DNA of 63,142 nucleotides from an uncultured Opitutaceae bacterium (GTDB lineage: Bacteria > Verrucomicrobiota > Verrucomicrobiia > Opitutales > Opitutaceae): NCBI GenBank assembly GCA_903919205.1, contig CAIXHE010000131.1, positions 1 through 63,142 on the forward strand, read 5' to 3'. A program made the translations under genes and the position numbers. Positions 1 to 63,142 of the stretch are shown one piece after another (position 1 is the stretch's first letter; every line of letters begins with the position of its first letter). The notes under the pieces are model-generated. The model made no database searches, was not told where the DNA came from, and saw only the letters and a program-made list of their open reading frames with translations.

Positions 1-317
1 AACCCGAGACCGTGACCCTCGACGGCAGCACCTACCGTCCCGTGGTGCGCGTGGGCACCGTCGCCACCGGGGACCTCTCGGGGGTCACCGAGGCCAAGAT
101 AAGCGACATCCGGCAGAAGCTGGATCCCGACCTCATGGAGATGGAGAGCGCGGGCTTCGCCCAGGTCTGCCAGTTCTACCATGTCCCCCATTTGGTGATT
201 CGCAGCGGCAGCAACCGGGCGAAGGAGCACAACAACGACGACTACCTCAAACTGAGCCCGATCGCCGCGAGGCAGGCGGCGCTCTTCACCCTCGCGCTGG
301 TTCGCGGACTTCCCTGA
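1..317 (+). CDS. MTA/SAH nucleosidase-like phosphorylase (C-terminal part)
   Basis: This is the 3' end of a gene that starts before the window; the frame is open from base 3 to a TGA at 315-317. The product resembles the C-terminal half of 5'-methylthioadenosine/S-adenosylhomocysteine nucleosidases and related purine phosphorylases, which cleave the glycosidic bond of nucleosides in methyl-cycle salvage. Visible support is a VATGD strand followed by MEMESAGFAQVC, the family's usual M-E-x-x-A/S segment that contacts the ribose, and then VIRSGSN, matching the IRSxSD-like loop; the catalytic Asp at that loop appears as Asn here. About 105 residues are visible, so substrate choice cannot be judged. 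The next gene is convergent, eight bases away. Confidence 0.6.
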   Translation, partial: PETVTLDGSTYRPVVRVGTVATGDLSGVTEAKISDIRQKLDPDLMEMESAGFAQVCQFYHVPHLVIRSGSNRAKEHNNDDYLKLSPIAARQAALFTLALVRGLP

Positions 318-324
318 GCCCGCG

Positions 325-1242
325 CTAACGGGCCTGTTTCGACAGACCGTTGGCTGCGACAAGGAGCTCGATAAAGTTCCTCACGAGGTGCGACGCGTCG
401 CCCTTTCGCCACACCACACGCAAATCAATCACCAGGTCGTCGCCGGTTTCCCTTAGCGCCTTGAAAAGCAGCCCCTTGCCCCTCGAGAGACTGCCGGCCG
501 CGCCCATCAGGGACACACCCATACCCCCCTCGAGCATGGCAAGAAACGTCTCGGCTCCCTCAACAGCACGAATCTGAGGGGCCCTGATTCCGCGCTGCGT
601 GAGGAGCCTGCGCATCGCGTCCGAGTGGGGAGCCGCGTTCTTGGATAGGGCCAGGGCCAGAAGCGGTTCGCGGGCCAGCTCTGCGAGCGGGACCTGGCGC
701 ATAGATGCCAGCCGATGCCCCTTCCCCACGACCGCCATGAAAGGGGTCCGTCCCACCAGGCTCGAGTCGAACGCCTTCGGCAGGGGCTCTCCCGACTCCC
801 TGACGCCGAACCCAACCTGGATGGCGCCCGATTCAAGGGCTTCGAGCTGCTCGGGGTTGGACAATTCGACCATGCGCAGATCCACGTTCGGATACTTGGA
901 TCCGAATGCGCTGAGCGCGGGCGGGATGAATCCCGTCAGGAGCGGGGCAAGGTAGCCCACGTTGAGCCGACCGCGCAGGCCCTTCGCGGAATCTCGCGCG
1001 ACGGCGATCGCATGCTGCGATTGGCTCAGGATCAGTCGGCACTCCACAAGGAACGCGGACCCCGCATCGGTCAGCCGCACCCTGCTCGTGTTGCGGGCGA
1101 GCAGCTTGGTCCCGACGTCGGCCTCGAGGTCCTGAATCTGTCGGCTGAGCGCCGGCTGCGCCACCCTCAGCCGTTCGGAGGCCTTCCGGAAATTGAGCTC
1201 CTCCGCGACGGCCACGAAATACCTGAGGTGCCTCAGCTCCAT
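325..1242 (-). CDS. LysR family transcriptional regulator
   Basis: A 305-residue LysR-type regulator. The N-terminal winged helix-turn-helix covers about residues 1-60 (MELRHLRYFVAVAEELNF, then AQPALSRQIQDLE), followed by a two-lobed effector-binding domain, which is the usual LysR length and order. I chose the ATG at 1242 because it puts MELRHLRYF at the N-terminus, as in the family; an in-frame TTG at 1260 would add six residues. The gene is divergent from the DUF4267 and cupin genes, and the 182-base gap holds a dyad, so it most likely controls that pair and itself. The effector is unknown. Confidence 0.9.
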   Translation of the reverse strand: MELRHLRYFVAVAEELNFRKASERLRVAQPALSRQIQDLEADVGTKLLARNTSRVRLTDAGSAFLVECRLILSQSQHAIAVARDSAKGLRGRLNVGYLAPLLTGFIPPALSAFGSKYPNVDLRMVELSNPEQLEALESGAIQVGFGVRESGEPLPKAFDSSLVGRTPFMAVVGKGHRLASMRQVPLAELAREPLLALALSKNAAPHSDAMRRLLTQRGIRAPQIRAVEGAETFLAMLEGGMGVSLMGAAGSLSRGKGLLFKALRETGDDLVIDLRVVWRKGDASHLVRNFIELLVAANGLSKQAR

Positions 1243-1262
1243 CCCGAAGGCTGATACCAAAA

Positions 1263-1295
1263 AGGAATCACTCCAGGAAGAACAAAGTCATTCCT
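1263..1295. promoter_or_regulatory. Dyad AGGAAT-N21-ATTCCT in a LysR divergent promoter
   Basis: The divergent gap between the LysR gene and the DUF4267 gene contains AGGAAT at 1263-1268 and its reverse complement ATTCCT at 1290-1295. LysR regulators normally bind interrupted dyads in the divergent region next to their own gene, so this is a candidate operator. I see no convincing -35/-10 pair around it. The assignment rests on symmetry and position only. Confidence 0.35.
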
Positions 1296-1424
1296 GCAAA
1301 AAGGACCCGGTGATATTCTGGACGCACGACAGACGAATCGACCCGACATCCCAGCAAGCCGAATCAACGAACCTCATATCCGTCCGCACCCGAGAAAGGG
1401 GCGGCCCCAAAAGAAGAAAGCAAA

Positions 1425-1838
1425 ATGAACATGACCTCAGCCACCGATACTTCCACGCTCGGAAAAAACTCGCCGCTGTTCTGGTGCACCCTCCTGGTGC
1501 CGATCGGGATCATCGCCATCGGCATCAACTTCATCCTGAACCCGGTCGGGGCCTCGGCGGCGTACGGGATCCCGATCCAGGACCCGAGCGCGTTCCCCTT
1601 CATGTGGATCAAGGGGATTCGCGACATCTTCTCGGGCCTCGTCATCCTGCCGTTCCTGCTGCGGGGGGACCGGCGCACGACCGCGACGCTGTATGCGATC
1701 GCGATCTTCATACCCCTCTCCGACGGTCTCGTGATCCTCGCGCGCCTCGGATTCGCGCCGCCGATTTACATCCACTGGGGCACGGCGGCCTTCATGACCG
1801 TCGTCGCCGCGTTCCTTCTGAGGAAGAGGACCGCCTAG
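1425..1838 (+). CDS. DUF4267 family small membrane protein
   Basis: A 137-residue integral membrane protein with about four hydrophobic segments (roughly residues 17-38, 60-80, 88-106 and 113-131) and a short basic tail RKRTA. The pattern of a first helix ending in NP, then IKGIRDIFSGL, matches DUF4267 proteins, small four-helix proteins of unknown function often found beside stress or redox regulators. An alternative ATG two codons downstream (1431) is possible. It is first in a probable two-gene unit with the cupin gene, 52 bases downstream, and is divergent from the LysR gene. Confidence 0.75.
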   Translation: MNMTSATDTSTLGKNSPLFWCTLLVPIGIIAIGINFILNPVGASAAYGIPIQDPSAFPFMWIKGIRDIFSGLVILPFLLRGDRRTTATLYAIAIFIPLSDGLVILARLGFAPPIYIHWGTAAFMTVVAAFLLRKRTA

Positions 1839-1890
1839 AACCCCATACAGGGCCACATTCACACCCGACGAAACTCAGGAGTAAAACGAC

Positions 1891-2421
1891 ATGCAAAGCA
1901 CACCCTCGAACATTCCCGCGGACGATCCAGGCCGCACGCTACGCCACTCGCAGCCGGACAGGGTGGGAGGCGTTCCCCACATCGGTCTCGCTGGCGGCAC
2001 CTACACGATCACCGTTTCCGGGGCCGATACCAACGGGCGGTTCAGCGTGATCGACATGCATGTCCCCCCAGGGGGCGGCCCGCCCCCTCATCGCCATGAC
2101 TTCGAGGAGACCTTCATTATCCTGGGGGGCGAGGTGGAGGCCACGTTTCGAGGCCAGAGGATGACCGTGAGGGCCGGGGAGACCATCAACATTCCGGCCA
2201 ACGCGCCGCATCGATTCCAGAATGTTTCGAAGGCCCCCGTTCGCATGATCTGCATCTGCTCCCCGGCCGGCCCGGAGGATTACTTCGTCGAACTTGGGGT
2301 TCCGGTTCCCACGCGCACCACACCGCCCCCAACGCTGAACGACGACGAGCAAGCAATGTTCATCCGGAAGGCCATGGCCCTCTCGCCCAAGTACCGGACC
2401 GAGCTGCTCCGGGAGGCTTAG
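1891..2421 (+). CDS. Cupin domain protein
   Basis: A 176-residue protein with one cupin barrel at about residues 45-135. Metal-binding cupin motif 1 is seen as PPPHRHDFEETFIILGGE (two His and a Glu), and motif 2 as IPANAPHRFQN, which supplies the third His. All usual metal ligands are therefore present and a metal-dependent enzyme is possible; the substrate cannot be read from sequence. A good ribosome binding site, AGGAG at 1877-1881, lies nine bases before the ATG, unusual for this window. It is probably co-transcribed with the DUF4267 gene and controlled by the divergent LysR protein. Confidence 0.85.
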   Translation: MQSTPSNIPADDPGRTLRHSQPDRVGGVPHIGLAGGTYTITVSGADTNGRFSVIDMHVPPGGGPPPHRHDFEETFIILGGEVEATFRGQRMTVRAGETINIPANAPHRFQNVSKAPVRMICICSPAGPEDYFVELGVPVPTRTTPPPTLNDDEQAMFIRKAMALSPKYRTELLREA

Positions 2422-2461
2422 GACCCCCCTCGAGGCCCACACGGGTGCGAACGAGCGGCGG

Positions 2462-3022
2462 TCACTTGATCCCAAGCTTAAGGCACAGGTTCTCGAGCAG
2501 GGCGTTCGCCTCGAGGCCAAGCCGCCGCGAAACGCTTGAGGGGCCGGGCGACGACCTGAACTCTGCGTCAGCCTTGGCCACCGACGAGGTAAGGTAGGCC
2601 TCCTTCACCTCATGAATCGCCCCGCTGGCCGTGAGCTCGGCCACGCTGCCCGATTTCCCCGCAAACCGAGAGGCGAGGTCGTCGCCCACCCAAATCCGCC
2701 AGTCCGGGTCGTCCGCAAAGTAGACGATCAGCACCCCTTTCTGGGCGATGCCAAGCGAGGTCGCAATGGACTTCATGTACGCTCCGGCCACGGCGTCCTC
2801 CTGCGGGGTGGGCGACTTCGCGTGAAACTGAAGGATGATCCGGATTCCCGATTCGGACTCGATCGCCTTCAGCCGGCGCTCGATTCCAGAGGCCCACCCG
2901 GTGTCCACCATGGCTAGCCCACTTGGATCGTCGACATGCGAAGGCTCCTGGGATGCAGCCCTGGTGGCCGGGACGCCCAGGATGAGTGCCAGAGCGAAAA
3001 GCCGCGATGCTAGGGAGGCCAT
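2462..3022 (-). CDS. Secreted TPM-domain protein
   Basis: A 186-residue protein with an N-terminal signal peptide (hydrophobic core about residues 7-22, likely cut after ATRAAS) and one TPM-like domain at about 40-140. Support comes from the ESGIRIILQF strand, the GIAQKGVLIVYFADD segment and the RIWVGDDLASRF segment, which match the family's TGxQIxVV, NNGVLLLIA and R-x-E-V-G-x-G-L-E blocks. TPM domains occur in exported proteins of photosystem maintenance, in membrane proteins and in acid phosphatases. There is no C-terminal membrane anchor, so it should be periplasmic. The gene stands alone, convergent with the cupin gene and divergent from the alpha-galactosidase gene. Confidence 0.65.
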   Translation of the reverse strand: MASLASRLFALALILGVPATRAASQEPSHVDDPSGLAMVDTGWASGIERRLKAIESESGIRIILQFHAKSPTPQEDAVAGAYMKSIATSLGIAQKGVLIVYFADDPDWRIWVGDDLASRFAGKSGSVAELTASGAIHEVKEAYLTSSVAKADAEFRSSPGPSSVSRRLGLEANALLENLCLKLGIK

Positions 3023-3266
3023 GGACCGGAATCATGGCCCGTCGGGAGACGGAGCGCAATGCCTGGTCTAGGTTCTGCAAGAGAGGTCCCTGCCCTCTTC
3101 GAGCCCCGGGGAGCTCTGGTTTTCTTTGAACGAGACCCCAAAAATGGTGCCCCAAGACCCTTCTTAGTTTGAACTGACGCGAATCGAGTCACCCTAGCCG
3201 CAATGGACGGGCTCAGACTGCCATAAGCGCCTTGTCCCGCATGCCGGGAGGCCATAAGCACGATGC

Positions 3267-5441
3267 GTGAGCTCGATCGCATTCCGGGTTTTGGCTGGTG
3301 CATCCACTTTGTCGGCCGGAGTCGCCTTCGCCGCGCTTGGCTCGCACGCCGAGGCCATTGATCCCCCACGCATTGATACCGGGGTCGCAGCGGTAACCCT
3401 TCATGCCGGCGGCGCCGTCCTGTGGGACTATTCAGCCAGAGGCAGCGACCATCGACACGATGTCGCGGCTCCGGTTTTCAATATCGACGGACGCGATGTC
3501 ACGATGGCGCTCAAGACCGTGGGTCCGCAGGGAGGGCCCAGAGAACTGCCCAACGGATGTAAGGAATACACGTTCATCGGTGAGGTGTCCAACGAGCCAG
3601 GCCTGCGCCTTAGGATAGTATTCAGGGCGGCGAAGGATGACCCAATCGTGCGATTTCATTATGAAGTCCTTTGTGACACGCCAAGACATCTGACGAAGCC
3701 AGTAGGGACGGATAAGATCAGCTATCTCGGAATGTCCCTTTCCGGCTTGCCGGAAGCCACCGAGCTGCGCCTTTCCGAGTTTGTTGAGCTGTTTCACAGT
3801 TACATGCCCGTCGAGCGCAGTCTTGACCTTCGATTCTTCGCCGACGGCGAAGAGGCTATGGGTCCCGTGTTGCTGGCCGGTGATGCGACCGAACAGCTTC
3901 TTGTTGCATACGAGCACGGTTCCACCGCGCCAGACGAGTTCCTTCATTACCGCCTTTCTCCGAGTCGCTCGGTCGTTCTTGAGGCGGTTAAGGGAAATTA
4001 TTGGTCGGGCGAAGAGATTGGGCCCGACACCCCATTCTCCACTCTCTGGTTCGAGCTGGGGGCCGTCAAAGGAGACCGCTTGGCCTTGCAAAAGGCCTAC
4101 CGGAATTTTGTCCTGAGGCATCTCGCATTGAGTCCTGCTTCGCGCAGGCCGCTGATATTCTACAATACCTGGAATTACCAAGAGCGTCTCAAGCACTGGC
4201 AGGGAAAACCCTACCTTGCCGAGATGAATGCCGGTCGGATGCTGAACGAGATCGACGTCGCCCACCGGATGGGCGTCGATGTGTTTGTCATCGACGCCGG
4301 CTGGTTCGAAAAGCCAGGCGACTGGCAGCCGAGCGCCTTGCGGTTTCCCGAGGGCCTGAAGGGGATAAAGGCCAAACTCGACGCCTATGGAATGAAGCTG
4401 GGGCTGTGGTTCGGCCCAACGACAGTTGCCTTGACCTCCCAGATGCTAAAGACGCACGCCGACTGCTCGCAGACCATGGATGGTAAGGCTCGCGACCCCT
4501 GGGTCGTTTGGGAGACGGAGGCTTCCTTGTGGTGCTGCGTGGTGAGCCGCTACGGCCAGGACTTCGCCAACAAGTTGATCGAACTAAACCACCAACTCGG
4601 CGTTACCTATTTTAAGTTCGATTCGGTCGATCAATACGGATGCAACGATCCCGGCCACGGCCACGGAACTGCTTCTAATTCGGGTACAGAACGAAGTGAC
4701 TGTTATGCTTTTCAGATGCCGCTGGCCATGGCGCGCATCGCCGAGACCGTTAGCAGCTCCGTTCCCGATGCAATTTGTGATTTCGACATGACCGAGTCGG
4801 GTCGTAGCTTCGGCTTGGCCTACCTGAGCGCGGGCAAGTACTTCCTGATGAATAACGGGCCATATAATCAGAACTATGACCTCCCGCTTCCCCCCGACGG
4901 CAATTGGAACCTATTCTTTTTCCCAGGGCCGGCGCGCGACTGGATCTGCCGCAGCCCGCTGATTTACGACCAATGGATCCCTTCGACTCTATTCCTTACG
5001 CACTACCTTCCCGATGACCCCGAGAGCAACCAGATGCTGAGTATGGCGTCCCTGATCTTGGGCCAGGACGGAATATGGGGCGATCTGCCTTCGATCTCGG
5101 AACCGGGGGTCGAGCGGTTTGCGAGGGTGCTTGCCAAGTACAGGCAGGTAAGGGATGACATGGCCGCGGCTTTCCCCACTGGGAGCGGACCCGTGGGAGG
5201 CACGCCTGAAATCCACGAGAAGATTGCTCCGAACGGAAGAGGCGCCGTCGTGATCTTTGCGAACCGCGGAACATACCGGTATGTGACCGCCAGCCGCGTC
5301 GACACCAGAGTATGGCACGATGCGGGTACCACCGTCGCATTCGATCCTTCAGGGCGTGCCGTCGTCACTGCAACGTTTGCCCCGGCCCCGGGTCCGTTTC
5401 CGAAAGCCGGTGCCCACATCGTTTTTTTTGGCGTAAACTGA
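3267..5441 (+). CDS. GH36-like alpha-galactosidase, exported
   Basis: A 724-residue glycoside hydrolase with a signal peptide (about residues 1-30), an N-terminal beta-sandwich, a (beta/alpha)8 barrel from about residue 295 and a C-terminal beta domain, the GH36/melibiase layout. Barrel motifs include FYNTWNYQE, VFVIDAGWF, GLWFGP and YFKFDS; in the last, Asp452 sits where the GH36 nucleophile (KWD) lies. The acid/base Asp is less clear: the region DFDMTESGR (505-513) lacks the usual SGGGRxD pattern. The start is GTG, with GGGAGG at 3246-3251, rather far away. Codon use is visibly less GC-biased than in later genes, which suggests transfer. Substrate (galactosides) is inferred from family. Confidence 0.75.
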   Translation: MSSIAFRVLAGASTLSAGVAFAALGSHAEAIDPPRIDTGVAAVTLHAGGAVLWDYSARGSDHRHDVAAPVFNIDGRDVTMALKTVGPQGGPRELPNGCKEYTFIGEVSNEPGLRLRIVFRAAKDDPIVRFHYEVLCDTPRHLTKPVGTDKISYLGMSLSGLPEATELRLSEFVELFHSYMPVERSLDLRFFADGEEAMGPVLLAGDATEQLLVAYEHGSTAPDEFLHYRLSPSRSVVLEAVKGNYWSGEEIGPDTPFSTLWFELGAVKGDRLALQKAYRNFVLRHLALSPASRRPLIFYNTWNYQERLKHWQGKPYLAEMNAGRMLNEIDVAHRMGVDVFVIDAGWFEKPGDWQPSALRFPEGLKGIKAKLDAYGMKLGLWFGPTTVALTSQMLKTHADCSQTMDGKARDPWVVWETEASLWCCVVSRYGQDFANKLIELNHQLGVTYFKFDSVDQYGCNDPGHGHGTASNSGTERSDCYAFQMPLAMARIAETVSSSVPDAICDFDMTESGRSFGLAYLSAGKYFLMNNGPYNQNYDLPLPPDGNWNLFFFPGPARDWICRSPLIYDQWIPSTLFLTHYLPDDPESNQMLSMASLILGQDGIWGDLPSISEPGVERFARVLAKYRQVRDDMAAAFPTGSGPVGGTPEIHEKIAPNGRGAVVIFANRGTYRYVTASRVDTRVWHDAGTTVAFDPSGRAVVTATFAPAPGPFPKAGAHIVFFGVN

Positions 5442-5470
5442 CAAGGGACGAGGTCCTACGGCCAAATCTT

Positions 5471-5555
5471 TGGTGCCCAGGGTGGGGATCGAACCCACAC
5501 GACTTGCGTCGGCAGATTTTGAGTCTGCTGCGTCTGCCAATTCCGCCACCCGGGC
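5471..5555 (-). tRNA. tRNA-Leu (anticodon CAA)
   Basis: On the minus strand a full class II tRNA folds: acceptor GCCCGGG pairs with CCTGGGC (one G-U pair), the anticodon stem GCAGA/TCTGC encloses loop CTCAAAA with anticodon CAA, there is a long variable arm, and the T arm is GTGGG-TTCGATC-CCCAC. CCA is encoded (5471-5473). Anticodon CAA and the long variable arm identify leucine (reads UUG). Its 3' end faces the accessory-looking genes at 1-5441, the usual side for tRNA-targeted integration. Confidence 0.97.
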
Positions 5556-5662
5556 GCCGGAGCAGGTATGCGAGCCGAGGGGGCCCAAGCTGGCAAGTCT
5601 CCAGTGCCGTCTGCGGCGCTGCCGCCGTTGACAGCCGGCGGCGCTCCTCTCTCCCTTTTTGG

Positions 5663-6415
5663 ATGCCGGACTTCCGCGTATACTGCCAGCCGACCGTCGC
5701 CGACCCAGCCGAGATCGTGCTCACGCCCGACGAGTCGCACCACCTGGTGGCCGTGAACCGCGCCAAGGCCGGCGACACCGTCGTCGCCTTCGACGGGCGC
5801 GGCTGCGATTGGATATGCGAGCTGGCTGACGCCGACAAGAGGGCCGCGCGGCTCAAGGTGCGCTTCGCGCAGAGGGCGAAGCCGCTTCCCTGGCGGATCA
5901 CGCTCGGGCAGGCCCTGCCGCTCGGCGGAGCCATGGACTCGATCGTGCGCAAGGCGACCGAGATCGGCGCCGCCCGTATCGTGCCCCTGGAGAGCGAGCG
6001 CACCCAAGTGCACCTGGACGGCGGCCGCTCGGACCGCAAGATCGAGAAGTGGCAAACCGCGGCCCTCGAGGCGGCCAAGCAGTGCGGCAACCCGTGGCTG
6101 CCGGAGATCGGGGCTGTCACCACAGCCTCGGCCTTCATGGAGGCGGCCAAGGGCTACGACCTGAAGCTGATCGCGAGCCTGCAGCCGGGCGCCAAGTCCC
6201 TTCGCTCCGTGCTCGCTCAGTTGCGTTCCACGACCGGCCGCGGCCCCTCCAACGTGCTCTGGCTCGTGGGTCCCGAGGGCGACTTCACGCCCGCCGAGAT
6301 GGGGCTTTCGCGCACGTGCGGCTTCGAGCCGATCACGCTGGGGCCGCTTGTCCTGCGCTGCGAGACGGCGGCCGTCTATGCGCTGAGCGTGCTCAGCTAC
6401 GAGCTGTCCAGCTAG
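5663..6415 (+). CDS. rsmE: 16S rRNA m3U1498 methyltransferase RsmE
   Basis: A 250-residue SPOUT-class enzyme that methylates N3 of U1498 in 16S rRNA using S-adenosylmethionine. The N-terminal PUA-like domain (about 1-70) contains DESHHLVAVNRAKAGD. The SPOUT domain (about 75-245) shows KATEIGAARIVPLESERT, then WLVGPEGDFTPAE and LGPLVLRCETAAV, the knot that binds the cofactor. The frame is open well upstream, but the ATG at 5663 gives MPDFRVYCQ, the normal start region for the family. The gene is convergent with fabH, six bases away. Confidence 0.93.
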   Translation: MPDFRVYCQPTVADPAEIVLTPDESHHLVAVNRAKAGDTVVAFDGRGCDWICELADADKRAARLKVRFAQRAKPLPWRITLGQALPLGGAMDSIVRKATEIGAARIVPLESERTQVHLDGGRSDRKIEKWQTAALEAAKQCGNPWLPEIGAVTTASAFMEAAKGYDLKLIASLQPGAKSLRSVLAQLRSTTGRGPSNVLWLVGPEGDFTPAEMGLSRTCGFEPITLGPLVLRCETAAVYALSVLSYELSS

Positions 6416-6421
6416 GGCCGC

Positions 6422-7429
6422 TCACCAGACGAGCAGGCCGCCGGCGAAGGTGAGGCCCGCGCCCACGCTGCAGAAGATGATGCGGTCGCCCTCGTTGAAG
6501 ATCCCCTCCTCGGCGGCCCAGCCGAGCGCCATCGAGACGCTGGCCCCGCTTGTGTTCCCGTAGTTGGCGATCGTCATGACGAAGCGCTCGAAGGGGATAC
6601 CGACCCGCTTGCTGACGGCCTTGAGGATGCGGGCGTTTGCCTGGTGCGGCACCACCCAGGCGATGTCCTCGGGACGCAGGCACTCGCGCCGGAGCGTCTC
6701 CTCGATCTGCTCGGCGAAGCCGATGACCGCATGCTTGAAGACGGCCACGCCGTCCATCTGGATGTAGAACTGCTGGAGGTCGCTCGTGGCCCCCGGCCAG
6801 GGCATCCTCGCGCCGCCCCCTCGGCGCTGGATCGCCGTGAACTGCTCGGCGTTGCCGGAGAGCCCCATGCGATGGAGCCGGTGACCGCCCTCGGAGCGGG
6901 TCAGGATCGCGGCGCCGGCGCCGTCCCCGAACAGGAACGCAGTCTCGTGGTCCTGGGGATTCGTGATGCGCGAGAGGAGCTCGGCCGTGACGACGATCAC
7001 GTTGCGGGCCGTGCCCCCCAGGATCAGCGAGCGGCCCACCTCGAGGGCGTACAGCCATCCCGAGCAGGCGGCGTTCAGGTCGAACGCCGTCGCCCGGGGG
7101 ATTCCGAGGAGCGCGGCCAGGGCGCTCGCCATCGACGGCACCGGCTGGTCCGGGATGATGGTCGCCATGATGATGGTGTCGACCTCCCGGACCGGGAGCC
7201 CTGCCTGCCGCAGCGCGTGCTCGACCGCGACGGCGGCGAGCGAGGTGGCGCTCTCGTCGTCGGCGGCGTAGCGGCGCTCGTGGATGCCCGTCAGCCGGAC
7301 GATCTCCTCCTCGGTGCGGTTGGGAAAGGCCTTCAGGATCTCGCTGTTGGCGCGGATGCTCTTCGGCACCGCAAGGCCGACGCCCGCGATGCAGACCGTG
7401 TCGGAGGCTGCAGTTTGGCCCAGGGTCAT
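6422..7429 (-). CDS. fabH: 3-oxoacyl-ACP synthase III (KAS III)
   Basis: A 335-residue thiolase-fold condensing enzyme of the FabH type, which joins a short acyl-CoA primer with malonyl-ACP at the start of fatty acid or related chain synthesis. The catalytic triad is complete: Cys122 in NAACSGWLYALE, His262 in VVPHQANARI and Asn292 in ANYGNTSGAS. Length and start fit the family. Its start codon overlaps the end of the lipoyl/E3-binding gene by four bases, which implies coupled translation. Together they may take an acyl group made by a 2-oxoacid dehydrogenase as primer; that is inference. It may serve special lipids rather than bulk fatty acids, since no other fab gene is adjacent. Confidence 0.9.
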   Translation of the reverse strand: MTLGQTAASDTVCIAGVGLAVPKSIRANSEILKAFPNRTEEEIVRLTGIHERRYAADDESATSLAAVAVEHALRQAGLPVREVDTIIMATIIPDQPVPSMASALAALLGIPRATAFDLNAACSGWLYALEVGRSLILGGTARNVIVVTAELLSRITNPQDHETAFLFGDGAGAAILTRSEGGHRLHRMGLSGNAEQFTAIQRRGGGARMPWPGATSDLQQFYIQMDGVAVFKHAVIGFAEQIEETLRRECLRPEDIAWVVPHQANARILKAVSKRVGIPFERFVMTIANYGNTSGASVSMALGWAAEEGIFNEGDRIIFCSVGAGLTFAGGLLVW

Positions 7430-7887
7430 GCGCGAACCTTGGCCAGGTAGCGTGCCACGTCGTCGCCTGAGACCCGGCCGCCGGGTCCGGTCGCCTCGAT
7501 GTCGGTCAGCTTCGCGGGGTCGAGCCCGGCCTCCTGGGCGAGCTTCGTGGCGCGCGGCGTCCAGACGGCGGCGGCCTTCGGGGCGGCGGGGGCGGCCTCG
7601 GCGGCCGCGCCCTGGCTCTTCAGGTGCACGAGGCTCGTGTCCGCGGTCTCGATCTGCAGGAAGAGGGAGCCCGAGGGCCGCACGTCCCCGGCCTTGGCAT
7701 GGATCGCCCGCAGCGTCCCGTCGCAGGGCGACTCGAACTCGAAGATCGACTTGTCGCTCTCCAGCTCGCCGAGCTTCTGGCCCTTTTGCACGCGGTCCCC
7801 CGCCTGGGTCTTGAGCGACACGACGGTCAGCTCGTTCACGGTCGCCCCCATGGAAGGCATGGGGACGTCGATCAGAAAGGTATCCAT
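7426..7887 (-). CDS. Lipoyl and E3-binding domain protein without acyltransferase domain
   Basis: A 153-residue protein equal to the N-terminal part of a 2-oxoacid dehydrogenase E2. Residues 1-80 form a biotinyl/lipoyl domain with the modified lysine at Lys46 in LESDKSIFEFE. An Ala/Pro-rich linker (about 85-105) follows, then a peripheral-subunit-binding domain (about 108-148) with PRATKLAQEAGLDP and GPGGRVSGDDVARYL. The chain stops there: the roughly 230-residue acyltransferase domain is absent, and the downstream gene is a KAS III rather than a broken E2 remnant. The four-base overlap with fabH indicates a joint function. No E1 or E3 gene is in the window. There is no Shine-Dalgarno sequence before the ATG. 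Confidence 0.88.
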   Translation of the reverse strand: MDTFLIDVPMPSMGATVNELTVVSLKTQAGDRVQKGQKLGELESDKSIFEFESPCDGTLRAIHAKAGDVRPSGSLFLQIETADTSLVHLKSQGAAAEAAPAAPKAAAVWTPRATKLAQEAGLDPAKLTDIEATGPGGRVSGDDVARYLAKVRA

Positions 7888-7961
7888 CAGGGTTTTATTG
7901 ACCGCGAATCGTGGAAGGCCTTCCCGGCGCGGTCAACCCCGCAACCTGCAGGCGCTTTGCC

Positions 7962-10399
<2,438 letters not shown>

Positions 10400-10462
10400 T
10401 TAAACGCCGCCGCTAGGGCCGCGCAAGATTCTTCAAACGGGACCGCCGCCGGCCCTCGGTGA

Positions 10463-10636
10463 TTACCTAAAAAACATCGACGCCGCAGCGACACCCGCGA
10501 CCACCAGAATGCCCAGGAAAAGCAGCCACAGGGCGAACTTGAGCAGCTTGAAGACCACCCACAGCACCACGACTGAGCCGAGCGCCAGGCACGCGACCAC
10601 GAATCCGCGGGGGTACTGGTCCAAGGAGGTGAGCAT
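10463..10636 (-). CDS. Small two-segment membrane protein
   Basis: A 57-residue reading frame starting MLTSLDQYPRGF, with two adjacent hydrophobic stretches (about residues 12-28 and 32-53), split by LLKF, and ending SMFFR. I prefer the ATG at 10636; a longer frame upstream to 10756 has an unlikely Arg/Gly-rich leader. It lies 72 bases upstream of pyrG on the same strand and is divergent from the DUF6941 gene. No family recognised; it could be a non-coding shadow, but the clean hydrophobic pattern favours a real small protein. Confidence 0.5.
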   Translation of the reverse strand: MLTSLDQYPRGFVVACLALGSVVVLWVVFKLLKFALWLLFLGILVVAGVAAASMFFR

Positions 10637-10713
10637 GCCCCGAGGATCGCCCAACGGGCGCCGGCGTGTAAAATGAATTGCCGACCCGCGGGGACCCCCT
10701 CCAACTCGGCGCG

Positions 10714-11112
10714 GTGCCCCCGCTCCCCGTCCACTCCAAGCCGCAGCTCCTCGCATGGCTCATGTGCGACGCCGTTCACATAGACCCGGGCTCCGGCAAG
10801 CACACGATCCTCGGGGTGTTCTCGAACATCATGGCCAAGCACTTCCCCGTGGTGCACCCGCACATGGTGTGGTTCATGACCCTCACCGATGTGGCCGCCG
10901 GGGGCCATCGGATGCGCATCTCCATGGGGCTGGACCTCTCCAACCTCAAACCCCTGATAGAGAGGGATTTTGAATCCCAGGGGCCCCTCGTGCGCATCAA
11001 CCTGATCAGTGAGATCCGCAATCTGAGCTTCCCGAGGCCGGGCGACTACTCGATCATGGTGGAAATCGATGATGAAACGATTCTTGCAACCAGCATCACC
11101 GTCAGCGGTTGA
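10714..11112 (+). CDS. DUF6941 family protein
   Basis: A protein of about 132 residues resembling DUF6941, a family of unknown function marked by the opening block LMCDAVHIDPGSGKHTILGVFSNI and an all-beta pattern ending in strands such as GDYSIMVEIDDETI. There is no signal peptide or membrane segment, so it should be cytoplasmic. The start is uncertain: GTG at 10714 is my choice, TTG at 10678 would add 12 residues, and an ATG at residue 17 of my model is also possible. It is followed six bases later by the PfkB kinase gene and probably shares its transcript. Confidence 0.6.
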   Translation: MPPLPVHSKPQLLAWLMCDAVHIDPGSGKHTILGVFSNIMAKHFPVVHPHMVWFMTLTDVAAGGHRMRISMGLDLSNLKPLIERDFESQGPLVRINLISEIRNLSFPRPGDYSIMVEIDDETILATSITVSG

Positions 11113-11118
11113 CCGACC

Positions 11119-12126
11119 GTGAGCACCCCCTCCCCTTCCATCGAGCTCGCCGGGATCGGCTCGCCGATCATGGACCTGTCCGCCCGGGTACCCGACGCCT
11201 TCCTCTCGAACATCTCGGGCGAGAAGGGCGGCATGGTGCTGGTCGACGACGCCGAGATGGAGCGCATCCTCTCGCTCCTCGCCGAGTCGCCGTCGCTCAC
11301 GACCGGCGGCTCCGCAGCGAACGCGACCTTCAACGCCACGCGCCTCGGGCTGCGCACCGCCTTCATCGGCAAGGTCGGCAACGACGCGATCGCGGCCGCG
11401 TACGTCGACCGCTTCAAGGCGGTGGGGGTCGATGTTTCGCGGTTCAAGCACGGCGCCGCAGCCAATGCCCGGTGCCTGGCGCTCGTGACGCCGGACGCCC
11501 AGCGCACCATGCGCACCTGCCTCGGGGCGGCCATGACGCTCTCGCCCGCCGAGATCACCCCCGCCGACTTCGCGGGCGTGCGCCACGCGCACATCGAGGG
11601 CTACCTCGTCTTCAACCAGGCCCTCTGCGAGGCCGTGCTGAACGCGGCGCGCGCCGCCGGCTGCACGATCAGCCTGGACCTCTCCTCCTTCGAGGTGGTG
11701 AACGCCTCCCGCGACTGGATGTTCCGCCAGTTCGGGCAGGGCATCGACATCGTCTTCGCGAACGAGGACGAGATCCGGGCCCTCTACCCTGGCCGGGGCG
11801 ACGACTACGAGGGGCTCGCCCGGGCCCTGGCCGGCCACGGGGTAACGGCCGCCGTCAAGATGGGGCGCGAGGGCGCCTGGATCGCCCGCGGCCAGGAGGC
11901 CCACCGGATCGCGCCCGTGCACCTGGACGACGTCGTCGACACGAACGGCGCCGGCGATGCATGGGCCTCCGGGTTCCTCTACGGGGTCCTGCGGGGCTAC
12001 CCGCTCGCGAAGGCGGGCGCCATCGCCTCCACCCTCGGCTCCCAGACCGTGCGCCACCTGGGGCCGCTGATACCGGACGCAGCGTGGCCGGACGTGAAGC
12101 GCCGCGCCCTCGAGAGCGCGGCCTAG
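11119..12126 (+). CDS. PfkB family carbohydrate/adenosine kinase
   Basis: A 335-residue ribokinase-fold kinase. The first PfkB signature is seen as TTGGSAANATFNATRLGLRT with GKVGND after it, and the second as DDVVDTNGAGDAWASGF, where the Asp of GAGD is the catalytic base. An acidic NEDEIRAL segment precedes the nucleotide site. The overall pattern (GIGSPIMDL start, SLSTGGSAAN-type block) resembles adenosine-kinase-like PfkB members common in Gram-negative bacteria, but ribose, fructose or nucleoside substrates cannot be separated by eye. The start is GTG, six bases after the DUF6941 gene. Confidence 0.88.
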   Translation: MSTPSPSIELAGIGSPIMDLSARVPDAFLSNISGEKGGMVLVDDAEMERILSLLAESPSLTTGGSAANATFNATRLGLRTAFIGKVGNDAIAAAYVDRFKAVGVDVSRFKHGAAANARCLALVTPDAQRTMRTCLGAAMTLSPAEITPADFAGVRHAHIEGYLVFNQALCEAVLNAARAAGCTISLDLSSFEVVNASRDWMFRQFGQGIDIVFANEDEIRALYPGRGDDYEGLARALAGHGVTAAVKMGREGAWIARGQEAHRIAPVHLDDVVDTNGAGDAWASGFLYGVLRGYPLAKAGAIASTLGSQTVRHLGPLIPDAAWPDVKRRALESAA

Positions 12127-12245
12127 GCGAGAGGCGGGCGAAAAAAGGCTGTAACACCGCGGCCCTCTGGGCGGTTAATGTCGCCGCATGCGATCCAAGC
12201 CCGCAACCGAACACCCATGACCGGTTCCCGACGCCCCCTCCCCAG

Positions 12246-13181
12246 ATGACCGCTCCTGCCGCCCTCATCTCCGCTCGCGGCGTCGTCAAACGCTACGGGC
12301 CGCTGACCGCCCTGGACGGCGTCTCGCTCGACATCGCCCCCGGCGAGTTCTTCGGGCTGCTGGGCCCGAACGGCGCGGGCAAGTCAACGTTCATGTCGCT
12401 GGTCGCGGGCCTGCGCCCGGTCGACGGGGGCACGCTCACGGTGGACGGCGCGGGTGTGTCCGCGGGTTCGCGGGCCGCGCGCGAGGCCCTGGGCCTCGTC
12501 CCCCAGCACATCGCCCTCTACGCGGACCTCGGGGCCGAGACCAACCTGCGCATCTTCGGGGAGCTCTACGGGCTGAGGGGCCGCGAGCTTCGATCCCGGA
12601 TCGGGGAGGTGCTCGAGGCCGTGCAGCTCGCCGACCGCCGCAAGGATCTGGTGAAGCACTTCTCGGGGGGGATGCAGCGCCGCCTGAACCTGGCCGCGGC
12701 CCTCCTGCACCGCCCCAAGCTGCTGCTCTGCGACGAGCCGACCGTGGGCGTAGACCCCCAGTCTCGAAACGCGATCTTCGAGTTCCTGCAGGAGCTCAAC
12801 CGCGGCGGCCTGACCGTGATTTACTCGACCCACTACATGGAGGAGGCCACGCGGCTCTGCTCCCGGGTCGCCATCATCGACCACGGCCAGATCCTCGCCC
12901 TGGGGACGATCGATGAGCTCCTGGCGCGGCTACCCTTCGAGGAGGAGGTCCGCTTTCCCGCGAACGAGGCGACCCAGGCCCTCCTGGGCGAGCTCGAGGG
13001 CCACGGCGAGCTTGCGGTGAAGGAGGGCGTGGCCCGCTTCCGGCCGCGGACCGATTACCCGCTCAGCCGGTTCTACGGGCTTACCGAGGGCCGGGGGCTC
13101 TCGGCGCGCCTCTTCACGAGCCAGCGCCCCACGCTCGAGGCGCTCTTCCTGCAGCTCACCGGCCGCAACCTGCGCGAATGA
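12246..13181 (+). CDS. ABC-2 type exporter ATP-binding protein
   Basis: A 311-residue ABC ATPase. Walker A is GPNGAGKST, the Q-loop is in LVPQHIALY, the signature is FSGGMQRRL, Walker B is LLLCDEPTVGVD and the H-loop is YSTHYMEE. The C-terminal 80 residues form the extra domain of DrrA/CcmA-like exporters. The ATG at 12246 follows a C-rich tract with no Shine-Dalgarno sequence; the longer open frame before it is a shadow of the kinase gene. The permease gene starts one base after the stop, so the two form an exporter for an unknown substrate (drug, lipid or polysaccharide). Confidence 0.93.
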   Translation: MTAPAALISARGVVKRYGPLTALDGVSLDIAPGEFFGLLGPNGAGKSTFMSLVAGLRPVDGGTLTVDGAGVSAGSRAAREALGLVPQHIALYADLGAETNLRIFGELYGLRGRELRSRIGEVLEAVQLADRRKDLVKHFSGGMQRRLNLAAALLHRPKLLLCDEPTVGVDPQSRNAIFEFLQELNRGGLTVIYSTHYMEEATRLCSRVAIIDHGQILALGTIDELLARLPFEEEVRFPANEATQALLGELEGHGELAVKEGVARFRPRTDYPLSRFYGLTEGRGLSARLFTSQRPTLEALFLQLTGRNLRE

Positions 13182-13182
13182 C

Positions 13183-14523
13183 ATGAACCCCATCCTCGTA
13201 CTCGTGCGCAAGGACGTCACGCTGTTCCTGAAGGACCGTGCGTCGCTCGTGCTCACCTTCGTGGTGCCCTTCGTGCTGATCTACATCTTTGGCCAGGTCT
13301 TCGGCGTGAATCAGACCGACAAGGGCCCCTCGGGCATCCCCGTGGCGGTCGTGAACCAGAGCGACAACCCGGCGGCGGCCCGGCTGGTCGAGGCCCTCAA
13401 GGGGGAAACGGCCTTCAAGGTGCTCACCCAGTACGTGAACGACGACAAGACCACCCGTCCGCTGCGGGAGGAGGACCTCGTGCCGATGATGAGGGACGAT
13501 GACTTCCGCTTCGCGCTCGTGATCCCGGCCGACGTGGTCCAGTCGTCGACGATAGGCATCCACCTGAAGGCGTACTCGAACCCGAGGAACGCGATCGAGG
13601 CCCAGACGGTGAACGGGCTCCTTCAGAAGACGATCTTCACGCACGTGCCCGAGTTGCTGGGCGAGTCCCTGCGGGCGCGCGCCCTGGACTACCTCGGCCA
13701 GGAGCGGATCGACCGCTTCGACGCGGCGATCGCCGACGCGGTGTCGCGCGCCTTCGGCGGCGACCGCGAGGAGATCCTCAAGGACATCCACAACGGAGCC
13801 TACGGGATCGGCAGCCGGCGCCCGGCGACCGCCGGCTCCTCGTCCCCGTCCCCCTCGGACGTGCTCTCGCGCGTCATCCACCTGGACAACGTCCAGGTGG
13901 TGGGCAAGGACGTGAAGAGCCCCGAGGCCACGATGCTGGTCGGCGGCTGGGCGATCCAGTTCCTGCTCTTCGCACTCACGGCCTCGGCGACCGCGCTCTT
14001 CCGCGAGCGAGACGCGGGCATCTTCCAGCGCGTGCTCTCGGCCCCGGTGACCCGCCGCGACATCCTGCTGAGCAAGTTCCTGTACGGGATCCTGCTCGGC
14101 CTCGTCCAGCTGGTGGTGCTCTTCTTCGCGGGCCACCTGCTCTACGGCATCGAGGTGCTCCCGTACCTGGCGCCGCTCGTCCTCGTGTGCGTCTTCGCCG
14201 CTGCGGCCTGCACCGGCTTCGGCATGCTGATCGCCGCCGTCTCCCCCACGCCCGAGGCGGCCCGCGGGATCGCGACGTTCGTCATCCTGGTCATGTGCGC
14301 GCTCGGTGGCGCCTGGTTCCCGGTGAGCTTCATGAGCGCCTTCATCCAGAAGTTCAGCCGGCTGACGGTGGTCTACTGGTCCATGGAGGGGTTCAGCCGG
14401 GTGCTGTGGTCGCATGCCTCGCTTGCGGAGCTCGGCCCGACCCTCGGGATCCTCGCGCTCATGGCCGCGCTCACCATGGGGGTGTCGGTGTGGCTCTTCA
14501 ACCGGGGCAACATCTTCGACTGA
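13183..14523 (+). CDS. ABC-2 type permease
   Basis: A 446-residue membrane protein of the ABC-2/DrrB-YhgE type. One helix lies near the N-terminus (about residues 22-42), then an external domain of about 200 residues, then five helices from about residue 250 to 435, the common layout of large ABC-2 permeases. The motif ERDAGIFQRVLSAPVTRRDILLSKF is the typical cytoplasmic coupling segment. It works with the ATPase immediately upstream. The external domain carries a Ser/Pro-rich stretch (about 208-225) that is probably a linker. Confidence 0.9.
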   Translation: MNPILVLVRKDVTLFLKDRASLVLTFVVPFVLIYIFGQVFGVNQTDKGPSGIPVAVVNQSDNPAAARLVEALKGETAFKVLTQYVNDDKTTRPLREEDLVPMMRDDDFRFALVIPADVVQSSTIGIHLKAYSNPRNAIEAQTVNGLLQKTIFTHVPELLGESLRARALDYLGQERIDRFDAAIADAVSRAFGGDREEILKDIHNGAYGIGSRRPATAGSSSPSPSDVLSRVIHLDNVQVVGKDVKSPEATMLVGGWAIQFLLFALTASATALFRERDAGIFQRVLSAPVTRRDILLSKFLYGILLGLVQLVVLFFAGHLLYGIEVLPYLAPLVLVCVFAAAACTGFGMLIAAVSPTPEAARGIATFVILVMCALGGAWFPVSFMSAFIQKFSRLTVVYWSMEGFSRVLWSHASLAELGPTLGILALMAALTMGVSVWLFNRGNIFD

Positions 14524-14584
14524 GGGGATACCGGCCAAAATTCCTTTGCCGAAGGGGTCGGGCTGGGCGACAGTCCCCTCTCCC

Positions 14585-15853
14585 ATGTCCCAGGAAATGG
14601 CCACCCTCGTCACCGCGCTCGCCGTCCGCGCCCGCGCGGCCTCGCTTGTCCTCGCCGTGTCGCCGGCCAGGGCCCGCAACGACGCGCTCCTGGCCCTGGC
14701 GTCGCTGATCGAGCGCTCGCATGACGCGATCCTCGAGGCCAACGCGCGGGACGTCGCGGCCTCCGGGGGGCTGGGCGCGGCCGAGGTCGACCGGCTCACC
14801 CTCACCCCCGCGCGCCTCGACCACCTGGCGACATCGGTGCGGGAGGTGGCGGCGCTCCCCGACCCGCTGGGCGAGGTGCTCGAGGAGACCACGCGCCCCA
14901 ACGGGCTGCGGCTGCGCAAGGTGCGCGTTCCGATCGGGGTCATCGGGGTCATCTTCGAGGCGCGGCCGAACGTCACGATCGACTGCGCGGTGCTCTGCCT
15001 GAAGAGCGGCAACGCCTCGATCCTGCGGGGCGGCCGCGAGATCTTCGAGACCAACCGCGCCCTCGCGAGCCTCGTGGCCCGGGCCCTGGAGGCGGCCGGG
15101 TTGCCCTCGGACGCGGTCCAGCTCGTGCCCACGCCGGACCGCGCGGCCCTGGACGTGCTGCTGCGCCTGGACGCCCACATCCACTGCATCATCCCGCGGG
15201 GGGGCGAGGGACTGATCCGGTTCGTGACCGAGAACAGCACGATACCGGTCATCAAGCACTACACGGGGGTATGCTTCGTGTACCTCGACCGCGCCGCGGA
15301 CCCGGCCATGGCCGAGTCGATCGTCGTCAACGCGAAGACGCAGCGCCCCGGCGTGTGCAACGCGGCCGAGCAGATCCTGGTTCACCGGGACGCAGCGGCG
15401 GCGCTGCTTCCCCGCGTCGGGGCCGCGCTCACCTCCCGGGGCGTGCGCCTGCGGTGCGACCCGGAGGCGGCGAAGCTGCTCTCCTCGGCCGGCGTGCCCG
15501 CCGAGGCGGCCACCACGAAGGACTACACGACGGAATTCCTGGGCCTGGTGGCTGCGGTGCGCGTCGTGGGGACGCTCGACGAGGCCATCGCGACCATCAA
15601 CCGGGACGGATCGGCGCACAGCGACGCCATCGTGACCTCGGACGAGCCCTCGGCGGGGCGGTTCCTGGCAGGCGTCGACAGCGCGGCGGTGTTCTGGAAC
15701 GCGAGCACCCGCTTCAACGACGGATTCGAGTTCGGCTTCGGGGCCGAGATCGGCATCAGCACCGACCGCCTCCACGCAAGGGGTCCGATGGGGCTTCGGG
15801 AACTTTGCAGCTACAAATGGCTTGTGACAGGGACCGGGCAGGTGCGGTCCTAG
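14585..15853 (+). CDS. proA: Glutamate-5-semialdehyde dehydrogenase ProA
   Basis: A 422-residue NADPH-dependent enzyme that reduces gamma-glutamyl phosphate to glutamate semialdehyde, the second step of proline synthesis. Signals are RKVRVPIGVIGVIFEARPN, LKSGNASILRGG, IPRGGEGLI, TGVCFVYLD and the catalytic-Cys block RPGVCNAAEQ. The ATG at 14585 gives the usual family length and start; the open frame before it is a shadow of the permease gene. The leader before the ATG is C-rich (CCCCTCTCCC). No proB is in the window. Confidence 0.96.
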   Translation: MSQEMATLVTALAVRARAASLVLAVSPARARNDALLALASLIERSHDAILEANARDVAASGGLGAAEVDRLTLTPARLDHLATSVREVAALPDPLGEVLEETTRPNGLRLRKVRVPIGVIGVIFEARPNVTIDCAVLCLKSGNASILRGGREIFETNRALASLVARALEAAGLPSDAVQLVPTPDRAALDVLLRLDAHIHCIIPRGGEGLIRFVTENSTIPVIKHYTGVCFVYLDRAADPAMAESIVVNAKTQRPGVCNAAEQILVHRDAAAALLPRVGAALTSRGVRLRCDPEAAKLLSSAGVPAEAATTKDYTTEFLGLVAAVRVVGTLDEAIATINRDGSAHSDAIVTSDEPSAGRFLAGVDSAAVFWNASTRFNDGFEFGFGAEIGISTDRLHARGPMGLRELCSYKWLVTGTGQVRS

Positions 15854-15936
15854 GCGCACCCCGCGTCCGCGGCCGGCACCGGGGCAAGGTTTGGTTTGCG
15901 TGGAACCATCCCCGGCACTAGGTTTCTGCTAAGAGA

Positions 15937-16626
15937 ATGAAGACGTACCGCGTACCCCAATTGTTGGCCCTCATGCTGGCGGCAGCGGCTGCGGCCACGG
16001 CCCAGACCGAGGAGTCCCCCCCGGCGCAGGCCGCCTCCGGTGGCACGGCCAAGACCCAGGATGCCTCGAGCGTGGTCCTGGCCGCCAAGCCGGACGCCAC
16101 TCCCGATGCCGGCTTGTCCGACGCCGACGGGCGCGCCCGCTCGGTGTCCCCGCAGATCGCCGAGGCCCTCTCCCTGGGGATGCCCAAGTACGCCCCGCCG
16201 ACCCCCACCCCGGTGCCCGTCGCCGAGCCGCAGGACCTGCGCGAGGTCGACAAGCCGAAGAACGAGATCAAGCGCCTGCCCAAGTACGTCGTTCACGAGT
16301 CGAAGCCCCCGATCTTCACGCAGAACAGCATGCTGACCGAAGCCGGCAAGATCGACCTGAGCCTGAGGAACCACCCCGGCCTCCTGATCGGCAACCTCTT
16401 TGGGCTCAATTCCGACTTCGCGAAGCAGATGATGCAGGACGAGGAGCGCCTGAGCGCGATCGACGACCTGACCGACACCGCCCGCGCGATGGCGCGGGGA
16501 GGCGACCCGGCGGAGGCCAAGTACATCCTCCAGGCGAGCCAGGACGCGTACATGCAGAACGCCCCGCTCTGGACCTGGAACGGCCCGGGCGGCAACGGAG
16601 GCAATTCGGGGGGTACGAGTCGGTGA
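15937..16626 (+). CDS. Exported Pro/Ala-rich protein, unrecognised
   Basis: A 229-residue protein I do not recognise. It begins with a signal peptide (MKTYRVPQLLALML, likely cleavage after ATAQ), followed by a low-complexity Ala/Pro/Thr region to about residue 95, then a more ordered part with NSMLTEAGKIDLSLRNHPG and a helical stretch, and a Gly/Asn-rich tail. It is probably periplasmic or outer-membrane associated. AAGAGA just before the ATG could serve as a weak ribosome binding site. The stop codon overlaps the birA GTG by four bases, so it is first in the birA-ABC transcript; any functional link is unknown. Confidence 0.7.
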   Translation: MKTYRVPQLLALMLAAAAAATAQTEESPPAQAASGGTAKTQDASSVVLAAKPDATPDAGLSDADGRARSVSPQIAEALSLGMPKYAPPTPTPVPVAEPQDLREVDKPKNEIKRLPKYVVHESKPPIFTQNSMLTEAGKIDLSLRNHPGLLIGNLFGLNSDFAKQMMQDEERLSAIDDLTDTARAMARGGDPAEAKYILQASQDAYMQNAPLWTWNGPGGNGGNSGGTSR

Positions 16627-17606
16627 CGGACACCCTGATCCTCCGCGAGCTGCTGGCCGCGGAACCAGGTTGGGTTTCGGGCGGCGCCATCGCCGCGAAG
16701 CTCGGGGTAAGCCGGGTTTCGATCTGGCACCAGATGGAGAAGCTGCGCGCGCAGGGCTTCTCGTTCGAGGCGCTCCCCGCCAGGGGCTACCGGCTGTCGG
16801 GGCGTCCAGCCGGCCTGCACGCGGGGCTCGTTGAGGCCCAGCTGAAGGTCCGCAGGAAGGGGTTCACCTTCGTGGTGCTCGACGAGGTCGACAGCACCAA
16901 CGACGAGGCGGCGCGCCAGCTGGCCGCCGGCCGCACCGCCCCATTCGCGGTCTTCGCGAGGCGCCAGACCCGCGGCCGGGGCCGCTTCGGCCGCGTGTGG
17001 CACAGCGAGGCCAACGGCAACCTCTACTCGAGCTTCGCCTTCCGGCCGCACATCGAGCCGGAGCGCATGCAGACCTTCACGCTCTGGATGGGCGTCACGA
17101 TCTGCGAGCTCGTCTCCAAGTTCGTGCCGGTCACCCCGGGGATCAAGTGGCCGAACGACCTGGTCTTCGGGGGCCGCAAGGCCGGGGGCATGCTGACCGA
17201 GGCCCGCGTCGACGCGGACCAGATCCGCGACCTCGTGTTCGGGCTCGGGCTCAACGTGAACAGCCCCGCCTCGGCCTGGCCGTCCGACCTCTCCCGTAGG
17301 GCGGTCTCGCTCTCGGAGCTCGCGGGGACGCAGGTCGACATCAACCGCCTGACCGCGGCCCTGATCGGCCGGGTGATGCTCGCCTACGAGCGCTTCATCG
17401 AGGGTGAGCACGCGGAGGACTTCATGCGGCTCTGGAACACCTACGACCTGCTCCGGGGCACCGAGGTGGTTCTCTCGGAGGGCGGCCAGAAGCGGCGCGG
17501 GAGCGTGCTCGGGATAGACGACATCGGCTCGCTCCTGCTTCGGGACAACGAGGGAAGGACGCGGGGGTACCGCGCCGGCGAGGTGACGATCAGCAAGGGC
17601 GCCTAG
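16623..17606 (+). CDS. birA: Biotin--[acetyl-CoA-carboxylase] ligase BirA
   Basis: A 327-residue bifunctional-type biotin protein ligase. Residues 1-65 form a winged helix-turn-helix (SGGAIAAKLGVSRVSIWHQ), so it may also repress biotin genes as in E. coli. The catalytic domain has STNDEAARQ, the biotin/AMP loop GRGRFGRVW and IKWPNDLVF; a small C-terminal SH3-like domain covers about 275-325. It transfers biotin to the acetyl-CoA carboxylase carrier protein. The GTG start overlaps the preceding gene by four bases, and an ABC ATPase gene follows 16 bases later. Confidence 0.94.
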   Translation: MTDTLILRELLAAEPGWVSGGAIAAKLGVSRVSIWHQMEKLRAQGFSFEALPARGYRLSGRPAGLHAGLVEAQLKVRRKGFTFVVLDEVDSTNDEAARQLAAGRTAPFAVFARRQTRGRGRFGRVWHSEANGNLYSSFAFRPHIEPERMQTFTLWMGVTICELVSKFVPVTPGIKWPNDLVFGGRKAGGMLTEARVDADQIRDLVFGLGLNVNSPASAWPSDLSRRAVSLSELAGTQVDINRLTAALIGRVMLAYERFIEGEHAEDFMRLWNTYDLLRGTEVVLSEGGQKRRGSVLGIDDIGSLLLRDNEGRTRGYRAGEVTISKGA

Positions 17607-17622
17607 CCAGCCGCGGCCGCCT

Positions 17623-18627
17623 ATGCCCGAAACCCCGGACGCTCCCGCCATCGAGGTCTCGCACCTCGTCAAGGCCTATGCGGGCGTCACCGCCGTCAAC
17701 GACATCAGCTTCACCGTGCCGCGCGGGCAGATCATCGGCTTCCTCGGGCCCAACGGGGCGGGCAAGTCGACCACGATGCGCATCCTGACCGGCTACTTGC
17801 CGGCCACCTCGGGGCACGTGACGATCTGCGGCTTCCCGGTGGCGTCCGACCCGGACGCGGTGAAGCGGCGCGTCGGCTACATGCCCGAGAACAACCCCTT
17901 GCCCGAGGAGATGCGGGTGAGCGAGTACCTGTACTTCCGGGGGCGCCTGAAGGAGGTGCCCCGCTCCAAGCTGGGCTCCAGGATCGACGAGGTCCTCGAG
18001 CTCTGCGACCTGAAGCGCGTGCGGCACAAGATCATCGGCAAGCTCTCCAAGGGATTCAGGCAGCGCGTGGGGATCGCGGAGGCCGTGCTGGCCGAGCCGC
18101 CGCTCATCATCATGGACGAGCCCACGATCGGCCTCGATCCCCACCAGATCCTGATCGTGCGCGACCTGATTTCGAGCCTGAGGGGCCGCATGACGGTGCT
18201 GATCTCGAGCCATATCCTCCCCGAGATCGAGATGACGTGCGACCGCGTGCTGATCATCAACCAGGGACGGATCGTGGCCCAGGGGACGCCGTCCGACCTG
18301 CGGCGAGAGGTGCTGGGCCAGTCGGCCTACGAGGTCGAGGCCGCGGGCGACCTGGCGTCGGTGCCCTTCCTGCTCGGCGCGATCGACCCAGGCCTGTCGG
18401 TCGCGGGCGAGGGCCCGACGGACGCCTCGGGCTTCCGCAAGATCACGCTGAAGACGCTCAACGACGAGGATGCCGGGGAGGCCATCCTGCGAGCCTTTCT
18501 CTCGGAGGGCCTGCGCGTGCGCGCGCTCAGCCGCGCGCACCCCTCGCTGGAGGACGTCTTCCTGGCTGCCACGCGCCGCAGCTGGGACGCGGTGGCCGAG
18601 GAGCCCAAGCGGGGGGCCCCGCGATGA
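17623..18627 (+). CDS. Gld-type ABC transporter ATP-binding protein
   Basis: A 334-residue ABC ATPase with Walker A GPNGAGKST, signature LSKGFRQRVG, Walker B LIIMDEPTIGLDP and switch His in SSHILPE. The signature LSKGxRQRVG and the C-terminal extension of about 110 residues match GldA/NatA-like ATPases that pair with ABC-2 permeases and GldG-like proteins, as the following genes do. The stop overlaps the permease start by four bases. In Bacteroidota such complexes serve gliding; the substrate here is unknown. Confidence 0.93.
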   Translation: MPETPDAPAIEVSHLVKAYAGVTAVNDISFTVPRGQIIGFLGPNGAGKSTTMRILTGYLPATSGHVTICGFPVASDPDAVKRRVGYMPENNPLPEEMRVSEYLYFRGRLKEVPRSKLGSRIDEVLELCDLKRVRHKIIGKLSKGFRQRVGIAEAVLAEPPLIIMDEPTIGLDPHQILIVRDLISSLRGRMTVLISSHILPEIEMTCDRVLIINQGRIVAQGTPSDLRREVLGQSAYEVEAAGDLASVPFLLGAIDPGLSVAGEGPTDASGFRKITLKTLNDEDAGEAILRAFLSEGLRVRALSRAHPSLEDVFLAATRRSWDAVAEEPKRGAPR

Positions 18628-19385
18628 GGCACTTCTTCACGATCCTCAGCCACGAGGTGCGCATGCTGCTGGTCAGCCTTAGCACCTACATCGCGGGCGT
18701 GTCCTTCCTCTGGCTTATGGGCTTCATCTTCACGGGCATCCTCGAGAAGTACAGCACGGCGCCCCAGGACGTGTCCCCGGCCTCGGCGTTCTTCAGCGTC
18801 TACTTCCTGCCCGTCATCTTCATGGTGCCCCTGCTGACCATGAAGTGCCTGGCCGAGGAGCGCCGCCTGGGCACGATCGAGACCCTGCTGACGACCCCGG
18901 TGACGACCACGGAGGTGGTCCTCGGCAAGTACGCGGCCGCGTACCTGCTCTACCTCACCTTCTGGGGGTCGACGGCCGCCCTCTTCTACATCCTGAAGCG
19001 CTTCGCCGGGGACTCGCGCCTCATCGACCCGGGTCCCATCGTCGGCGGCTACCTCTTCATCGCGGTCTCGGGCCTCTTCTTCATCGCCATCGGCGTCTTC
19101 GCGAGCTCGCTCTCGCGCAACCAGGCCGTGGCGGGCATCCTCTGCACCACGATCCTGATCGGCCTGATCATCGGGACGCGCTACCTCGGCCAGGCCGCGT
19201 GGCTCGACCGGGAGTCGCTCGCCCCGCTCAAGGACGCCGTCGGCTACGCGCAGATCTCGCAGCATTTCGAGGACTTCACGCGGGGCGTCGTCGACACCCG
19301 CGAGCTGCTCTTCTACGTGAGCGGCACCTTCATCGCCCTCATCTTCAGCATCCTCAGCGTCGAGGCGAAGCTGCTCCACAGCTAG
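18624..19385 (+). CDS. Gld-type ABC-2 permease
   Basis: A 253-residue membrane protein with six hydrophobic segments and the GldF/NosY-like coupling region MKCLAEERRLGTIETLLTTP. It starts with the ATG at 18624, overlapping the ATPase gene by four bases; a longer upstream open frame is a shadow. It has no large external domain, which fits the short permease class that works with a separate GldG-like periplasmic protein, encoded nine bases downstream. Confidence 0.92.
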   Translation: MRHFFTILSHEVRMLLVSLSTYIAGVSFLWLMGFIFTGILEKYSTAPQDVSPASAFFSVYFLPVIFMVPLLTMKCLAEERRLGTIETLLTTPVTTTEVVLGKYAAAYLLYLTFWGSTAALFYILKRFAGDSRLIDPGPIVGGYLFIAVSGLFFIAIGVFASSLSRNQAVAGILCTTILIGLIIGTRYLGQAAWLDRESLAPLKDAVGYAQISQHFEDFTRGVVDTRELLFYVSGTFIALIFSILSVEAKLLHS

Positions 19386-19394
19386 GATACCGCC

Positions 19395-20864
19395 GTGATC
19401 GACAGCTTCAGAGCCGCCCGCTGGATACGGACCCTAAACCTGGTCCTCCAGGCCATCCTTTTTCTCACGCTCGTGGGCGGCCTCAACTACCTGGCGCGCA
19501 GCCACGCGTGGCGGTTCGACCTGACGCGCTACCGCCGCTACTCGCTCTCGCCGGAGACCCTCTCCTACCTGAAGGAGCTGACGCTGCCCGTGCGCATCGT
19601 CGTGACCAGCGACGGCAAGGCCGACAACCCGGAGGTGAAGGGCCTCCTGCGGGAGTACGTGTACGCGACCGAGGCCAACTCGAGCGGCCAGGTCACGGTC
19701 GAGTACGTCGACGTCTACCAGGACCGCCGCAAGACGGAGAAGTACGGCATCGCCCAGCCGGGAGTCGTGCTGCTCCTCTGCGGCGACCGCCGCAGCGCGC
19801 TCACGATGGACAAGCTCTACAGGGTCGAGAACCGCGTGCGCACGGCCTTCATCGGCGAGCAGGCCGTGACGGCGGCGATCCTCGACGTGTCGAACCCGGA
19901 CCGGAAGAAGATCTACTTCCTGATCGGCCACGGCGAGCTGCGGCCGGACGACGTCGACCCGGCCCGGGGGCTCTCGGTGATCGGCGACGAGCTGCGCCTG
20001 CGCAACTACGACGTCGAGACGCTCGAGCTGGGCTCGGCCCGCAAGGTGCCCTCGGACGCGTCGCTGCTGATCAGCGCCTCGCCCAAGGATGCCTTCACCC
20101 CCTTCGAGCAGGAGCTGCTGCGCCAGTACCTCGGCGCGGGCGCGGGGCGCCTCATCCTCTTCATCGCCCCCGACACGCAGCCAGGCCTGCGCGACCTGCT
20201 GATCGACGACTGGGGCATCCTGCTCGACGACGACCTGGTGTGCGACTTCGGCTCGGACAATGTGACCGAGGACGGGGACTTCATCATCCGTGCGTTCACC
20301 CCGCACCCGATCACCCAGAACCTCCTCGACTACAGGGAGGAGCTGCGGATCGGGCAGGCCCGGAGCGTGCGCCCGCTCCCCGGGCAGCCGGTCGCGGCGG
20401 GCCTCACGATCGTGACCCTGGCGGCGACCTCCACCACGGCCTGGGGCGAGATGGACTACCGGCAGCGCGGCATCCAGCTCTACACCCCCGGCGTGGACGT
20501 GAAGGGGATGCCGCACATGGACCCGCCCAACCGCCTCGGCATCGCGGTCGCCTCCGAGCGCGTCGCCGTGCGCGGCGACCTGCCGTTCAGCGTGCCGGGG
20601 GGCCGGATCGTCGTCGTGGGAACCGGCGACATGATCTCGAACGCGCGAATCGCCAACACGGGGGCGGAGATGATGTTCCTGAGCGCCGTCAACTGGATGG
20701 TGGGCCGCGACGCGGCCCTGAACGTGCCGTCGAGGCCGATCGACCGCTTCCAGCTCTCGCTGAGCGCCGGCGAGCTCGCCCGCCTGCGCTACTCCCTCAT
20801 GCTGGTCCTACCCGGCATTGCCGCGCTCCTCGGCATCGGCGTATACTGGGCCCGGCGCAACTAG
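19395..20864 (+). CDS. GldG-like ABC auxiliary protein
   Basis: A 489-residue protein with one N-terminal helix (about 15-35), a large periplasmic region and one C-terminal helix (about 465-483), the layout of GldG/DUF4350-type ABC auxiliaries. Family marks include DLTRYRRYSLSPETLSYLKEL, the N-terminal GldG block, then VEYVDVYQD, YFLIGHGE and LISASPKDAFTPFEQELLRQYL. It probably assembles with the permease just upstream. The start is GTG with AGGA nearby. Function is inferred from family and operon only. Confidence 0.88.
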   Translation: MIDSFRAARWIRTLNLVLQAILFLTLVGGLNYLARSHAWRFDLTRYRRYSLSPETLSYLKELTLPVRIVVTSDGKADNPEVKGLLREYVYATEANSSGQVTVEYVDVYQDRRKTEKYGIAQPGVVLLLCGDRRSALTMDKLYRVENRVRTAFIGEQAVTAAILDVSNPDRKKIYFLIGHGELRPDDVDPARGLSVIGDELRLRNYDVETLELGSARKVPSDASLLISASPKDAFTPFEQELLRQYLGAGAGRLILFIAPDTQPGLRDLLIDDWGILLDDDLVCDFGSDNVTEDGDFIIRAFTPHPITQNLLDYREELRIGQARSVRPLPGQPVAAGLTIVTLAATSTTAWGEMDYRQRGIQLYTPGVDVKGMPHMDPPNRLGIAVASERVAVRGDLPFSVPGGRIVVVGTGDMISNARIANTGAEMMFLSAVNWMVGRDAALNVPSRPIDRFQLSLSAGELARLRYSLMLVLPGIAALLGIGVYWARRN

Positions 20865-20899
20865 AAGCCCCCGAAGCAACGCCCACAATCCCGCCAAGC

Positions 20900-22786
20900 A
20901 TGCGTTCCAAAGTAACACTCGTCCTATTGTTCCTGAACGTCGCGCTGTTCTTCTTCATCTTCTACTTCGAGCAGGGCTGGAGGACCGAGCGCAACTCGCT
21001 CGAGGCGCGCCGCCGGGTCCTCGGGCCCGAGGCGGCCACGATCCGCACGATCGAGGTGACCGGCCCCGGGCCCGGCTCGAGCTTCAGCCTGGAGCGAAGG
21101 GGCGACGCCTGGTTCATCACGAAGCCCGTCGAGTGGCCGGCGAACTTGAACGCCGTCAGCCGCATCCTCAACGAGCTGCAGATCCTCGAGCGCGAGACGA
21201 GCTTCAGCACGCGCGACCTGGAGAAGAACGGCCAGAAGCTGGCCGACTACGGGCTCGAGCAGCCGCGACTCACCGTCTCCTTCACCTCGGGCGACGCCCG
21301 CGCCCCGGGGGCCGCCCCGGGCAGGGCGACCGTGCTGCGGATCGGTGACACCACCAAGGTCGGCGAGAACCTCTACATGCTCTCGCCCGACGGCACCTCG
21401 GTCGACGTCGTGCGGCGCTCGCTCGCCGAGAGCCTCTCGATTCCCTTCGAGCAGCTGCGCAGCGACATCGTCTTCTCGATCCCGGTGTTCGAGGCCCGGG
21501 CCCTCAGCCTGCAGACCGCGGCCCCGTCGGGCGTGAGGGTGCGCCTGGACAGGGAGGGCAGCCAGTGGCTCTTCCGGACACCGGTGAACGCGCGGGCCGG
21601 AAAGAACGCCACCGAGCTGGCCATCAATGCCCTCAACGGGCTGCGCGTGAAGTCGTTCATCCTCCAGACCCCCCCGGCCTCGGCGCCCTCGGCCGCGCCG
21701 TCCCTGCGCGTCACGCTCGAGGGCAACAACCGCCACGAGACCCTGTTCGTGGGGGCGCCGACCGACGGGGACCACGTGTTCCAGGCGCAGCTCGAGGACC
21801 GCAACGCGATCTTCACCGTGCAGATACCCGACAGCCTGATGGAGACCCTGCGCAACGCGGCCAACGACCTGCGCGACCGACACGTGCTCGACTTCGACGC
21901 GAACCAGGTGACGTCGATCGCGCTTTCCGCCCCCAACCAGCCCGAGCTGGCGCTCCAGCGCCTGGAGGCGCCGGCCGGGGGCCACGACGCCGGCTGGCAG
22001 ATCATCCGCCGCGGCGGTGGGGCCCCCGGCGCGCAGACGGTGCCGGCCGACGCCGGAGCGGTGCAGGCGCTCCTCGAGCAGCTCGAGCGGCTGACCGCCC
22101 TGCGCTTCCAGAGCGACGCGCCCACGGCCTCCGACCTCGAGGACTGGGGCTTCAACCGGCCCGAGCGAGAGATCGCGCTCACGCTGGCGGGGGGAAGCAC
22201 CACCCAGGTCACTCTCCAGATCGGATTGCCCACCCGCAGGGAAAACGTCGCCTACGCCCGCATCGCCGGCTCCCACTCGGTGTACGCGATCGAGCCGGAC
22301 ATCCTGCGCCAGACGAGCGCCTCGCCGCTCGCCTGGCGCGAGCGCCTGCTCTCCTCGCTGCCCGCCTCCGCGCGGATCACCTCCCTCACCCTCACCAACG
22401 CGGCCGACAACGCGGTCGTCTACTCGCGCAAGCTCGCGGATGGGGAGACCTGGGAGGCTGCCCTGGCCGCCGAGCCGCCCGCACGCAAGGCGGCCCTCCT
22501 CTCGGTGCTGGAGAGCCTGCGCACGCTCCGGGCGGCCTCGTTCGTTCAGGAGGGCTTCCCCGAGAAGGTCTTCGCCGCGGGCGAGGTCCGAACGTGGAAG
22601 TACCGGCTCGACGCCACTGTGGCGCTCCCGGGGGGGGCCGCGGGCGGCCAGGTCAACACGATGACCCTCTGGCTCGCCGAGCGCACGGGGGGCTCCGAGC
22701 AGCTCGCCGGTTCCAAGGACCTGGGCGTCGTCTTCTCGATCGAGCAGCCGCTCCTGGACGCCCTCTGGACCCTGACGCAGCCCTGA
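20900..22786 (+). CDS. DUF4340 domain protein, membrane anchored
   Basis: A 628-residue protein with one N-terminal hydrophobic segment (residues 5-22, VTLVLLFLNVALFFFIFY) and at least two repeats of the DUF4340 fold, visible as SFSLERRGDAWFITKPVEWPA near the front and TVLRIGDTTKVGENLYML. DUF4340 proteins commonly follow GldG-like genes in ABC operons and are predicted periplasmic. The ATG at 20900 is the only sensible start; the much longer open frame upstream is a shadow of the permease and GldG genes. It sits 35 bases after the GldG-like gene and four bases before the AsmA-like gene. Confidence 0.87.
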   Translation: MRSKVTLVLLFLNVALFFFIFYFEQGWRTERNSLEARRRVLGPEAATIRTIEVTGPGPGSSFSLERRGDAWFITKPVEWPANLNAVSRILNELQILERETSFSTRDLEKNGQKLADYGLEQPRLTVSFTSGDARAPGAAPGRATVLRIGDTTKVGENLYMLSPDGTSVDVVRRSLAESLSIPFEQLRSDIVFSIPVFEARALSLQTAAPSGVRVRLDREGSQWLFRTPVNARAGKNATELAINALNGLRVKSFILQTPPASAPSAAPSLRVTLEGNNRHETLFVGAPTDGDHVFQAQLEDRNAIFTVQIPDSLMETLRNAANDLRDRHVLDFDANQVTSIALSAPNQPELALQRLEAPAGGHDAGWQIIRRGGGAPGAQTVPADAGAVQALLEQLERLTALRFQSDAPTASDLEDWGFNRPEREIALTLAGGSTTQVTLQIGLPTRRENVAYARIAGSHSVYAIEPDILRQTSASPLAWRERLLSSLPASARITSLTLTNAADNAVVYSRKLADGETWEAALAAEPPARKAALLSVLESLRTLRAASFVQEGFPEKVFAAGEVRTWKYRLDATVALPGGAAGGQVNTMTLWLAERTGGSEQLAGSKDLGVVFSIEQPLLDALWTLTQP

Positions 22787-22790
22787 GCGG

Positions 22791-25562
22791 ATGCGCCCGA
22801 CCCTCACCAGGTTCTGCCTCGCGGCCGGTAGCGCGTGCGGCCGCGGCCTCCTGACCGCGGCGATCTGGTCGCTCTGGCTCCTGCTGGTCGTCACGCTGGG
22901 GCTCGAAACCTACGTGGCCACGAGCAAGGAGCTGCAGCTTCCTCCGTTCGTGCTGAGGGCGATCGAGGCCCACCTCGCCGAGTCGGGGGTCTCGGTGAAG
23001 TTCGGGCGCGCGGTGTTCGACCCGTCGGGTCGCATCCTGATCGAGAACGCCCGCTTCCGGCTGGCGTCCTTCGAGGAGCCCGTGGTGACCGCCGAGGCCA
23101 TCTACGTGCGGCTGGACCCATGGGCCCTTTTCGAGCGAAGGGTGGAGCCGAGGGAGATCCGCGCGACCGGCGCGAACCTCTACGTGCCGGCAATGCTGTC
23201 GTCCTCGGGCAAGTCCGAGAAGGTCGTCGACGCCCTCGACGCCCAGTTCTCGATAGCCTCGAGGGGGGACGAGTTCCAGGTCGACTACCTGAACTGCCGG
23301 CTCGGCCGCATCTTCGTGAGCGCGCATGGCACGGTGAACGCGGGCACGGTCTCCTCGGCGGCCCCTCATGCCGAGACCGCCCTGCCGTTGGCGGCGTTCC
23401 TCTCGCGCAACTACACGACGCTCAGCCGCGAGGTCGCGAAGGCGGAGGACCGCATGGCGGGCCTCGAGCAGGCCACCCTGACGGCGACCCTGGTGCCCTC
23501 CGACACGCGGGGCGCCATCGTGCACGCCGAGCTGTCCGCCGCGGCCCTCAGGATGGCGCAGCCCCTTGCCGTCGAGGCGACGACCCTGCGCGTCTCCTCG
23601 CGCTTCCCCCTCCTCGGCGGGACGCCCATCATGACCACGTTCTCGGCCACCGCCGAGCGCCTGAGCGTGGGCGGCCGCGGCAGCGCGGACGGCGTGCGCG
23701 CCCGGGTGCGGGGCACGCTCAGGATGGACACCCTCTCCTTCGACCCCAAGGAGGTCGACGTGGCCGCGGGATCGGTGGCGGCCGACGGCGTCGTCCTGAC
23801 CGCCCCGGTGCTGAGGGTGACGCCCCTGCCCACGGGCGCCCTCGACGCCGAGATCGGGGCCGAGGTCTTCGGGGTGCCCGTCCATGCCAGCGGGCGCACG
23901 AGCCTGGCGGACCGCACCGCGACGGTCGCCTTCGAGGGACGGGTCACGCCCGCGACGCTCGACGCGCTGGCAGACCGCCTCAACCTCCCGCTCAACCAGT
24001 TCACCGAGCTGACCGAGCCGGTCTCCCTTTCCGGACAGGTCGGGTTCACCAGCGGCTGGAAGTTCTCCTACGCCCGCGGCCACCTCGACGGCCGCAACTT
24101 CGAGGCCTACCATGTCCATTTCGACGAGGCGCGCGGGGACGTGTCCTGGGACGGCCGCCTGCTCGCGGCGACCCACGCCGTGGCTGTGGCGGGGGACTAC
24201 CTCGCCATGGGCTCCTACACGCAGGACTTCAACACCCTGGCGTACCGGTACCTGCTCGAGGGTCGCATCCGACCGCTCTACATCACCCCCTGGTTCAGCG
24301 GCACATGGTGGACAGGGATCTTCGAGCCCTACGGCTTTCCCGAGTCGCCGGTCGAGGCGAACATCGACGTGCAGGGGGTGTACATCCCCCATGGCCGGGT
24401 GTTCTCGGTGTTCGGCTACGCGACGGCAAAGAGGCCGCTCCTCCTCAACGTTCCCTTCGACGCCTTCCGCACCCGCATCTACGTCGACCAGGACGTCTGC
24501 AAGATCTACGAGTTCGAGGCGTCGCAGGGAGCCGGCAAGCTCCGCGGCTCGGCGAGGCTCGACACCGAGCCCGCGCAGGGCGTCTGGACCGGCCTCGACC
24601 TCGAGGCAACCTCGTCCATCGACCCCTCCCCTCTCGCGGTGATCCTGCCGGCGGACGGCGCCCGCGCGCTGGCGGCGTTCACGTTCGAGAGGCCGCCGCT
24701 CATCTCGACCCGGGCGCACATCGACGGGCCGGCGGCAGAGGGCGTGCACCACCTGAAGCTGCACGCCGACGTGCGCTCGGACAGCGCGCTACGCGTGCAC
24801 GGCGTCTCCTTTGAGCGGGCCGCCTTCGGCTTCGACGTGCTGGACGACAGCGTGGACGTGGGCGACGTGGACGCTGGGTTCGCAGGGGGCACCCTGACCG
24901 GGAAGGGCCGGCTCTCGGGTAGCGGAGCCGACCGGCGGCTCACGTTCAAGGCGGCCCTGAACGGGGCCAGCTTCGGCGCGGCCGCGGCCGCGGCGGCGGG
25001 CTACGTGAAGGTGGGCGCCCCGGGCAAGTCGACCGCGCTCGGGGCCTTCGCCAAGGAGAAGGCGGGGGTGCGCCTCGACCTGAACCTATCCGGGGAGGGG
25101 CGCCCGGGGGACCTTCCCACGTTCGCCGGAGACGGCAACTTCCAGATCCAGGGCTCGGAGCTGGGCGAGCTCTCGCTCCTGGGGGGCCTTTCGAAGCTTT
25201 TCAAGGTCACCGCGTTGCGCTTCACGCAGGCCAGCTCCCAGTTCAAGCTCGTGAACGGTTCCCTCGTCTTTCCCGAGCTGCAGGTGATCGGCGCCAACTC
25301 GGCGATCCAGGCCAAGGGCACCTACCTGATCGATCAGGGGCAGCTGGACTTCACGGCCAAGATCTACCCCTTCAAGGAGAGCAAGTCGCTGATGCAGATC
25401 TTCAACGCCCTCTCGACGCCCTTCTCCGCCTTCTTCGAGGTCAGGCTGGCGGGCAGCCTCGACAAGCCCACGTGGTCCTTCGCGATGAGCCCCTTCAACA
25501 TCCTCAAGCCGGGCGAGGCCAAACCCGCCGTTCCCTCGCCGATAGCGAGCCCGGGGCCCTAG
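22791..25562 (+). CDS. AsmA/DUF748-like large envelope protein
   Basis: A 923-residue protein with one N-terminal membrane helix (about 23-43) and an otherwise beta-rich, repetitive chain. The C-terminal part matches AsmA-like C-terminal regions: GDGNFQIQGSELGELSLLGG, FKLVNGSLVFPELQVIGAN, AKGTYLIDQGQLDFTAK. AsmA/TamB/YhdP relatives form long grooves that carry lipid between the two membranes, so this is a candidate lipid-transport or outer-membrane assembly factor. It starts four bases after the DUF4340 gene, which ties it to the Gld-type ABC complex; that link is inference. Confidence 0.8.
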   Translation: MRPTLTRFCLAAGSACGRGLLTAAIWSLWLLLVVTLGLETYVATSKELQLPPFVLRAIEAHLAESGVSVKFGRAVFDPSGRILIENARFRLASFEEPVVTAEAIYVRLDPWALFERRVEPREIRATGANLYVPAMLSSSGKSEKVVDALDAQFSIASRGDEFQVDYLNCRLGRIFVSAHGTVNAGTVSSAAPHAETALPLAAFLSRNYTTLSREVAKAEDRMAGLEQATLTATLVPSDTRGAIVHAELSAAALRMAQPLAVEATTLRVSSRFPLLGGTPIMTTFSATAERLSVGGRGSADGVRARVRGTLRMDTLSFDPKEVDVAAGSVAADGVVLTAPVLRVTPLPTGALDAEIGAEVFGVPVHASGRTSLADRTATVAFEGRVTPATLDALADRLNLPLNQFTELTEPVSLSGQVGFTSGWKFSYARGHLDGRNFEAYHVHFDEARGDVSWDGRLLAATHAVAVAGDYLAMGSYTQDFNTLAYRYLLEGRIRPLYITPWFSGTWWTGIFEPYGFPESPVEANIDVQGVYIPHGRVFSVFGYATAKRPLLLNVPFDAFRTRIYVDQDVCKIYEFEASQGAGKLRGSARLDTEPAQGVWTGLDLEATSSIDPSPLAVILPADGARALAAFTFERPPLISTRAHIDGPAAEGVHHLKLHADVRSDSALRVHGVSFERAAFGFDVLDDSVDVGDVDAGFAGGTLTGKGRLSGSGADRRLTFKAALNGASFGAAAAAAAGYVKVGAPGKSTALGAFAKEKAGVRLDLNLSGEGRPGDLPTFAGDGNFQIQGSELGELSLLGGLSKLFKVTALRFTQASSQFKLVNGSLVFPELQVIGANSAIQAKGTYLIDQGQLDFTAKIYPFKESKSLMQIFNALSTPFSAFFEVRLAGSLDKPTWSFAMSPFNILKPGEAKPAVPSPIASPGP

Positions 25563-25667
25563 GCGCACCGCAAGGCCGGCCCGGGACCGGCTGCGAAAAC
25601 ACCTAAAGCCCCACAGCCGAAACACGTTGCCCCCCGTAGGGCGGACCACTTAGGTGTTCCGGGCCCC

Positions 25668-29592
<3,925 letters not shown>

Positions 29593-29600
<8 letters not shown>

Positions 29601-30786
29601 CGAGGGCTTTCAGCTCCCGCAGGAGGCCCGCGTGCGCCGGGTCGCCGGCCAGGTTGCTCGCCTCCATAGGGTCCGCCTGCAGGTCAAAGAGAAGCCAGGG
29701 CGAACCGTCCGCCCGGAGCACGAGCTTGTGGGTGCGGGTGCGCACCCCCGACCACACCTGGTCGCACTGGTCGGGCAATTGCACGACCGAGGGCATCGAG
29801 ATGCGCGCGAACGCCGCGGGGGGCGCCCCGCCGGCGGCCCCACCCGACGCGAGGGCGAGCGTCAGCGCAGGCAGGTCGGCGAGCGAGATCGGGACGTCGT
29901 CCGAGCGAGGCCCCCCGCCCGCGCGCACGAGCAGCGGCACGCGCACGCTCTCCTCGTGGGGCCAGCCCTTGCGGAAGAGCCCGTGGGAGCCGTGCATGTC
30001 GCCGTGGACGGAGGCCACCACGACCCCCGTGTCCCCAGGGAGGGAGGCGACCAGGCGCCCGAGGGCGCGGTCGGTCGCCTCGATGTGGGCGTAGTAGCCC
30101 GAGAGCTCGCGCCGGGCGCGCGCCTCCACCTCGCCCCCGAGGGGAACGTTCGGGCGGAGCACCAGGGACGCGGGGTCCGGGGGCCGCGTGCCCGACGACG
30201 GGGCCGCGTAAGGCGGATGCGGCGCCTCCAGGCTCACGACGGCGAACCACGGCGCCCGCTGCGCCCGGAGATAGTCGAGGGCGCGGGCGCAGACCACGTC
30301 GCTCTGGTACCCGGGGATGCGGACGGGCTCCGGCAGGCGCGTCCCGTGCAGCCAGGGGTCGTTCAGCAGGAAGCCGCTCTCGAAGCCCTCCCAGAAACTG
30401 AAGCCTCCCCGGTGCTCCGGGGGCACGAGGGTGCGCGCATGGGCCTCCCCCGTCAGCCGCGCACCGGGGTCGCGGACGGACAGGTGCCACTTCCCGAAGA
30501 ACGCCGTCGCATACCCTTGCTCAGCAAGGTCGTGGGCGATCGTTCGCGATCCCGGCGGGAGCGGGTCGAAGTAGCCGCGCACGCCGTTTTGGGGCGACTC
30601 GACCCCGGTCAGCATCGCGGCCCGCGCGAAGGGGCCGAAGGGGTGCGGCGTCACCGCGGCCGTGTAGGAGACGCTCTGGGCCGCGAGCGCGTCCATGAAC
30701 GGCGTGCGCGCCTGGGAATCGCCCGCGTAGCCGCATGCCTGCGCCCTCCATTGGGTGGTGACGATCCATAGGAGGTTCGGGGGCAT
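29593..30786 (-). CDS. Sulfatase-fold protein lacking catalytic residues
   Basis: A 397-residue protein with the full alkaline-phosphatase/sulfatase fold pattern: NLLWIVTTQWR, ARAAMLTG, FFGKWHLS (Lys99, His101), LEAPHPPY (His190), VHGDMHGSHG and KGWPHEESVRVPL (Lys273). Yet the key residues are changed. The formylglycine site C-x-P-S-R reads G51-P-F-A-R55, the metal pair Asp-Asp near the start reads Thr11-Gln12, and the SDHG Asp is Val260. There is no signal peptide. The frame is intact and full length, so this looks like a retained pseudo-enzyme rather than decay. It stands alone, divergent from the UbiA-like gene. It cannot act as an ordinary sulfatase. Confidence 0.85.
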
Positions 30787-30848
30787 TCGGGGGGGCAGGC
30801 GCGCGCGGGTTGTGATCCGCCCCCAAGTACATAGCGTGAACCGATCCC

Positions 30849-31706
30849 GTGCAACCCAGCGCAGAACAGATTCCGCGGTGGTGGCTTTGGCCCACGATCC
30901 TCTCGCTCGACGCTCCCGCCGTCGTGCTGGCCTGGCAGCGCATGCTGGCCTCGGCCGCCTCGGTCCGGGTCGGGTTCCCCGAGACCTTCGTGCTCGGCGC
31001 CTCGGTGTGGCTCGCCTACTGCGCCGACCGCTGGATCGAGGGCTGGAGACTGGACCCGGCGATCATCCGCACCCCCCGCCATTTCTTCCACCAGCGGTGG
31101 CGCTGGCCGATCGCCGCGGTATGGGTGGCCGTGCTTGCCCTCGACCTCGCGGAGTCGTTCCAGCGCCTCCCGAGGGACGAGCTCGAGGCGGGCTTCGCCG
31201 TCCTCCTGCCCGTGCTCGCCTACCTCCTCTCGCACCAGCTCGTGCACCGCAACCATCCCTGGCGCGCGCCCAAGGAAGTGTGCGTGGCCGTTCTCCTGGG
31301 GGCCGGTGTGGCGGTCTTCGTGGCCAGCCAGCCCGGGGCGCACGGGGCCGCCTCGGCCGGGATCGTGGCGGTGTTTGTGGCCCTCGCCTTCACCAACTGC
31401 GCCCTGATATCGGTCTGGGAGCACGAGGTCGACCGGAGCCACGGCCAGACCTCGCTCGCGATCCAGCTGAAGGGGCGCACGGGGCCGATCCACCTGTTGC
31501 CCTGGGCCCTAGGCGCAGCCTGCCTGGCTGCGGCGGCGTTGAACCCGTGGCCCGCGCAGGGTTTCGCCTGCGGCGCGGCGAGCGCCCTTCTGCTCGGCCT
31601 CCTCGACCGGGTGCAGGCCCGGCTCGGCCGCAGGCCGGCCCGGGTGCTCGCGGACCTCGCGCTGCTCACCCCGCTGGCGCCCCTCGCGCTCGGCGCCCTC
31701 GGATGA
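30849..31706 (+). CDS. UbiA-like prenyltransferase-family membrane protein
   Basis: A 285-residue protein with about eight hydrophobic helices. Two places match the Asp-rich motifs of UbiA prenyltransferases: YCADRWIEGWRLD (about 58-70) and the loop SVWEHEVDRSHGQTSLA (about 192-208), the latter close to the D-x-x-x-D-R-x-x-G-x-x-T/S pattern. HRNHPWRAPKE fits the Y/H-x-K stretch before helix 5. The first motif is altered compared with NDxxD. It may be a divergent enzyme that prenylates an aromatic or lipid head group. The start is GTG. The end overlaps a methyltransferase gene by four bases, as expected for a quinone- or lipid-modifying pair. Confidence 0.6.
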   Translation: MQPSAEQIPRWWLWPTILSLDAPAVVLAWQRMLASAASVRVGFPETFVLGASVWLAYCADRWIEGWRLDPAIIRTPRHFFHQRWRWPIAAVWVAVLALDLAESFQRLPRDELEAGFAVLLPVLAYLLSHQLVHRNHPWRAPKEVCVAVLLGAGVAVFVASQPGAHGAASAGIVAVFVALAFTNCALISVWEHEVDRSHGQTSLAIQLKGRTGPIHLLPWALGAACLAAAALNPWPAQGFACGAASALLLGLLDRVQARLGRRPARVLADLALLTPLAPLALGALG

Positions 31707-32368
31707 AGCGGGCAAATCCGAGCTTCGACCGTCTCGCCCGCTGGTACCGGCCCCTGGAGACACTCGCCTTCGGGCGCGACCTCGAGCGGGCGCGCTTCGC
31801 CCACCTGGGGCGGCTCGCCGCCTGCCGGAGCATCCTGCTCCTCGGCGAAGGCGACGGGCGCTGCGTGGAGCGCGTGGCGGCTCTCGTCCCGCAGGCCAGG
31901 ATCGAGTGCGTGGACGCGAGCCCGGGCATGATCGAGCGAGCGGGCCGCCGCGTGGCGGCGACGCCAGCGGCCGGGCGGATCCGTTTCACGCGCTCCGACA
32001 TCTTCGCGTTTCGTCCGCAGCCGGGGGCCTACGACGCCGTGTGCACGCTCTTCTTCCTCGATTGCTTCGACGCGGAGGGGGTGGCCTCCGTCATCGCCCG
32101 CGTCGCCCCGGGGCTCGCCCCGGGCGCCCTGTGGCTACACGCAGACTTCGTGATGCCCGAGTCCGGCTACGACCGGCTTCGGGCGCGCGCGTGGCTGGCG
32201 CTCCTCTACGCCTTCTTCAGGTGGGAGACCGGGCTCGCGGTGCACAGCCTCCCGCCGAGCGAGACCCTCCTGGGCGAGGCCGGCTGGTCCCGCGTGGACA
32301 CGCTTTCGCTTCAGCGGGGCCTGGTGCGCTCCAGCGTGTTCGTTCGCGGCTCCAAGGGCACCTACTGA
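31703..32368 (+). CDS. SAM-dependent methyltransferase (class I)
   Basis: A 221-residue class I methyltransferase. Motif I is seen as ILLLGEGDGRCVERVA (Gly-rich loop), motif II as IECVDASPGMIERA with the ribose-binding acidic residue, and motif III/IV near AYDAVCTLFFLDCF. The front RLARWYRPLETLAFG resembles UbiE-like and related small-molecule or lipid methyltransferases. The ATG overlaps the UbiA-like gene by four bases, so they probably act on the same product. Its stop overlaps by seven bases the end of the convergent coiled-coil gene. Confidence 0.85.
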   Translation: MKRANPSFDRLARWYRPLETLAFGRDLERARFAHLGRLAACRSILLLGEGDGRCVERVAALVPQARIECVDASPGMIERAGRRVAATPAAGRIRFTRSDIFAFRPQPGAYDAVCTLFFLDCFDAEGVASVIARVAPGLAPGALWLHADFVMPESGYDRLRARAWLALLYAFFRWETGLAVHSLPPSETLLGEAGWSRVDTLSLQRGLVRSSVFVRGSKGTY

Positions 32369-33753
32369 AGCTCGGCCGGCATCTGGAGGACCCGCGCCGA
32401 CAGGCCGTCCAGGATGGCCCCCGTGTGGGCCGTGGGCTTGTCACCGCCCGCGGCGAACGTGACGGTGGGGGTGAAGTCGTGCAGGAGGACGCAGTAGTCG
32501 CTGGTCACCATGATGCCGAGGAGCTCCCCGCTCTTGCTGAACACGAGGTCGCCCCGCGACGGCGCGAAGTCGCCGAAGAGGCGCTTGAAGAAGCGGTTGT
32601 CGACCCGCACGTAGCCGGGGTGCTTGGGGTCGAGCTTGAAGCCCAGCTCGCCGTAGCCGTTGCCACCGCCGCTGATGAGCACGGCCTCCGTGAACCGGAA
32701 GGGATCCTGCGCCAGCGGGTAAACCTTCGCCCCGAGCGCCGCCACCTGCTGGGCGGACACGGGGACGACGACCACGCGCGGGTCCGCCTCGAGGAACTCG
32801 ATCTGGGAGCCCGAGGACCTGTAGTCCGGGGGCCGGCTGAAACGGACTCCGATCGACTCCCAGTCCGCGCCGATCTCGCGCAGGGAGAAGGGCGTGTCCT
32901 CGACCTCCAGGAGGGCGTAGACCTGCTTGCCGTCCGTCGTGAACACCGTCTTCGGCGAGAGCTCGCGGACGGTGTTGCCGAAGAGGCCCTTCTTGGTCGC
33001 GCTGAAGGTGGTCTCCACCCGGTTCCCGAGGAAGTCGTTGTAGAGGACGTTGATCGTCATCGGTCGGTTGTCGCGGATCTCCTTCGTCAGCTCGCCGGAG
33101 TTCTCGGCGAGCTGGCCGACGCCCTGGGCCAGCTGGTTGGTGGCCTGCTCCACCTTCAGTCGCTCGGCGCGCTCGCTCTGGACCTGGACCTGGAGCTCGC
33201 TCGCCTGCGCGGCGAGCTGCTGCTTCTCGCGCTGCCCCACCGCGACGTCGATCTGGAGGCCCTCGATCTGCTTGCGCGCCTCGGCCTGCTGGCGCTCAAG
33301 GGCCGCGAGGGCCTGCTTCTGGCGCTCGCTCTCGGCCGCCTTGTCCTCGAGCGCGCGCTGCAGCTGGGCCAGCTGGCTGCGCGTCAGGGCGGCGTCGCGC
33401 GCCTCGGCCTGGTACCTCATGTTGAGGTCGGCCTGTGCCTTCTGCGTGTCGACGAGCTGCACGGTCAGCTTCTGGCTTTCCGACTGGAGCTCGGCCACCG
33501 ACTTCTCCCGGGCGGAAAGGGTCGAGTCCGCGCTCGCGAGCTTCTGCTCCAGGGCCTGCCGGGCGAGCTGCTCGTCAGCCAGCGACTGGCGCATCGCCTC
33601 CACCAGGTCCTGCTCCTTGGAGACCGCGTTGGCGGAGATCTGGTTGACGGGCGGCTGGCGCGGGCGCGCGGGCTCCGCCCTCTCCCACCGCGTGAGCGCG
33701 ATCAGGTTGAGGAAGAGGAAGTCTACGATGAACAGAAGGAGGGTCTTGTTCAT
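32362..33753 (-). CDS. Membrane-anchored coiled-coil protein, possible MotB/ExbD-like partner
   Basis: A 463-residue protein I do not recognise as a whole. Residues 4-21 form one hydrophobic helix with an acidic residue inside it (Asp11 in LLLFIVDFLFLNLIALT), as in ExbD, TolR and MotB. A coiled coil of about 170 residues, rich in Gln, Ala, Glu and Arg, follows (45-215). The C-terminal 235 residues form a beta-rich domain; near its end RGDLVFSKSGELLGIMV recalls the GDSGxPxFxxxGxLxGI strand pair of trypsin-like proteases, but without the catalytic Ser. Its start overlaps the upstream membrane gene by four bases, so the two should act together. Expected place: inner membrane, with the coiled coil in the periplasm if topology follows MotB. 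Confidence 0.6.
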   Translation of the reverse strand: MNKTLLLFIVDFLFLNLIALTRWERAEPARPRQPPVNQISANAVSKEQDLVEAMRQSLADEQLARQALEQKLASADSTLSAREKSVAELQSESQKLTVQLVDTQKAQADLNMRYQAEARDAALTRSQLAQLQRALEDKAAESERQKQALAALERQQAEARKQIEGLQIDVAVGQREKQQLAAQASELQVQVQSERAERLKVEQATNQLAQGVGQLAENSGELTKEIRDNRPMTINVLYNDFLGNRVETTFSATKKGLFGNTVRELSPKTVFTTDGKQVYALLEVEDTPFSLREIGADWESIGVRFSRPPDYRSSGSQIEFLEADPRVVVVPVSAQQVAALGAKVYPLAQDPFRFTEAVLISGGGNGYGELGFKLDPKHPGYVRVDNRFFKRLFGDFAPSRGDLVFSKSGELLGIMVTSDYCVLLHDFTPTVTFAAGGDKPTAHTGAILDGLSARVLQMPAELQ

Positions 33754-35423
33754 GTGGCGACGGCGGCCGCGGGCGCCGCCTGGGCCTCGAGGATCAGGCG
33801 GCGCTTGAAGCCGCGCACGTGCCGGATCTTGACCAGGGCGACGCAGATGATTCCGAACAGATTGGAGGAGTAGGCAGCGAGCAGGTTCGGCTCGATGACG
33901 CCGAGGACCTGGAGCACGAGGGCGGCCGCGGTGCCCATCATGCCCACGTACAGGCCGCTATCGAAGAGGTTCTCCTCGTTCTCCATGAGGCGGAGCTTGA
34001 GCTGGGGCGTGGCGCCCTGGGCGTCGATTTCGCGGATCTTGCGAAGGCACGTCATGTACATGACGACCTGGAGCGCGGCGAAGATGCCGATCGAGACGAG
34101 TGTGGAGGTTTCCATAGTGACGGGATTGTGGGGGGAAGCGGGCGCGGCGGCGGCTGCGGGGGCCGCCGCGGCGAGGACGGGCATGACGAGCTGGACCCGG
34201 TACTCGGAGGCGGGGGCCGCGCGCAGAAGAAAGGGCTCGGTCGCGACAACCAGGAGCGCGGACATCACCACAGCGAGCAGCGCCGCCCGGCCGTACGGCG
34301 AGGCGGGCTCGCCGGAGCCCCCGGCCGGCGAGACGATCCACAGGTCGAGGCCCCGCAGGAGCAGGTAGAGGCCGACCAAGTAGCCCAGGTACTTCAAGCC
34401 GAGCATGAGGCGCGGGTGCTCGAGCACGAGGGCGGCGGCGGCGCCCATGGCGGGTCCGGGGGAGCGGTTCACCGGGACCTCGCGCTGGAGCAGCAGGTTC
34501 ACCGCGCCCTGGCCGTCCGAGAGCGCGGTGTGGAGGTCCTCGGCGCCGGCCTTGCCGAAGCGGATCAGGTACGAGGCCACCTGGTCCGCCGAGTTGGACA
34601 TCATCGCCGCGGCGTAGATGAACGGAAGCTGGTCGGGCGCGACGCGGCTCAGCTGGGCGTACTCGCCCACGGTGCGCACGCTCCGCGCGCGCCGGAGCAG
34701 CTCCGAGAGCTGCACCCAGTCCAGCCGCCGGCCGAGCGAGAGCAGATCCATGTAGAACCCCTCGAGCTCCCCGAGCTGGTTGCGCTGCGCGGCGGCCTCG
34801 GCAAGGGTTCGAACCTCCCGCTGGAGCGTCGGGGAGAGGTGCTCGCCCTGGTAGAGGAGGCCCGTCAGGAGGATCAGGGCGTCGAGCGGCTGGCCGCCGG
34901 CGCGGTTCGCCGGCACAAACCTCCCCGTACCCGAGACGTCGCGGGTCTTAAGGATGGCCTGGACGCCGAGTGAGCCAGAGTTCGTGAGGTAGGTGCGCAC
35001 GGTCTCCCGCGCGGCCTCGGGGTAGAAGAACATGAGCACCGGCGTGCTGGCCGCGTGCACCGTGTGCTGGCGCAGCCTGAAGAGCGGGTCGAGCTGCGCG
35101 TCCCAGCCTCCCCAGGCGACGAGGGCGGGCTCCCTCGCGGAGAGCTCGGCAAGCGAGCGCTCGAGGGCAGGCGTCCCCGGGTCGCCCAACTGCTTGGAGA
35201 CCGTGAGAAGGAACCGCGCGGGGCCGATCTTCTCGGAGGCGACCAGGTCCCCGCCAAACGCGGCCACGGTCGGGGTGCCCGAGCCCGCCGATGCCAGCAG
35301 GCCCCGGCTGACCGACTTGAGGCTGACCGGCAGCAGCCACGCCATGACGGCGACGACAAGCCCTGCGAAGACAAGGGCGGGCGCCGATGCCGGGATCCTG
35401 CTGGAGGCCGATGGTGAACTCAT
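33750..35423 (-). CDS. Polytopic membrane protein, possible MotA/ExbB-like partner
   Basis: A 557-residue protein of unknown family. It has one helix at 14-34, an extramembrane region of about 300 residues (40-340, helical, no signal for an enzyme), then helices at about 342-364, 378-400, 440-460, 489-510 and 514-533. The last three, with a short charged loop and the segments DSGLYVGMMGTAAALVLQ and NLLAAYSSNLFGIICVAL, resemble the small-residue-rich final helices of ExbB/TolQ/MotA (G-L-L-G-T ... T-A-L-G-L). An Ala/Pro-rich linker is at 415-432. The start ATG faces the def gene divergently, and the gene overlaps the next one, which carries an Asp in its single helix. The stator-like reading is inference. 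Confidence 0.6.
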   Translation of the reverse strand: MSSPSASSRIPASAPALVFAGLVVAVMAWLLPVSLKSVSRGLLASAGSGTPTVAAFGGDLVASEKIGPARFLLTVSKQLGDPGTPALERSLAELSAREPALVAWGGWDAQLDPLFRLRQHTVHAASTPVLMFFYPEAARETVRTYLTNSGSLGVQAILKTRDVSGTGRFVPANRAGGQPLDALILLTGLLYQGEHLSPTLQREVRTLAEAAAQRNQLGELEGFYMDLLSLGRRLDWVQLSELLRRARSVRTVGEYAQLSRVAPDQLPFIYAAAMMSNSADQVASYLIRFGKAGAEDLHTALSDGQGAVNLLLQREVPVNRSPGPAMGAAAALVLEHPRLMLGLKYLGYLVGLYLLLRGLDLWIVSPAGGSGEPASPYGRAALLAVVMSALLVVATEPFLLRAAPASEYRVQLVMPVLAAAAPAAAAAPASPHNPVTMETSTLVSIGIFAALQVVMYMTCLRKIREIDAQGATPQLKLRLMENEENLFDSGLYVGMMGTAAALVLQVLGVIEPNLLAAYSSNLFGIICVALVKIRHVRGFKRRLILEAQAAPAAAVAT

Positions 35424-35491
35424 TCCGCGCGGGAAAGTATTGATTTGCGGGACCGGGAAGGGAGGGACACACTCTACAATCTCACCGACCG

Positions 35492-36070
35492 ATGTCCCTG
35501 GAAATTGTTCACTACAACCATCCAGTATTGCGAAAGAAAGGCGAGAAAATCACCGTGTTCAACGCGGCCCTCGGGGCGTTCGCTCAGGACATGGTCGACG
35601 CGATGCACGAGGCCCGCGGGATAGGGCTCGCCGCCCAGCAGGTGGGCCGTGCCGTGCAGCTGTGCGTGCTGGACCTGCGCGAGACCGAGGCCGAGTTTGA
35701 CTGGAAGCTCGACGGGGCGCGCACGCCGCTCGAGCTCATCATGCCGATGGTGCTCGCAAACCCGAAGGTCACCGTGGCCAAGAAGGCGCCCGCGGAGCCC
35801 CTGGAGGAGGGGTGCCTGTCGTTCCCGGAGATCCGCGGCGACGTCGTGCGCCAGACGCAGATCGTGGTCAAGTTCCACGACCAGAACGGCCATCCCCACA
35901 CCCTCGAGTGCGACGGGCTCTTGGCGCGGTGCGTGCTCCACGAGGTCGACCACCTCAACGGAATCCTGTTCATCGACCGCATGGAGAAGGCGGTGCGCGC
36001 CGGGATCGACGAGGCCGTCAAGGCGCTCGCCAAGCGCACCAAGGCCGGCAAGGCCCCGGCCGCGCCGTGA
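35492..36070 (+). CDS. def: Peptide deformylase
   Basis: A 192-residue metalloprotease that removes the formyl group from new N-termini. All three motifs are present: GIGLAAQQVG (motif 1), EGCLSFPEI (motif 2, metal-binding Cys) and CVLHEVDHLNG (motif 3, HExxH-type with HEVDH). It starts at the ATG at 35492. The stop overlaps the adenosyltransferase GTG by four bases. A short insertion before motif 2 (about 60-100) is longer than in E. coli Def but common outside proteobacteria. Confidence 0.96.
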   Translation: MSLEIVHYNHPVLRKKGEKITVFNAALGAFAQDMVDAMHEARGIGLAAQQVGRAVQLCVLDLRETEAEFDWKLDGARTPLELIMPMVLANPKVTVAKKAPAEPLEEGCLSFPEIRGDVVRQTQIVVKFHDQNGHPHTLECDGLLARCVLHEVDHLNGILFIDRMEKAVRAGIDEAVKALAKRTKAGKAPAAP

Positions 36071-36600
36071 GCATCGCGACCCGGACGGGCGACCAGGGCA
36101 CGACGGGGCTCCTGCACGGCCAGAGGGTCCCGAAGGACCACCCGCAGATCGAGGCCGTGGGCGCCTTCGACGAGCTGAACGTCGAGGTGGGCGCAGCCCG
36201 TATGCTCGCGACCGATACAGACACGCGGGAGCTCCTGCTCGGCATCCAGCGCTCGCTGGTCGCGCTCATGGGCGAGGTCGCGTGCGCCGAGGAGGACGCC
36301 GAGAGGCACTCGAGGTCGAATTTCGCGCGCCTTTCCCCCGAGGACCTGGGCGTGCTCGACCGCGCGCTGGCCGGGCTGGAGTCGAAGGGACTCAAGTTCG
36401 ACGGGTGGGCGACCCCCGGGGCGAACCCGCTCTCGCTCGCGTTCGAGCGGGCGAGGGTCGCCGCCCGGCGCGCGGAGCGCCGCCTGGCGGTGCTCCCCGG
36501 GCTCGGCCGCAGCCTGAGGCCGCTGCTCCTGCAGTGGACCAACCGCCTCTCCGACCTGCTTTGGCTCCTGGCGCGTGAGGCCGAGACCGGCCCGTCGTAG
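36067..36600 (+). CDS. Cob(I)alamin adenosyltransferase (PduO type)
   Basis: A 177-residue trimeric-type ATP:cob(I)alamin adenosyltransferase. It starts with the family's SIATRTGDQGTTGLLHG nucleotide-binding block, then VGAFDELNVEVGAAR and FDGWATPGANPLSLAFERARVAARRAER, the usual C-terminal active-site helix. It makes adenosylcobalamin from reduced corrinoid and ATP. The GTG at 36067 overlaps the def stop by four bases. The downstream DUF6580 protein belongs to a class named as putative transporters, so a corrinoid uptake link is possible but not shown. Confidence 0.92.
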   Translation: MSIATRTGDQGTTGLLHGQRVPKDHPQIEAVGAFDELNVEVGAARMLATDTDTRELLLGIQRSLVALMGEVACAEEDAERHSRSNFARLSPEDLGVLDRALAGLESKGLKFDGWATPGANPLSLAFERARVAARRAERRLAVLPGLGRSLRPLLLQWTNRLSDLLWLLAREAETGPS

Positions 36601-36661
36601 CGCCGGGGCCCCGGGGCGCCCCGGGCTTGAAATCGCCGACCGGGCCGTCCATGGTCCGCAA

Positions 36662-37243
36662 ATGGCGCCTGCACTCCTCGTACTCTTCCTCGTGGCCGGC
36701 TGGCGCATCGTCACGCTGTACGTGCCGGTGCTCAGCAACTTCTCGCCCGTGATGGCGCTGGCGTTCTGCGCGGGCGCCTACGGGCGGGGCCGCTGGATGC
36801 GGCTGGCTCCGTTTGCGGGCCTGGTCCTCTCGGACCTCTACATCGACCGCTACTACGCGAGCGTCTACCACTACGGCTGGGATGTGCCCTCGGCGCTCCT
36901 TCGGATCGCCTGCTTCGGCGCCGCGCTCGGCCTCGGCCTAGCCGTGGCCAGCCGGCGCAACTGGGTCACGCTGCTGGGCGGCGCGCTCGGCGGCTCGCTC
37001 CTCTTCTACGTCGTGACGAACACGGCCTCGTGGTTCTCCGACGCCGGCTACGCGCGCTCCGCCGCCGGCTGGTGGCAGGCCCTGACGGTGGGCCACCCCC
37101 AGTACGCGCCCACCCTGTTCTTCTTCCGCAATTCCCTCGTGAGCGACCTCTTGTTCACCGCGGGCTTCGCCCTGGCCGTGGAATACGGCCGGATGCGCCG
37201 CGGCGACCCGAGCCTGCTCGGGCTAAAGCAGGTCGGCCGCTAG
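36662..37243 (+). CDS. DUF6580 family membrane protein (putative transporter component)
   Basis: A 193-residue membrane protein with about five hydrophobic helices. The segments LSNFSPVMALAFCAGAYG, PFAGLVLSDLYI and FYVVTNTASWFSD are typical of DUF6580, whose shape recalls substrate-binding subunits of ECF transporters. It starts at the ATG at 36662, 61 bases after the adenosyltransferase gene. The 3' end overlaps the convergent phoH gene by 21 bases. Substrate unknown; cobalamin or a precursor would fit the neighbour. Confidence 0.75.
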   Translation: MAPALLVLFLVAGWRIVTLYVPVLSNFSPVMALAFCAGAYGRGRWMRLAPFAGLVLSDLYIDRYYASVYHYGWDVPSALLRIACFGAALGLGLAVASRRNWVTLLGGALGGSLLFYVVTNTASWFSDAGYARSAAGWWQALTVGHPQYAPTLFFFRNSLVSDLLFTAGFALAVEYGRMRRGDPSLLGLKQVGR

Positions 37244-38749
37244 CTCGGCAAGGCGGGAGCGCTCACCCTTCGAGAGGGTGACGTGGGCGGCGAGTGCCTG
37301 CCCCTTCATCCGGTCGTGGCAGTACACGAGGCCGTTGCTGCGCGAGTCGACGTAGGGATTGTCGATCTGAGCGGGGTCTCCGATCAGGATGATCTTGGAG
37401 CCCTCCGAGATGCGCGTGATGACCGTCTTCACCTCGTGGGGCGTCAGCTGCTGGGCCTCGTCGAGGATGAAGAAACGGCGGGCGATGGAGCGGCCGCGGA
37501 TGAAGCAGAGGGCCTCGATCTCGACCAGGCCGCTCTTCAGCAGGCGCTCGTAGGGCTTCACCAGGGGGGCCGCCGCGTGCGCGGAGTGGCCGTTCTGGGA
37601 CGAGGCCTGCGACACCATCAGCTCCTCGCGCTTCCAGTGCTTCTTCTTGGAGACCTTCTTCGCAGCGAACTGGGGCTCCTTCGGCGGCTTCGAGGGGATC
37701 AGCACCTCGAGCGCGTCGTAGTAGGGCTGCAGCCAGGGCTTCATCTTCTCGTCGAGCGTTCCGGGCAGGAATCCGATGTCCTTGCCGAGCGAGATGACCG
37801 GTCGGGAGATGGAGACGCCGTCGTAGCGCGAGTTCTCCTCGAGCGTCTGGTGGAGGGCGCAGGCCGTCGTCAGGAGCGTCTTGCCGGTGCCGGCCTTGCC
37901 GAAGCAGGTGAGGACGTGGATGCTGTCGTCCAGGAGCGCGTCCATCAGGAACTGCTGCTCCAGGTTGCGTGCGCGGATCGGGATGCCGCCCGGGGCCTTG
38001 ACGTACTCCGGGATCTTCAGGCGGTGCACGAAGCCGTCCCCGAAGTAGCGCGCGGGCATCGTCTTTCCCTCGTCGGAGCGCAGGAGCACGTACTCGTTCA
38101 GGTAGAGGGTCTTCGCGGCGCGCGCGTCGATCTCGAAGCGGCCCTCGGAGCAGAAGCGCTGCAGCTCGTAGATGGAGAGCGCGATCTCGCGGTAGCTGGC
38201 CTCCTCGGTGTCCTGCGGGACCTTGTCGTTCAGGTAGTCCTCCGACTCGAGGCCGACCGCGCGCGCCTTCAGCTGCACGTTGACGTCCTTGGTCACGAGC
38301 ACCGTCGGCGGGGGGAACCGCTCCTGAACAAACAGGGCCGAGGCGATGATGCGGTTGTCCTTCTTCGAGAGGTCGGGAAGCACGGCCCTCAGGCGGTCCA
38401 TCGCCGGCGAGCGGCGGTTGGGCTCCATCAGGTACGGGTTGATGATGACCGAGAGCGTGCCGCCGTTAGGGAGCTCGACGCCCTCGAGCATGGAGCGCGA
38501 GTCGGGCAGCAGCTCCTGGAGGATGCGGTGGACGCGGCGGGCGTTGCGCCCCCGCTCGGTCGACTGCTCGGTCTTTATCGCGTCAAGCTCCTCGAGGACC
38601 TCCACGGGTATGGCGAGGTTGTTTTCCTCGAATTTGTAAATCGATTGCGGATCGTGAATCAGGACATTCGTGTCGAGCACGAACGTCTTCACCTTGGCCG
38701 TAACCCTGATCCGCGAGATGGGGGCTGTAGCCCCGCGCGAGGTTTCCAT
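37223..38749 (-). CDS. PIN-PhoH family RNase/ATPase (YlaK type)
   Basis: A 508-residue two-domain protein. Residues 20-165 form a PIN nuclease domain (KTFVLDTNVLIHD, EVLEELDAIK, acidic residues for metal). Residues 250-505 form the PhoH ATPase with Walker A FGKAGTGKTLL and Walker B FFILDEAQQLTPHEVKT followed by LIGDPAQID. It is thought to act on RNA, with ATP-driven unwinding plus cleavage. The order and length match YlaK-like proteins, which differ from short PhoH. A variable Lys/Ser-rich insert (about 370-400) interrupts the ATPase. It stands alone; the 120 bases upstream are AT-rich and probably contain its promoter. Confidence 0.93.
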   Translation of the reverse strand: METSRGATAPISRIRVTAKVKTFVLDTNVLIHDPQSIYKFEENNLAIPVEVLEELDAIKTEQSTERGRNARRVHRILQELLPDSRSMLEGVELPNGGTLSVIINPYLMEPNRRSPAMDRLRAVLPDLSKKDNRIIASALFVQERFPPPTVLVTKDVNVQLKARAVGLESEDYLNDKVPQDTEEASYREIALSIYELQRFCSEGRFEIDARAAKTLYLNEYVLLRSDEGKTMPARYFGDGFVHRLKIPEYVKAPGGIPIRARNLEQQFLMDALLDDSIHVLTCFGKAGTGKTLLTTACALHQTLEENSRYDGVSISRPVISLGKDIGFLPGTLDEKMKPWLQPYYDALEVLIPSKPPKEPQFAAKKVSKKKHWKREELMVSQASSQNGHSAHAAAPLVKPYERLLKSGLVEIEALCFIRGRSIARRFFILDEAQQLTPHEVKTVITRISEGSKIILIGDPAQIDNPYVDSRSNGLVYCHDRMKGQALAAHVTLSKGERSRLAELAADLL

Positions 38750-38869
38750 CGAAGGTTGGTAGTAACTTGTTAATAACTTGGCACCTTCCCACTTCCCTGT
38801 CCAATCAAGAATCGACCTGTTGGGTTACAATCTTAAGCAGCTAGCGGGCCATACGGCGAGCGGCCGCGC

Positions 38870-40015
38870 TCAGGCGCGGGCGACCTCGACCCGGCGCCCC
38901 CCCTGGGCCGCCGAGGCGTAGATGGCCTCGATGATGGCCATGTGGTCGCGCCCCATGGATCCCGGCACCGGGGTCTCACGCCCGGTCAGGATGCAGGAGG
39001 CGAAATCGTCCATCTGGAGGGCCTGCTGGGGGACGGGCGTGATCGCGAGGGGGCCCCGCGAGGTGTCGACCTCGATGCCCCGGTAGCCGTAGGCGGGATC
39101 GATGCGGATCCATCCCCTGGCTCCCTCGGCCCTGAAGAAATTGTTGTTGCGGGCGTAGCTTGAGGAGGCGTCGCAGACCACGCCTGCCGGGAACTCCATC
39201 CGCCACTCGATCGTCTCCTCGACCTCGTTGAACAGCTCGGGCCGCGTCTTCGGGAGCTCGCGGGCTGTGACCGCGACCGGCTGGGCGCGCGCGGCGCGGC
39301 AGGCCGCCTGGATCACGTAGATGCCGACGTCCATCAGGGGGCCCCCCCCGGAGAGCGACTTCTCGATGCGCCAGGCCCTCTGGGTGAAGGTCCAGCTGTG
39401 CTCTCCCGAGAGACGGTCCAGGGTCCCGAAGTCCTTCTCGCGCGCGAGGCGGTCGAGCTCGATGTGGTGAGGGTCGAACTGGAGGCGGTAGCCGATCGAG
39501 AGCTTCACTCCGGCCTTGCGGCAGGCGGCCATCATCTTGTCGCAGTCGGCGACGCTGTTGGCCATGGGCTTCTCGCAGATGACGTGCTTGCCGGCCTCGG
39601 CGACGCGGATCACGTGCTCGGGGTGGAGGCCGTTCGGCGTCACCACGTAGACAATATCGATGTCCGGGTTGCCCGCGAGCTGGTGGATCGCCGAGTAGTC
39701 CCAGATGTTCGCCTCCGGGAACCCGTACTTCTGGCTCCACTTGACGCCCTTCTCGCGGGAGCCCGTCACGACCCCGGCGAGGCGGCAGAGCTGGGTCTTC
39801 TGGAGGGCGGGGGCGAGCTCGCCGCGCGAGTAGAGGCCGAGGCCCATGAGAGCGATGCCGAGCTTGCGCCGGCCCCCCTGGGTGGCCTCGGCGAGCTCCG
39901 CAGCGAGCGCTCCCGCGGCGCCGCCGCCGACGCAGGCGGCGCCGAGCGCTACGGCGCGAACAAAGTCTCTGCGGCTGGGGTGGGAGCGGAGGGCACCGGG
40001 GTCTGCAGGGTTCAT
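38870..40015 (-). CDS. Gfo/Idh/MocA family oxidoreductase with Tat signal
   Basis: A 381-residue NAD(P)-dependent oxidoreductase. The N-terminus has a twin-arginine signal (SRRDFVRAVALGAACVGGG), the Rossmann domain follows (KLGIALMGLGLYSRGELAPAL), and EKPMANSVADC supplies the Lys-Pro of the family. The C-terminal domain resembles glucose-fructose oxidoreductase. I chose the ATG at 40015 because it places the twin Arg near the start; 26 more codons are open upstream. The Tat signal implies export folded with bound cofactor, and tatC is in this window at 55322-56311. Substrate: a sugar, not determined. Confidence 0.9.
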   Translation of the reverse strand: MNPADPGALRSHPSRRDFVRAVALGAACVGGGAAGALAAELAEATQGGRRKLGIALMGLGLYSRGELAPALQKTQLCRLAGVVTGSREKGVKWSQKYGFPEANIWDYSAIHQLAGNPDIDIVYVVTPNGLHPEHVIRVAEAGKHVICEKPMANSVADCDKMMAACRKAGVKLSIGYRLQFDPHHIELDRLAREKDFGTLDRLSGEHSWTFTQRAWRIEKSLSGGGPLMDVGIYVIQAACRAARAQPVAVTARELPKTRPELFNEVEETIEWRMEFPAGVVCDASSSYARNNNFFRAEGARGWIRIDPAYGYRGIEVDTSRGPLAITPVPQQALQMDDFASCILTGRETPVPGSMGRDHMAIIEAIYASAAQGGRRVEVARA

Positions 40016-40099
40016 GGTGAGTGGGGGGACTCGGTCATTGGCACCGCCTTGGCAGGACGACCTCCACCCAATCCAAGTTGCGCCGCGGCGCAAGCCCGC

Positions 40100-40546
40100 T
40101 CAGCCCGGCAGGCTCCCCCGCGCGGCGCCCTGGAGGGTGCGGTAGTCGTCGTCCAAGGGCTTGAACCCGAGGTGGAGCCAAAAAGCCATCGCCGAGGGGT
40201 TCGTGTCCATGACGAAGAGGTTGCACCTTGCGACGCCCTGTCGGGCGAGCGCCCGGAGGCTCAGATCGACCAGCCTGCGCGCTATTCCCTTGCCCCGGAA
40301 TCGCTTGTCCACGGCTAGGTGCCTCAGGATGCCCCGCCGTCCGTCATGGCCGCAGAGCACGGTGCCGACCAGCTTGCCCGCGGAGGTGGCCACGAAGCAC
40401 AGGCCCCGGTTTCGGCGCAGGTAGAGGGCGATGCCGGCCCGCCGGTCATCCGCGGTGACGCACATCCCCTCCGTGCGCCTCCACAGCGCGACGGCCCTGC
40501 GGTGGTCGCGCAGGCTCATCGGCCGGTAGGCGATCCTCGGCCTCAT
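40100..40546 (-). CDS. GNAT family N-acetyltransferase
   Basis: A 148-residue acetyltransferase. The acetyl-CoA loop is RFRGKGIARRLVDLSLRAL (the R/Q-x-x-G-x-G/A pattern), preceded by GILRHLAVDKRFRG, and the C-terminal NPSAMAFWLHLGFKP is the usual last strand-helix. The size and pattern are close to YpeA-type acetyltransferases. Substrate unknown. The ATG overlaps the VOC gene by four bases, making the last of three overlapping genes DUF1697-VOC-GNAT. Confidence 0.92.
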   Translation of the reverse strand: MRPRIAYRPMSLRDHRRAVALWRRTEGMCVTADDRRAGIALYLRRNRGLCFVATSAGKLVGTVLCGHDGRRGILRHLAVDKRFRGKGIARRLVDLSLRALARQGVARCNLFVMDTNPSAMAFWLHLGFKPLDDDYRTLQGAARGSLPG

Positions 40547-40953
40547 GGCGCGTGACCCTGCACCCGGCGCGGCATGATCAGGTCCCAGGGATTCCCGTAG
40601 AGGTCCTCGAAGACCGCCACGGTGCCATAGGGCTCGATCCGCGGCGCCTCGCGGAAGCGTACGCCCGCGGCAAGCATGGCCGCGTGGTCACGCTTGAAGT
40701 CGTCGGTCTCAAGGAAGAGGAACACGCGGCCGCCCGCCTGCCGGCCCACGGCCTCCTCCTGCTCCGCGCCCACGGCCTTGGCGAGGAGGAGCCTGCATCC
40801 GCCCGAGCCGGGGGCCTCAAGGAGCACCCAGCGCTTTCCGCCCCCCTGGTCGGTGTCCTCCACCAGGCGAAAGCTCATCCTGCGCGTGAAGAAGGCGATC
40901 GCCTCGTCGTAGTCGCGCACGAGGAGGGCGAGGGCGGCCAGCGACTGCCTCAT
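40543..40953 (-). CDS. VOC (glyoxalase/bleomycin resistance) family protein
   Basis: A 136-residue protein with two beta-alpha-beta-beta-beta modules of the vicinal oxygen chelate fold: LALLVRDYDEAIAFFTRRMSF at the front, GGRVFLFLETDDFKRDHA in the middle and VAVFEDLYGNPWDLIMPR at the end. The final Asp/Trp-Asp-Leu-Ile strand is typical of small single-domain members. Metal ligands cannot be assigned with certainty. The ATG at 40953 overlaps the DUF1697 gene by four bases and the stop overlaps the GNAT gene. Confidence 0.88.
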   Translation of the reverse strand: MRQSLAALALLVRDYDEAIAFFTRRMSFRLVEDTDQGGGKRWVLLEAPGSGGCRLLLAKAVGAEQEEAVGRQAGGRVFLFLETDDFKRDHAAMLAAGVRFREAPRIEPYGTVAVFEDLYGNPWDLIMPRRVQGHAP

Positions 40954-41504
40954 GGCGCCGGCCCTCCCGAGGCCATGGCGTGGAGCGCCAGCACCGTGCG
41001 CCAGTTGCGGGTCGTGGCATGGACCCCGAGCTTCCTCTCGAAGAAGGTGTTGTTGATCCTGGTGTCTCCGTATCCGTGGGGACAGTACACGTAGACGACG
41101 TCCCCGACCATCTCGGCGGCCTCGCCCGGCCGGAGGGGAAGCGCCAGGCCCGCGAGCGAGAGCCCCGCGGGCGGCCGGATCAGGAAGGTGGCGTGGAGCC
41201 CGTCCGTGCCCCCGGCGGACCGGCCCGCGAGCGGGTTCGAGGCGACCGCGCGGGCGATACCCTGGGCGGTCCTCGCTTCGACCAGGGCCCCGGCCGCGGC
41301 CTCCTTGGAGAGCGCCCGCTCGAGCGCGCGCGCATGGGAGCGCGGATCGCCCCGGGCGCTCGTGCACACGACGTTGCCGCTCTGCAGGTAGGTCCGGACG
41401 TCCCCGTGGCCGAGCGCCTCGCAAATCGAGCGAAGCCGGGCCATCGGGAGCGGCTTCGCGCCGCCCACGTTGATGCCGCGGATCAGGAGAACGAGGGTCG
41501 TCAT
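40950..41504 (-). CDS. DUF1697 family protein
   Basis: A 184-residue protein of DUF1697, a cytoplasmic family of unknown function. The marks are LIRGINVGGAKPLPMARLRSIC at the start, VRTYLQSGNVVCTS, and INNTFFERKLGVHATTRNW near the end. I placed the start at the ATG at 41504; the open frame continues upstream without support. It heads the DUF1697-VOC-GNAT trio and is divergent from cysH. The leader before the ATG is C-rich. Confidence 0.92.
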   Translation of the reverse strand: MTTLVLLIRGINVGGAKPLPMARLRSICEALGHGDVRTYLQSGNVVCTSARGDPRSHARALERALSKEAAAGALVEARTAQGIARAVASNPLAGRSAGGTDGLHATFLIRPPAGLSLAGLALPLRPGEAAEMVGDVVYVYCPHGYGDTRINNTFFERKLGVHATTRNWRTVLALHAMASGGPAP

Positions 41505-41686
41505 GGGGGGCTTCCGGCGGGCAGCGTGGCCCGTAAGCACCCCCTGATCAACCACAAGAGCATGGGCGCGCGGCGGGGCTGCTATGACACGAATCGACGG
41601 GGCGGGACTTGTCAAACCGCCCCCCGTCGTGCAGATTGACCCTCCGACCTTGATGAAATCCGCCTCCGCTAAGGCAGACATGGCCC

Positions 41687-41705
41687 GCGCGCGCTTCCCG
41701 CGCGC
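41687..41705. promoter_or_regulatory. GC-only hairpin in the cysH leader
   Basis: GCGCGCG at 41687-41693 and CGCGCGC at 41699-41705 pair perfectly around a CTTCC loop, ending 23 bases before the cysH ATG. It could be a leader structure or the DNA-level symmetry of a regulator site. No U-run follows, so it is not a standard terminator. The rest of the 224-base gap 41505-41728 shows nothing else I can name. Confidence 0.35.
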
Positions 41706-41728
41706 CTGCTGCCGCCTTCCTTAAGAAA

Positions 41729-42451
41729 ATGGCAACTGCGGACCATGTCTCCACCGCGGTTGATGCAACCGCGGCGGATAGGTTTCTATCCGGGGCGCCT
41801 GCATCCGAGCGCATCGCGTGGGCCCACCAGCGCTTCGGCAGCGGCCTCGTGCTGAGCACGAGCTTCGGCGCCCAGAGCGCGGTCATGCTCCACCTCGCCA
41901 CCCGCGTCCAGCCGTCGATCCCGGTGGTCTTCATCGACACGGGCTACCTCTTCCCGGAGACCTACCGCTTCGCCGACGAGCTGACGAGCAGGCTCTCCCT
42001 CAACCTAAGGGTCTACCGCTCGGCGCAGTCGCCTGCCTGGATCGAGGCCCGCCACGGCAAGCTCTGGGAGAAGGGCGCGGAGGGGCTCGCCGCCTACAAC
42101 CAGATCGTGAAGGTCGAGCCGATGCAGCGCGCGCTCTCGGAACTCGGCGCCACGGCCTGGCTTGCGGGCCTGCGGCGCACCCAGTCGGGCAGCCGCGAGG
42201 CGCTCGAGGTGCTCGGACTGCAGGACGGCCGCGCGAAGATCCTTCCCATCCTGGACTGGACGGACCGGGACATCCACCGGTACCTGACCGAGCACGGCCT
42301 TCCCTACCACCCCCTCTGGGAGCAGGGCTACGTCTCGATCGGCGACGTGCACACCACGCGCCCGCTCACAGGCAACATGACCGCCGAGGAGACCCGCTTC
42401 TTCGGAATCAAGCGCGAATGCGGGATCCATGACCCAGCCGCTCACATCTGA
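41729..42451 (+). CDS. cysH: Phosphoadenylyl-sulfate (PAPS) reductase CysH
   Basis: A 240-residue PP-loop-type reductase that turns PAPS to sulfite with thioredoxin. The phosphate loop region is [15 protein letters not shown], then [18 protein letters not shown] and the C-terminal tail KRECGIH with the single catalytic Cys. The Cys-Cys and Cys-x-x-Cys pairs that bind the 4Fe-4S cluster of APS reductases are missing, so I call it the PAPS type, consistent with the APS kinase domain in CysNC. It heads the six-gene sulfate operon. Confidence 0.94.
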
Positions 42452-43271
42452 CTCCCCCCTTAAAGACATGAACCATCTGGACGAACTCGAATCCCAGAGC
42501 ATCTACCTCATGCGGGAGGCCTACCACGGCTTCGAGAAGCCGGCCATGCTGTGGTCCATGGGCAAGGACTCGAACGTCCTGCTGTGGCTGGCCAAGAAGG
42601 CCTTCTGCGGCCACATCCCGTTCCCGATCGTGCACATCGACACGACCTACGAGTTCCCCGAGATGCTCGAGTTCAGGGTCTGGGCGCGCGACCACTACGG
42701 CTTCGACCTGATCGTGTGGACCAACGAGGAGGCGCGCGCGCGCGGCATCGGCTACGAGACCACCGACCCGGTGACTGTGACGCACGAGCTGAAGACGGTG
42801 GCCCTCCAGCAGTGCCTCTCGGCGCACAAGTTCGACGCGCTCATCACCGGCATCCGCCGCGACGAGGACTCGACCCGCGCCAAGGAGCGCTACTTCTCGC
42901 CCCGCAACGCGGAGTTCGAGTGGGACTACAAGGACCAGCCGCCCGAGTTCTGGAACCACTTCACGACCGAGGCGGGCCCCGGGGAGCACGTGCGCGTCCA
43001 GCCGCTGCTCGACTGGACCGAGATCGACATCTGGCGCTACCTCGACCGGGAGAAGGTGCCGCTGCCGGGGATGTACTTCTCCAGGAACGGCATGCGCTAC
43101 CGCTCGCTCGGGTGCATGCCGATCTCGAAGCCCGTCGAGAGCAACGCCGCGACGATCGACGACATCATCGAGGAGCTGAAGGTGACCAAGGTGTCCGAGC
43201 GGGCCGGCCGCGCCCAGGACCACCACGAGCGCAATGCGATGCAGAAGCTTCGCGCGAAGGGCTTCATGTGA
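42429..43271 (+). CDS. cysD: Sulfate adenylyltransferase subunit 2 CysD
   Basis: A 280-residue ATP sulfurylase small subunit that makes APS from sulfate and ATP, with the GTPase CysN. The PP-loop is [15 protein letters not shown], followed by [33 protein letters not shown] and [10 protein letters not shown]. The first ATG (42429) overlaps cysH by 23 bases; an ATG at 42468 (MNHLDELES) would give the usual family N-terminus with no overlap, and is a good alternative. Its end overlaps cysNC. Confidence 0.95.
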
Positions 43272-45226
43272 TTACCAAGATGAGCAACCTTTCCGCCACC
43301 GACCTTCCCTCCCCCGCCGTGACCCCCCTCGCCCCGCCCGCGTCCGTGGACGTCGAGCGGCCCGCCGGGACCGGCCACCTGAACCTGGTCGTCGTGGGCC
43401 ACGTGGACCACGGCAAGTCGACCTTGATCGGCCGCCTGCTCTTCGACACGCACTCGGTGCCCGACGGCAAGGCCGAGAGGATCGAGGCTGCGTGCAAGGC
43501 CGAGGGCATGGAGTTCGAGTACGCATTCCTGATGGACGCGCTCCTTGAGGAGCAGGCGCAGAACATCACGATGGACACGACGCGGGTGCCGTTCCGCACC
43601 GAGCGGCGCTCCTTCACGATCATCGACGCGCCCGGCCACAAGGAGTTCCTGAAGAACATGATCACCGGCGCGGCGAGCGCCGACGCGGCCGTGCTGCTGG
43701 TGGACGCCCAGGAGGGCCTGCGCGAGCAGACCCGCCGCCACTGCTTCCTCCTGTCGCTGCTCGGGCTGCGCCAGATCGTGGTCGCCGTGAACAAGATGGA
43801 CCTGGTCGACTACCGGCCGGAGGTCTTCGAGGCGATCCGCGCCGAGCTGGGCGCGTTCCTCGCCAAGCTGGGCGTCGAGCCCGCCCACTTCATCCCCATC
43901 TCGGCCAAGTTCGGCGAGGGTCTCCTGCGCCACAGCACCCAGACACCCTGGTACCGGGGGCCCACGCTCCTCGAGGTGCTCGAGAGCTTCCGGGCGAACC
44001 CGCCCGCCTCGGGCGGCCCGCTGCGGGTTTCGGTCCAGGATGTCTACCGCTTCGACGCTCGGCGCATCGTGGCCGGGCTGGTCGAGTCCGGCAGCCTCTC
44101 GGTCGGCGACGAGATCGAGTTCGCCCCGGGCGGCAAGAGGAGCCGCATCAAGTCCATCGAAACGTGGCCCCAGTCGAACCCCCCGCCGCGCGGCCCCGTG
44201 GGCTCGGGCCGCGAGGTCGCCCTCACGCTCGAGGACGAGCTCTTTGTCGAGCGCGGGCAGATCGCCTCGCACCTCTCCGACAAACCGCACGAGGCGCGCG
44301 CCTTCACCGCCCGCGTGTTCTGGATCCACGACGAGCCGCTCAGGTCCGGCGAGCTGGTGGCCCTCAAGCTCGGCACGCAGCGAGCCGAGGCACGGGTGCT
44401 CGGCGTCCAGCGCACGCTCGACGCGGTCACGCTCGAGATCGGCACCGGAACGAGCGAGGTCAAGGTGCACGAGGTGGCCGAGATCCGCCTGCGCGTGCGC
44501 AAGCCGATCGCCTTCGACGTGGGCGGCAAGGTGCCGTCACTCGGCAGGTTCGTGATCATGCGCGGCCGGCGCATCGCCGGCGGAGGCGTCATCGACTCCG
44601 TCGTGTCGGAGGCCCCGGAGGGCAACGGCGCGACGCCCATCAGCCGCACGGCCATCCTCGGCCACCGCGGCTGCATCGTGTGGATGACCGGCCTTTCCGG
44701 CTCGGGGAAGTCCACGCTCGCCCAGGCGCTCGAGCAGCGCCTCCTCGGCTCGGGCGTCCTCTGTGCCATCCTCGACGGCGACGTGCTCCGCACCGGCCTC
44801 AGCCGCAACCTGGGCTTCTCCCCGGACGACCGAAGCGAGAACCTTCGCCGGGCGACCGAGCTGGCGATCCATCTCGCCAACGCGGGCGTGGTCGTCATCG
44901 CGGCGCTGATCTCCCCCTTCCGGGCCGACCGTGCCTCCGCGGCCGAGCGCGCCAAGGAGAAGGACGTGCCGTTCGCCGAGGTGTTCATCAACGCGCCGCT
45001 CGCCGTCTGCGAGCGCCGCGACCCGAAGGACCTCTACAAGAAGGCCCGAGCGGGCAAGATCCCGCAGTTCACCGGCATTGACTCGCCCTACGAGCCGCCG
45101 CTCGCCCCCGACCTCGAGGTGCGCACCGACCGCGCCTCGGTGGACGACCTGGTCGAGCGCCTAGTGCAGCTCACGCTCAGCCTCTCCAAGCCCGCGGACC
45201 CCGCGGGCGGCGGCGCGCACATATGA
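43268..45226 (+). CDS. cysNC: Sulfate adenylyltransferase GTPase subunit fused to APS kinase (CysNC)
   Basis: A 652-residue fusion. The CysN part (about 35-455) is an EF-Tu-like GTPase: GHVDHGKSTLIGRLLFD, DTTRVPF, DAPGHKEFLKNM and NKMDLVD give G1 to G4, followed by two beta-barrels. The APS kinase part (about 470-640) has MTGLSGSGKSTLAQALE, LDGDVLRTGLSRNLGFS and FINAPLAVCERRDPK. With CysD it makes APS, then phosphorylates it to PAPS. I start at GTG 43268, which overlaps cysD by four bases as elsewhere in this operon; ATG 43280 is the alternative. Confidence 0.95.
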   Translation: MITKMSNLSATDLPSPAVTPLAPPASVDVERPAGTGHLNLVVVGHVDHGKSTLIGRLLFDTHSVPDGKAERIEAACKAEGMEFEYAFLMDALLEEQAQNITMDTTRVPFRTERRSFTIIDAPGHKEFLKNMITGAASADAAVLLVDAQEGLREQTRRHCFLLSLLGLRQIVVAVNKMDLVDYRPEVFEAIRAELGAFLAKLGVEPAHFIPISAKFGEGLLRHSTQTPWYRGPTLLEVLESFRANPPASGGPLRVSVQDVYRFDARRIVAGLVESGSLSVGDEIEFAPGGKRSRIKSIETWPQSNPPPRGPVGSGREVALTLEDELFVERGQIASHLSDKPHEARAFTARVFWIHDEPLRSGELVALKLGTQRAEARVLGVQRTLDAVTLEIGTGTSEVKVHEVAEIRLRVRKPIAFDVGGKVPSLGRFVIMRGRRIAGGGVIDSVVSEAPEGNGATPISRTAILGHRGCIVWMTGLSGSGKSTLAQALEQRLLGSGVLCAILDGDVLRTGLSRNLGFSPDDRSENLRRATELAIHLANAGVVVIAALISPFRADRASAAERAKEKDVPFAEVFINAPLAVCERRDPKDLYKKARAGKIPQFTGIDSPYEPPLAPDLEVRTDRASVDDLVERLVQLTLSLSKPADPAGGGAHI

Positions 45227-45996
45227 GCTGCGGGGTGGTCTACCTTGTGGGTGCGGGCCCCGGAGATCCGGAGCTGCTCACGCTCAAGGCGCGCCGCCTC
45301 CTGGGCGAGGCGGACGTCGTGGTCTACGACCACCTGGTCCACCCCGAGCTGCTCGAGATGACGCGCCCCGGCTGCGATCGGGTGTTCGCGGGCAAGAAGG
45401 GCGGCGGCTTCTGCAAGCCCCAGGGCGAGATCGACGAGATGCTTGTGCGCCTGGCCCTGGAGGGCCGCCAGGTCGTGCGCCTGAAGGGCGGCGACCCGTT
45501 CGTGTTCGGGCGGGGCGGCGAGGAGGCCTCGGCGCTCGCGGCCGCGGGCGTTCCCTTCGAAATCGTGCCCGGCGTCACCTCGGCCCTCGCGGCCGCAGCC
45601 TACTCCGGCATCCCCCTCACCCACCGGCTTCACAACTCCTCGATCGTGCTGCTGACCGGCCACGAGGATCCGGCCAAGCCCGGGGCCTCCGTGCGCTGGG
45701 AGGACTACGCGCGGCTGAACGCCACGCTCTGCATCTACATGGGCGTGCGCAACCTGGAGACCATCGCCCGCCGGCTGCGAGACGGCGGCATGGAACCGTC
45801 GACGCCGGCGGCCATCATCCAGTCGGCCACGACCGAGGGCCACCGCACGCTCCTCGGGACCCTTGAGAACCTGCCCGCGCTCAGCGCCGAGCATGCGGTC
45901 GAGGCCCCCGCGATGATTATCATCGGCGATGTCGCCGCGTACGCGCAGAAGCTGGCCTGGTTCGACCCGTCGCGCCACCTGGCGCACGTGCCATGA
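45223..45996 (+). CDS. cobA: Uroporphyrinogen-III C-methyltransferase
   Basis: A 257-residue SUMT that methylates uroporphyrinogen III at C2 and C7 to precorrin-2, the branch point to siroheme. Family blocks are VYLVGAGPGDPELLTLKAR, VVRLKGGDPFVFGRGGEEA, EIVPGVTSALAAAAYSGIPLTHR and IYMGVRNLE. It is the methyltransferase alone, without the dehydrogenase/chelatase half of CysG. It overlaps cysNC and the chelatase gene by four bases each. It supplies siroheme for CysI in this operon. Confidence 0.95.
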   Translation: MSCGVVYLVGAGPGDPELLTLKARRLLGEADVVVYDHLVHPELLEMTRPGCDRVFAGKKGGGFCKPQGEIDEMLVRLALEGRQVVRLKGGDPFVFGRGGEEASALAAAGVPFEIVPGVTSALAAAAYSGIPLTHRLHNSSIVLLTGHEDPAKPGASVRWEDYARLNATLCIYMGVRNLETIARRLRDGGMEPSTPAAIIQSATTEGHRTLLGTLENLPALSAEHAVEAPAMIIIGDVAAYAQKLAWFDPSRHLAHVP

Positions 45997-46814
45997 GGAT
46001 CGCGCTCGTCGACAACGGCTCGCTGGAGGCGGCGGCGCACGAGAGCCTGCGGGCCGCCGCCGAGGCAATCGGCTCGCGGTGCGGCCTCCCGGTGGATGCG
46101 GTGTCCTGGAAGCACAGCGACCGCATCCCTGCGGGGCTCCTCGCGGGGGGGCCGGCCGTGACGCTCGGCTCCTGGGTACGTTCCCAGGCGGCGCGCGGGG
46201 AGCGCGAGCTGCTGGTCATCCCGTTCTTCATCAGCGCGCAGGGGGCGATCGGCTCCTCCCTGCGGCGCGACCTCGAGGCGCTCCGCGACGAGGTCGGCGG
46301 CTTCGACTTGTCGTTCACCGAAAGCCTGGGCGCGGGCACCGTGCTCGCCGACATCGTCGCCGACCGCGTGCGCTCGGCCGCCGCCGCCCTGGGCGCAACC
46401 CGCGTCCCGGTCGTCGTGGTCGACCACGGCGGGCCGTCCGAGGCGTCCGCGGCGGTGCGCAACCGCGTGGCCGACGCCGTGCGTGCGGCGCTCGGAGGCC
46501 TCGCGGAGCGGGTCGTGGCGGCGTCGATGGAGATGCCCGAGGGTCCGGGCTTCGACTTCAACCGGCCGCTCCTGGGAGACCTCCTCGGCTCGCCAGGCTA
46601 CGACCGGGGCGACGTCGTGATCGCGCCCCTCTTCCTATCGCCCGGCAGGCATGCGGGCCCGGGCGGCGACTTGCACCAGATAGCGGCCGAGGCGGCAGCG
46701 AGGTCCCCGGCGCTGCGCTGCCACTTCACCGAGCTTGTGGGCTCCCACCCGCTTGCCATCCACACTCTGGCACGCGCCCTCACCCGCGCCCTGCGCGTAC
46801 CCTCCCCCTCATGA
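45993..46814 (+). CDS. Two-domain CbiX-type sirohydrochlorin chelatase
   Basis: A 273-residue protein of two CbiX-like halves. In the second half both metal/catalytic His are present: His145 in VVDHGGPSE and His220 in LSPGRHAGPGGDL. In the first half the same places hold Asn8 (VDNGS) and Gln83 (SAQGAIGSSL), so that half is probably structural only. Given its place between cobA and cysI, it should insert iron into sirohydrochlorin to give siroheme. No precorrin-2 dehydrogenase is encoded next to it. It overlaps both neighbours by four bases. Confidence 0.85.
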   Translation: MRIALVDNGSLEAAAHESLRAAAEAIGSRCGLPVDAVSWKHSDRIPAGLLAGGPAVTLGSWVRSQAARGERELLVIPFFISAQGAIGSSLRRDLEALRDEVGGFDLSFTESLGAGTVLADIVADRVRSAAAALGATRVPVVVVDHGGPSEASAAVRNRVADAVRAALGGLAERVVAASMEMPEGPGFDFNRPLLGDLLGSPGYDRGDVVIAPLFLSPGRHAGPGGDLHQIAAEAAARSPALRCHFTELVGSHPLAIHTLARALTRALRVPSPS

Positions 46815-48538
46815 GCGACACCCTCGACGTCCCGCCGGCACCGCTTCACAAGAACGAGCACCTGAAGGCAGAGAGCCGCTTCCTGCGCGGCCACATCCGC
46901 CAGGACCTCGACGATGCCTCGACGGGCACGATCTCAGAGGACAGCGCCCAGCTCACCAAATTCCACGGGGTCTATCCCCAGGACGACCGCGACCTGCGCG
47001 CCCAGCGCCGCAAGGAGGGCAAGGAGCGGGCCTACAGCTTCATGGCCCGCATCCGCGTGCCCGGCGGCGTGTGCACGCCGGCCCAGTGGCTGACGATGGA
47101 CTCCCTCGCGGAGAGCCACGGCAACGGCACGCTCAAGCTCACCAACCGGCAGGCGTTCCAGCTGCACGGCGTCATCAAGAGCAAGCTTCGCTCGACGATC
47201 CGCGAGGTGAACCGCGCGCTCCTAGACACGCTCGCGGCCTGCGGCGACGTCAACCGCAACGTGATGTGCAATCCGAACCCGTACCTCTCACGCCTGCACG
47301 CCGAGACGCTCGAGATCGCTCGCCTCGTCGCGACGAGGCTCCTGCCCAAGACGCGCGCCTACCACGAGCTCTGGGTGGACGACTCGCTCGTCGCGGGCGG
47401 CGAGCCCGAGGACGAGGAGCCGCTGTACGGCCAGACATACCTGCCCCGCAAGTTCAAGACGGCCTTCGCCATCCCCCCCAGCAATGACGTCGATGTCTTC
47501 GCGAACGACCTCGGCTTCATCGCGATCGTGAACGACCAGGGCGGCCTGGCCGGCTTCGACGTGACGGTCGGCGGGGGCATGGGCATGTCCCACAACCAGA
47601 CGGCGACCCACCCGCGGCTCGCCGACGTGCTCGGCTTCTGCACGCCCGACCAGGTGGTCGACGTGGCCGAGAAGATCGTGACCGTGCAGCGCGACTTCGG
47701 GGACCGCACGGACCGCAAGCACGCGCGGTTCAAGTACACGGTCGAGGACCGCGGCCTCGTCTGGATCCGCCGCGAGGTGGAGCGCCGGCTCGGCTGGGAG
47801 CTCGGCAGCCCGAGGCGCTTCGAGTTCACGAGCACGGGGGACCGCTACGGCTGGACCGAGGGTCCAAACGGGGACGCCCACTTCACGGTGTTCATCGAGA
47901 ACGGCCGCGTGAAGGACGCGACCAAGGCGGCGCTGCGCGAGATCGCGAAGGTCCACACGGGCGACTTCCGGCTGACCGCGAACCAGCACCTGATGATCGC
48001 GAGCGTGACACCCCAGGCGCGGCCGCTGATAGACTCGCTGCTCGTCCAGCACGGCCTCGACCACGCGCACAACGCCACCGGCCTGCGCCTGAACGCGATG
48101 GCCTGCGTCGCGCTCCCAACCTGTGGGCTCGCGCTCGCGGAGAGCGAGCGCTACCTGCCCGAGCTGGTGACCGAGCTCGATGCCGAGGTCGAGGCCGCGG
48201 GCCTGCGCGACGACGCCATCGTGATCCGCATGACCGGCTGCCCCAACGGCTGCGGGCGGCCGTTCCTCGCCGAGATCGGATTCGTCGGCAAGGCGCCGGG
48301 CAAATACAACATGTACCTCGGCGCCGCCTTCAACGGCTCGCGCCTGAACTGCCTCTACAAGACCTCCGTGCCCTCCCACGAGATCGTCGGCATTGTGCGG
48401 CCGCTGCTGCGACGCTACGCGGGGGAGCGCCTGCCGGGCGAGCGCTTCGGGGACTTCGCCATCCGGGTCGGGCTCGTTCGGCCCACCGGAACGGGGGCCG
48501 ACTTCCACGACGCGGAGCCGACCGCGGCGCCGGCCTAG
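46811..48538 (+). CDS. cysI: Sulfite reductase hemoprotein CysI
   Basis: A 575-residue siroheme and 4Fe-4S sulfite reductase that reduces sulfite to sulfide. Aligns by eye end to end with E. coli CysI: LRGHIRQDLDD, KFHGVYPQDDRDLRAQRR, LTNRQAFQLHG, NVMCNPNPY, YLPRKFKTAFAIPP. The four cluster cysteines are in CVALPTCGLA and TGCPNGCGR. No cysJ flavoprotein is in the window, so the electron donor is encoded elsewhere or is a ferredoxin. The ATG at 46811 overlaps the chelatase gene by four bases; the longer upstream frame is a shadow. It ends the operon. Confidence 0.95.
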   Translation: MSDTLDVPPAPLHKNEHLKAESRFLRGHIRQDLDDASTGTISEDSAQLTKFHGVYPQDDRDLRAQRRKEGKERAYSFMARIRVPGGVCTPAQWLTMDSLAESHGNGTLKLTNRQAFQLHGVIKSKLRSTIREVNRALLDTLAACGDVNRNVMCNPNPYLSRLHAETLEIARLVATRLLPKTRAYHELWVDDSLVAGGEPEDEEPLYGQTYLPRKFKTAFAIPPSNDVDVFANDLGFIAIVNDQGGLAGFDVTVGGGMGMSHNQTATHPRLADVLGFCTPDQVVDVAEKIVTVQRDFGDRTDRKHARFKYTVEDRGLVWIRREVERRLGWELGSPRRFEFTSTGDRYGWTEGPNGDAHFTVFIENGRVKDATKAALREIAKVHTGDFRLTANQHLMIASVTPQARPLIDSLLVQHGLDHAHNATGLRLNAMACVALPTCGLALAESERYLPELVTELDAEVEAAGLRDDAIVIRMTGCPNGCGRPFLAEIGFVGKAPGKYNMYLGAAFNGSRLNCLYKTSVPSHEIVGIVRPLLRRYAGERLPGERFGDFAIRVGLVRPTGTGADFHDAEPTAAPA

Positions 48539-48563
48539 GCGGACCTCGGGAGCCGAAAATGGA

Positions 48564-48590
48564 ACGGGCCGCCTACCCTAGGCGGCCCGT
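48564..48590. terminator. Perfect 11-bp hairpin after cysI
   Basis: ACGGGCCGCCT and AGGCGGCCCGT pair perfectly around loop ACCCT, 25 bases after the cysI stop and before the 3' end of the convergent gene at 48723. It is probably a two-way terminator. There is no strong U-run on the plus side; on the minus side ATTTT follows a few bases later. Confidence 0.65.
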
Positions 48591-48605
48591 CTTACCATGC
48601 TAACT

Positions 48606-48654
48606 TACCCTAGTGTACCCTATAAGGGTGATGTGGGGCGCTAGGCGCCCGCAC
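48606..48654. repeat. Two more hairpins and TACCCT repeats between convergent genes
   Basis: After the main hairpin come ACCCT-ATA-AGGGT (48617-48629) and GGGCGC-TAG-GCGCCC (48636-48650), the latter extendable by GTG/CAC with one bulge to 48633-48654. TACCCT occurs three times nearby: 48574 in the first hairpin loop region, 48606 and 48616. The stretch 48539-48722 has no gene that I can support. It may be an extended terminator or a small structured RNA. Confidence 0.45.
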
Positions 48655-48722
48655 ACCTGACCCGCCAGAAAAGACGCGGGAGGAATGAAAGGGTTTCACG
48701 GGACGCGAAAATAATTTCGGCC

Positions 48723-49058
48723 TCAGGCAAACCCGTGGGGTGTGAACTCGGTTCCGGAGCCGCCCGCGGGGGGCTTCCGGGGCTTGGGCTCGACCCAGAG
48801 CCGGGACAGGTACTCCGCTAAGTTCTTCATGCTGGTGCGCTTGAGTCCGTAGGCGCGCACAGCCTCCTTGATGGACGCCACCACGGCGCTGCGCTCCTCA
48901 TAGTAGCGCCACAGCTCCGCATCCAGCCGGCCCACGGCCTGTGAGGGCTCGGCGGCCCCTGCGTTTAGGGCCCGAACTTTATTCTGCCAGAAGTGTCTCT
49001 CCTCCGGATGGGACACAATATAGTCGTGAAGGGTCTGCTCCAGGCGGTTGAGGCTCAC
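48723..49058 (-). CDS. Small soluble protein, unrecognised
   Basis: A 111-residue, mostly helical protein with no signal peptide or membrane segment. It starts with a GTG and reads MSLNRLEQTLHDYIVSHPEE, has several aromatic-rich helices (HFWQNKV, LWRYYEERS) and ends in a disordered Pro/Gly tail (PRKPPAGGSG). I do not recognise a family. The regular amphipathic pattern, sensible amino-acid balance and position after a hairpin suggest a true gene. It is convergent with cysI and divergent from the coiled-coil gene at 49189. Confidence 0.65.
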   Translation of the reverse strand: MSLNRLEQTLHDYIVSHPEERHFWQNKVRALNAGAAEPSQAVGRLDAELWRYYEERSAVVASIKEAVRAYGLKRTSMKNLAEYLSRLWVEPKPRKPPAGGSGTEFTPHGFA

Positions 49059-49188
49059 GCCGACAACCTGCGCGGCAGCGGCCCTTTAACAACTGTAAAA
49101 CCCCCGTCAACCATGGGATTGCATTCGCAGCCCGATCGTGGTTAGGCTCCGCCTCCAGTAGTTACTCTAAACATACCCCCCTACAACC

Positions 49189-50001
49189 ATGTGGCCCAAA
49201 CTCAAAGAGCAGTTGCCTGCTATCCTCCTCACCGCGGTCCTGATTTCGGGAGCCGCGTTCTGGCTGCATACCCAGACCGTCGCAGAGATGTCGGCGAAGC
49301 AGGAGGCGCAGCTCGCCCCGCTACGCGAGCAGAATGAGGCCCTGAAGGCCTCGGCAGAGGAAAACCGCCGCAGCATCGAGGCCACCAACAAGCTGCTGAA
49401 GGACGCGATCTCGAAGCGCGAGGCGGATATGTTCCGCACAGACGAGGAGATCCAGAAGTTGAACGGGCAGCGCATGGACGCCCTGGCCGAGGCGATCGCC
49501 AAGAAGGTGCAGCCCTACAACCCGCTGCCGAAGAGCCCCGAGGAGGCCGAGAAGATGCAGAACGAGCAGGTCGACAAGGTCTCGTCGAGGCTCGCCATCA
49601 AGATCCAGCCGATCCTGGCCGAGATGTCCAAGGACCAGAACCTGACCCGCGAGTCGCTTGAGAAGTACAGCCAGAAGATCTCCGACCAGGTCGGCACCGC
49701 GCTGACCGCGGAGATGGCCCGCAACCAGAAGCTCAACAACAACCTCCAGGAGACGCAGGCCGCAGCGGCCGACGCCCTGAAGTTGAACCACGAGCTCACC
49801 GCACTCTACATCAGCACCTTCAAGGACCAGGGCATCGTGACCCGCCTGCTCATGCTGCCGGCCAACGTCGTGAAGGACGCTTCGAACTTCAGCATCATCA
49901 CGAGCAACGACCGCAAGCAGGTCGAGCAGGACCTGATCAACAAGGAGAACGACATCGAGAAGCGCCTGGCGGACATCCAGGCCCAGGCCCCGAAGAGCTG
50001 A
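49189..50001 (+). CDS. Membrane-anchored coiled-coil protein, unrecognised
   Basis: A 270-residue protein with one N-terminal hydrophobic segment (about residues 9-27) followed by a long charged helical region. Strong heptad-like stretches lie at about 35-85 (EAQLAPLREQNEALKAS) and 150-200, and the end returns to a coiled coil (VEQDLINKENDIEKRLADI). There are no cysteines or catalytic-looking motifs. It is likely anchored in the inner membrane with a periplasmic rod. The leader before the ATG is ACCCCCCTACAACC, without a Shine-Dalgarno sequence. The gene is convergent with the ATP-grasp-like gene, 15 bases away. Function unknown. Confidence 0.75.
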   Translation: MWPKLKEQLPAILLTAVLISGAAFWLHTQTVAEMSAKQEAQLAPLREQNEALKASAEENRRSIEATNKLLKDAISKREADMFRTDEEIQKLNGQRMDALAEAIAKKVQPYNPLPKSPEEAEKMQNEQVDKVSSRLAIKIQPILAEMSKDQNLTRESLEKYSQKISDQVGTALTAEMARNQKLNNNLQETQAAAADALKLNHELTALYISTFKDQGIVTRLLMLPANVVKDASNFSIITSNDRKQVEQDLINKENDIEKRLADIQAQAPKS

Positions 50002-50016
50002 ACCCGGGACGCCGCG

Positions 50017-51420
50017 CTAAGGCGCGGCGAAGCGCATCGGGAGCATGGCAGCGTCCTGCATCCCGTGGATGATCTTCTTGTCGGGCGGGCAGAACGTCGC
50101 GAGGCCGCCGGCGAGGCGCGCCTTGCCGCCCACAACGAAGTAATACGGGCACAGCCTCAGGCGCCCGTCGACCTCGCGAAGCTCGTGCGGCTCCGCCGTG
50201 TCGTACACGGCGTGCCTGACCCGGCGCGGCTTGCGGTAGGCCTGAAGGACGTGGAGGCTCGTGGGGGCGAGCGCGAGGGCCCGCTCGACGCCCTCCTGCC
50301 ATTCCTCGCGCGAGCAGTCGCTGCCCAGCACCACGCTGCGGGCACCCCACGCCGTCTCGTGGAAGCCGCTGATCTTGATGATCAGGTCGCGCTCCTTCTG
50401 GGTGGCCGAGATGAGGTCCCTCCAGCTCGTGAGGGCGCGGCCCGCCGCACGCGGGCCGTCAAGCACCGCACCCGGGGGCAGCGGCGCCGGGTCGATGATC
50501 CACGAGGGAGGGATCAGCGCGCGCAGGAGCTTGAGCGAGCGGCCGGGGATCGCCTCCTCCCAGAACTCCTGGAGCCGGTGGTGGTGGAAGAGGGCAAACG
50601 CGAGCTTCTCCTCCTGGAACGTGCGCATTGGCGGCGCGATCGCGACCTCGCCCGCGGCCCACGCCTCCAGGATATACGGGGCCGTCTGGATGCTCGCCAG
50701 GTCGAAGAGCTCGAAGAAGCGGTAGATGATATCGATCTTTTCGGGGTTGCCCTCCACGTCGAAGAAAAGAGCGCCCCCGAGCGGGAACACGTCCTCGGGC
50801 GCCATGCAGAACACCCGGTGCCCCAGCACCTGGAGCTGCTGCGCAAGCCACTCCATCTCGGGCCGGTAGGTCGCCGCCTCCTCGCTGACGACGAGCGCGA
50901 TCAGGGGGTTCGGGAACTCGGGGCGCAGGGCCGCCAGCGAGGCGTGGAAGGCCTTGATCATGGCGTCCGCGGAGCCCACGAGCCCGGGCGCGTCCGCGTA
51001 GAGCCGGTTCAGGAAGGCCGTGAGCCCGATGCCGCCGGGGACCGAGTCTAGCTCCGTCATGACGAAGCCGTCGTCGGTCAGGAGCAGGTCGGGTCGGAGC
51101 ACCGTCGGGTACCTGCCGCGGTTCTTGGGGTCGCGGCCATGCTCGATCAGGAGCTGGGGCTTGCCTCGCTCGAGGTATTCGGCCACCCAGGGGGCCACGA
51201 GCGGCTTGTTGCGAAGCAGGTTCTTTCCGCCGGCCGAGCGCAGGTAGAGCGTCTCTAGGGCCTGGTGGAACTCGAGCGAGGCCGCGCCGATCGCCTCCAA
51301 TTGCTCGGCCTGCGGCGCCGGGATCGGCCAGGCGTCAGGCGACAGCCGCCAGGTCTTGTCCTCAAAGAGCGACTGCCCGGCGAAGGCGGCCTTCAGGGCC
51401 TCGTGGGAAAGGGGGGGCAT
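50017..51420 (-). CDS. Circularly permuted ATP-grasp-like protein
   Basis: A 467-residue cytoplasmic protein not annotated by any strong name. Its pattern fits the circularly permuted ATP-grasp group (DUF407, glutathionylspermidine-synthase-like): RPDLLLTDDGFVMTELDSVPGG (R-x-D ... E-x-N/D-x-x-P-x-G), IDIIYRFFELFDLAS (the family's D-x-I-Y-R-R segment), EEKLAFALFHHH, and LIIKISGFHETAWGARSVVLGSD (the nucleotide Lys and Gly-rich loop). Such enzymes form peptide-like bonds with ATP. No partner is visible: prfB lies 11 bases upstream on the same strand. It could be a ligase of a small peptide or modified metabolite; substrate unknown. Confidence 0.65.
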   Translation of the reverse strand: MPPLSHEALKAAFAGQSLFEDKTWRLSPDAWPIPAPQAEQLEAIGAASLEFHQALETLYLRSAGGKNLLRNKPLVAPWVAEYLERGKPQLLIEHGRDPKNRGRYPTVLRPDLLLTDDGFVMTELDSVPGGIGLTAFLNRLYADAPGLVGSADAMIKAFHASLAALRPEFPNPLIALVVSEEAATYRPEMEWLAQQLQVLGHRVFCMAPEDVFPLGGALFFDVEGNPEKIDIIYRFFELFDLASIQTAPYILEAWAAGEVAIAPPMRTFQEEKLAFALFHHHRLQEFWEEAIPGRSLKLLRALIPPSWIIDPAPLPPGAVLDGPRAAGRALTSWRDLISATQKERDLIIKISGFHETAWGARSVVLGSDCSREEWQEGVERALALAPTSLHVLQAYRKPRRVRHAVYDTAEPHELREVDGRLRLCPYYFVVGGKARLAGGLATFCPPDKKIIHGMQDAAMLPMRFAAP

Positions 51421-51431
51421 GGCGGGCGGGA

Positions 51432-52575
51432 TCAGTCCTCGATCTGGATGTCCTTGTTGCGGTGCCGGGGGCTGCCGGCGCGAAGCCAGGCCGTGATGAA
51501 GCTGTCCAGGCCGCCGTCGAGGACACCCTGCGTGTCGCTCGTGCTGTAGCCGGTGCGCAGGTCCTTCACCATCTGGTAGGGCTGCAGCACGTAGCTGCGG
51601 ATCTGGCTGCCCCAGCCGATCTCGCCCTTCTCCCCGTAGAAGCGCTCCATCTCGCTGCGCTGCTCGTCCAGGCGCTTCTCGTAGAGCCTGGACTTGAGCA
51701 CCGTCATGGCGCTCGCCCGGTTCTTGATCTGAGAGCGCTCGTTCTGGCAGACGACGACGATGCCGGACGGCAGGTGGGTCAGGCGCACGGCCGAGTCGGT
51801 CGTGTTGACGCCCTGCCCTCCCTTGCCCGAGGAGCGGTACACGTCGACGCGGATCTCACTCTCGGGGATCTCGATCTCGATGTCCTCGTTGATCTCGGCG
51901 ATCACGTCCACGGCGCAGAAGGACGTGTGGCGGCGCTTGTTGGAGTCGAAGGGGCTGATGCGCACGAGGCGGTGCACGCCGCGCTCGGCCTTCGCGTAGC
52001 CGTAGGCGTTCTCGCCCTTGATGAGAAGGGTCGCCTTGGTGATGCCGGCCTGGTCGCCGACCTGCACGTCCTGGACCTCGACCTCGAAGCCCCGGCGCTC
52101 GGCCCAGCGGTTGTACATGCGGAAGAGCATGTCGGCCCAGTCGCAGGACTCGGTGCCGCCGGCGCCGGCCTGGATGGAGAGGAAGGCGTTGTTGCGGTCG
52201 AACTGCCCGTTCAGGAACGAGGCGATCTCGAGCTTGTCGAGCTCCGCGGCCATGGCCCCGGTCGTCTCCTCGATCTCGTGCTCGTAGACCTCCCGCTCGT
52301 CCGGCGCGGACGCCTCGACAAGCTCGAGCATGACGTCCGAATCCTCGACCTTCTTCTGGAAGGCGACGACCGGCAGCACGGCGCGCTTGAGGCCGTTCAG
52401 CTTGCCGATGTGCTTCTGGGCGCGCTCGTTGTTGTCCCAGAACCCCGGCTCGCCCATCTGGCCCTCGAGGGCCTCTATCTCCCGACGCTTTTGGTCGACG
52501 TCAAAGAAACCTCCACAGGTGGCCTGCGCGCTTCTTGATGTTCTCTATCTGGTTGAGCGTCTCGGGGGAGATCAT
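51432..52575 (-). CDS. prfB: Peptide chain release factor 2 with programmed +1 frameshift
   Basis: RF2 reads UGA and UAA stop codons and frees the peptide. The coding sequence is in two frames: ATG 52575 to a TGA at 52503-52501 (24 codons, ending W-R-F-L), then after skipping base 52503 it resumes at GAC 52502-52500 and runs to 51432, giving 380 residues. The main part contains [18 protein letters not shown] with the catalytic GGQ and the stop-reading tripeptide SPF in VRISPFDSN. The internal UGA lets RF2 level control its own synthesis. The leader is C-rich (CTCCCTCACC) without a Shine-Dalgarno sequence. Confidence 0.95.
52500..52514 (-). other. Programmed +1 frameshift site of prfB
   Basis: Read on the minus strand the site is GGAGG-TTT-CTT-TGA-C. 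CTT TGA C is the classic RF2 slippery stop, and GGAGG three bases before CTT is the internal Shine-Dalgarno-like stimulator at the same spacing as in E. coli (AGGGGG-TAT-CTT-TGA-C). This is direct sequence evidence for autoregulated frameshifting. Confidence 0.95.
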
Positions 52576-52702
52576 GGTGAGGGAGACCACTAAATGCGTC
52601 CCGGGCCCCGACAGCAAGCGGACAAGAGCGGCGACAAACCCCCGGGCCGCCTTGCGGCCGCCGCGCACCCTGGGCTAGGGTCTCCCCCACATCCCCGAAC
52701 AC

Positions 52703-53695
52703 ATGATCCAACGCACCTTGGGCAAGAACGGCCCCCACGTCTCAGCTCTCGGCCTCGGCTGCATGGGCATGAGCGACTTCTACGATCCGGCCGGCATGGA
52801 CGATGCGGAGTCGATCCGCGTCATCCACCACTTCCTCGACAAGGGGGGAAGCTTCCTCGACACGGCCGACGCCTACGGGCTCGGCCGCAACGAGGAGCTG
52901 GTCGGCCGGGCGATCGCGGACCGGCGCAGCGCGGTCGTGCTCGCGACGAAGTTCGGGCTTTGCCGGGGGCCCAAGGGGGAGTTCCTCGGCGTGCGCGGGG
53001 ACCCGCAGTACGTGCGCGAGGCCTGCGACGCGAGCCTGCGGCGCCTGAAGGTCGAGACCATTGACCTCTACTACCAGCACCGCGTCGACCCGAAGGTGCC
53101 GATCGAGGACACCGTGGGCGCGATGGCGGAACTCGTGCGCGCGGGCAAGGTGCGCCGCATCGGGCTGTCCGAGGCGGCCCCGGCCACGATCCGCAGGGCC
53201 GTGGCCGTACACCCCGTCGCGGCGCTCCAGACCGAGTATTCGCTCTGGAGCCGCGATCCCGAGGACGGTATCCTCGCGACCGTCCGCGAGCTCGGCATCG
53301 CCTTCGTGGCGTACAGCCCCCTCGGCCGGGGCTTCCTGACGGGCCAGTTCAAGGCGCCGGAGGACCTTCCGGCGGACGACTACCGCCGCAACAGCCCGAG
53401 GTTCCAGGGCGAGAACTTCCAGAGGAACCTGGACCTCGTGGGCAAGATCCGCGAGCTCGCCGCCGCCAAGGGCTGCACGCCGAGCCAGCTGGCTCTCGCC
53501 TGGGTGCTCGCCCAGGGCGACGACATCGTCCCGATCCCGGGGACAAAGCGCATGAAGTACCTGGACGAGAACCTGGGGGCGCTCGACGTCCGACTGGACG
53601 CGGCGGACCTCGCGGCCATCAGCGCCGCCCTGCCCGCGGGCTCGGCCCAGGGCACGCGCTATCCCGCCCAGACGATGGCGGCGGTCAACCGCTGA
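52703..53695 (+). CDS. Aldo/keto reductase
   Basis: A 330-residue NADPH-dependent (beta/alpha)8-barrel reductase. The catalytic tetrad is visible: Asp and Tyr in [15 protein letters not shown], Lys in VLATKFG, and His in [10 protein letters not shown]. The C-terminal cofactor block is [21 protein letters not shown]. The front [11 protein letters not shown] marks the AKR13/YajO-like group that acts on aldehydes, some of them reactive. It stands alone between prfB (divergent) and the antiporter gene (convergent, 11-base overlap). Confidence 0.94.
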
Positions 53696-55325
53696 GGGGC
53701 TCGGCGGGGGCCTCCGGTCCGGTCCCCACGAGCACCGTCTCCTCGTGGTCGAGGAGCGACAGCAGCGGGTGGTGGACCTCGTCGATGATGGCCCCGCTGT
53801 GCCAAAGTCGGTTGATCGCGTCCCGCTCGGCCCGCAGCGCGGCCAGGTGGTAGCGGCGTCCTGCGGCCTGGCGCTCCCGCGCGCTCGCGCGCGTCTCGCC
53901 CTCGCTCGCGAGCTCCGCCAGGCGCAGCTCGTACTCGGCGATCACGTGGCCCAAGGCGGACATCTGGTCGTCGGTCGTGGCCGCCGCCTCCAGGGCGCGC
54001 AGTTCCTCGAGGCCGGCCTCGACCGCGCTCATGCGCGCCAGTCGCTCCTCCCCGGCGCGCGTCTCGTCCTCACGCAGGCCCAGGGCGCGGATCAGCGCCT
54101 CCAGGGTCGTTCCCTGCACGAGGAGTGTCGTTGCGATGACGCCGAAGGACAGGAAGATCACGATGTCGCGACCGGGAAACGGGGCGCCGCCCGGCAGGTA
54201 GAGCGGGATCGACAGCGCGGCCGCGAGGGTCACCGCGCCGCGCATGCCCGCCCATCCGCAGACCAGCACGGCCCGGGGGCTCGCGGGCACCTCGCGGCGG
54301 CGCACACTCGGCAGGAGGAATGGCACGTAGGTGCCGGGAAACATCCACAGCAGGCGCCCGACCATCGCCGTCCCGGCCACGGCGGCCGTCAGGCCCAGCA
54401 GCTGCAGGCCCGAGAACTGGTGGCTCACGGCCGCCAGGACCGAGGGGAACTGCAGCCCGAGGAGCAGGAAGGCGAGGCCGTTCAGCCAGAAGAGCACCGT
54501 CTCCCAGACCCGGTACGCCGTCTGGCGCGCCTCGACGTCCATGCGCACCGGGTCGCGCCACCCCGCGTAGAGGCCGGCGGCGACGACCGAGAGCACCGCG
54601 GAGAGCCCGAGGCGGTCGGCCAGGAGGTAGGCGGCGTACGGCGTCATGAGCGAGAGGGTGGCCTCGACCGTGGGGTCGCTCGACTGCAGGTGGCGGATCA
54701 GGTCGCGCAGCTTGCCGATCGCGTAGCTGACCGCGAGGCCCAGGAGGAAGCCGCCGCTCGAGAGCACCACGAAGTCGAGCAGCGCTGCGCGCAGGGAGAA
54801 ACCCCCGACGACGCAGGCGGCGATCGCGAACTTGAAGGCGACGAGCCCGGTGGCGTCATTCATCAGGCTCTCGCCGCTCAGGACGGTGCTCAGGCGATTC
54901 GGCACCTTCAGCCGCTCGGTGATGGCGCTGACGGCCACGGCGTCGGTGGGCGATACGACCGCGCCGAGCGCCATCGCCATCGCGACCGACAGCCCGGGGA
55001 CGAGGAAGTGCGCGACATAGCCCACCGCGAGCGTCGTGAAGGCCACCAGGCCGATCGCGAGGGTCAGGATCGGCCTCTTGGCGCGCAGGAACTCGCGGAT
55101 CGGCATCAGCCAGCCGTCGGCGAAGAGCAGCGGCGGCAGGAAGCAGACGAAGAAGAAGCCGGGATCGAGCTGCACCCGGGGGAAGCCCGGCAGGAAGGCG
55201 GCCCCGACGCCCCCCGCAATGTAGGTGATCATCTGGGGCCAGGGCAGCCAGCGGCCCACCACGCTCAGCCCCGCGATCAGCAGCAGGAGCAGCAGCGCAT
55301 GCTCGAACTCGGCGAGCCCGCTCAC
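53685..55325 (-). CDS. CPA1 family Na+/H+ antiporter
   Basis: A 546-residue monovalent cation:proton antiporter. About 12 helices occupy residues 5-410, with [24 protein letters not shown] and [15 protein letters not shown] as the CPA1 ion-site blocks (Asp in SPTDA and in NDATG). The last 130 residues form a charged, helical cytoplasmic tail. It resembles NhaP/YjcE. The ATG-like start overlaps the tatC stop by four bases, so the two genes share a transcript, tatC first. Role: pH and sodium homeostasis. Confidence 0.92.
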
Positions 55326-56311
55326 GACGACAGGTCGGCCTCCGCCTTGCGCTTCTTGCGCTCCCAGTACCAGGCGATCCAGATGCAGGCCTCGTAGAGG
55401 AGGTACAGCGGCACCGCCATGGCGACCTGCGTGACCACCTCGGGCGTCGTGAGGACGGCGCCCAGGATGAGCGAGAGCACCGCCACGTGGCGGCGGTACT
55501 GGGCGAGCTGCTCATGGGTGAGGACGCCGATCTTCACCAGGAAGAGGACGACCAGCGGGAACTGGAAGCCGAGGCCCATGCCGAAGATGAACTTGCAGGT
55601 GAAGTTGATGTACTCCTCCGCCCTCCAGTCCTGCGCCGAGAACCCGAGGAGCTCGGAGTACTGCACCGAGGCGCGCAGCGCCACGGGCAGCAGCAGGAAG
55701 TACGTCGCCAGGACGCCCGCCAGGAACAGCGCCACCGACCAGCTGAGCCAGCTGAAGATGACGCTGCGCTCGCGCAGGTTGAGGGCGGGCAGGATGAAGC
55801 CCCCGATGAAGTAGATCCAGAACGGCGAGGCGATGGCGAGCGCCGCGAAGAGTGCCACGTGGAAGGCCACCATGAAGGCCTCTGCGGGGCTGAAGTTGTG
55901 GAGCTTGATCTCGACCGTGTCCGGCCTGGCGGAGGGCGGCTCCATCGTCAGCGTCATCACCTGCTCCTTGCCCATCGGGGCCGTGCCGACGCGGAAGACG
56001 ACGTTCGGGGCATCGCCGGGAGGCAGCCCCGGGAACTGCTCGCGCGTCACCTCGTAGGGGCCGAGCTTCGCCGAGCCGATCTCGAGCGTCACGGTCGGCT
56101 TCGGCTTCTCGAACATGTGGATGTGGCGCAGGGGCTCCTCGAGCACCTTCACGAGCCACGGGCTCAGGAACAGGCAGGCGACAAGCGCGACGCAGATCGC
56201 GATGCCCGAGCGCACGAGGGCCGTGCGAAGGTCCGCCAGGTGGCCCCAGAAGGACTTGCGGTGCCCCCCGTCGTCGATCTCGGCGTTCGCCTCTGGCACG
56301 TCGTCGGGCAC
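55322..56311 (-). CDS. tatC: Sec-independent protein translocase TatC with enlarged loop
   Basis: A 329-residue TatC, the receptor that recognises twin-arginine signals. Recognised by FWGHLADLRTALVR near the front, EAFMVAFHVALFAALAIASP, FILPALNLRERS and AVLTTPEVVTQ at the last periplasmic turn. Compared with E. coli TatC (about 258 residues) the first periplasmic loop carries roughly 55 extra residues (about 70-135, e.g. KPTVTLEIGS). The conserved Glu of the FExP motif is Gln250 here (GFQFP). The start is GTG after a C-rich leader. tatA/tatB are not in the window. A Tat-signal oxidoreductase lies at 38870-40015. Confidence 0.92.
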   Translation of the reverse strand: MPDDVPEANAEIDDGGHRKSFWGHLADLRTALVRSGIAICVALVACLFLSPWLVKVLEEPLRHIHMFEKPKPTVTLEIGSAKLGPYEVTREQFPGLPPGDAPNVVFRVGTAPMGKEQVMTLTMEPPSARPDTVEIKLHNFSPAEAFMVAFHVALFAALAIASPFWIYFIGGFILPALNLRERSVIFSWLSWSVALFLAGVLATYFLLLPVALRASVQYSELLGFSAQDWRAEEYINFTCKFIFGMGLGFQFPLVVLFLVKIGVLTHEQLAQYRRHVAVLSLILGAVLTTPEVVTQVAMAVPLYLLYEACIWIAWYWERKKRKAEADLSS

Positions 56312-56323
56312 GGGGGGAAGGCG

Positions 56324-57262
56324 CTACTCGCGCAGGATGCCGGCCGCCTTCTCGGCGAGGAAGCTCTTGTAGGCCGCGGCCACGCCCTCGCGCAGGCCGA
56401 TGCGCGCGCTCCATCCGAGCGAGGCCATCCGCGACACGTCGAGGAGCTTGCGCGGCGTGCCGTCGGGCATCTTCGAGTCCCAGGTGATGCGGCCCCGGTA
56501 GCCGATCGTCTCGGCCACCAGCTCGGTCAGCTCGCGGATCGAGACGTCGGTGCCGGTGCCCACGTTGATCCAGTCGGGCGGGTTCTCCTGGCCGAGCAGG
56601 AACGCGCAGGCGTCGGCCAGGTCGTCGACGTGCAGGAACTCGCGGCGCGGGGTGCCCGTTCCCCAGGCGACCACCTCGGGCAGCCCGGCCTCGCGGGCCT
56701 CGTGGAAGCGGCGGATCAGGGCCGGCAGCACGTGGGAGTTGCGGGGATGGTAGTTGTCGCCGGGCCCGTAGAGGTTGGTGGGCATCGCCGAGTGGAACAG
56801 GACCCCGTGCTGCTTGCGGTAGAACTGGCAGAGCTTGAGGCCGGCGATCTTCGCCACGGCGTAGGCCTCGTTGGTCGGCTCGAGCGGCCCGGTGAGCAGG
56901 CAGTCCTCGGTCATCGGCTGGGCCGCGTGCTTGGGATAGATGCACGAGCTGCCGAGGAAGAGGAGCCGCTTGACGCCCGCCTTCCAGGCGCCGTCGACGG
57001 CGCCCGAGGCGATGGCCAGGTTCTCGTGCAGGAACGCCGCCGGGTAGGTCGCGTTCGCGTGGATGCCCCCGACCCGTGCGGCGGCGATCACGGCGACGTC
57101 GGGCTTCTCGGCGGCGAGGAAGTCGCCCACCGCGCGCGCGTCGGTCAGGTCGAGCTGCGAGCGGCTGCGAAGGAGCAGCTCCGCGCCGGGCTCGCGGGAC
57201 AGGCGGCGCACCAGCGCCGAGCCCACCATGCCGGTGTGGCCTGCGATGTAGATTCGGCTCAC
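56324..57262 (-). CDS. fcl: GDP-L-fucose synthase
   Basis: A 312-residue short-chain-type epimerase/reductase that turns GDP-4-keto-6-deoxymannose into GDP-L-fucose. It has [14 protein letters not shown] (NADP site), [22 protein letters not shown], and the active-site YxxxK in [13 protein letters not shown], with [12 protein letters not shown]. The start is the GTG at 57262, overlapping the gmd stop by four bases; the long open frame before it is a shadow of gmd and valS. It follows gmd, its pathway partner, and supplies fucose for surface polysaccharide. Confidence 0.95.
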
Positions 57263-58275
57263 GGGCTCGGGAGCTTCGAGATCTGGGACTCGCGCTTGGC
57301 GAGTTCGAGGTCGTGCTCGACCATGATCTTCACCAGCTCCTTGAAGCGGACCCTGGGCTTCCAGCCGAGCTGCTTCTCGGCCTTGGCCGGGTTGCCGATC
57401 AGGAGCTCCACCTCGGCCGGCCGCTCGTAGCGCGAGTCGTGCTGCACGTACTTCTCCCAGTCGAGGCCCACGTGCCCGAAGGCCTCGCGGCAGAAGTCGC
57501 GCACGCTGTGCGTCTCGTTCGTCGCGACCACGTAGTCGTCGGGCTTCTCCTGCTGGAGCATGAGCCACATCATCTCGACGTATTCCTTGGCGTAGCCCCA
57601 GTCGCGCTGGGCGTCCAGGTTGCCGAGGTAGAGGGACTGCTGGAGGCCGACCTTGATGCGCGTGGCCGCACGGGTGATCTTCCTCGTAACGAAGGTCTCG
57701 CCGCGGCGGGGCGACTCGTGGTTGAAGAGGATCCCGTTGCTGGCGTGGAGGTTGTAGCTCTCGCGGTAGTTGACCGTCAGGTAATAGGCGTAGGCCTTGG
57801 CGCAGCCGTAGGGCGAGCGGGGCCAGAACGGGGTCACCTCGGTCTGGGGCACCTGCTGGACCTTGCCGAACATCTCCGAGCTGGAGGCCTGGTAATAGCG
57901 GACCTTCTTCACGAGCCCCGCCTCGCGGATCGCCTCGAGGATGCGCTGCGCGCCGAGGGCGTCGACGTCGCCGGTGTACTCGGGGATGTCGAAGGACACC
58001 CGCACGTGCGACTGGGCCCCCAGGTTGTAGATCTCGTCGGGCTGGAGCTCGTAGAGGAGCTTCACCATCTGGACCGAGTCGGCCAGGTCGCCGTAGTGCA
58101 GGAACAGGCGCACCCCGTTCACGTGGGGATCGCTGTAGAGGTGGTCTATGCGGCTCGTGTTGAAGGTGGAGGCCCTGCGGATGATTCCGTGCACCTCGTA
58201 GCCCTTCTCCAGGAGCAGCTCGGCCAGATAGGAGCCGTCCTGGCCCGTGATTCCAGTGATGAGGGCTTTCTTCAT
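57259..58275 (-). CDS. gmd: GDP-mannose 4,6-dehydratase
   Basis: A 338-residue NADP-dependent dehydratase. It shows [66 protein letters not shown] (active-site YxxxK) and [16 protein letters not shown], all diagnostic for Gmd. I chose the ATG at 58275; a longer frame adds 13 residues with no support. It makes GDP-4-keto-6-deoxymannose for the overlapping fcl gene. Confidence 0.97.
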
Positions 58276-58341
58276 GAAGCGGAGATATAAGCGCAGCCCA
58301 GAGGCGGCGGGCAAGCCCGCATCGCGCCCCGAGGCGAGGCG

Positions 58342-61086
58342 TCAGCCCAGGGACCTGAGCAGCCTCTCCAGCTCGGCGCGCTTGGCCTGCTGGTCGGCGA
58401 GCTGCTTCCTGGCGCCCTCCAGGACCGCGGGGGGCGCCTTGCTGACGAAGGCCGTGTTCGCGAGGCGGGCCTCGGTGCCGGCGATGTGCTTGCCCAGGGC
58501 CTCGAGTTCCTTCGCGAGGCGCGCCCGCTCGGCCGCGGGGTCGACGGTGGAGGCCAGGTCGAGCGCCACCGTGCCGAGCGGCGTCACCGCGGCGGAGGTG
58601 CCGTCCACGTCGTCCCGGCGGGCGATCTCCGAGGCGCCGGCCATGCGCAGGAGCTTGGCGTAGTTCTCGGAGACCGTCGCCCAGGCGGCGTCGTCGCACT
58701 TCACGATGAAGCGGACGTCCCTGCGGCTCGCCACCCCGCGCTCGGCCTTGAGGGCGCGGGCCTGGGAGACGAACACCTTCATGCGCTCCACCAAGGCGGC
58801 CTTGGTGACGTCGGGTCGCACCCCGAGGAGGGTCAGCGAGGAGGCCGACTGCGAGGCGTCGTCCACGTGGACGTAGGAGATCGATCGGGCCTCGGGGCCG
58901 CCGTAGCCGAGCTGCAGCCAGAGCTCCTCGGTGATGAACGGGATGAAGGGGTGCAGCATCACGAGCAGCTGGCGCAGCACGAAGTCCTGGATCGCGAGGC
59001 AATTGGCCCGGGTGTCCTCGGCCTGGAGCTTCGACTTCGAGACCTCGACATACCAGTCGCAGAAGTCGTTCCAGAAGAACCCGTAGAGGGCCTGCGCCGC
59101 CGCGCTGAACTCGAACTCGTAGAAGCACCGGTCGACCTCGCGGATGGTCGTCAGCAGGCGCTGCAGGATCGCGTGGTCGTCGGCGTCGAAGAGCCGGGCG
59201 TCCAGGCGGGGCAGGATCGTCGCGAGCGAGCTGTTGTCGCCGGCCGGCCCGCTCATCTGGCGGAAGCGGCAGGCGTTCCAGAGCTTGTTGCAGAAGTTCT
59301 TGCCGCTCTCGATGCGGTCCTCCTGGAAGCGGATGTCCTGGCCCTGGGGGGCGATGGAGACGATGCCGAAGCGCAGCCCGTCGGCGCCGTAGGTGTCGAT
59401 CAGGTCGAGCGGGTCCGGCGAGTTGCCGAGGGACTTCGACATCTTGCGGCCCTGGGCGTCGCGGATGATGCCGGTGAAGTAGACGTTGTTGAATGGGATG
59501 CGCCGCTCGATCGGCTCGCCCGGGCGGACGAACTCGAGGCCGGCCATGATCATGCGGGCGACCCAGAAGAAGATGATGTCCGGACCGGTGACCAGGGTCG
59601 CCGTCGGGTAGAACGTCTCGAAGCCGGCCTGCGCCATCTCCTCGGGGTTCGGCCAGCCCAGGGTGGCGAACGGCCAGAGCCACGACGAGGCCCACGTGTC
59701 GAGGACGTCGTCCTCCTGGATCCAGTTCTCGGGATCGGCCGGCCCCTTGAGCGACACATGGATCTTCTTCGGATCCCTCAGATCACTCTCCGTTAGCTTT
59801 TCCTTGTCGATCCCCTTGGCGTACCAGACGGGAATACGGTGGCCCCACCAGAGCTGGCGGCTGATGCACCAGTCCTGGATGTTCTCCAGCCAGTGGAGGT
59901 ACACCTTGCTCCAGCGCTCCGGGTAAAACTTGATCAAACCGTCGCGGACGGCACTCTTCGCCTCCTCCACCTTCGGGTAGCGCAGCCACCACTGCCAAGT
60001 GAGGCGCGGCTCGATCGGCACATCGGCCCGTTCGGAATAGCCCACGTTGTTGTGGTAGGCCTCCTCACCCACCAGGTTGCCCGAGGCTTTCAGCAGTTCC
60101 GCGGCCTTCTTGCGGGCGGCAAAGCGGTCCATCCCGGCCAGGTCCGGCCCGCCCAGCTCGTTCAGCGAGCCATCGGCGTTCAGAACGTCAATGATCGGCA
60201 GCTTGTGGCGCAGCCCCACCTCGAAATCCACCTTATCGTGAGCCGGGGTGATCTTGAGGGCACCCGAGCCGAACTCGCGGTCGACCGCCAGGTCGCCGAT
60301 AATCGGAATCGCTGTCCGGTTGATCGGCCGCCAGACGGTCTGGCCGATGAGATCAGTATAGCGTGGATCCTCGGGATGCACCGCGATCGCGACGTCGCCG
60401 GGGATGGTCTCGGGCCGGGTGGTCGACACCTGGATGAAGTGGCCGGGCTTCGCCGTCAGCTCGTACTGCACCTTGTAGATCGTCCCCGTGACCGGCTTCA
60501 TGATCACTTCCTCGTCGGACAGGGCAGTCAGAGACGCGGGGCACCAGTTCACCATCCGCTTGCCCCGGTAGATGTTTCCCCGATCAAAAAGGTCGACGAA
60601 GGTCTTGAGCACGGCGTCCGAGTACTTCGGGTCCATCGTGAACTGCGTGCGGTCCCAATCACAGGAGGCCCCGAGGGCCTGCAGCTGGTTCAAGATGATG
60701 CCGCCCTTCTCCGCGCGCCATTCCCACACCTTCTCCAGAAACTTTTCCCGGCCAAAGTCGTGGCGGGTCTTCTTGTCCTTCCGCAGCTGGCGCTCAACCA
60801 CGGTCTGGGTGGCGATGCCGGCATGGTCGGTCCCGGGGATCCACAGGGCGTTTTTTCCCTCCAGGCGAGCCCGGCGGATCAGGATGTCCTGGATCGTGGC
60901 GTTCAGCACGTGGCCCATGGTCAGCACCCCCGTCACGTTCGGGGGCGGGATCACAATCGAGTACGGCTCGCCCGCGGCGTCCGCATGGCCGGCGAAGGCC
61001 TGCGCCTGCATCCAGGCAGCGTACCACTTCTTCTCCACCTCGCGCGGTTCGTAACTCTTTGTGATTTCGGGCATGAAGACGGTCAC
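58342..61086 (-). CDS. valS: Valine--tRNA ligase
   Basis: A 914-residue class I tRNA synthetase that charges tRNA-Val. HIGH is seen in [16 protein letters not shown] and KMSKS in [14 protein letters not shown]. The editing (CP1) domain lies at about 200-355, with [14 protein letters not shown], and a C-terminal coiled-coil arm (about 850-914) binds tRNA. Full length and intact. It is divergent from glnD, 83 bases away. The leader has only a weak GGTG before the ATG. Confidence 0.97.
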
Positions 61087-61169
61087 CTAACCAAGGCGGG
61101 GGGCGGGAGGCAAGATTCCCATTTTCACGATTTGCCAACGCGTGGGACACCTCCACGCTATCCAGTCCG

Positions 61170-63142
61170 ATGCCCGAAACCCTCGAACAGCATGCAAAAG
61201 AACGGCTAACGTTCGACTGGAGTTCCTCTGTCGCCGAACGGGTGTCGCTTTGCAAGTTGTTCCTGAAGGAGGAGATGGAGGATCTGAAGTTGCGCCACGA
61301 GCAGGGCGGATCCGGGACCGAGGTGGCCCACGAGCGGGCGGGGATGATCGACCTGATGCTCGGCCGCCTCTTTGCAGTCGCCGATGCCTCCTACAACGCG
61401 ACCGGCAAGCCCCGGCCGAGTGCCGTGGCGCTCGTGGCCCTGGGCGGCTATGGCCGCCGGGAGCTGTCCCCCTGGAGCGACATCGACGTCATGTTCCTTT
61501 ACCCGACGAAGACCAAGGCCACAGCGATTGTCCCCTACCAGGAACACCTGACCCAGGAGATCCTCTACGTCCTGTGGGACCTGGGCCTCAAGGTCGGCCA
61601 CTCCACCCGCACGGTCGACGACGTTTTCGTCGAGGCCAAGCGGGACATCCAGACGAAGACCGCACTCCTCGAGGAGCGCTTCATCGCCGGCTCGCTCGCC
61701 CTGTTCGAGTCATTCGACCAGGCCTACCGCACCTACTACAAGGGCGAGGACCCGAAGGCCTACATCGCCGCCCGCTTGGAGGACCAGGCCCAGCGCCGCG
61801 CCAAGTTCGGGGACACCGTTTTCAACCAGGAGCCCGACATCAAGAACGGCGTCGGCGGCCTGCGTGATTACCAAAACACCCTCTGGATGGCCCGCGTGAA
61901 GCTGGGCGTGATGACGGCCGACGACCTGGCGACCCAACACTACCTAAAACCCGAGGAGGCCGCGGAATTCCAGCGCGCGTACGACTTCCTCCTGCGCGTC
62001 CGCAACGAGCTGCACTTCGCGAGCCCGCGCCCGACCGACGTCCTGCGCCTGGACTCCCAGCCCAAGATCGCGCAGTCCCTGGGTTTCACCCAGGAGGACA
62101 TGCTGGAGCGGGTCGAAAAGTTCATGCAGCAGTACTACCGCTGCGCGCAGGCGATCTACCAGACGTCCAAGGTAGTCGAGAGCCGGCTGGCCCTGTCGAT
62201 CGGCCGGGACAGCAAGGGGGCGAAGACCTCGATCAGGGAGCAGGTCCGGGCCGGCCGCTTCACCAAAAGCAAGCGGATCGACGGCTTCATCCTGCGCGGC
62301 CGGGACCTGGCGGCGGAGACCCCTCGGGTCTTCCTGGATGACCCCGTCCGCCTGATCCGGGTTTTCCGGCACTGCCAGCAGCTGGACTGCCAGCTGGACT
62401 TCCACCTGGCCGAACTGATCCGCGACTCGCTGGACCTGATCGAACCGATCCGCGCCTCGCACGACGCCAGCGTCTGCTTCCGGTCGATCCTGTCGGACCT
62501 GGGGGCGGTGTACCCGGCCCTGTCGCGCATGCACGAGCTCGGGGTCCTGGGGAAATTCATCCCCGAGTTCGATGCCCTCACCTGCCTGGTCCAACACGAG
62601 TACTACCACCGGTATACGGCCGACGTCCATACCCTGGCCGCGATCCGGGAATTGGACCGGATTTTCACCGATGCCGAGCCGATCAGCGAGAAGTACCGCG
62701 AGGCCCTCCACGACATGGAGGATCCGGCTCTTCTGTACCTGACCCTGCTCCTTCACGACATTGGTAAGTCTGAAGGCATCCAGGGACATGCGGAATCAGG
62801 GGTCCGGCTGGCGGGGCCCCTGCTGGATCGTTTCGGCGTCTCCCCCGCCGGGAAGGATTTAGTCACGTTTGTAATCAAAAATCATCTCGCGATGGCACGA
62901 TTCTGGCAGAAGCGGGATGTCGATGATCCGAAAACCACGGAAGCCTTTGCAGAACTTGCCGGAGACCCCGAACGTCTCAGGTACCTCTACGTCCACACTT
63001 TCTGCGACGCCCGCGGCACCTCGGCCGACCTTTGGAACAGCTACAAGGACACTCTCCATACGAGCTTGTATCGCTCTACGCTGGAACGATTAAAGCTAGG
63101 CTCGGCGCTTGACGCCAGCCACGAGCAAAAGAAGAAAATGAC
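61170..63142 (+). CDS. glnD: [Protein-PII] uridylyltransferase GlnD (N-terminal part)
   Basis: The frame is open from ATG 61170 to the window edge, 657 codons plus two bases, so the gene is cut by the end of the window, not broken. The nucleotidyltransferase domain has ALGGYGRRELSPWSDIDVMF; the GlnD-specific segment GVGGLRDYQN follows, and the HD domain has TADVHTLAAI and LLLHDIGKSEG. GlnD adds or removes UMP on PII according to glutamine level. The C-terminal ACT domains should lie beyond the end. There is no Shine-Dalgarno sequence. It is divergent from valS. Confidence 0.95.
   Translation, partial: MPETLEQHAKERLTFDWSSSVAERVSLCKLFLKEEMEDLKLRHEQGGSGTEVAHERAGMIDLMLGRLFAVADASYNATGKPRPSAVALVALGGYGRRELSPWSDIDVMFLYPTKTKATAIVPYQEHLTQEILYVLWDLGLKVGHSTRTVDDVFVEAKRDIQTKTALLEERFIAGSLALFESFDQAYRTYYKGEDPKAYIAARLEDQAQRRAKFGDTVFNQEPDIKNGVGGLRDYQNTLWMARVKLGVMTADDLATQHYLKPEEAAEFQRAYDFLLRVRNELHFASPRPTDVLRLDSQPKIAQSLGFTQEDMLERVEKFMQQYYRCAQAIYQTSKVVESRLALSIGRDSKGAKTSIREQVRAGRFTKSKRIDGFILRGRDLAAETPRVFLDDPVRLIRVFRHCQQLDCQLDFHLAELIRDSLDLIEPIRASHDASVCFRSILSDLGAVYPALSRMHELGVLGKFIPEFDALTCLVQHEYYHRYTADVHTLAAIRELDRIFTDAEPISEKYREALHDMEDPALLYLTLLLHDIGKSEGIQGHAESGVRLAGPLLDRFGVSPAGKDLVTFVIKNHLAMARFWQKRDVDDPKTTEAFAELAGDPERLRYLYVHTFCDARGTSADLWNSYKDTLHTSLYRSTLERLKLGSALDASHEQKKKM

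Follow-up and report, generated by a model that had tools for sequence, protein, structure and literature searches.

A conserved two-gene locus of Verrucomicrobiota that may encode a stator-like membrane motor

Ion-driven motors of the 5:2 type work in flagella, in gliding, in nutrient import, in the upkeep of the envelope and in one system of phage defence, and few families of them are known. The locus described here raises the question of whether two overlapping genes, found in a 63,142-nucleotide stretch of DNA from an uncultured Opitutaceae bacterium (the window), encode a further one. In our judgement it is fairly probable that their products, A and B, are the two parts of a stator-like motor of the membrane, driven by ions and making up its own family in Verrucomicrobiota.

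Architecture of the two proteins

Both genes, and all features given below, lie on the minus strand. Gene A (33750..35423) encodes a 557-aa membrane protein with six helices, the candidate stator-like channel subunit, and gene B (32362..33753) encodes a 463-aa protein composed of a transmembrane helix with a buried Asp, a coiled coil and a pseudo-protease domain. The four-base gene overlap described in an earlier, sequence-only reading was borne out, with both frames at these coordinates and the stop codon of A and the start codon of B sharing the bases ATGA (33750..33753). Of 67 pairs that lie on one strand in relatives, 26 show the same overlap.

In the AlphaFold2 model of A (pLDDT 88.1), six helices reach membrane length, which is the number predicted earlier. 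Helix 1 (residues 13-30; 35334..35387) is followed by an all-helical extramembrane domain (residues 31-336; 34416..35333), which is probably periplasmic and is absent from short homologues. Helix 2 spans residues 337-364 (34332..34415) and helix 3 residues 376-395 (34239..34298); the latter is followed, in model and alignment, by E396-P397, of which the Glu is invariant and the Pro almost so in 66 rows. The conserved core begins with helix 4 (residues 439-468; 34020..34109), as placed by the model and the core alignment. Helix 5 (residues 489-506; 33906..33959) carries G494-x-x-G497-T498, resembling the GLxGT of ExbB/TolQ, and helix 6 (residues 514-549; 33777..33884) carries A517-Y518-x-S520-(T/N)521-x-x-G524, both taken from model and alignment. 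The Lys/Arg counts fit an N-in/C-in topology, and A has no large cytoplasmic domain, its cytoplasmic loop and tail being very short.

The AlphaFold2 model of B (pLDDT 82.4) consists of three parts. Its transmembrane helix (residues 3-20; 33694..33747) agrees with the single N-terminal helix predicted earlier and contains the buried acid Asp11 (codon 33721..33723). A single long helix, which also gave coiled-coil matches, covers residues 49-200 (33154..33609) and would be about 22 nm long if straight; a beta domain occupies residues 234-456 (32386..33054). The sequence-only reading had given the coiled coil about 170 residues before a beta-rich domain, and both parts are present, the coil being shorter at about 150. 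Lys/Arg counts in the sequence suggest an N-in orientation of the B helix, and the C-terminal part would be periplasmic.

In the Foldseek search with the B model, the beta domain matched Deg/HtrA proteases (best E 1.4e-5, range to 1e-3, probability 1.00), and all 21 matches with E up to 1e-3 were Deg/HtrA or other trypsin-like/serine proteases. The earlier expectation of new accessory domains thus held for this fold, which had not been recognised, and for the helical, probably periplasmic domain, which occurs in long A only. The fold is common to Deg2, DegQ, DegP, DegS and HTRA1; unlike these proteases, B has no conserved catalytic Ser, and no PDZ domain is seen in its model. In a register taken from only one HtrA sequence (hhalign E 0.37), the putative Ser position is mostly R, T, A or K, with S in 2 of 72 rows, while position 283 is His in 51 of 72 rows and Glu in the window, and Asp324 is kept in 71 of 72. 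The corresponding loop was found in 124 of 132 proteins, with Ser just before Gly in 4 and two before it in 46. Judged by these residues the domain appears to be catalytically dead, and an active protease was rejected because the catalytic Ser is not conserved.

Distribution, linkage and the membrane core

Among 95 related genomes, 70 carry both genes, 24 neither and one a B-like fragment alone (A in 70, B in 71). This conservation, together with the alignments, rules out chance open frames. The two genes adjoin in the 70 genomes except for G075 and G094, where they are far apart and both kept, and G023 and G058, where contigs end. The pair is present in about one third of the sampled Verrucomicrobiota genomes, and in further loci picked by an A match, B adjoined in 20 of 20 and 40 of 40. 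When frames were clustered over 94 loci, B formed the largest cluster (92 loci) and A the second (90 loci); the example of the third (65 loci) is an opposite-strand frame over B.

For the sequence-only reading, a lack of conservation of Asp11 among homologues would have refuted the proposal. All 67 aligned rows have this residue, whose column is one of five in B that show no variation at all, and so do 131 of 132 B proteins over the phylum; the single one without it has no N-terminal helix. In other classes, A is a short protein of about 180 aa with four hydrophobic stretches, essentially the C-terminal core of long A (hhalign probability 99.2, E 1.6e-19), and it lies beside a B in 45 of 45 loci checked. 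Therefore, the conserved unit is the core plus the Asp-helix rod, and the 300-residue region of long A is an addition to it, probably a periplasmic one. Within 128 core rows, D488, L491, G494 and G524 are invariant, position 498 has T (119 rows) or S (9 rows), and S520 is kept in 124.

A and B were also altered jointly within the membrane, in about three lineages. The top two covariation pairs were A495-B14 and A495-B18: Met at A495 goes with Phe at B14 and Ile at B18 in 18 of 18 distinct pairs, and no other pair among 195 has Phe at B14. Some genomes stand twice in the covariation tree through overlapping loci, and the pair counts were taken from distinct pairs. On the tree these joint changes number about three (2-3 independent), and the covariation is without significance since the effective number is 69 and the independent changes are so few.

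The rows were chosen as follows. L090, with A in two frames, was excluded from the A1 alignment and the 128-row core and forms two separate rows in a 70-row alignment. The A1 alignment (66 A rows) also leaves out L056 and L118, whose B is odd, although the A gene of L056 looks whole. Five rows are missing from the A2 alignment: L118 for a misplaced start, L121 because it has no such helix at its N terminus, L056 for an X in its sequence, L083 because the contig ends there, and L123, which seemed partial but does carry the Asp. L238, with its start set too far upstream, was excluded from the A3 alignment.

Comparison with known ion-driven motors

The sequence-only reading had looked to a match of A to MotA_ExbB (PF01618) and to structural similarity to MotA/ExbB for support, and neither appeared among the matches listed. 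PF01618 was not matched by the window's A (E up to 10) or by a further five A proteins searched at E up to 1, nor was it among the best 25 of 26 Pfam families listed for 66 A rows, and no stator was among the best 50 of 153 Foldseek matches to the whole 557-aa model (best E 0.68). The stator proposal is supported in part. PDB sequence searches with two A profiles (A1 and A3) gave no ExbB/MotA entry, and a search with the window's A gave nothing useful. ExbD and MotB profiles were not among the Pfam hits of the window's B or five more B proteins, nor among the best 25 of 123 families listed for 67 B rows. No Pfam or NCBIfam family lay above cut-off for A or B in the copies searched. An ordinary annotated transporter was set aside for A, as the window's A matched no Pfam family and none of six A proteins reached the cut-off of an NCBIfam family.

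A weak similarity of A to ExbB/TolQ is suggested by profile comparison. The last two helices of A scored 21.1 and 21.8 in hhalign against ExbB/TolQ relatives, at a probability of only 16-20%; they exceeded 60 of 60 shuffled controls in each comparison (means 11.2 and 10.9, ±2; maximum 15.6) and the reversed controls (11.3-13.4). In one of these alignments the GLxGT and the (S/T)T-x-x-G motif were both matched, in order. The comparisons were not blind, because both regions had been trimmed to the motifs and their surroundings and the motif pattern had excluded 6 of 34 ExbB-type sequences. When whole cores were aligned, two of three versions matched another helix. Of the 15 hits of a short-A profile that are not A and have two or more hydrophobic stretches, 8 are ExbB-type proteins; these are mutually related, none is significant alone, and one of three inspected alignments matched another segment. 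Outside A, the core profile scored best, at 20 bits, against a protein that is RnfG-like by eye, so scores of such size can be noise. Counted by eye, the T-to-T spacing is about 23 residues in A versus about 34 in ExbB relatives.

Like A/B, ExbB-ExbD and TolQ-TolR are two-gene pairs. The last two helices of ExbB/TolQ carry GL(L/F)GT and (S/T)T-x-x-G-(I/L), which the motifs in the last two helices of A resemble, the window's A having N for the second T, and ExbD/TolR share with B one N-terminal helix with an invariant Asp and a C-terminal part, which in B would be periplasmic. In contrast to ExbB/TolQ, A has no Pfam match in the scope given above and a very short cytoplasmic loop and tail, and the window's A has six helices and the extra helical domain; B differs from ExbD/TolR by its coiled coil and Deg/HtrA-like domain. 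MotA has four hydrophobic stretches with N-in/C-in topology, as short A appears to have. A long periplasmic partner would be common to A/B and GldL-GldM, but the periplasmic part of GldM is a chain of beta domains, whereas that of B would be a coiled coil with a Deg-like domain. GldL-GldM is counted among the 5:2 motors in PMC9389320, which also gives GldL a long cytoplasmic tail; A has no such tail. Unlike MotA-MotB and PomA-PomB, A lacks the torque-generating cytoplasmic domain and B the OmpA-like peptidoglycan-binding domain, both presented as flagellar traits in PMC12505986. PMC10341847 names Thr residues of the A subunit (T155 and T189; T158 and T186 in PomA) and Asp D22 of the B subunit as belonging to the ion path, and PMC9389320 assigns D22 to C. 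jejuni. No described relative of the A/B pair was among the papers listed by literature searches, and the pair is apparently an undescribed, distant cousin of ion-driven motors.

A candidate mechanism and its rivals

In the proposed mechanism, B would be a dimer whose N-terminal helices are enclosed by several A subunits. Protons, or else sodium ions, would enter from the periplasm and travel via sites lined by T498, S520 and T/N521, polar residues of the last two helices of A, to Asp11 of B, whose protonation and release would make A and B rotate relative to each other. The output would go through the periplasm, with the coiled coil of B carrying the motion outward and its dead Deg/HtrA-like domain holding on to a partner that belongs to the cell wall or the outer membrane. 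The helical periplasmic domain that each A has in the window's lineage could sit around this rod as a collar. We infer the size of the oligomer, the flow of ions, the rotation, the direction of the output and the cellular role.

A broader form of this reading is put forward tentatively. The pair may represent a separate, phylum-wide, usually single-copy lineage of ion-driven rotary motors, in which a core subunit of as few as about 170 residues, hardly any of them cytoplasmic, rotates or pulls a rod that crosses the periplasm and ends in a dead Deg/HtrA protease, so that the output is wholly periplasmic and the gripping end was recruited from a protease. If true, the pair would widen the class of ion-driven 5:2 motors by combining the Asp-in-the-pore logic with a channel subunit of minimal size and a tip derived from a protease, it would offer structural biology a stator already pared down by nature, and an energised envelope process would be indicated in a large, poorly studied phylum. 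It would also give testable functions to two genes whose searched copies match no Pfam or NCBIfam family above cut-off.

Rather unlikely, and the most serious of the rivals, is a static envelope tether or scaffold, in which Asp11 merely holds the B dimer to A by polar contacts and the coiled coil and pseudo-protease join the inner membrane to the wall or outer membrane without energy. Buried acids act so in some assemblies, A is almost without cytoplasmic mass and has no significant stator match, the domain of B looks catalytically dead, which a binding module would be expected to be, and 38 of 128 core rows have an Arg at position 514, at the outer end of helix 6, which is a possible partner of the acid in the short form. 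However, no Lys, Arg or His is conserved at A residues 489-531 over the whole set, and thus nothing obvious pairs with the acid throughout; furthermore, the Gly-Thr and Ser/Thr motifs of A align with ExbB/TolQ above shuffled controls. We consider it improbable that B resembles DegS in sensing envelope stress, with a trypsin-like domain that now only binds ligands and a coiled coil that passes the binding on to A, its membrane signalling partner. B does combine a membrane anchor with a Deg-type fold, and DegS and DegQ structures are among its top matches, but A has no cytoplasmic signalling domain, and DegS is not known to have a 150-residue coiled coil or a buried transmembrane acid, whereas Asp11 is among the invariant columns of B.

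A Zorya-like anti-phage system is very improbable, and defence identity of any kind was rejected. Zorya too has a MotA-like subunit and a TM-Asp subunit. Against it, no ZorA or ZorB model was among the PADLOC hits of two A and two B proteins, no neighbour as widely conserved as A and B was seen over 94 loci, a divergent def gene lies less than 1.2 kb upstream in 43 of 63 loci, no A match occurred among 72,556 records of plasmids and 50,697 of phages, and each of 126 genomes with a match has one. ZorAB is itself called a remote stator homologue in PMC12505986.

It was the coiled coil of B that drew its PADLOC hits, such as LmuB and JetC. An SMC/Rad50 protein was discarded for B, the matches being far below cut-off and mainly over the coiled coil, with their best stretches beginning at residues 38-45 and ending at 204-259.

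The gene pair and the two forms of protein A

Gene A (33750-35423, minus strand, 557 aa) encodes a six-helix membrane protein and shares an ATGA overlap with gene B (32362-33753, minus strand, 463 aa), whose product carries Asp11 in a membrane helix. Upstream lie, divergent from the pair, a peptide deformylase gene (35492-36070) and then a cobalamin adenosyltransferase gene (36061-36600); a convergent methyltransferase gene lies downstream. Elsewhere in the window, a hybrid sensor kinase of 1310 aa (25668-29600) has PAS domains, a receiver domain and a sub-threshold CHASE match, and a 285-aa protein (30849-31706), hydrophobic by eye, matches no Pfam family at E ≤ 0.001. Literature searches, which covered open-licence PMC papers, listed no description of the pair, and the window's A was assigned to no Pfam, NCBIfam or PADLOC family.

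The model of A (pLDDT 88.1, from a 66-row alignment) contains six membrane-length helices, with a wholly helical domain about 300 residues long between helices 1 and 2. Averaged over a 70-row alignment, loops 2-3 and 4-5 and the two ends of the protein carry 1.2-2.1 Lys+Arg per 10 residues, against 0.1-1.0 in the remaining loops. By the positive-inside rule, this distribution makes a periplasmic location of the helical domain probable, with both ends in the cytoplasm. The last ~110 residues are the most conserved, and 22 of the 23 invariant columns (66 rows) fall within F448-L543, the other being E396.

Outside the window's class, A is short, with 171-210 aa in 14 of 15 short loci measured and 282 aa, from a start further upstream, in the remaining one; the one example scanned has four hydrophobic stretches. 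Profiles of the long, window-type A and of short A match over 113 columns (hhalign probability 99.2, E 1.6e-19), and the short-A profile recovers the window's A at E 1.8e-16. Each of the 45 short loci fetched (15 + 30) has a B after its A. This B measures 485-629 aa in the first 15, the extra length reading as coiled coil, and a related GD(F/L/Y/W) domain closes the ten C-termini inspected. In two locus sets that include long forms, both selected through their A, B adjoins A in 20/20 and 40/40 loci. Immediately upstream of the short pair in locus L239 are genes (5823-9647) that by eye resemble an Rnf/Nqr electron-transport operon.

Possible relation of A to MotA/ExbB

The sequence-only reading had proposed an ion-driven stator, with A resembling MotA/ExbB. 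The results shown for PF01618, the MotA/TolQ/ExbB family, contain no match for A, PDB sequence searches with A gave no stator match, and no stator is among the 50 matches listed for whole-A Foldseek. Profile comparison gave a signal. Of 34 ExbB/TolQ-type sequences found in PF01618 loci of the phylum, 28 were aligned with the last two helices of A. With hhalign, 128 rows of A scored 21.1 and 60 rows scored 21.8 (single-comparison E 0.0015 and 0.0011, probability 16.5 and 20.5%); the test was not blind, because both regions had been cut around the motifs. Block-shuffled controls, 60 per comparison, averaged 11.2 and 10.9 and never exceeded 15.6, and reversed-alignment controls gave 11.3-13.4. 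The 60-row comparison aligned GLxGTV and then (S/T)T-x-x-G-(I/L) in order; the 128-row one aligned the GLxGT stretch alone. With whole cores, hhalign aligned the motifs in one of three versions and a different helix in the other two.

Among 12,576 background frames, ExbB-type proteins made up 8 of the 15 non-A matches with at least two hydrophobic stretches to the short-A profile, and 5 of 10 to the mixed profile; these ExbB-type matches are mutual relatives, none significant singly. The reverse search of the same frames returned A proteins in 17 of 19 matches. One of three A-ExbB alignments inspected paired a different segment, and the top non-A match of the A-core profile was an RnfG-like frame (by eye) in L239, at 20 bits. 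On this evidence A is likely a remote relative of MotA/ExbB, and it is not assigned as a member.

Protein B and a candidate stator mechanism

Modelling of B (pLDDT 82.4) gives a helix at 3-20, a second, uninterrupted one spanning 49-200, and a beta domain covering 234-456. The five columns that never vary among 67 rows are M1, D11, F12, D324 and G413. Foldseek with the whole model matched 21 PDB chains at E ≤ 1e-3; every one is a Deg/HtrA protease or another trypsin-like or serine protease, and Deg2 (4fln) leads at E 1.4e-5. The positions of the His-Asp-Ser triad were named from the usual HtrA spacing rather than from a superposition. In the register of the one HtrA sequence aligned (E 0.37), the window has R400 at the nucleophile position, where Ser occurs in 2 of 72 rows. 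His283 is present in 51 of 72 rows but is Glu in the window, and Asp324 is conserved in 71 of 72, with a gap in the remaining row. The C-terminal domain is read as a pseudo-protease. The Asp motif was found in 124 of 132 B proteins by pattern, in 6 more by eye and, in L118, upstream of the called start; the sole B lacking it, that of L121, has no N-terminal helix.

Mean-field covariation over 195 distinct A-B pairs (effective number 69) ranked A495-B14 first and A495-B18 second among all position pairs more than five apart. A495 adjoins G494 and is near T498, and helical periodicity would place B14 and B18 on the Asp11 side of their helix. Met at A495 occurs with Phe at B14 and Ile at B18 in 18/18 pairs, and the other 177 have neither this Met nor this Phe. 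In a quick tree built from the long forms, where some genomes enter twice, the switch takes three changes, two of them forced by starred branches. This covariation agrees with an A-B contact, but there are too few events to reach significance, and common ancestry could look identical.

Ions in published stators pass Thr residues in the A subunit before reaching an Asp on the B-subunit helix, the path including T155, T189 and D22, and T158 and T186 of PomA (PMC10341847, PMC9389320). The corresponding elements of the pair are T498 (T in 119 and S in 9 of 128 rows), S520 and T/N521 of A, and Asp11 of B. The pair is stator-like in parts and probably in mechanism; ion flow, stoichiometry, rotation and cellular task are inferred. 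Ions would pass via T498, S520 and T/N521 to Asp11, and motor output would leave through the periplasm, as expected of an A having almost no cytoplasmic mass. The 152-residue helix of B would span ~22 nm at 0.148 nm per residue. The periplasm is about equally deep, which would bring the pseudo-protease close to the cell wall or the outer membrane.

Distribution and linkage

Among 95 relatives, A is present in 70 and B in 71, with both in 70 and neither in 24; G068 has only a B-like frame of 273 aa without the N-terminal helix. The A-B gap is -32 to 125 bases in 66 of 67 same-strand loci, the outlier (L118) being caused by a misplaced start call, and a 4-base overlap occurs in 26 of the 67. The genes lie about 70 kb (G075) and 185 kb (G094) apart in two genomes, both retaining the Asp motif, and contig ends interrupt the loci of G023 and G058. 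A was found in 75/286 genomes of a class sample. In phylum samples, the long-A profile found it in 97/288 genomes, and the short-A profile matched in 126/387, one match per genome among candidates scored, including a 62-aa frame (E 4.9e-4). Plasmid records gave no match with two A queries, nor phage records with one. In 43/63 loci, some of them from further families of the order, a deformylase gene runs divergently no more than 1.2 kb upstream, which suggests that the pair was inherited mainly vertically within the order. Genome G023 holds two distinct B genes (L122 and L123), a hint of a second pair copy, and in G011 (L090) A is split into two frames beside an intact B, which may be a sequencing error.
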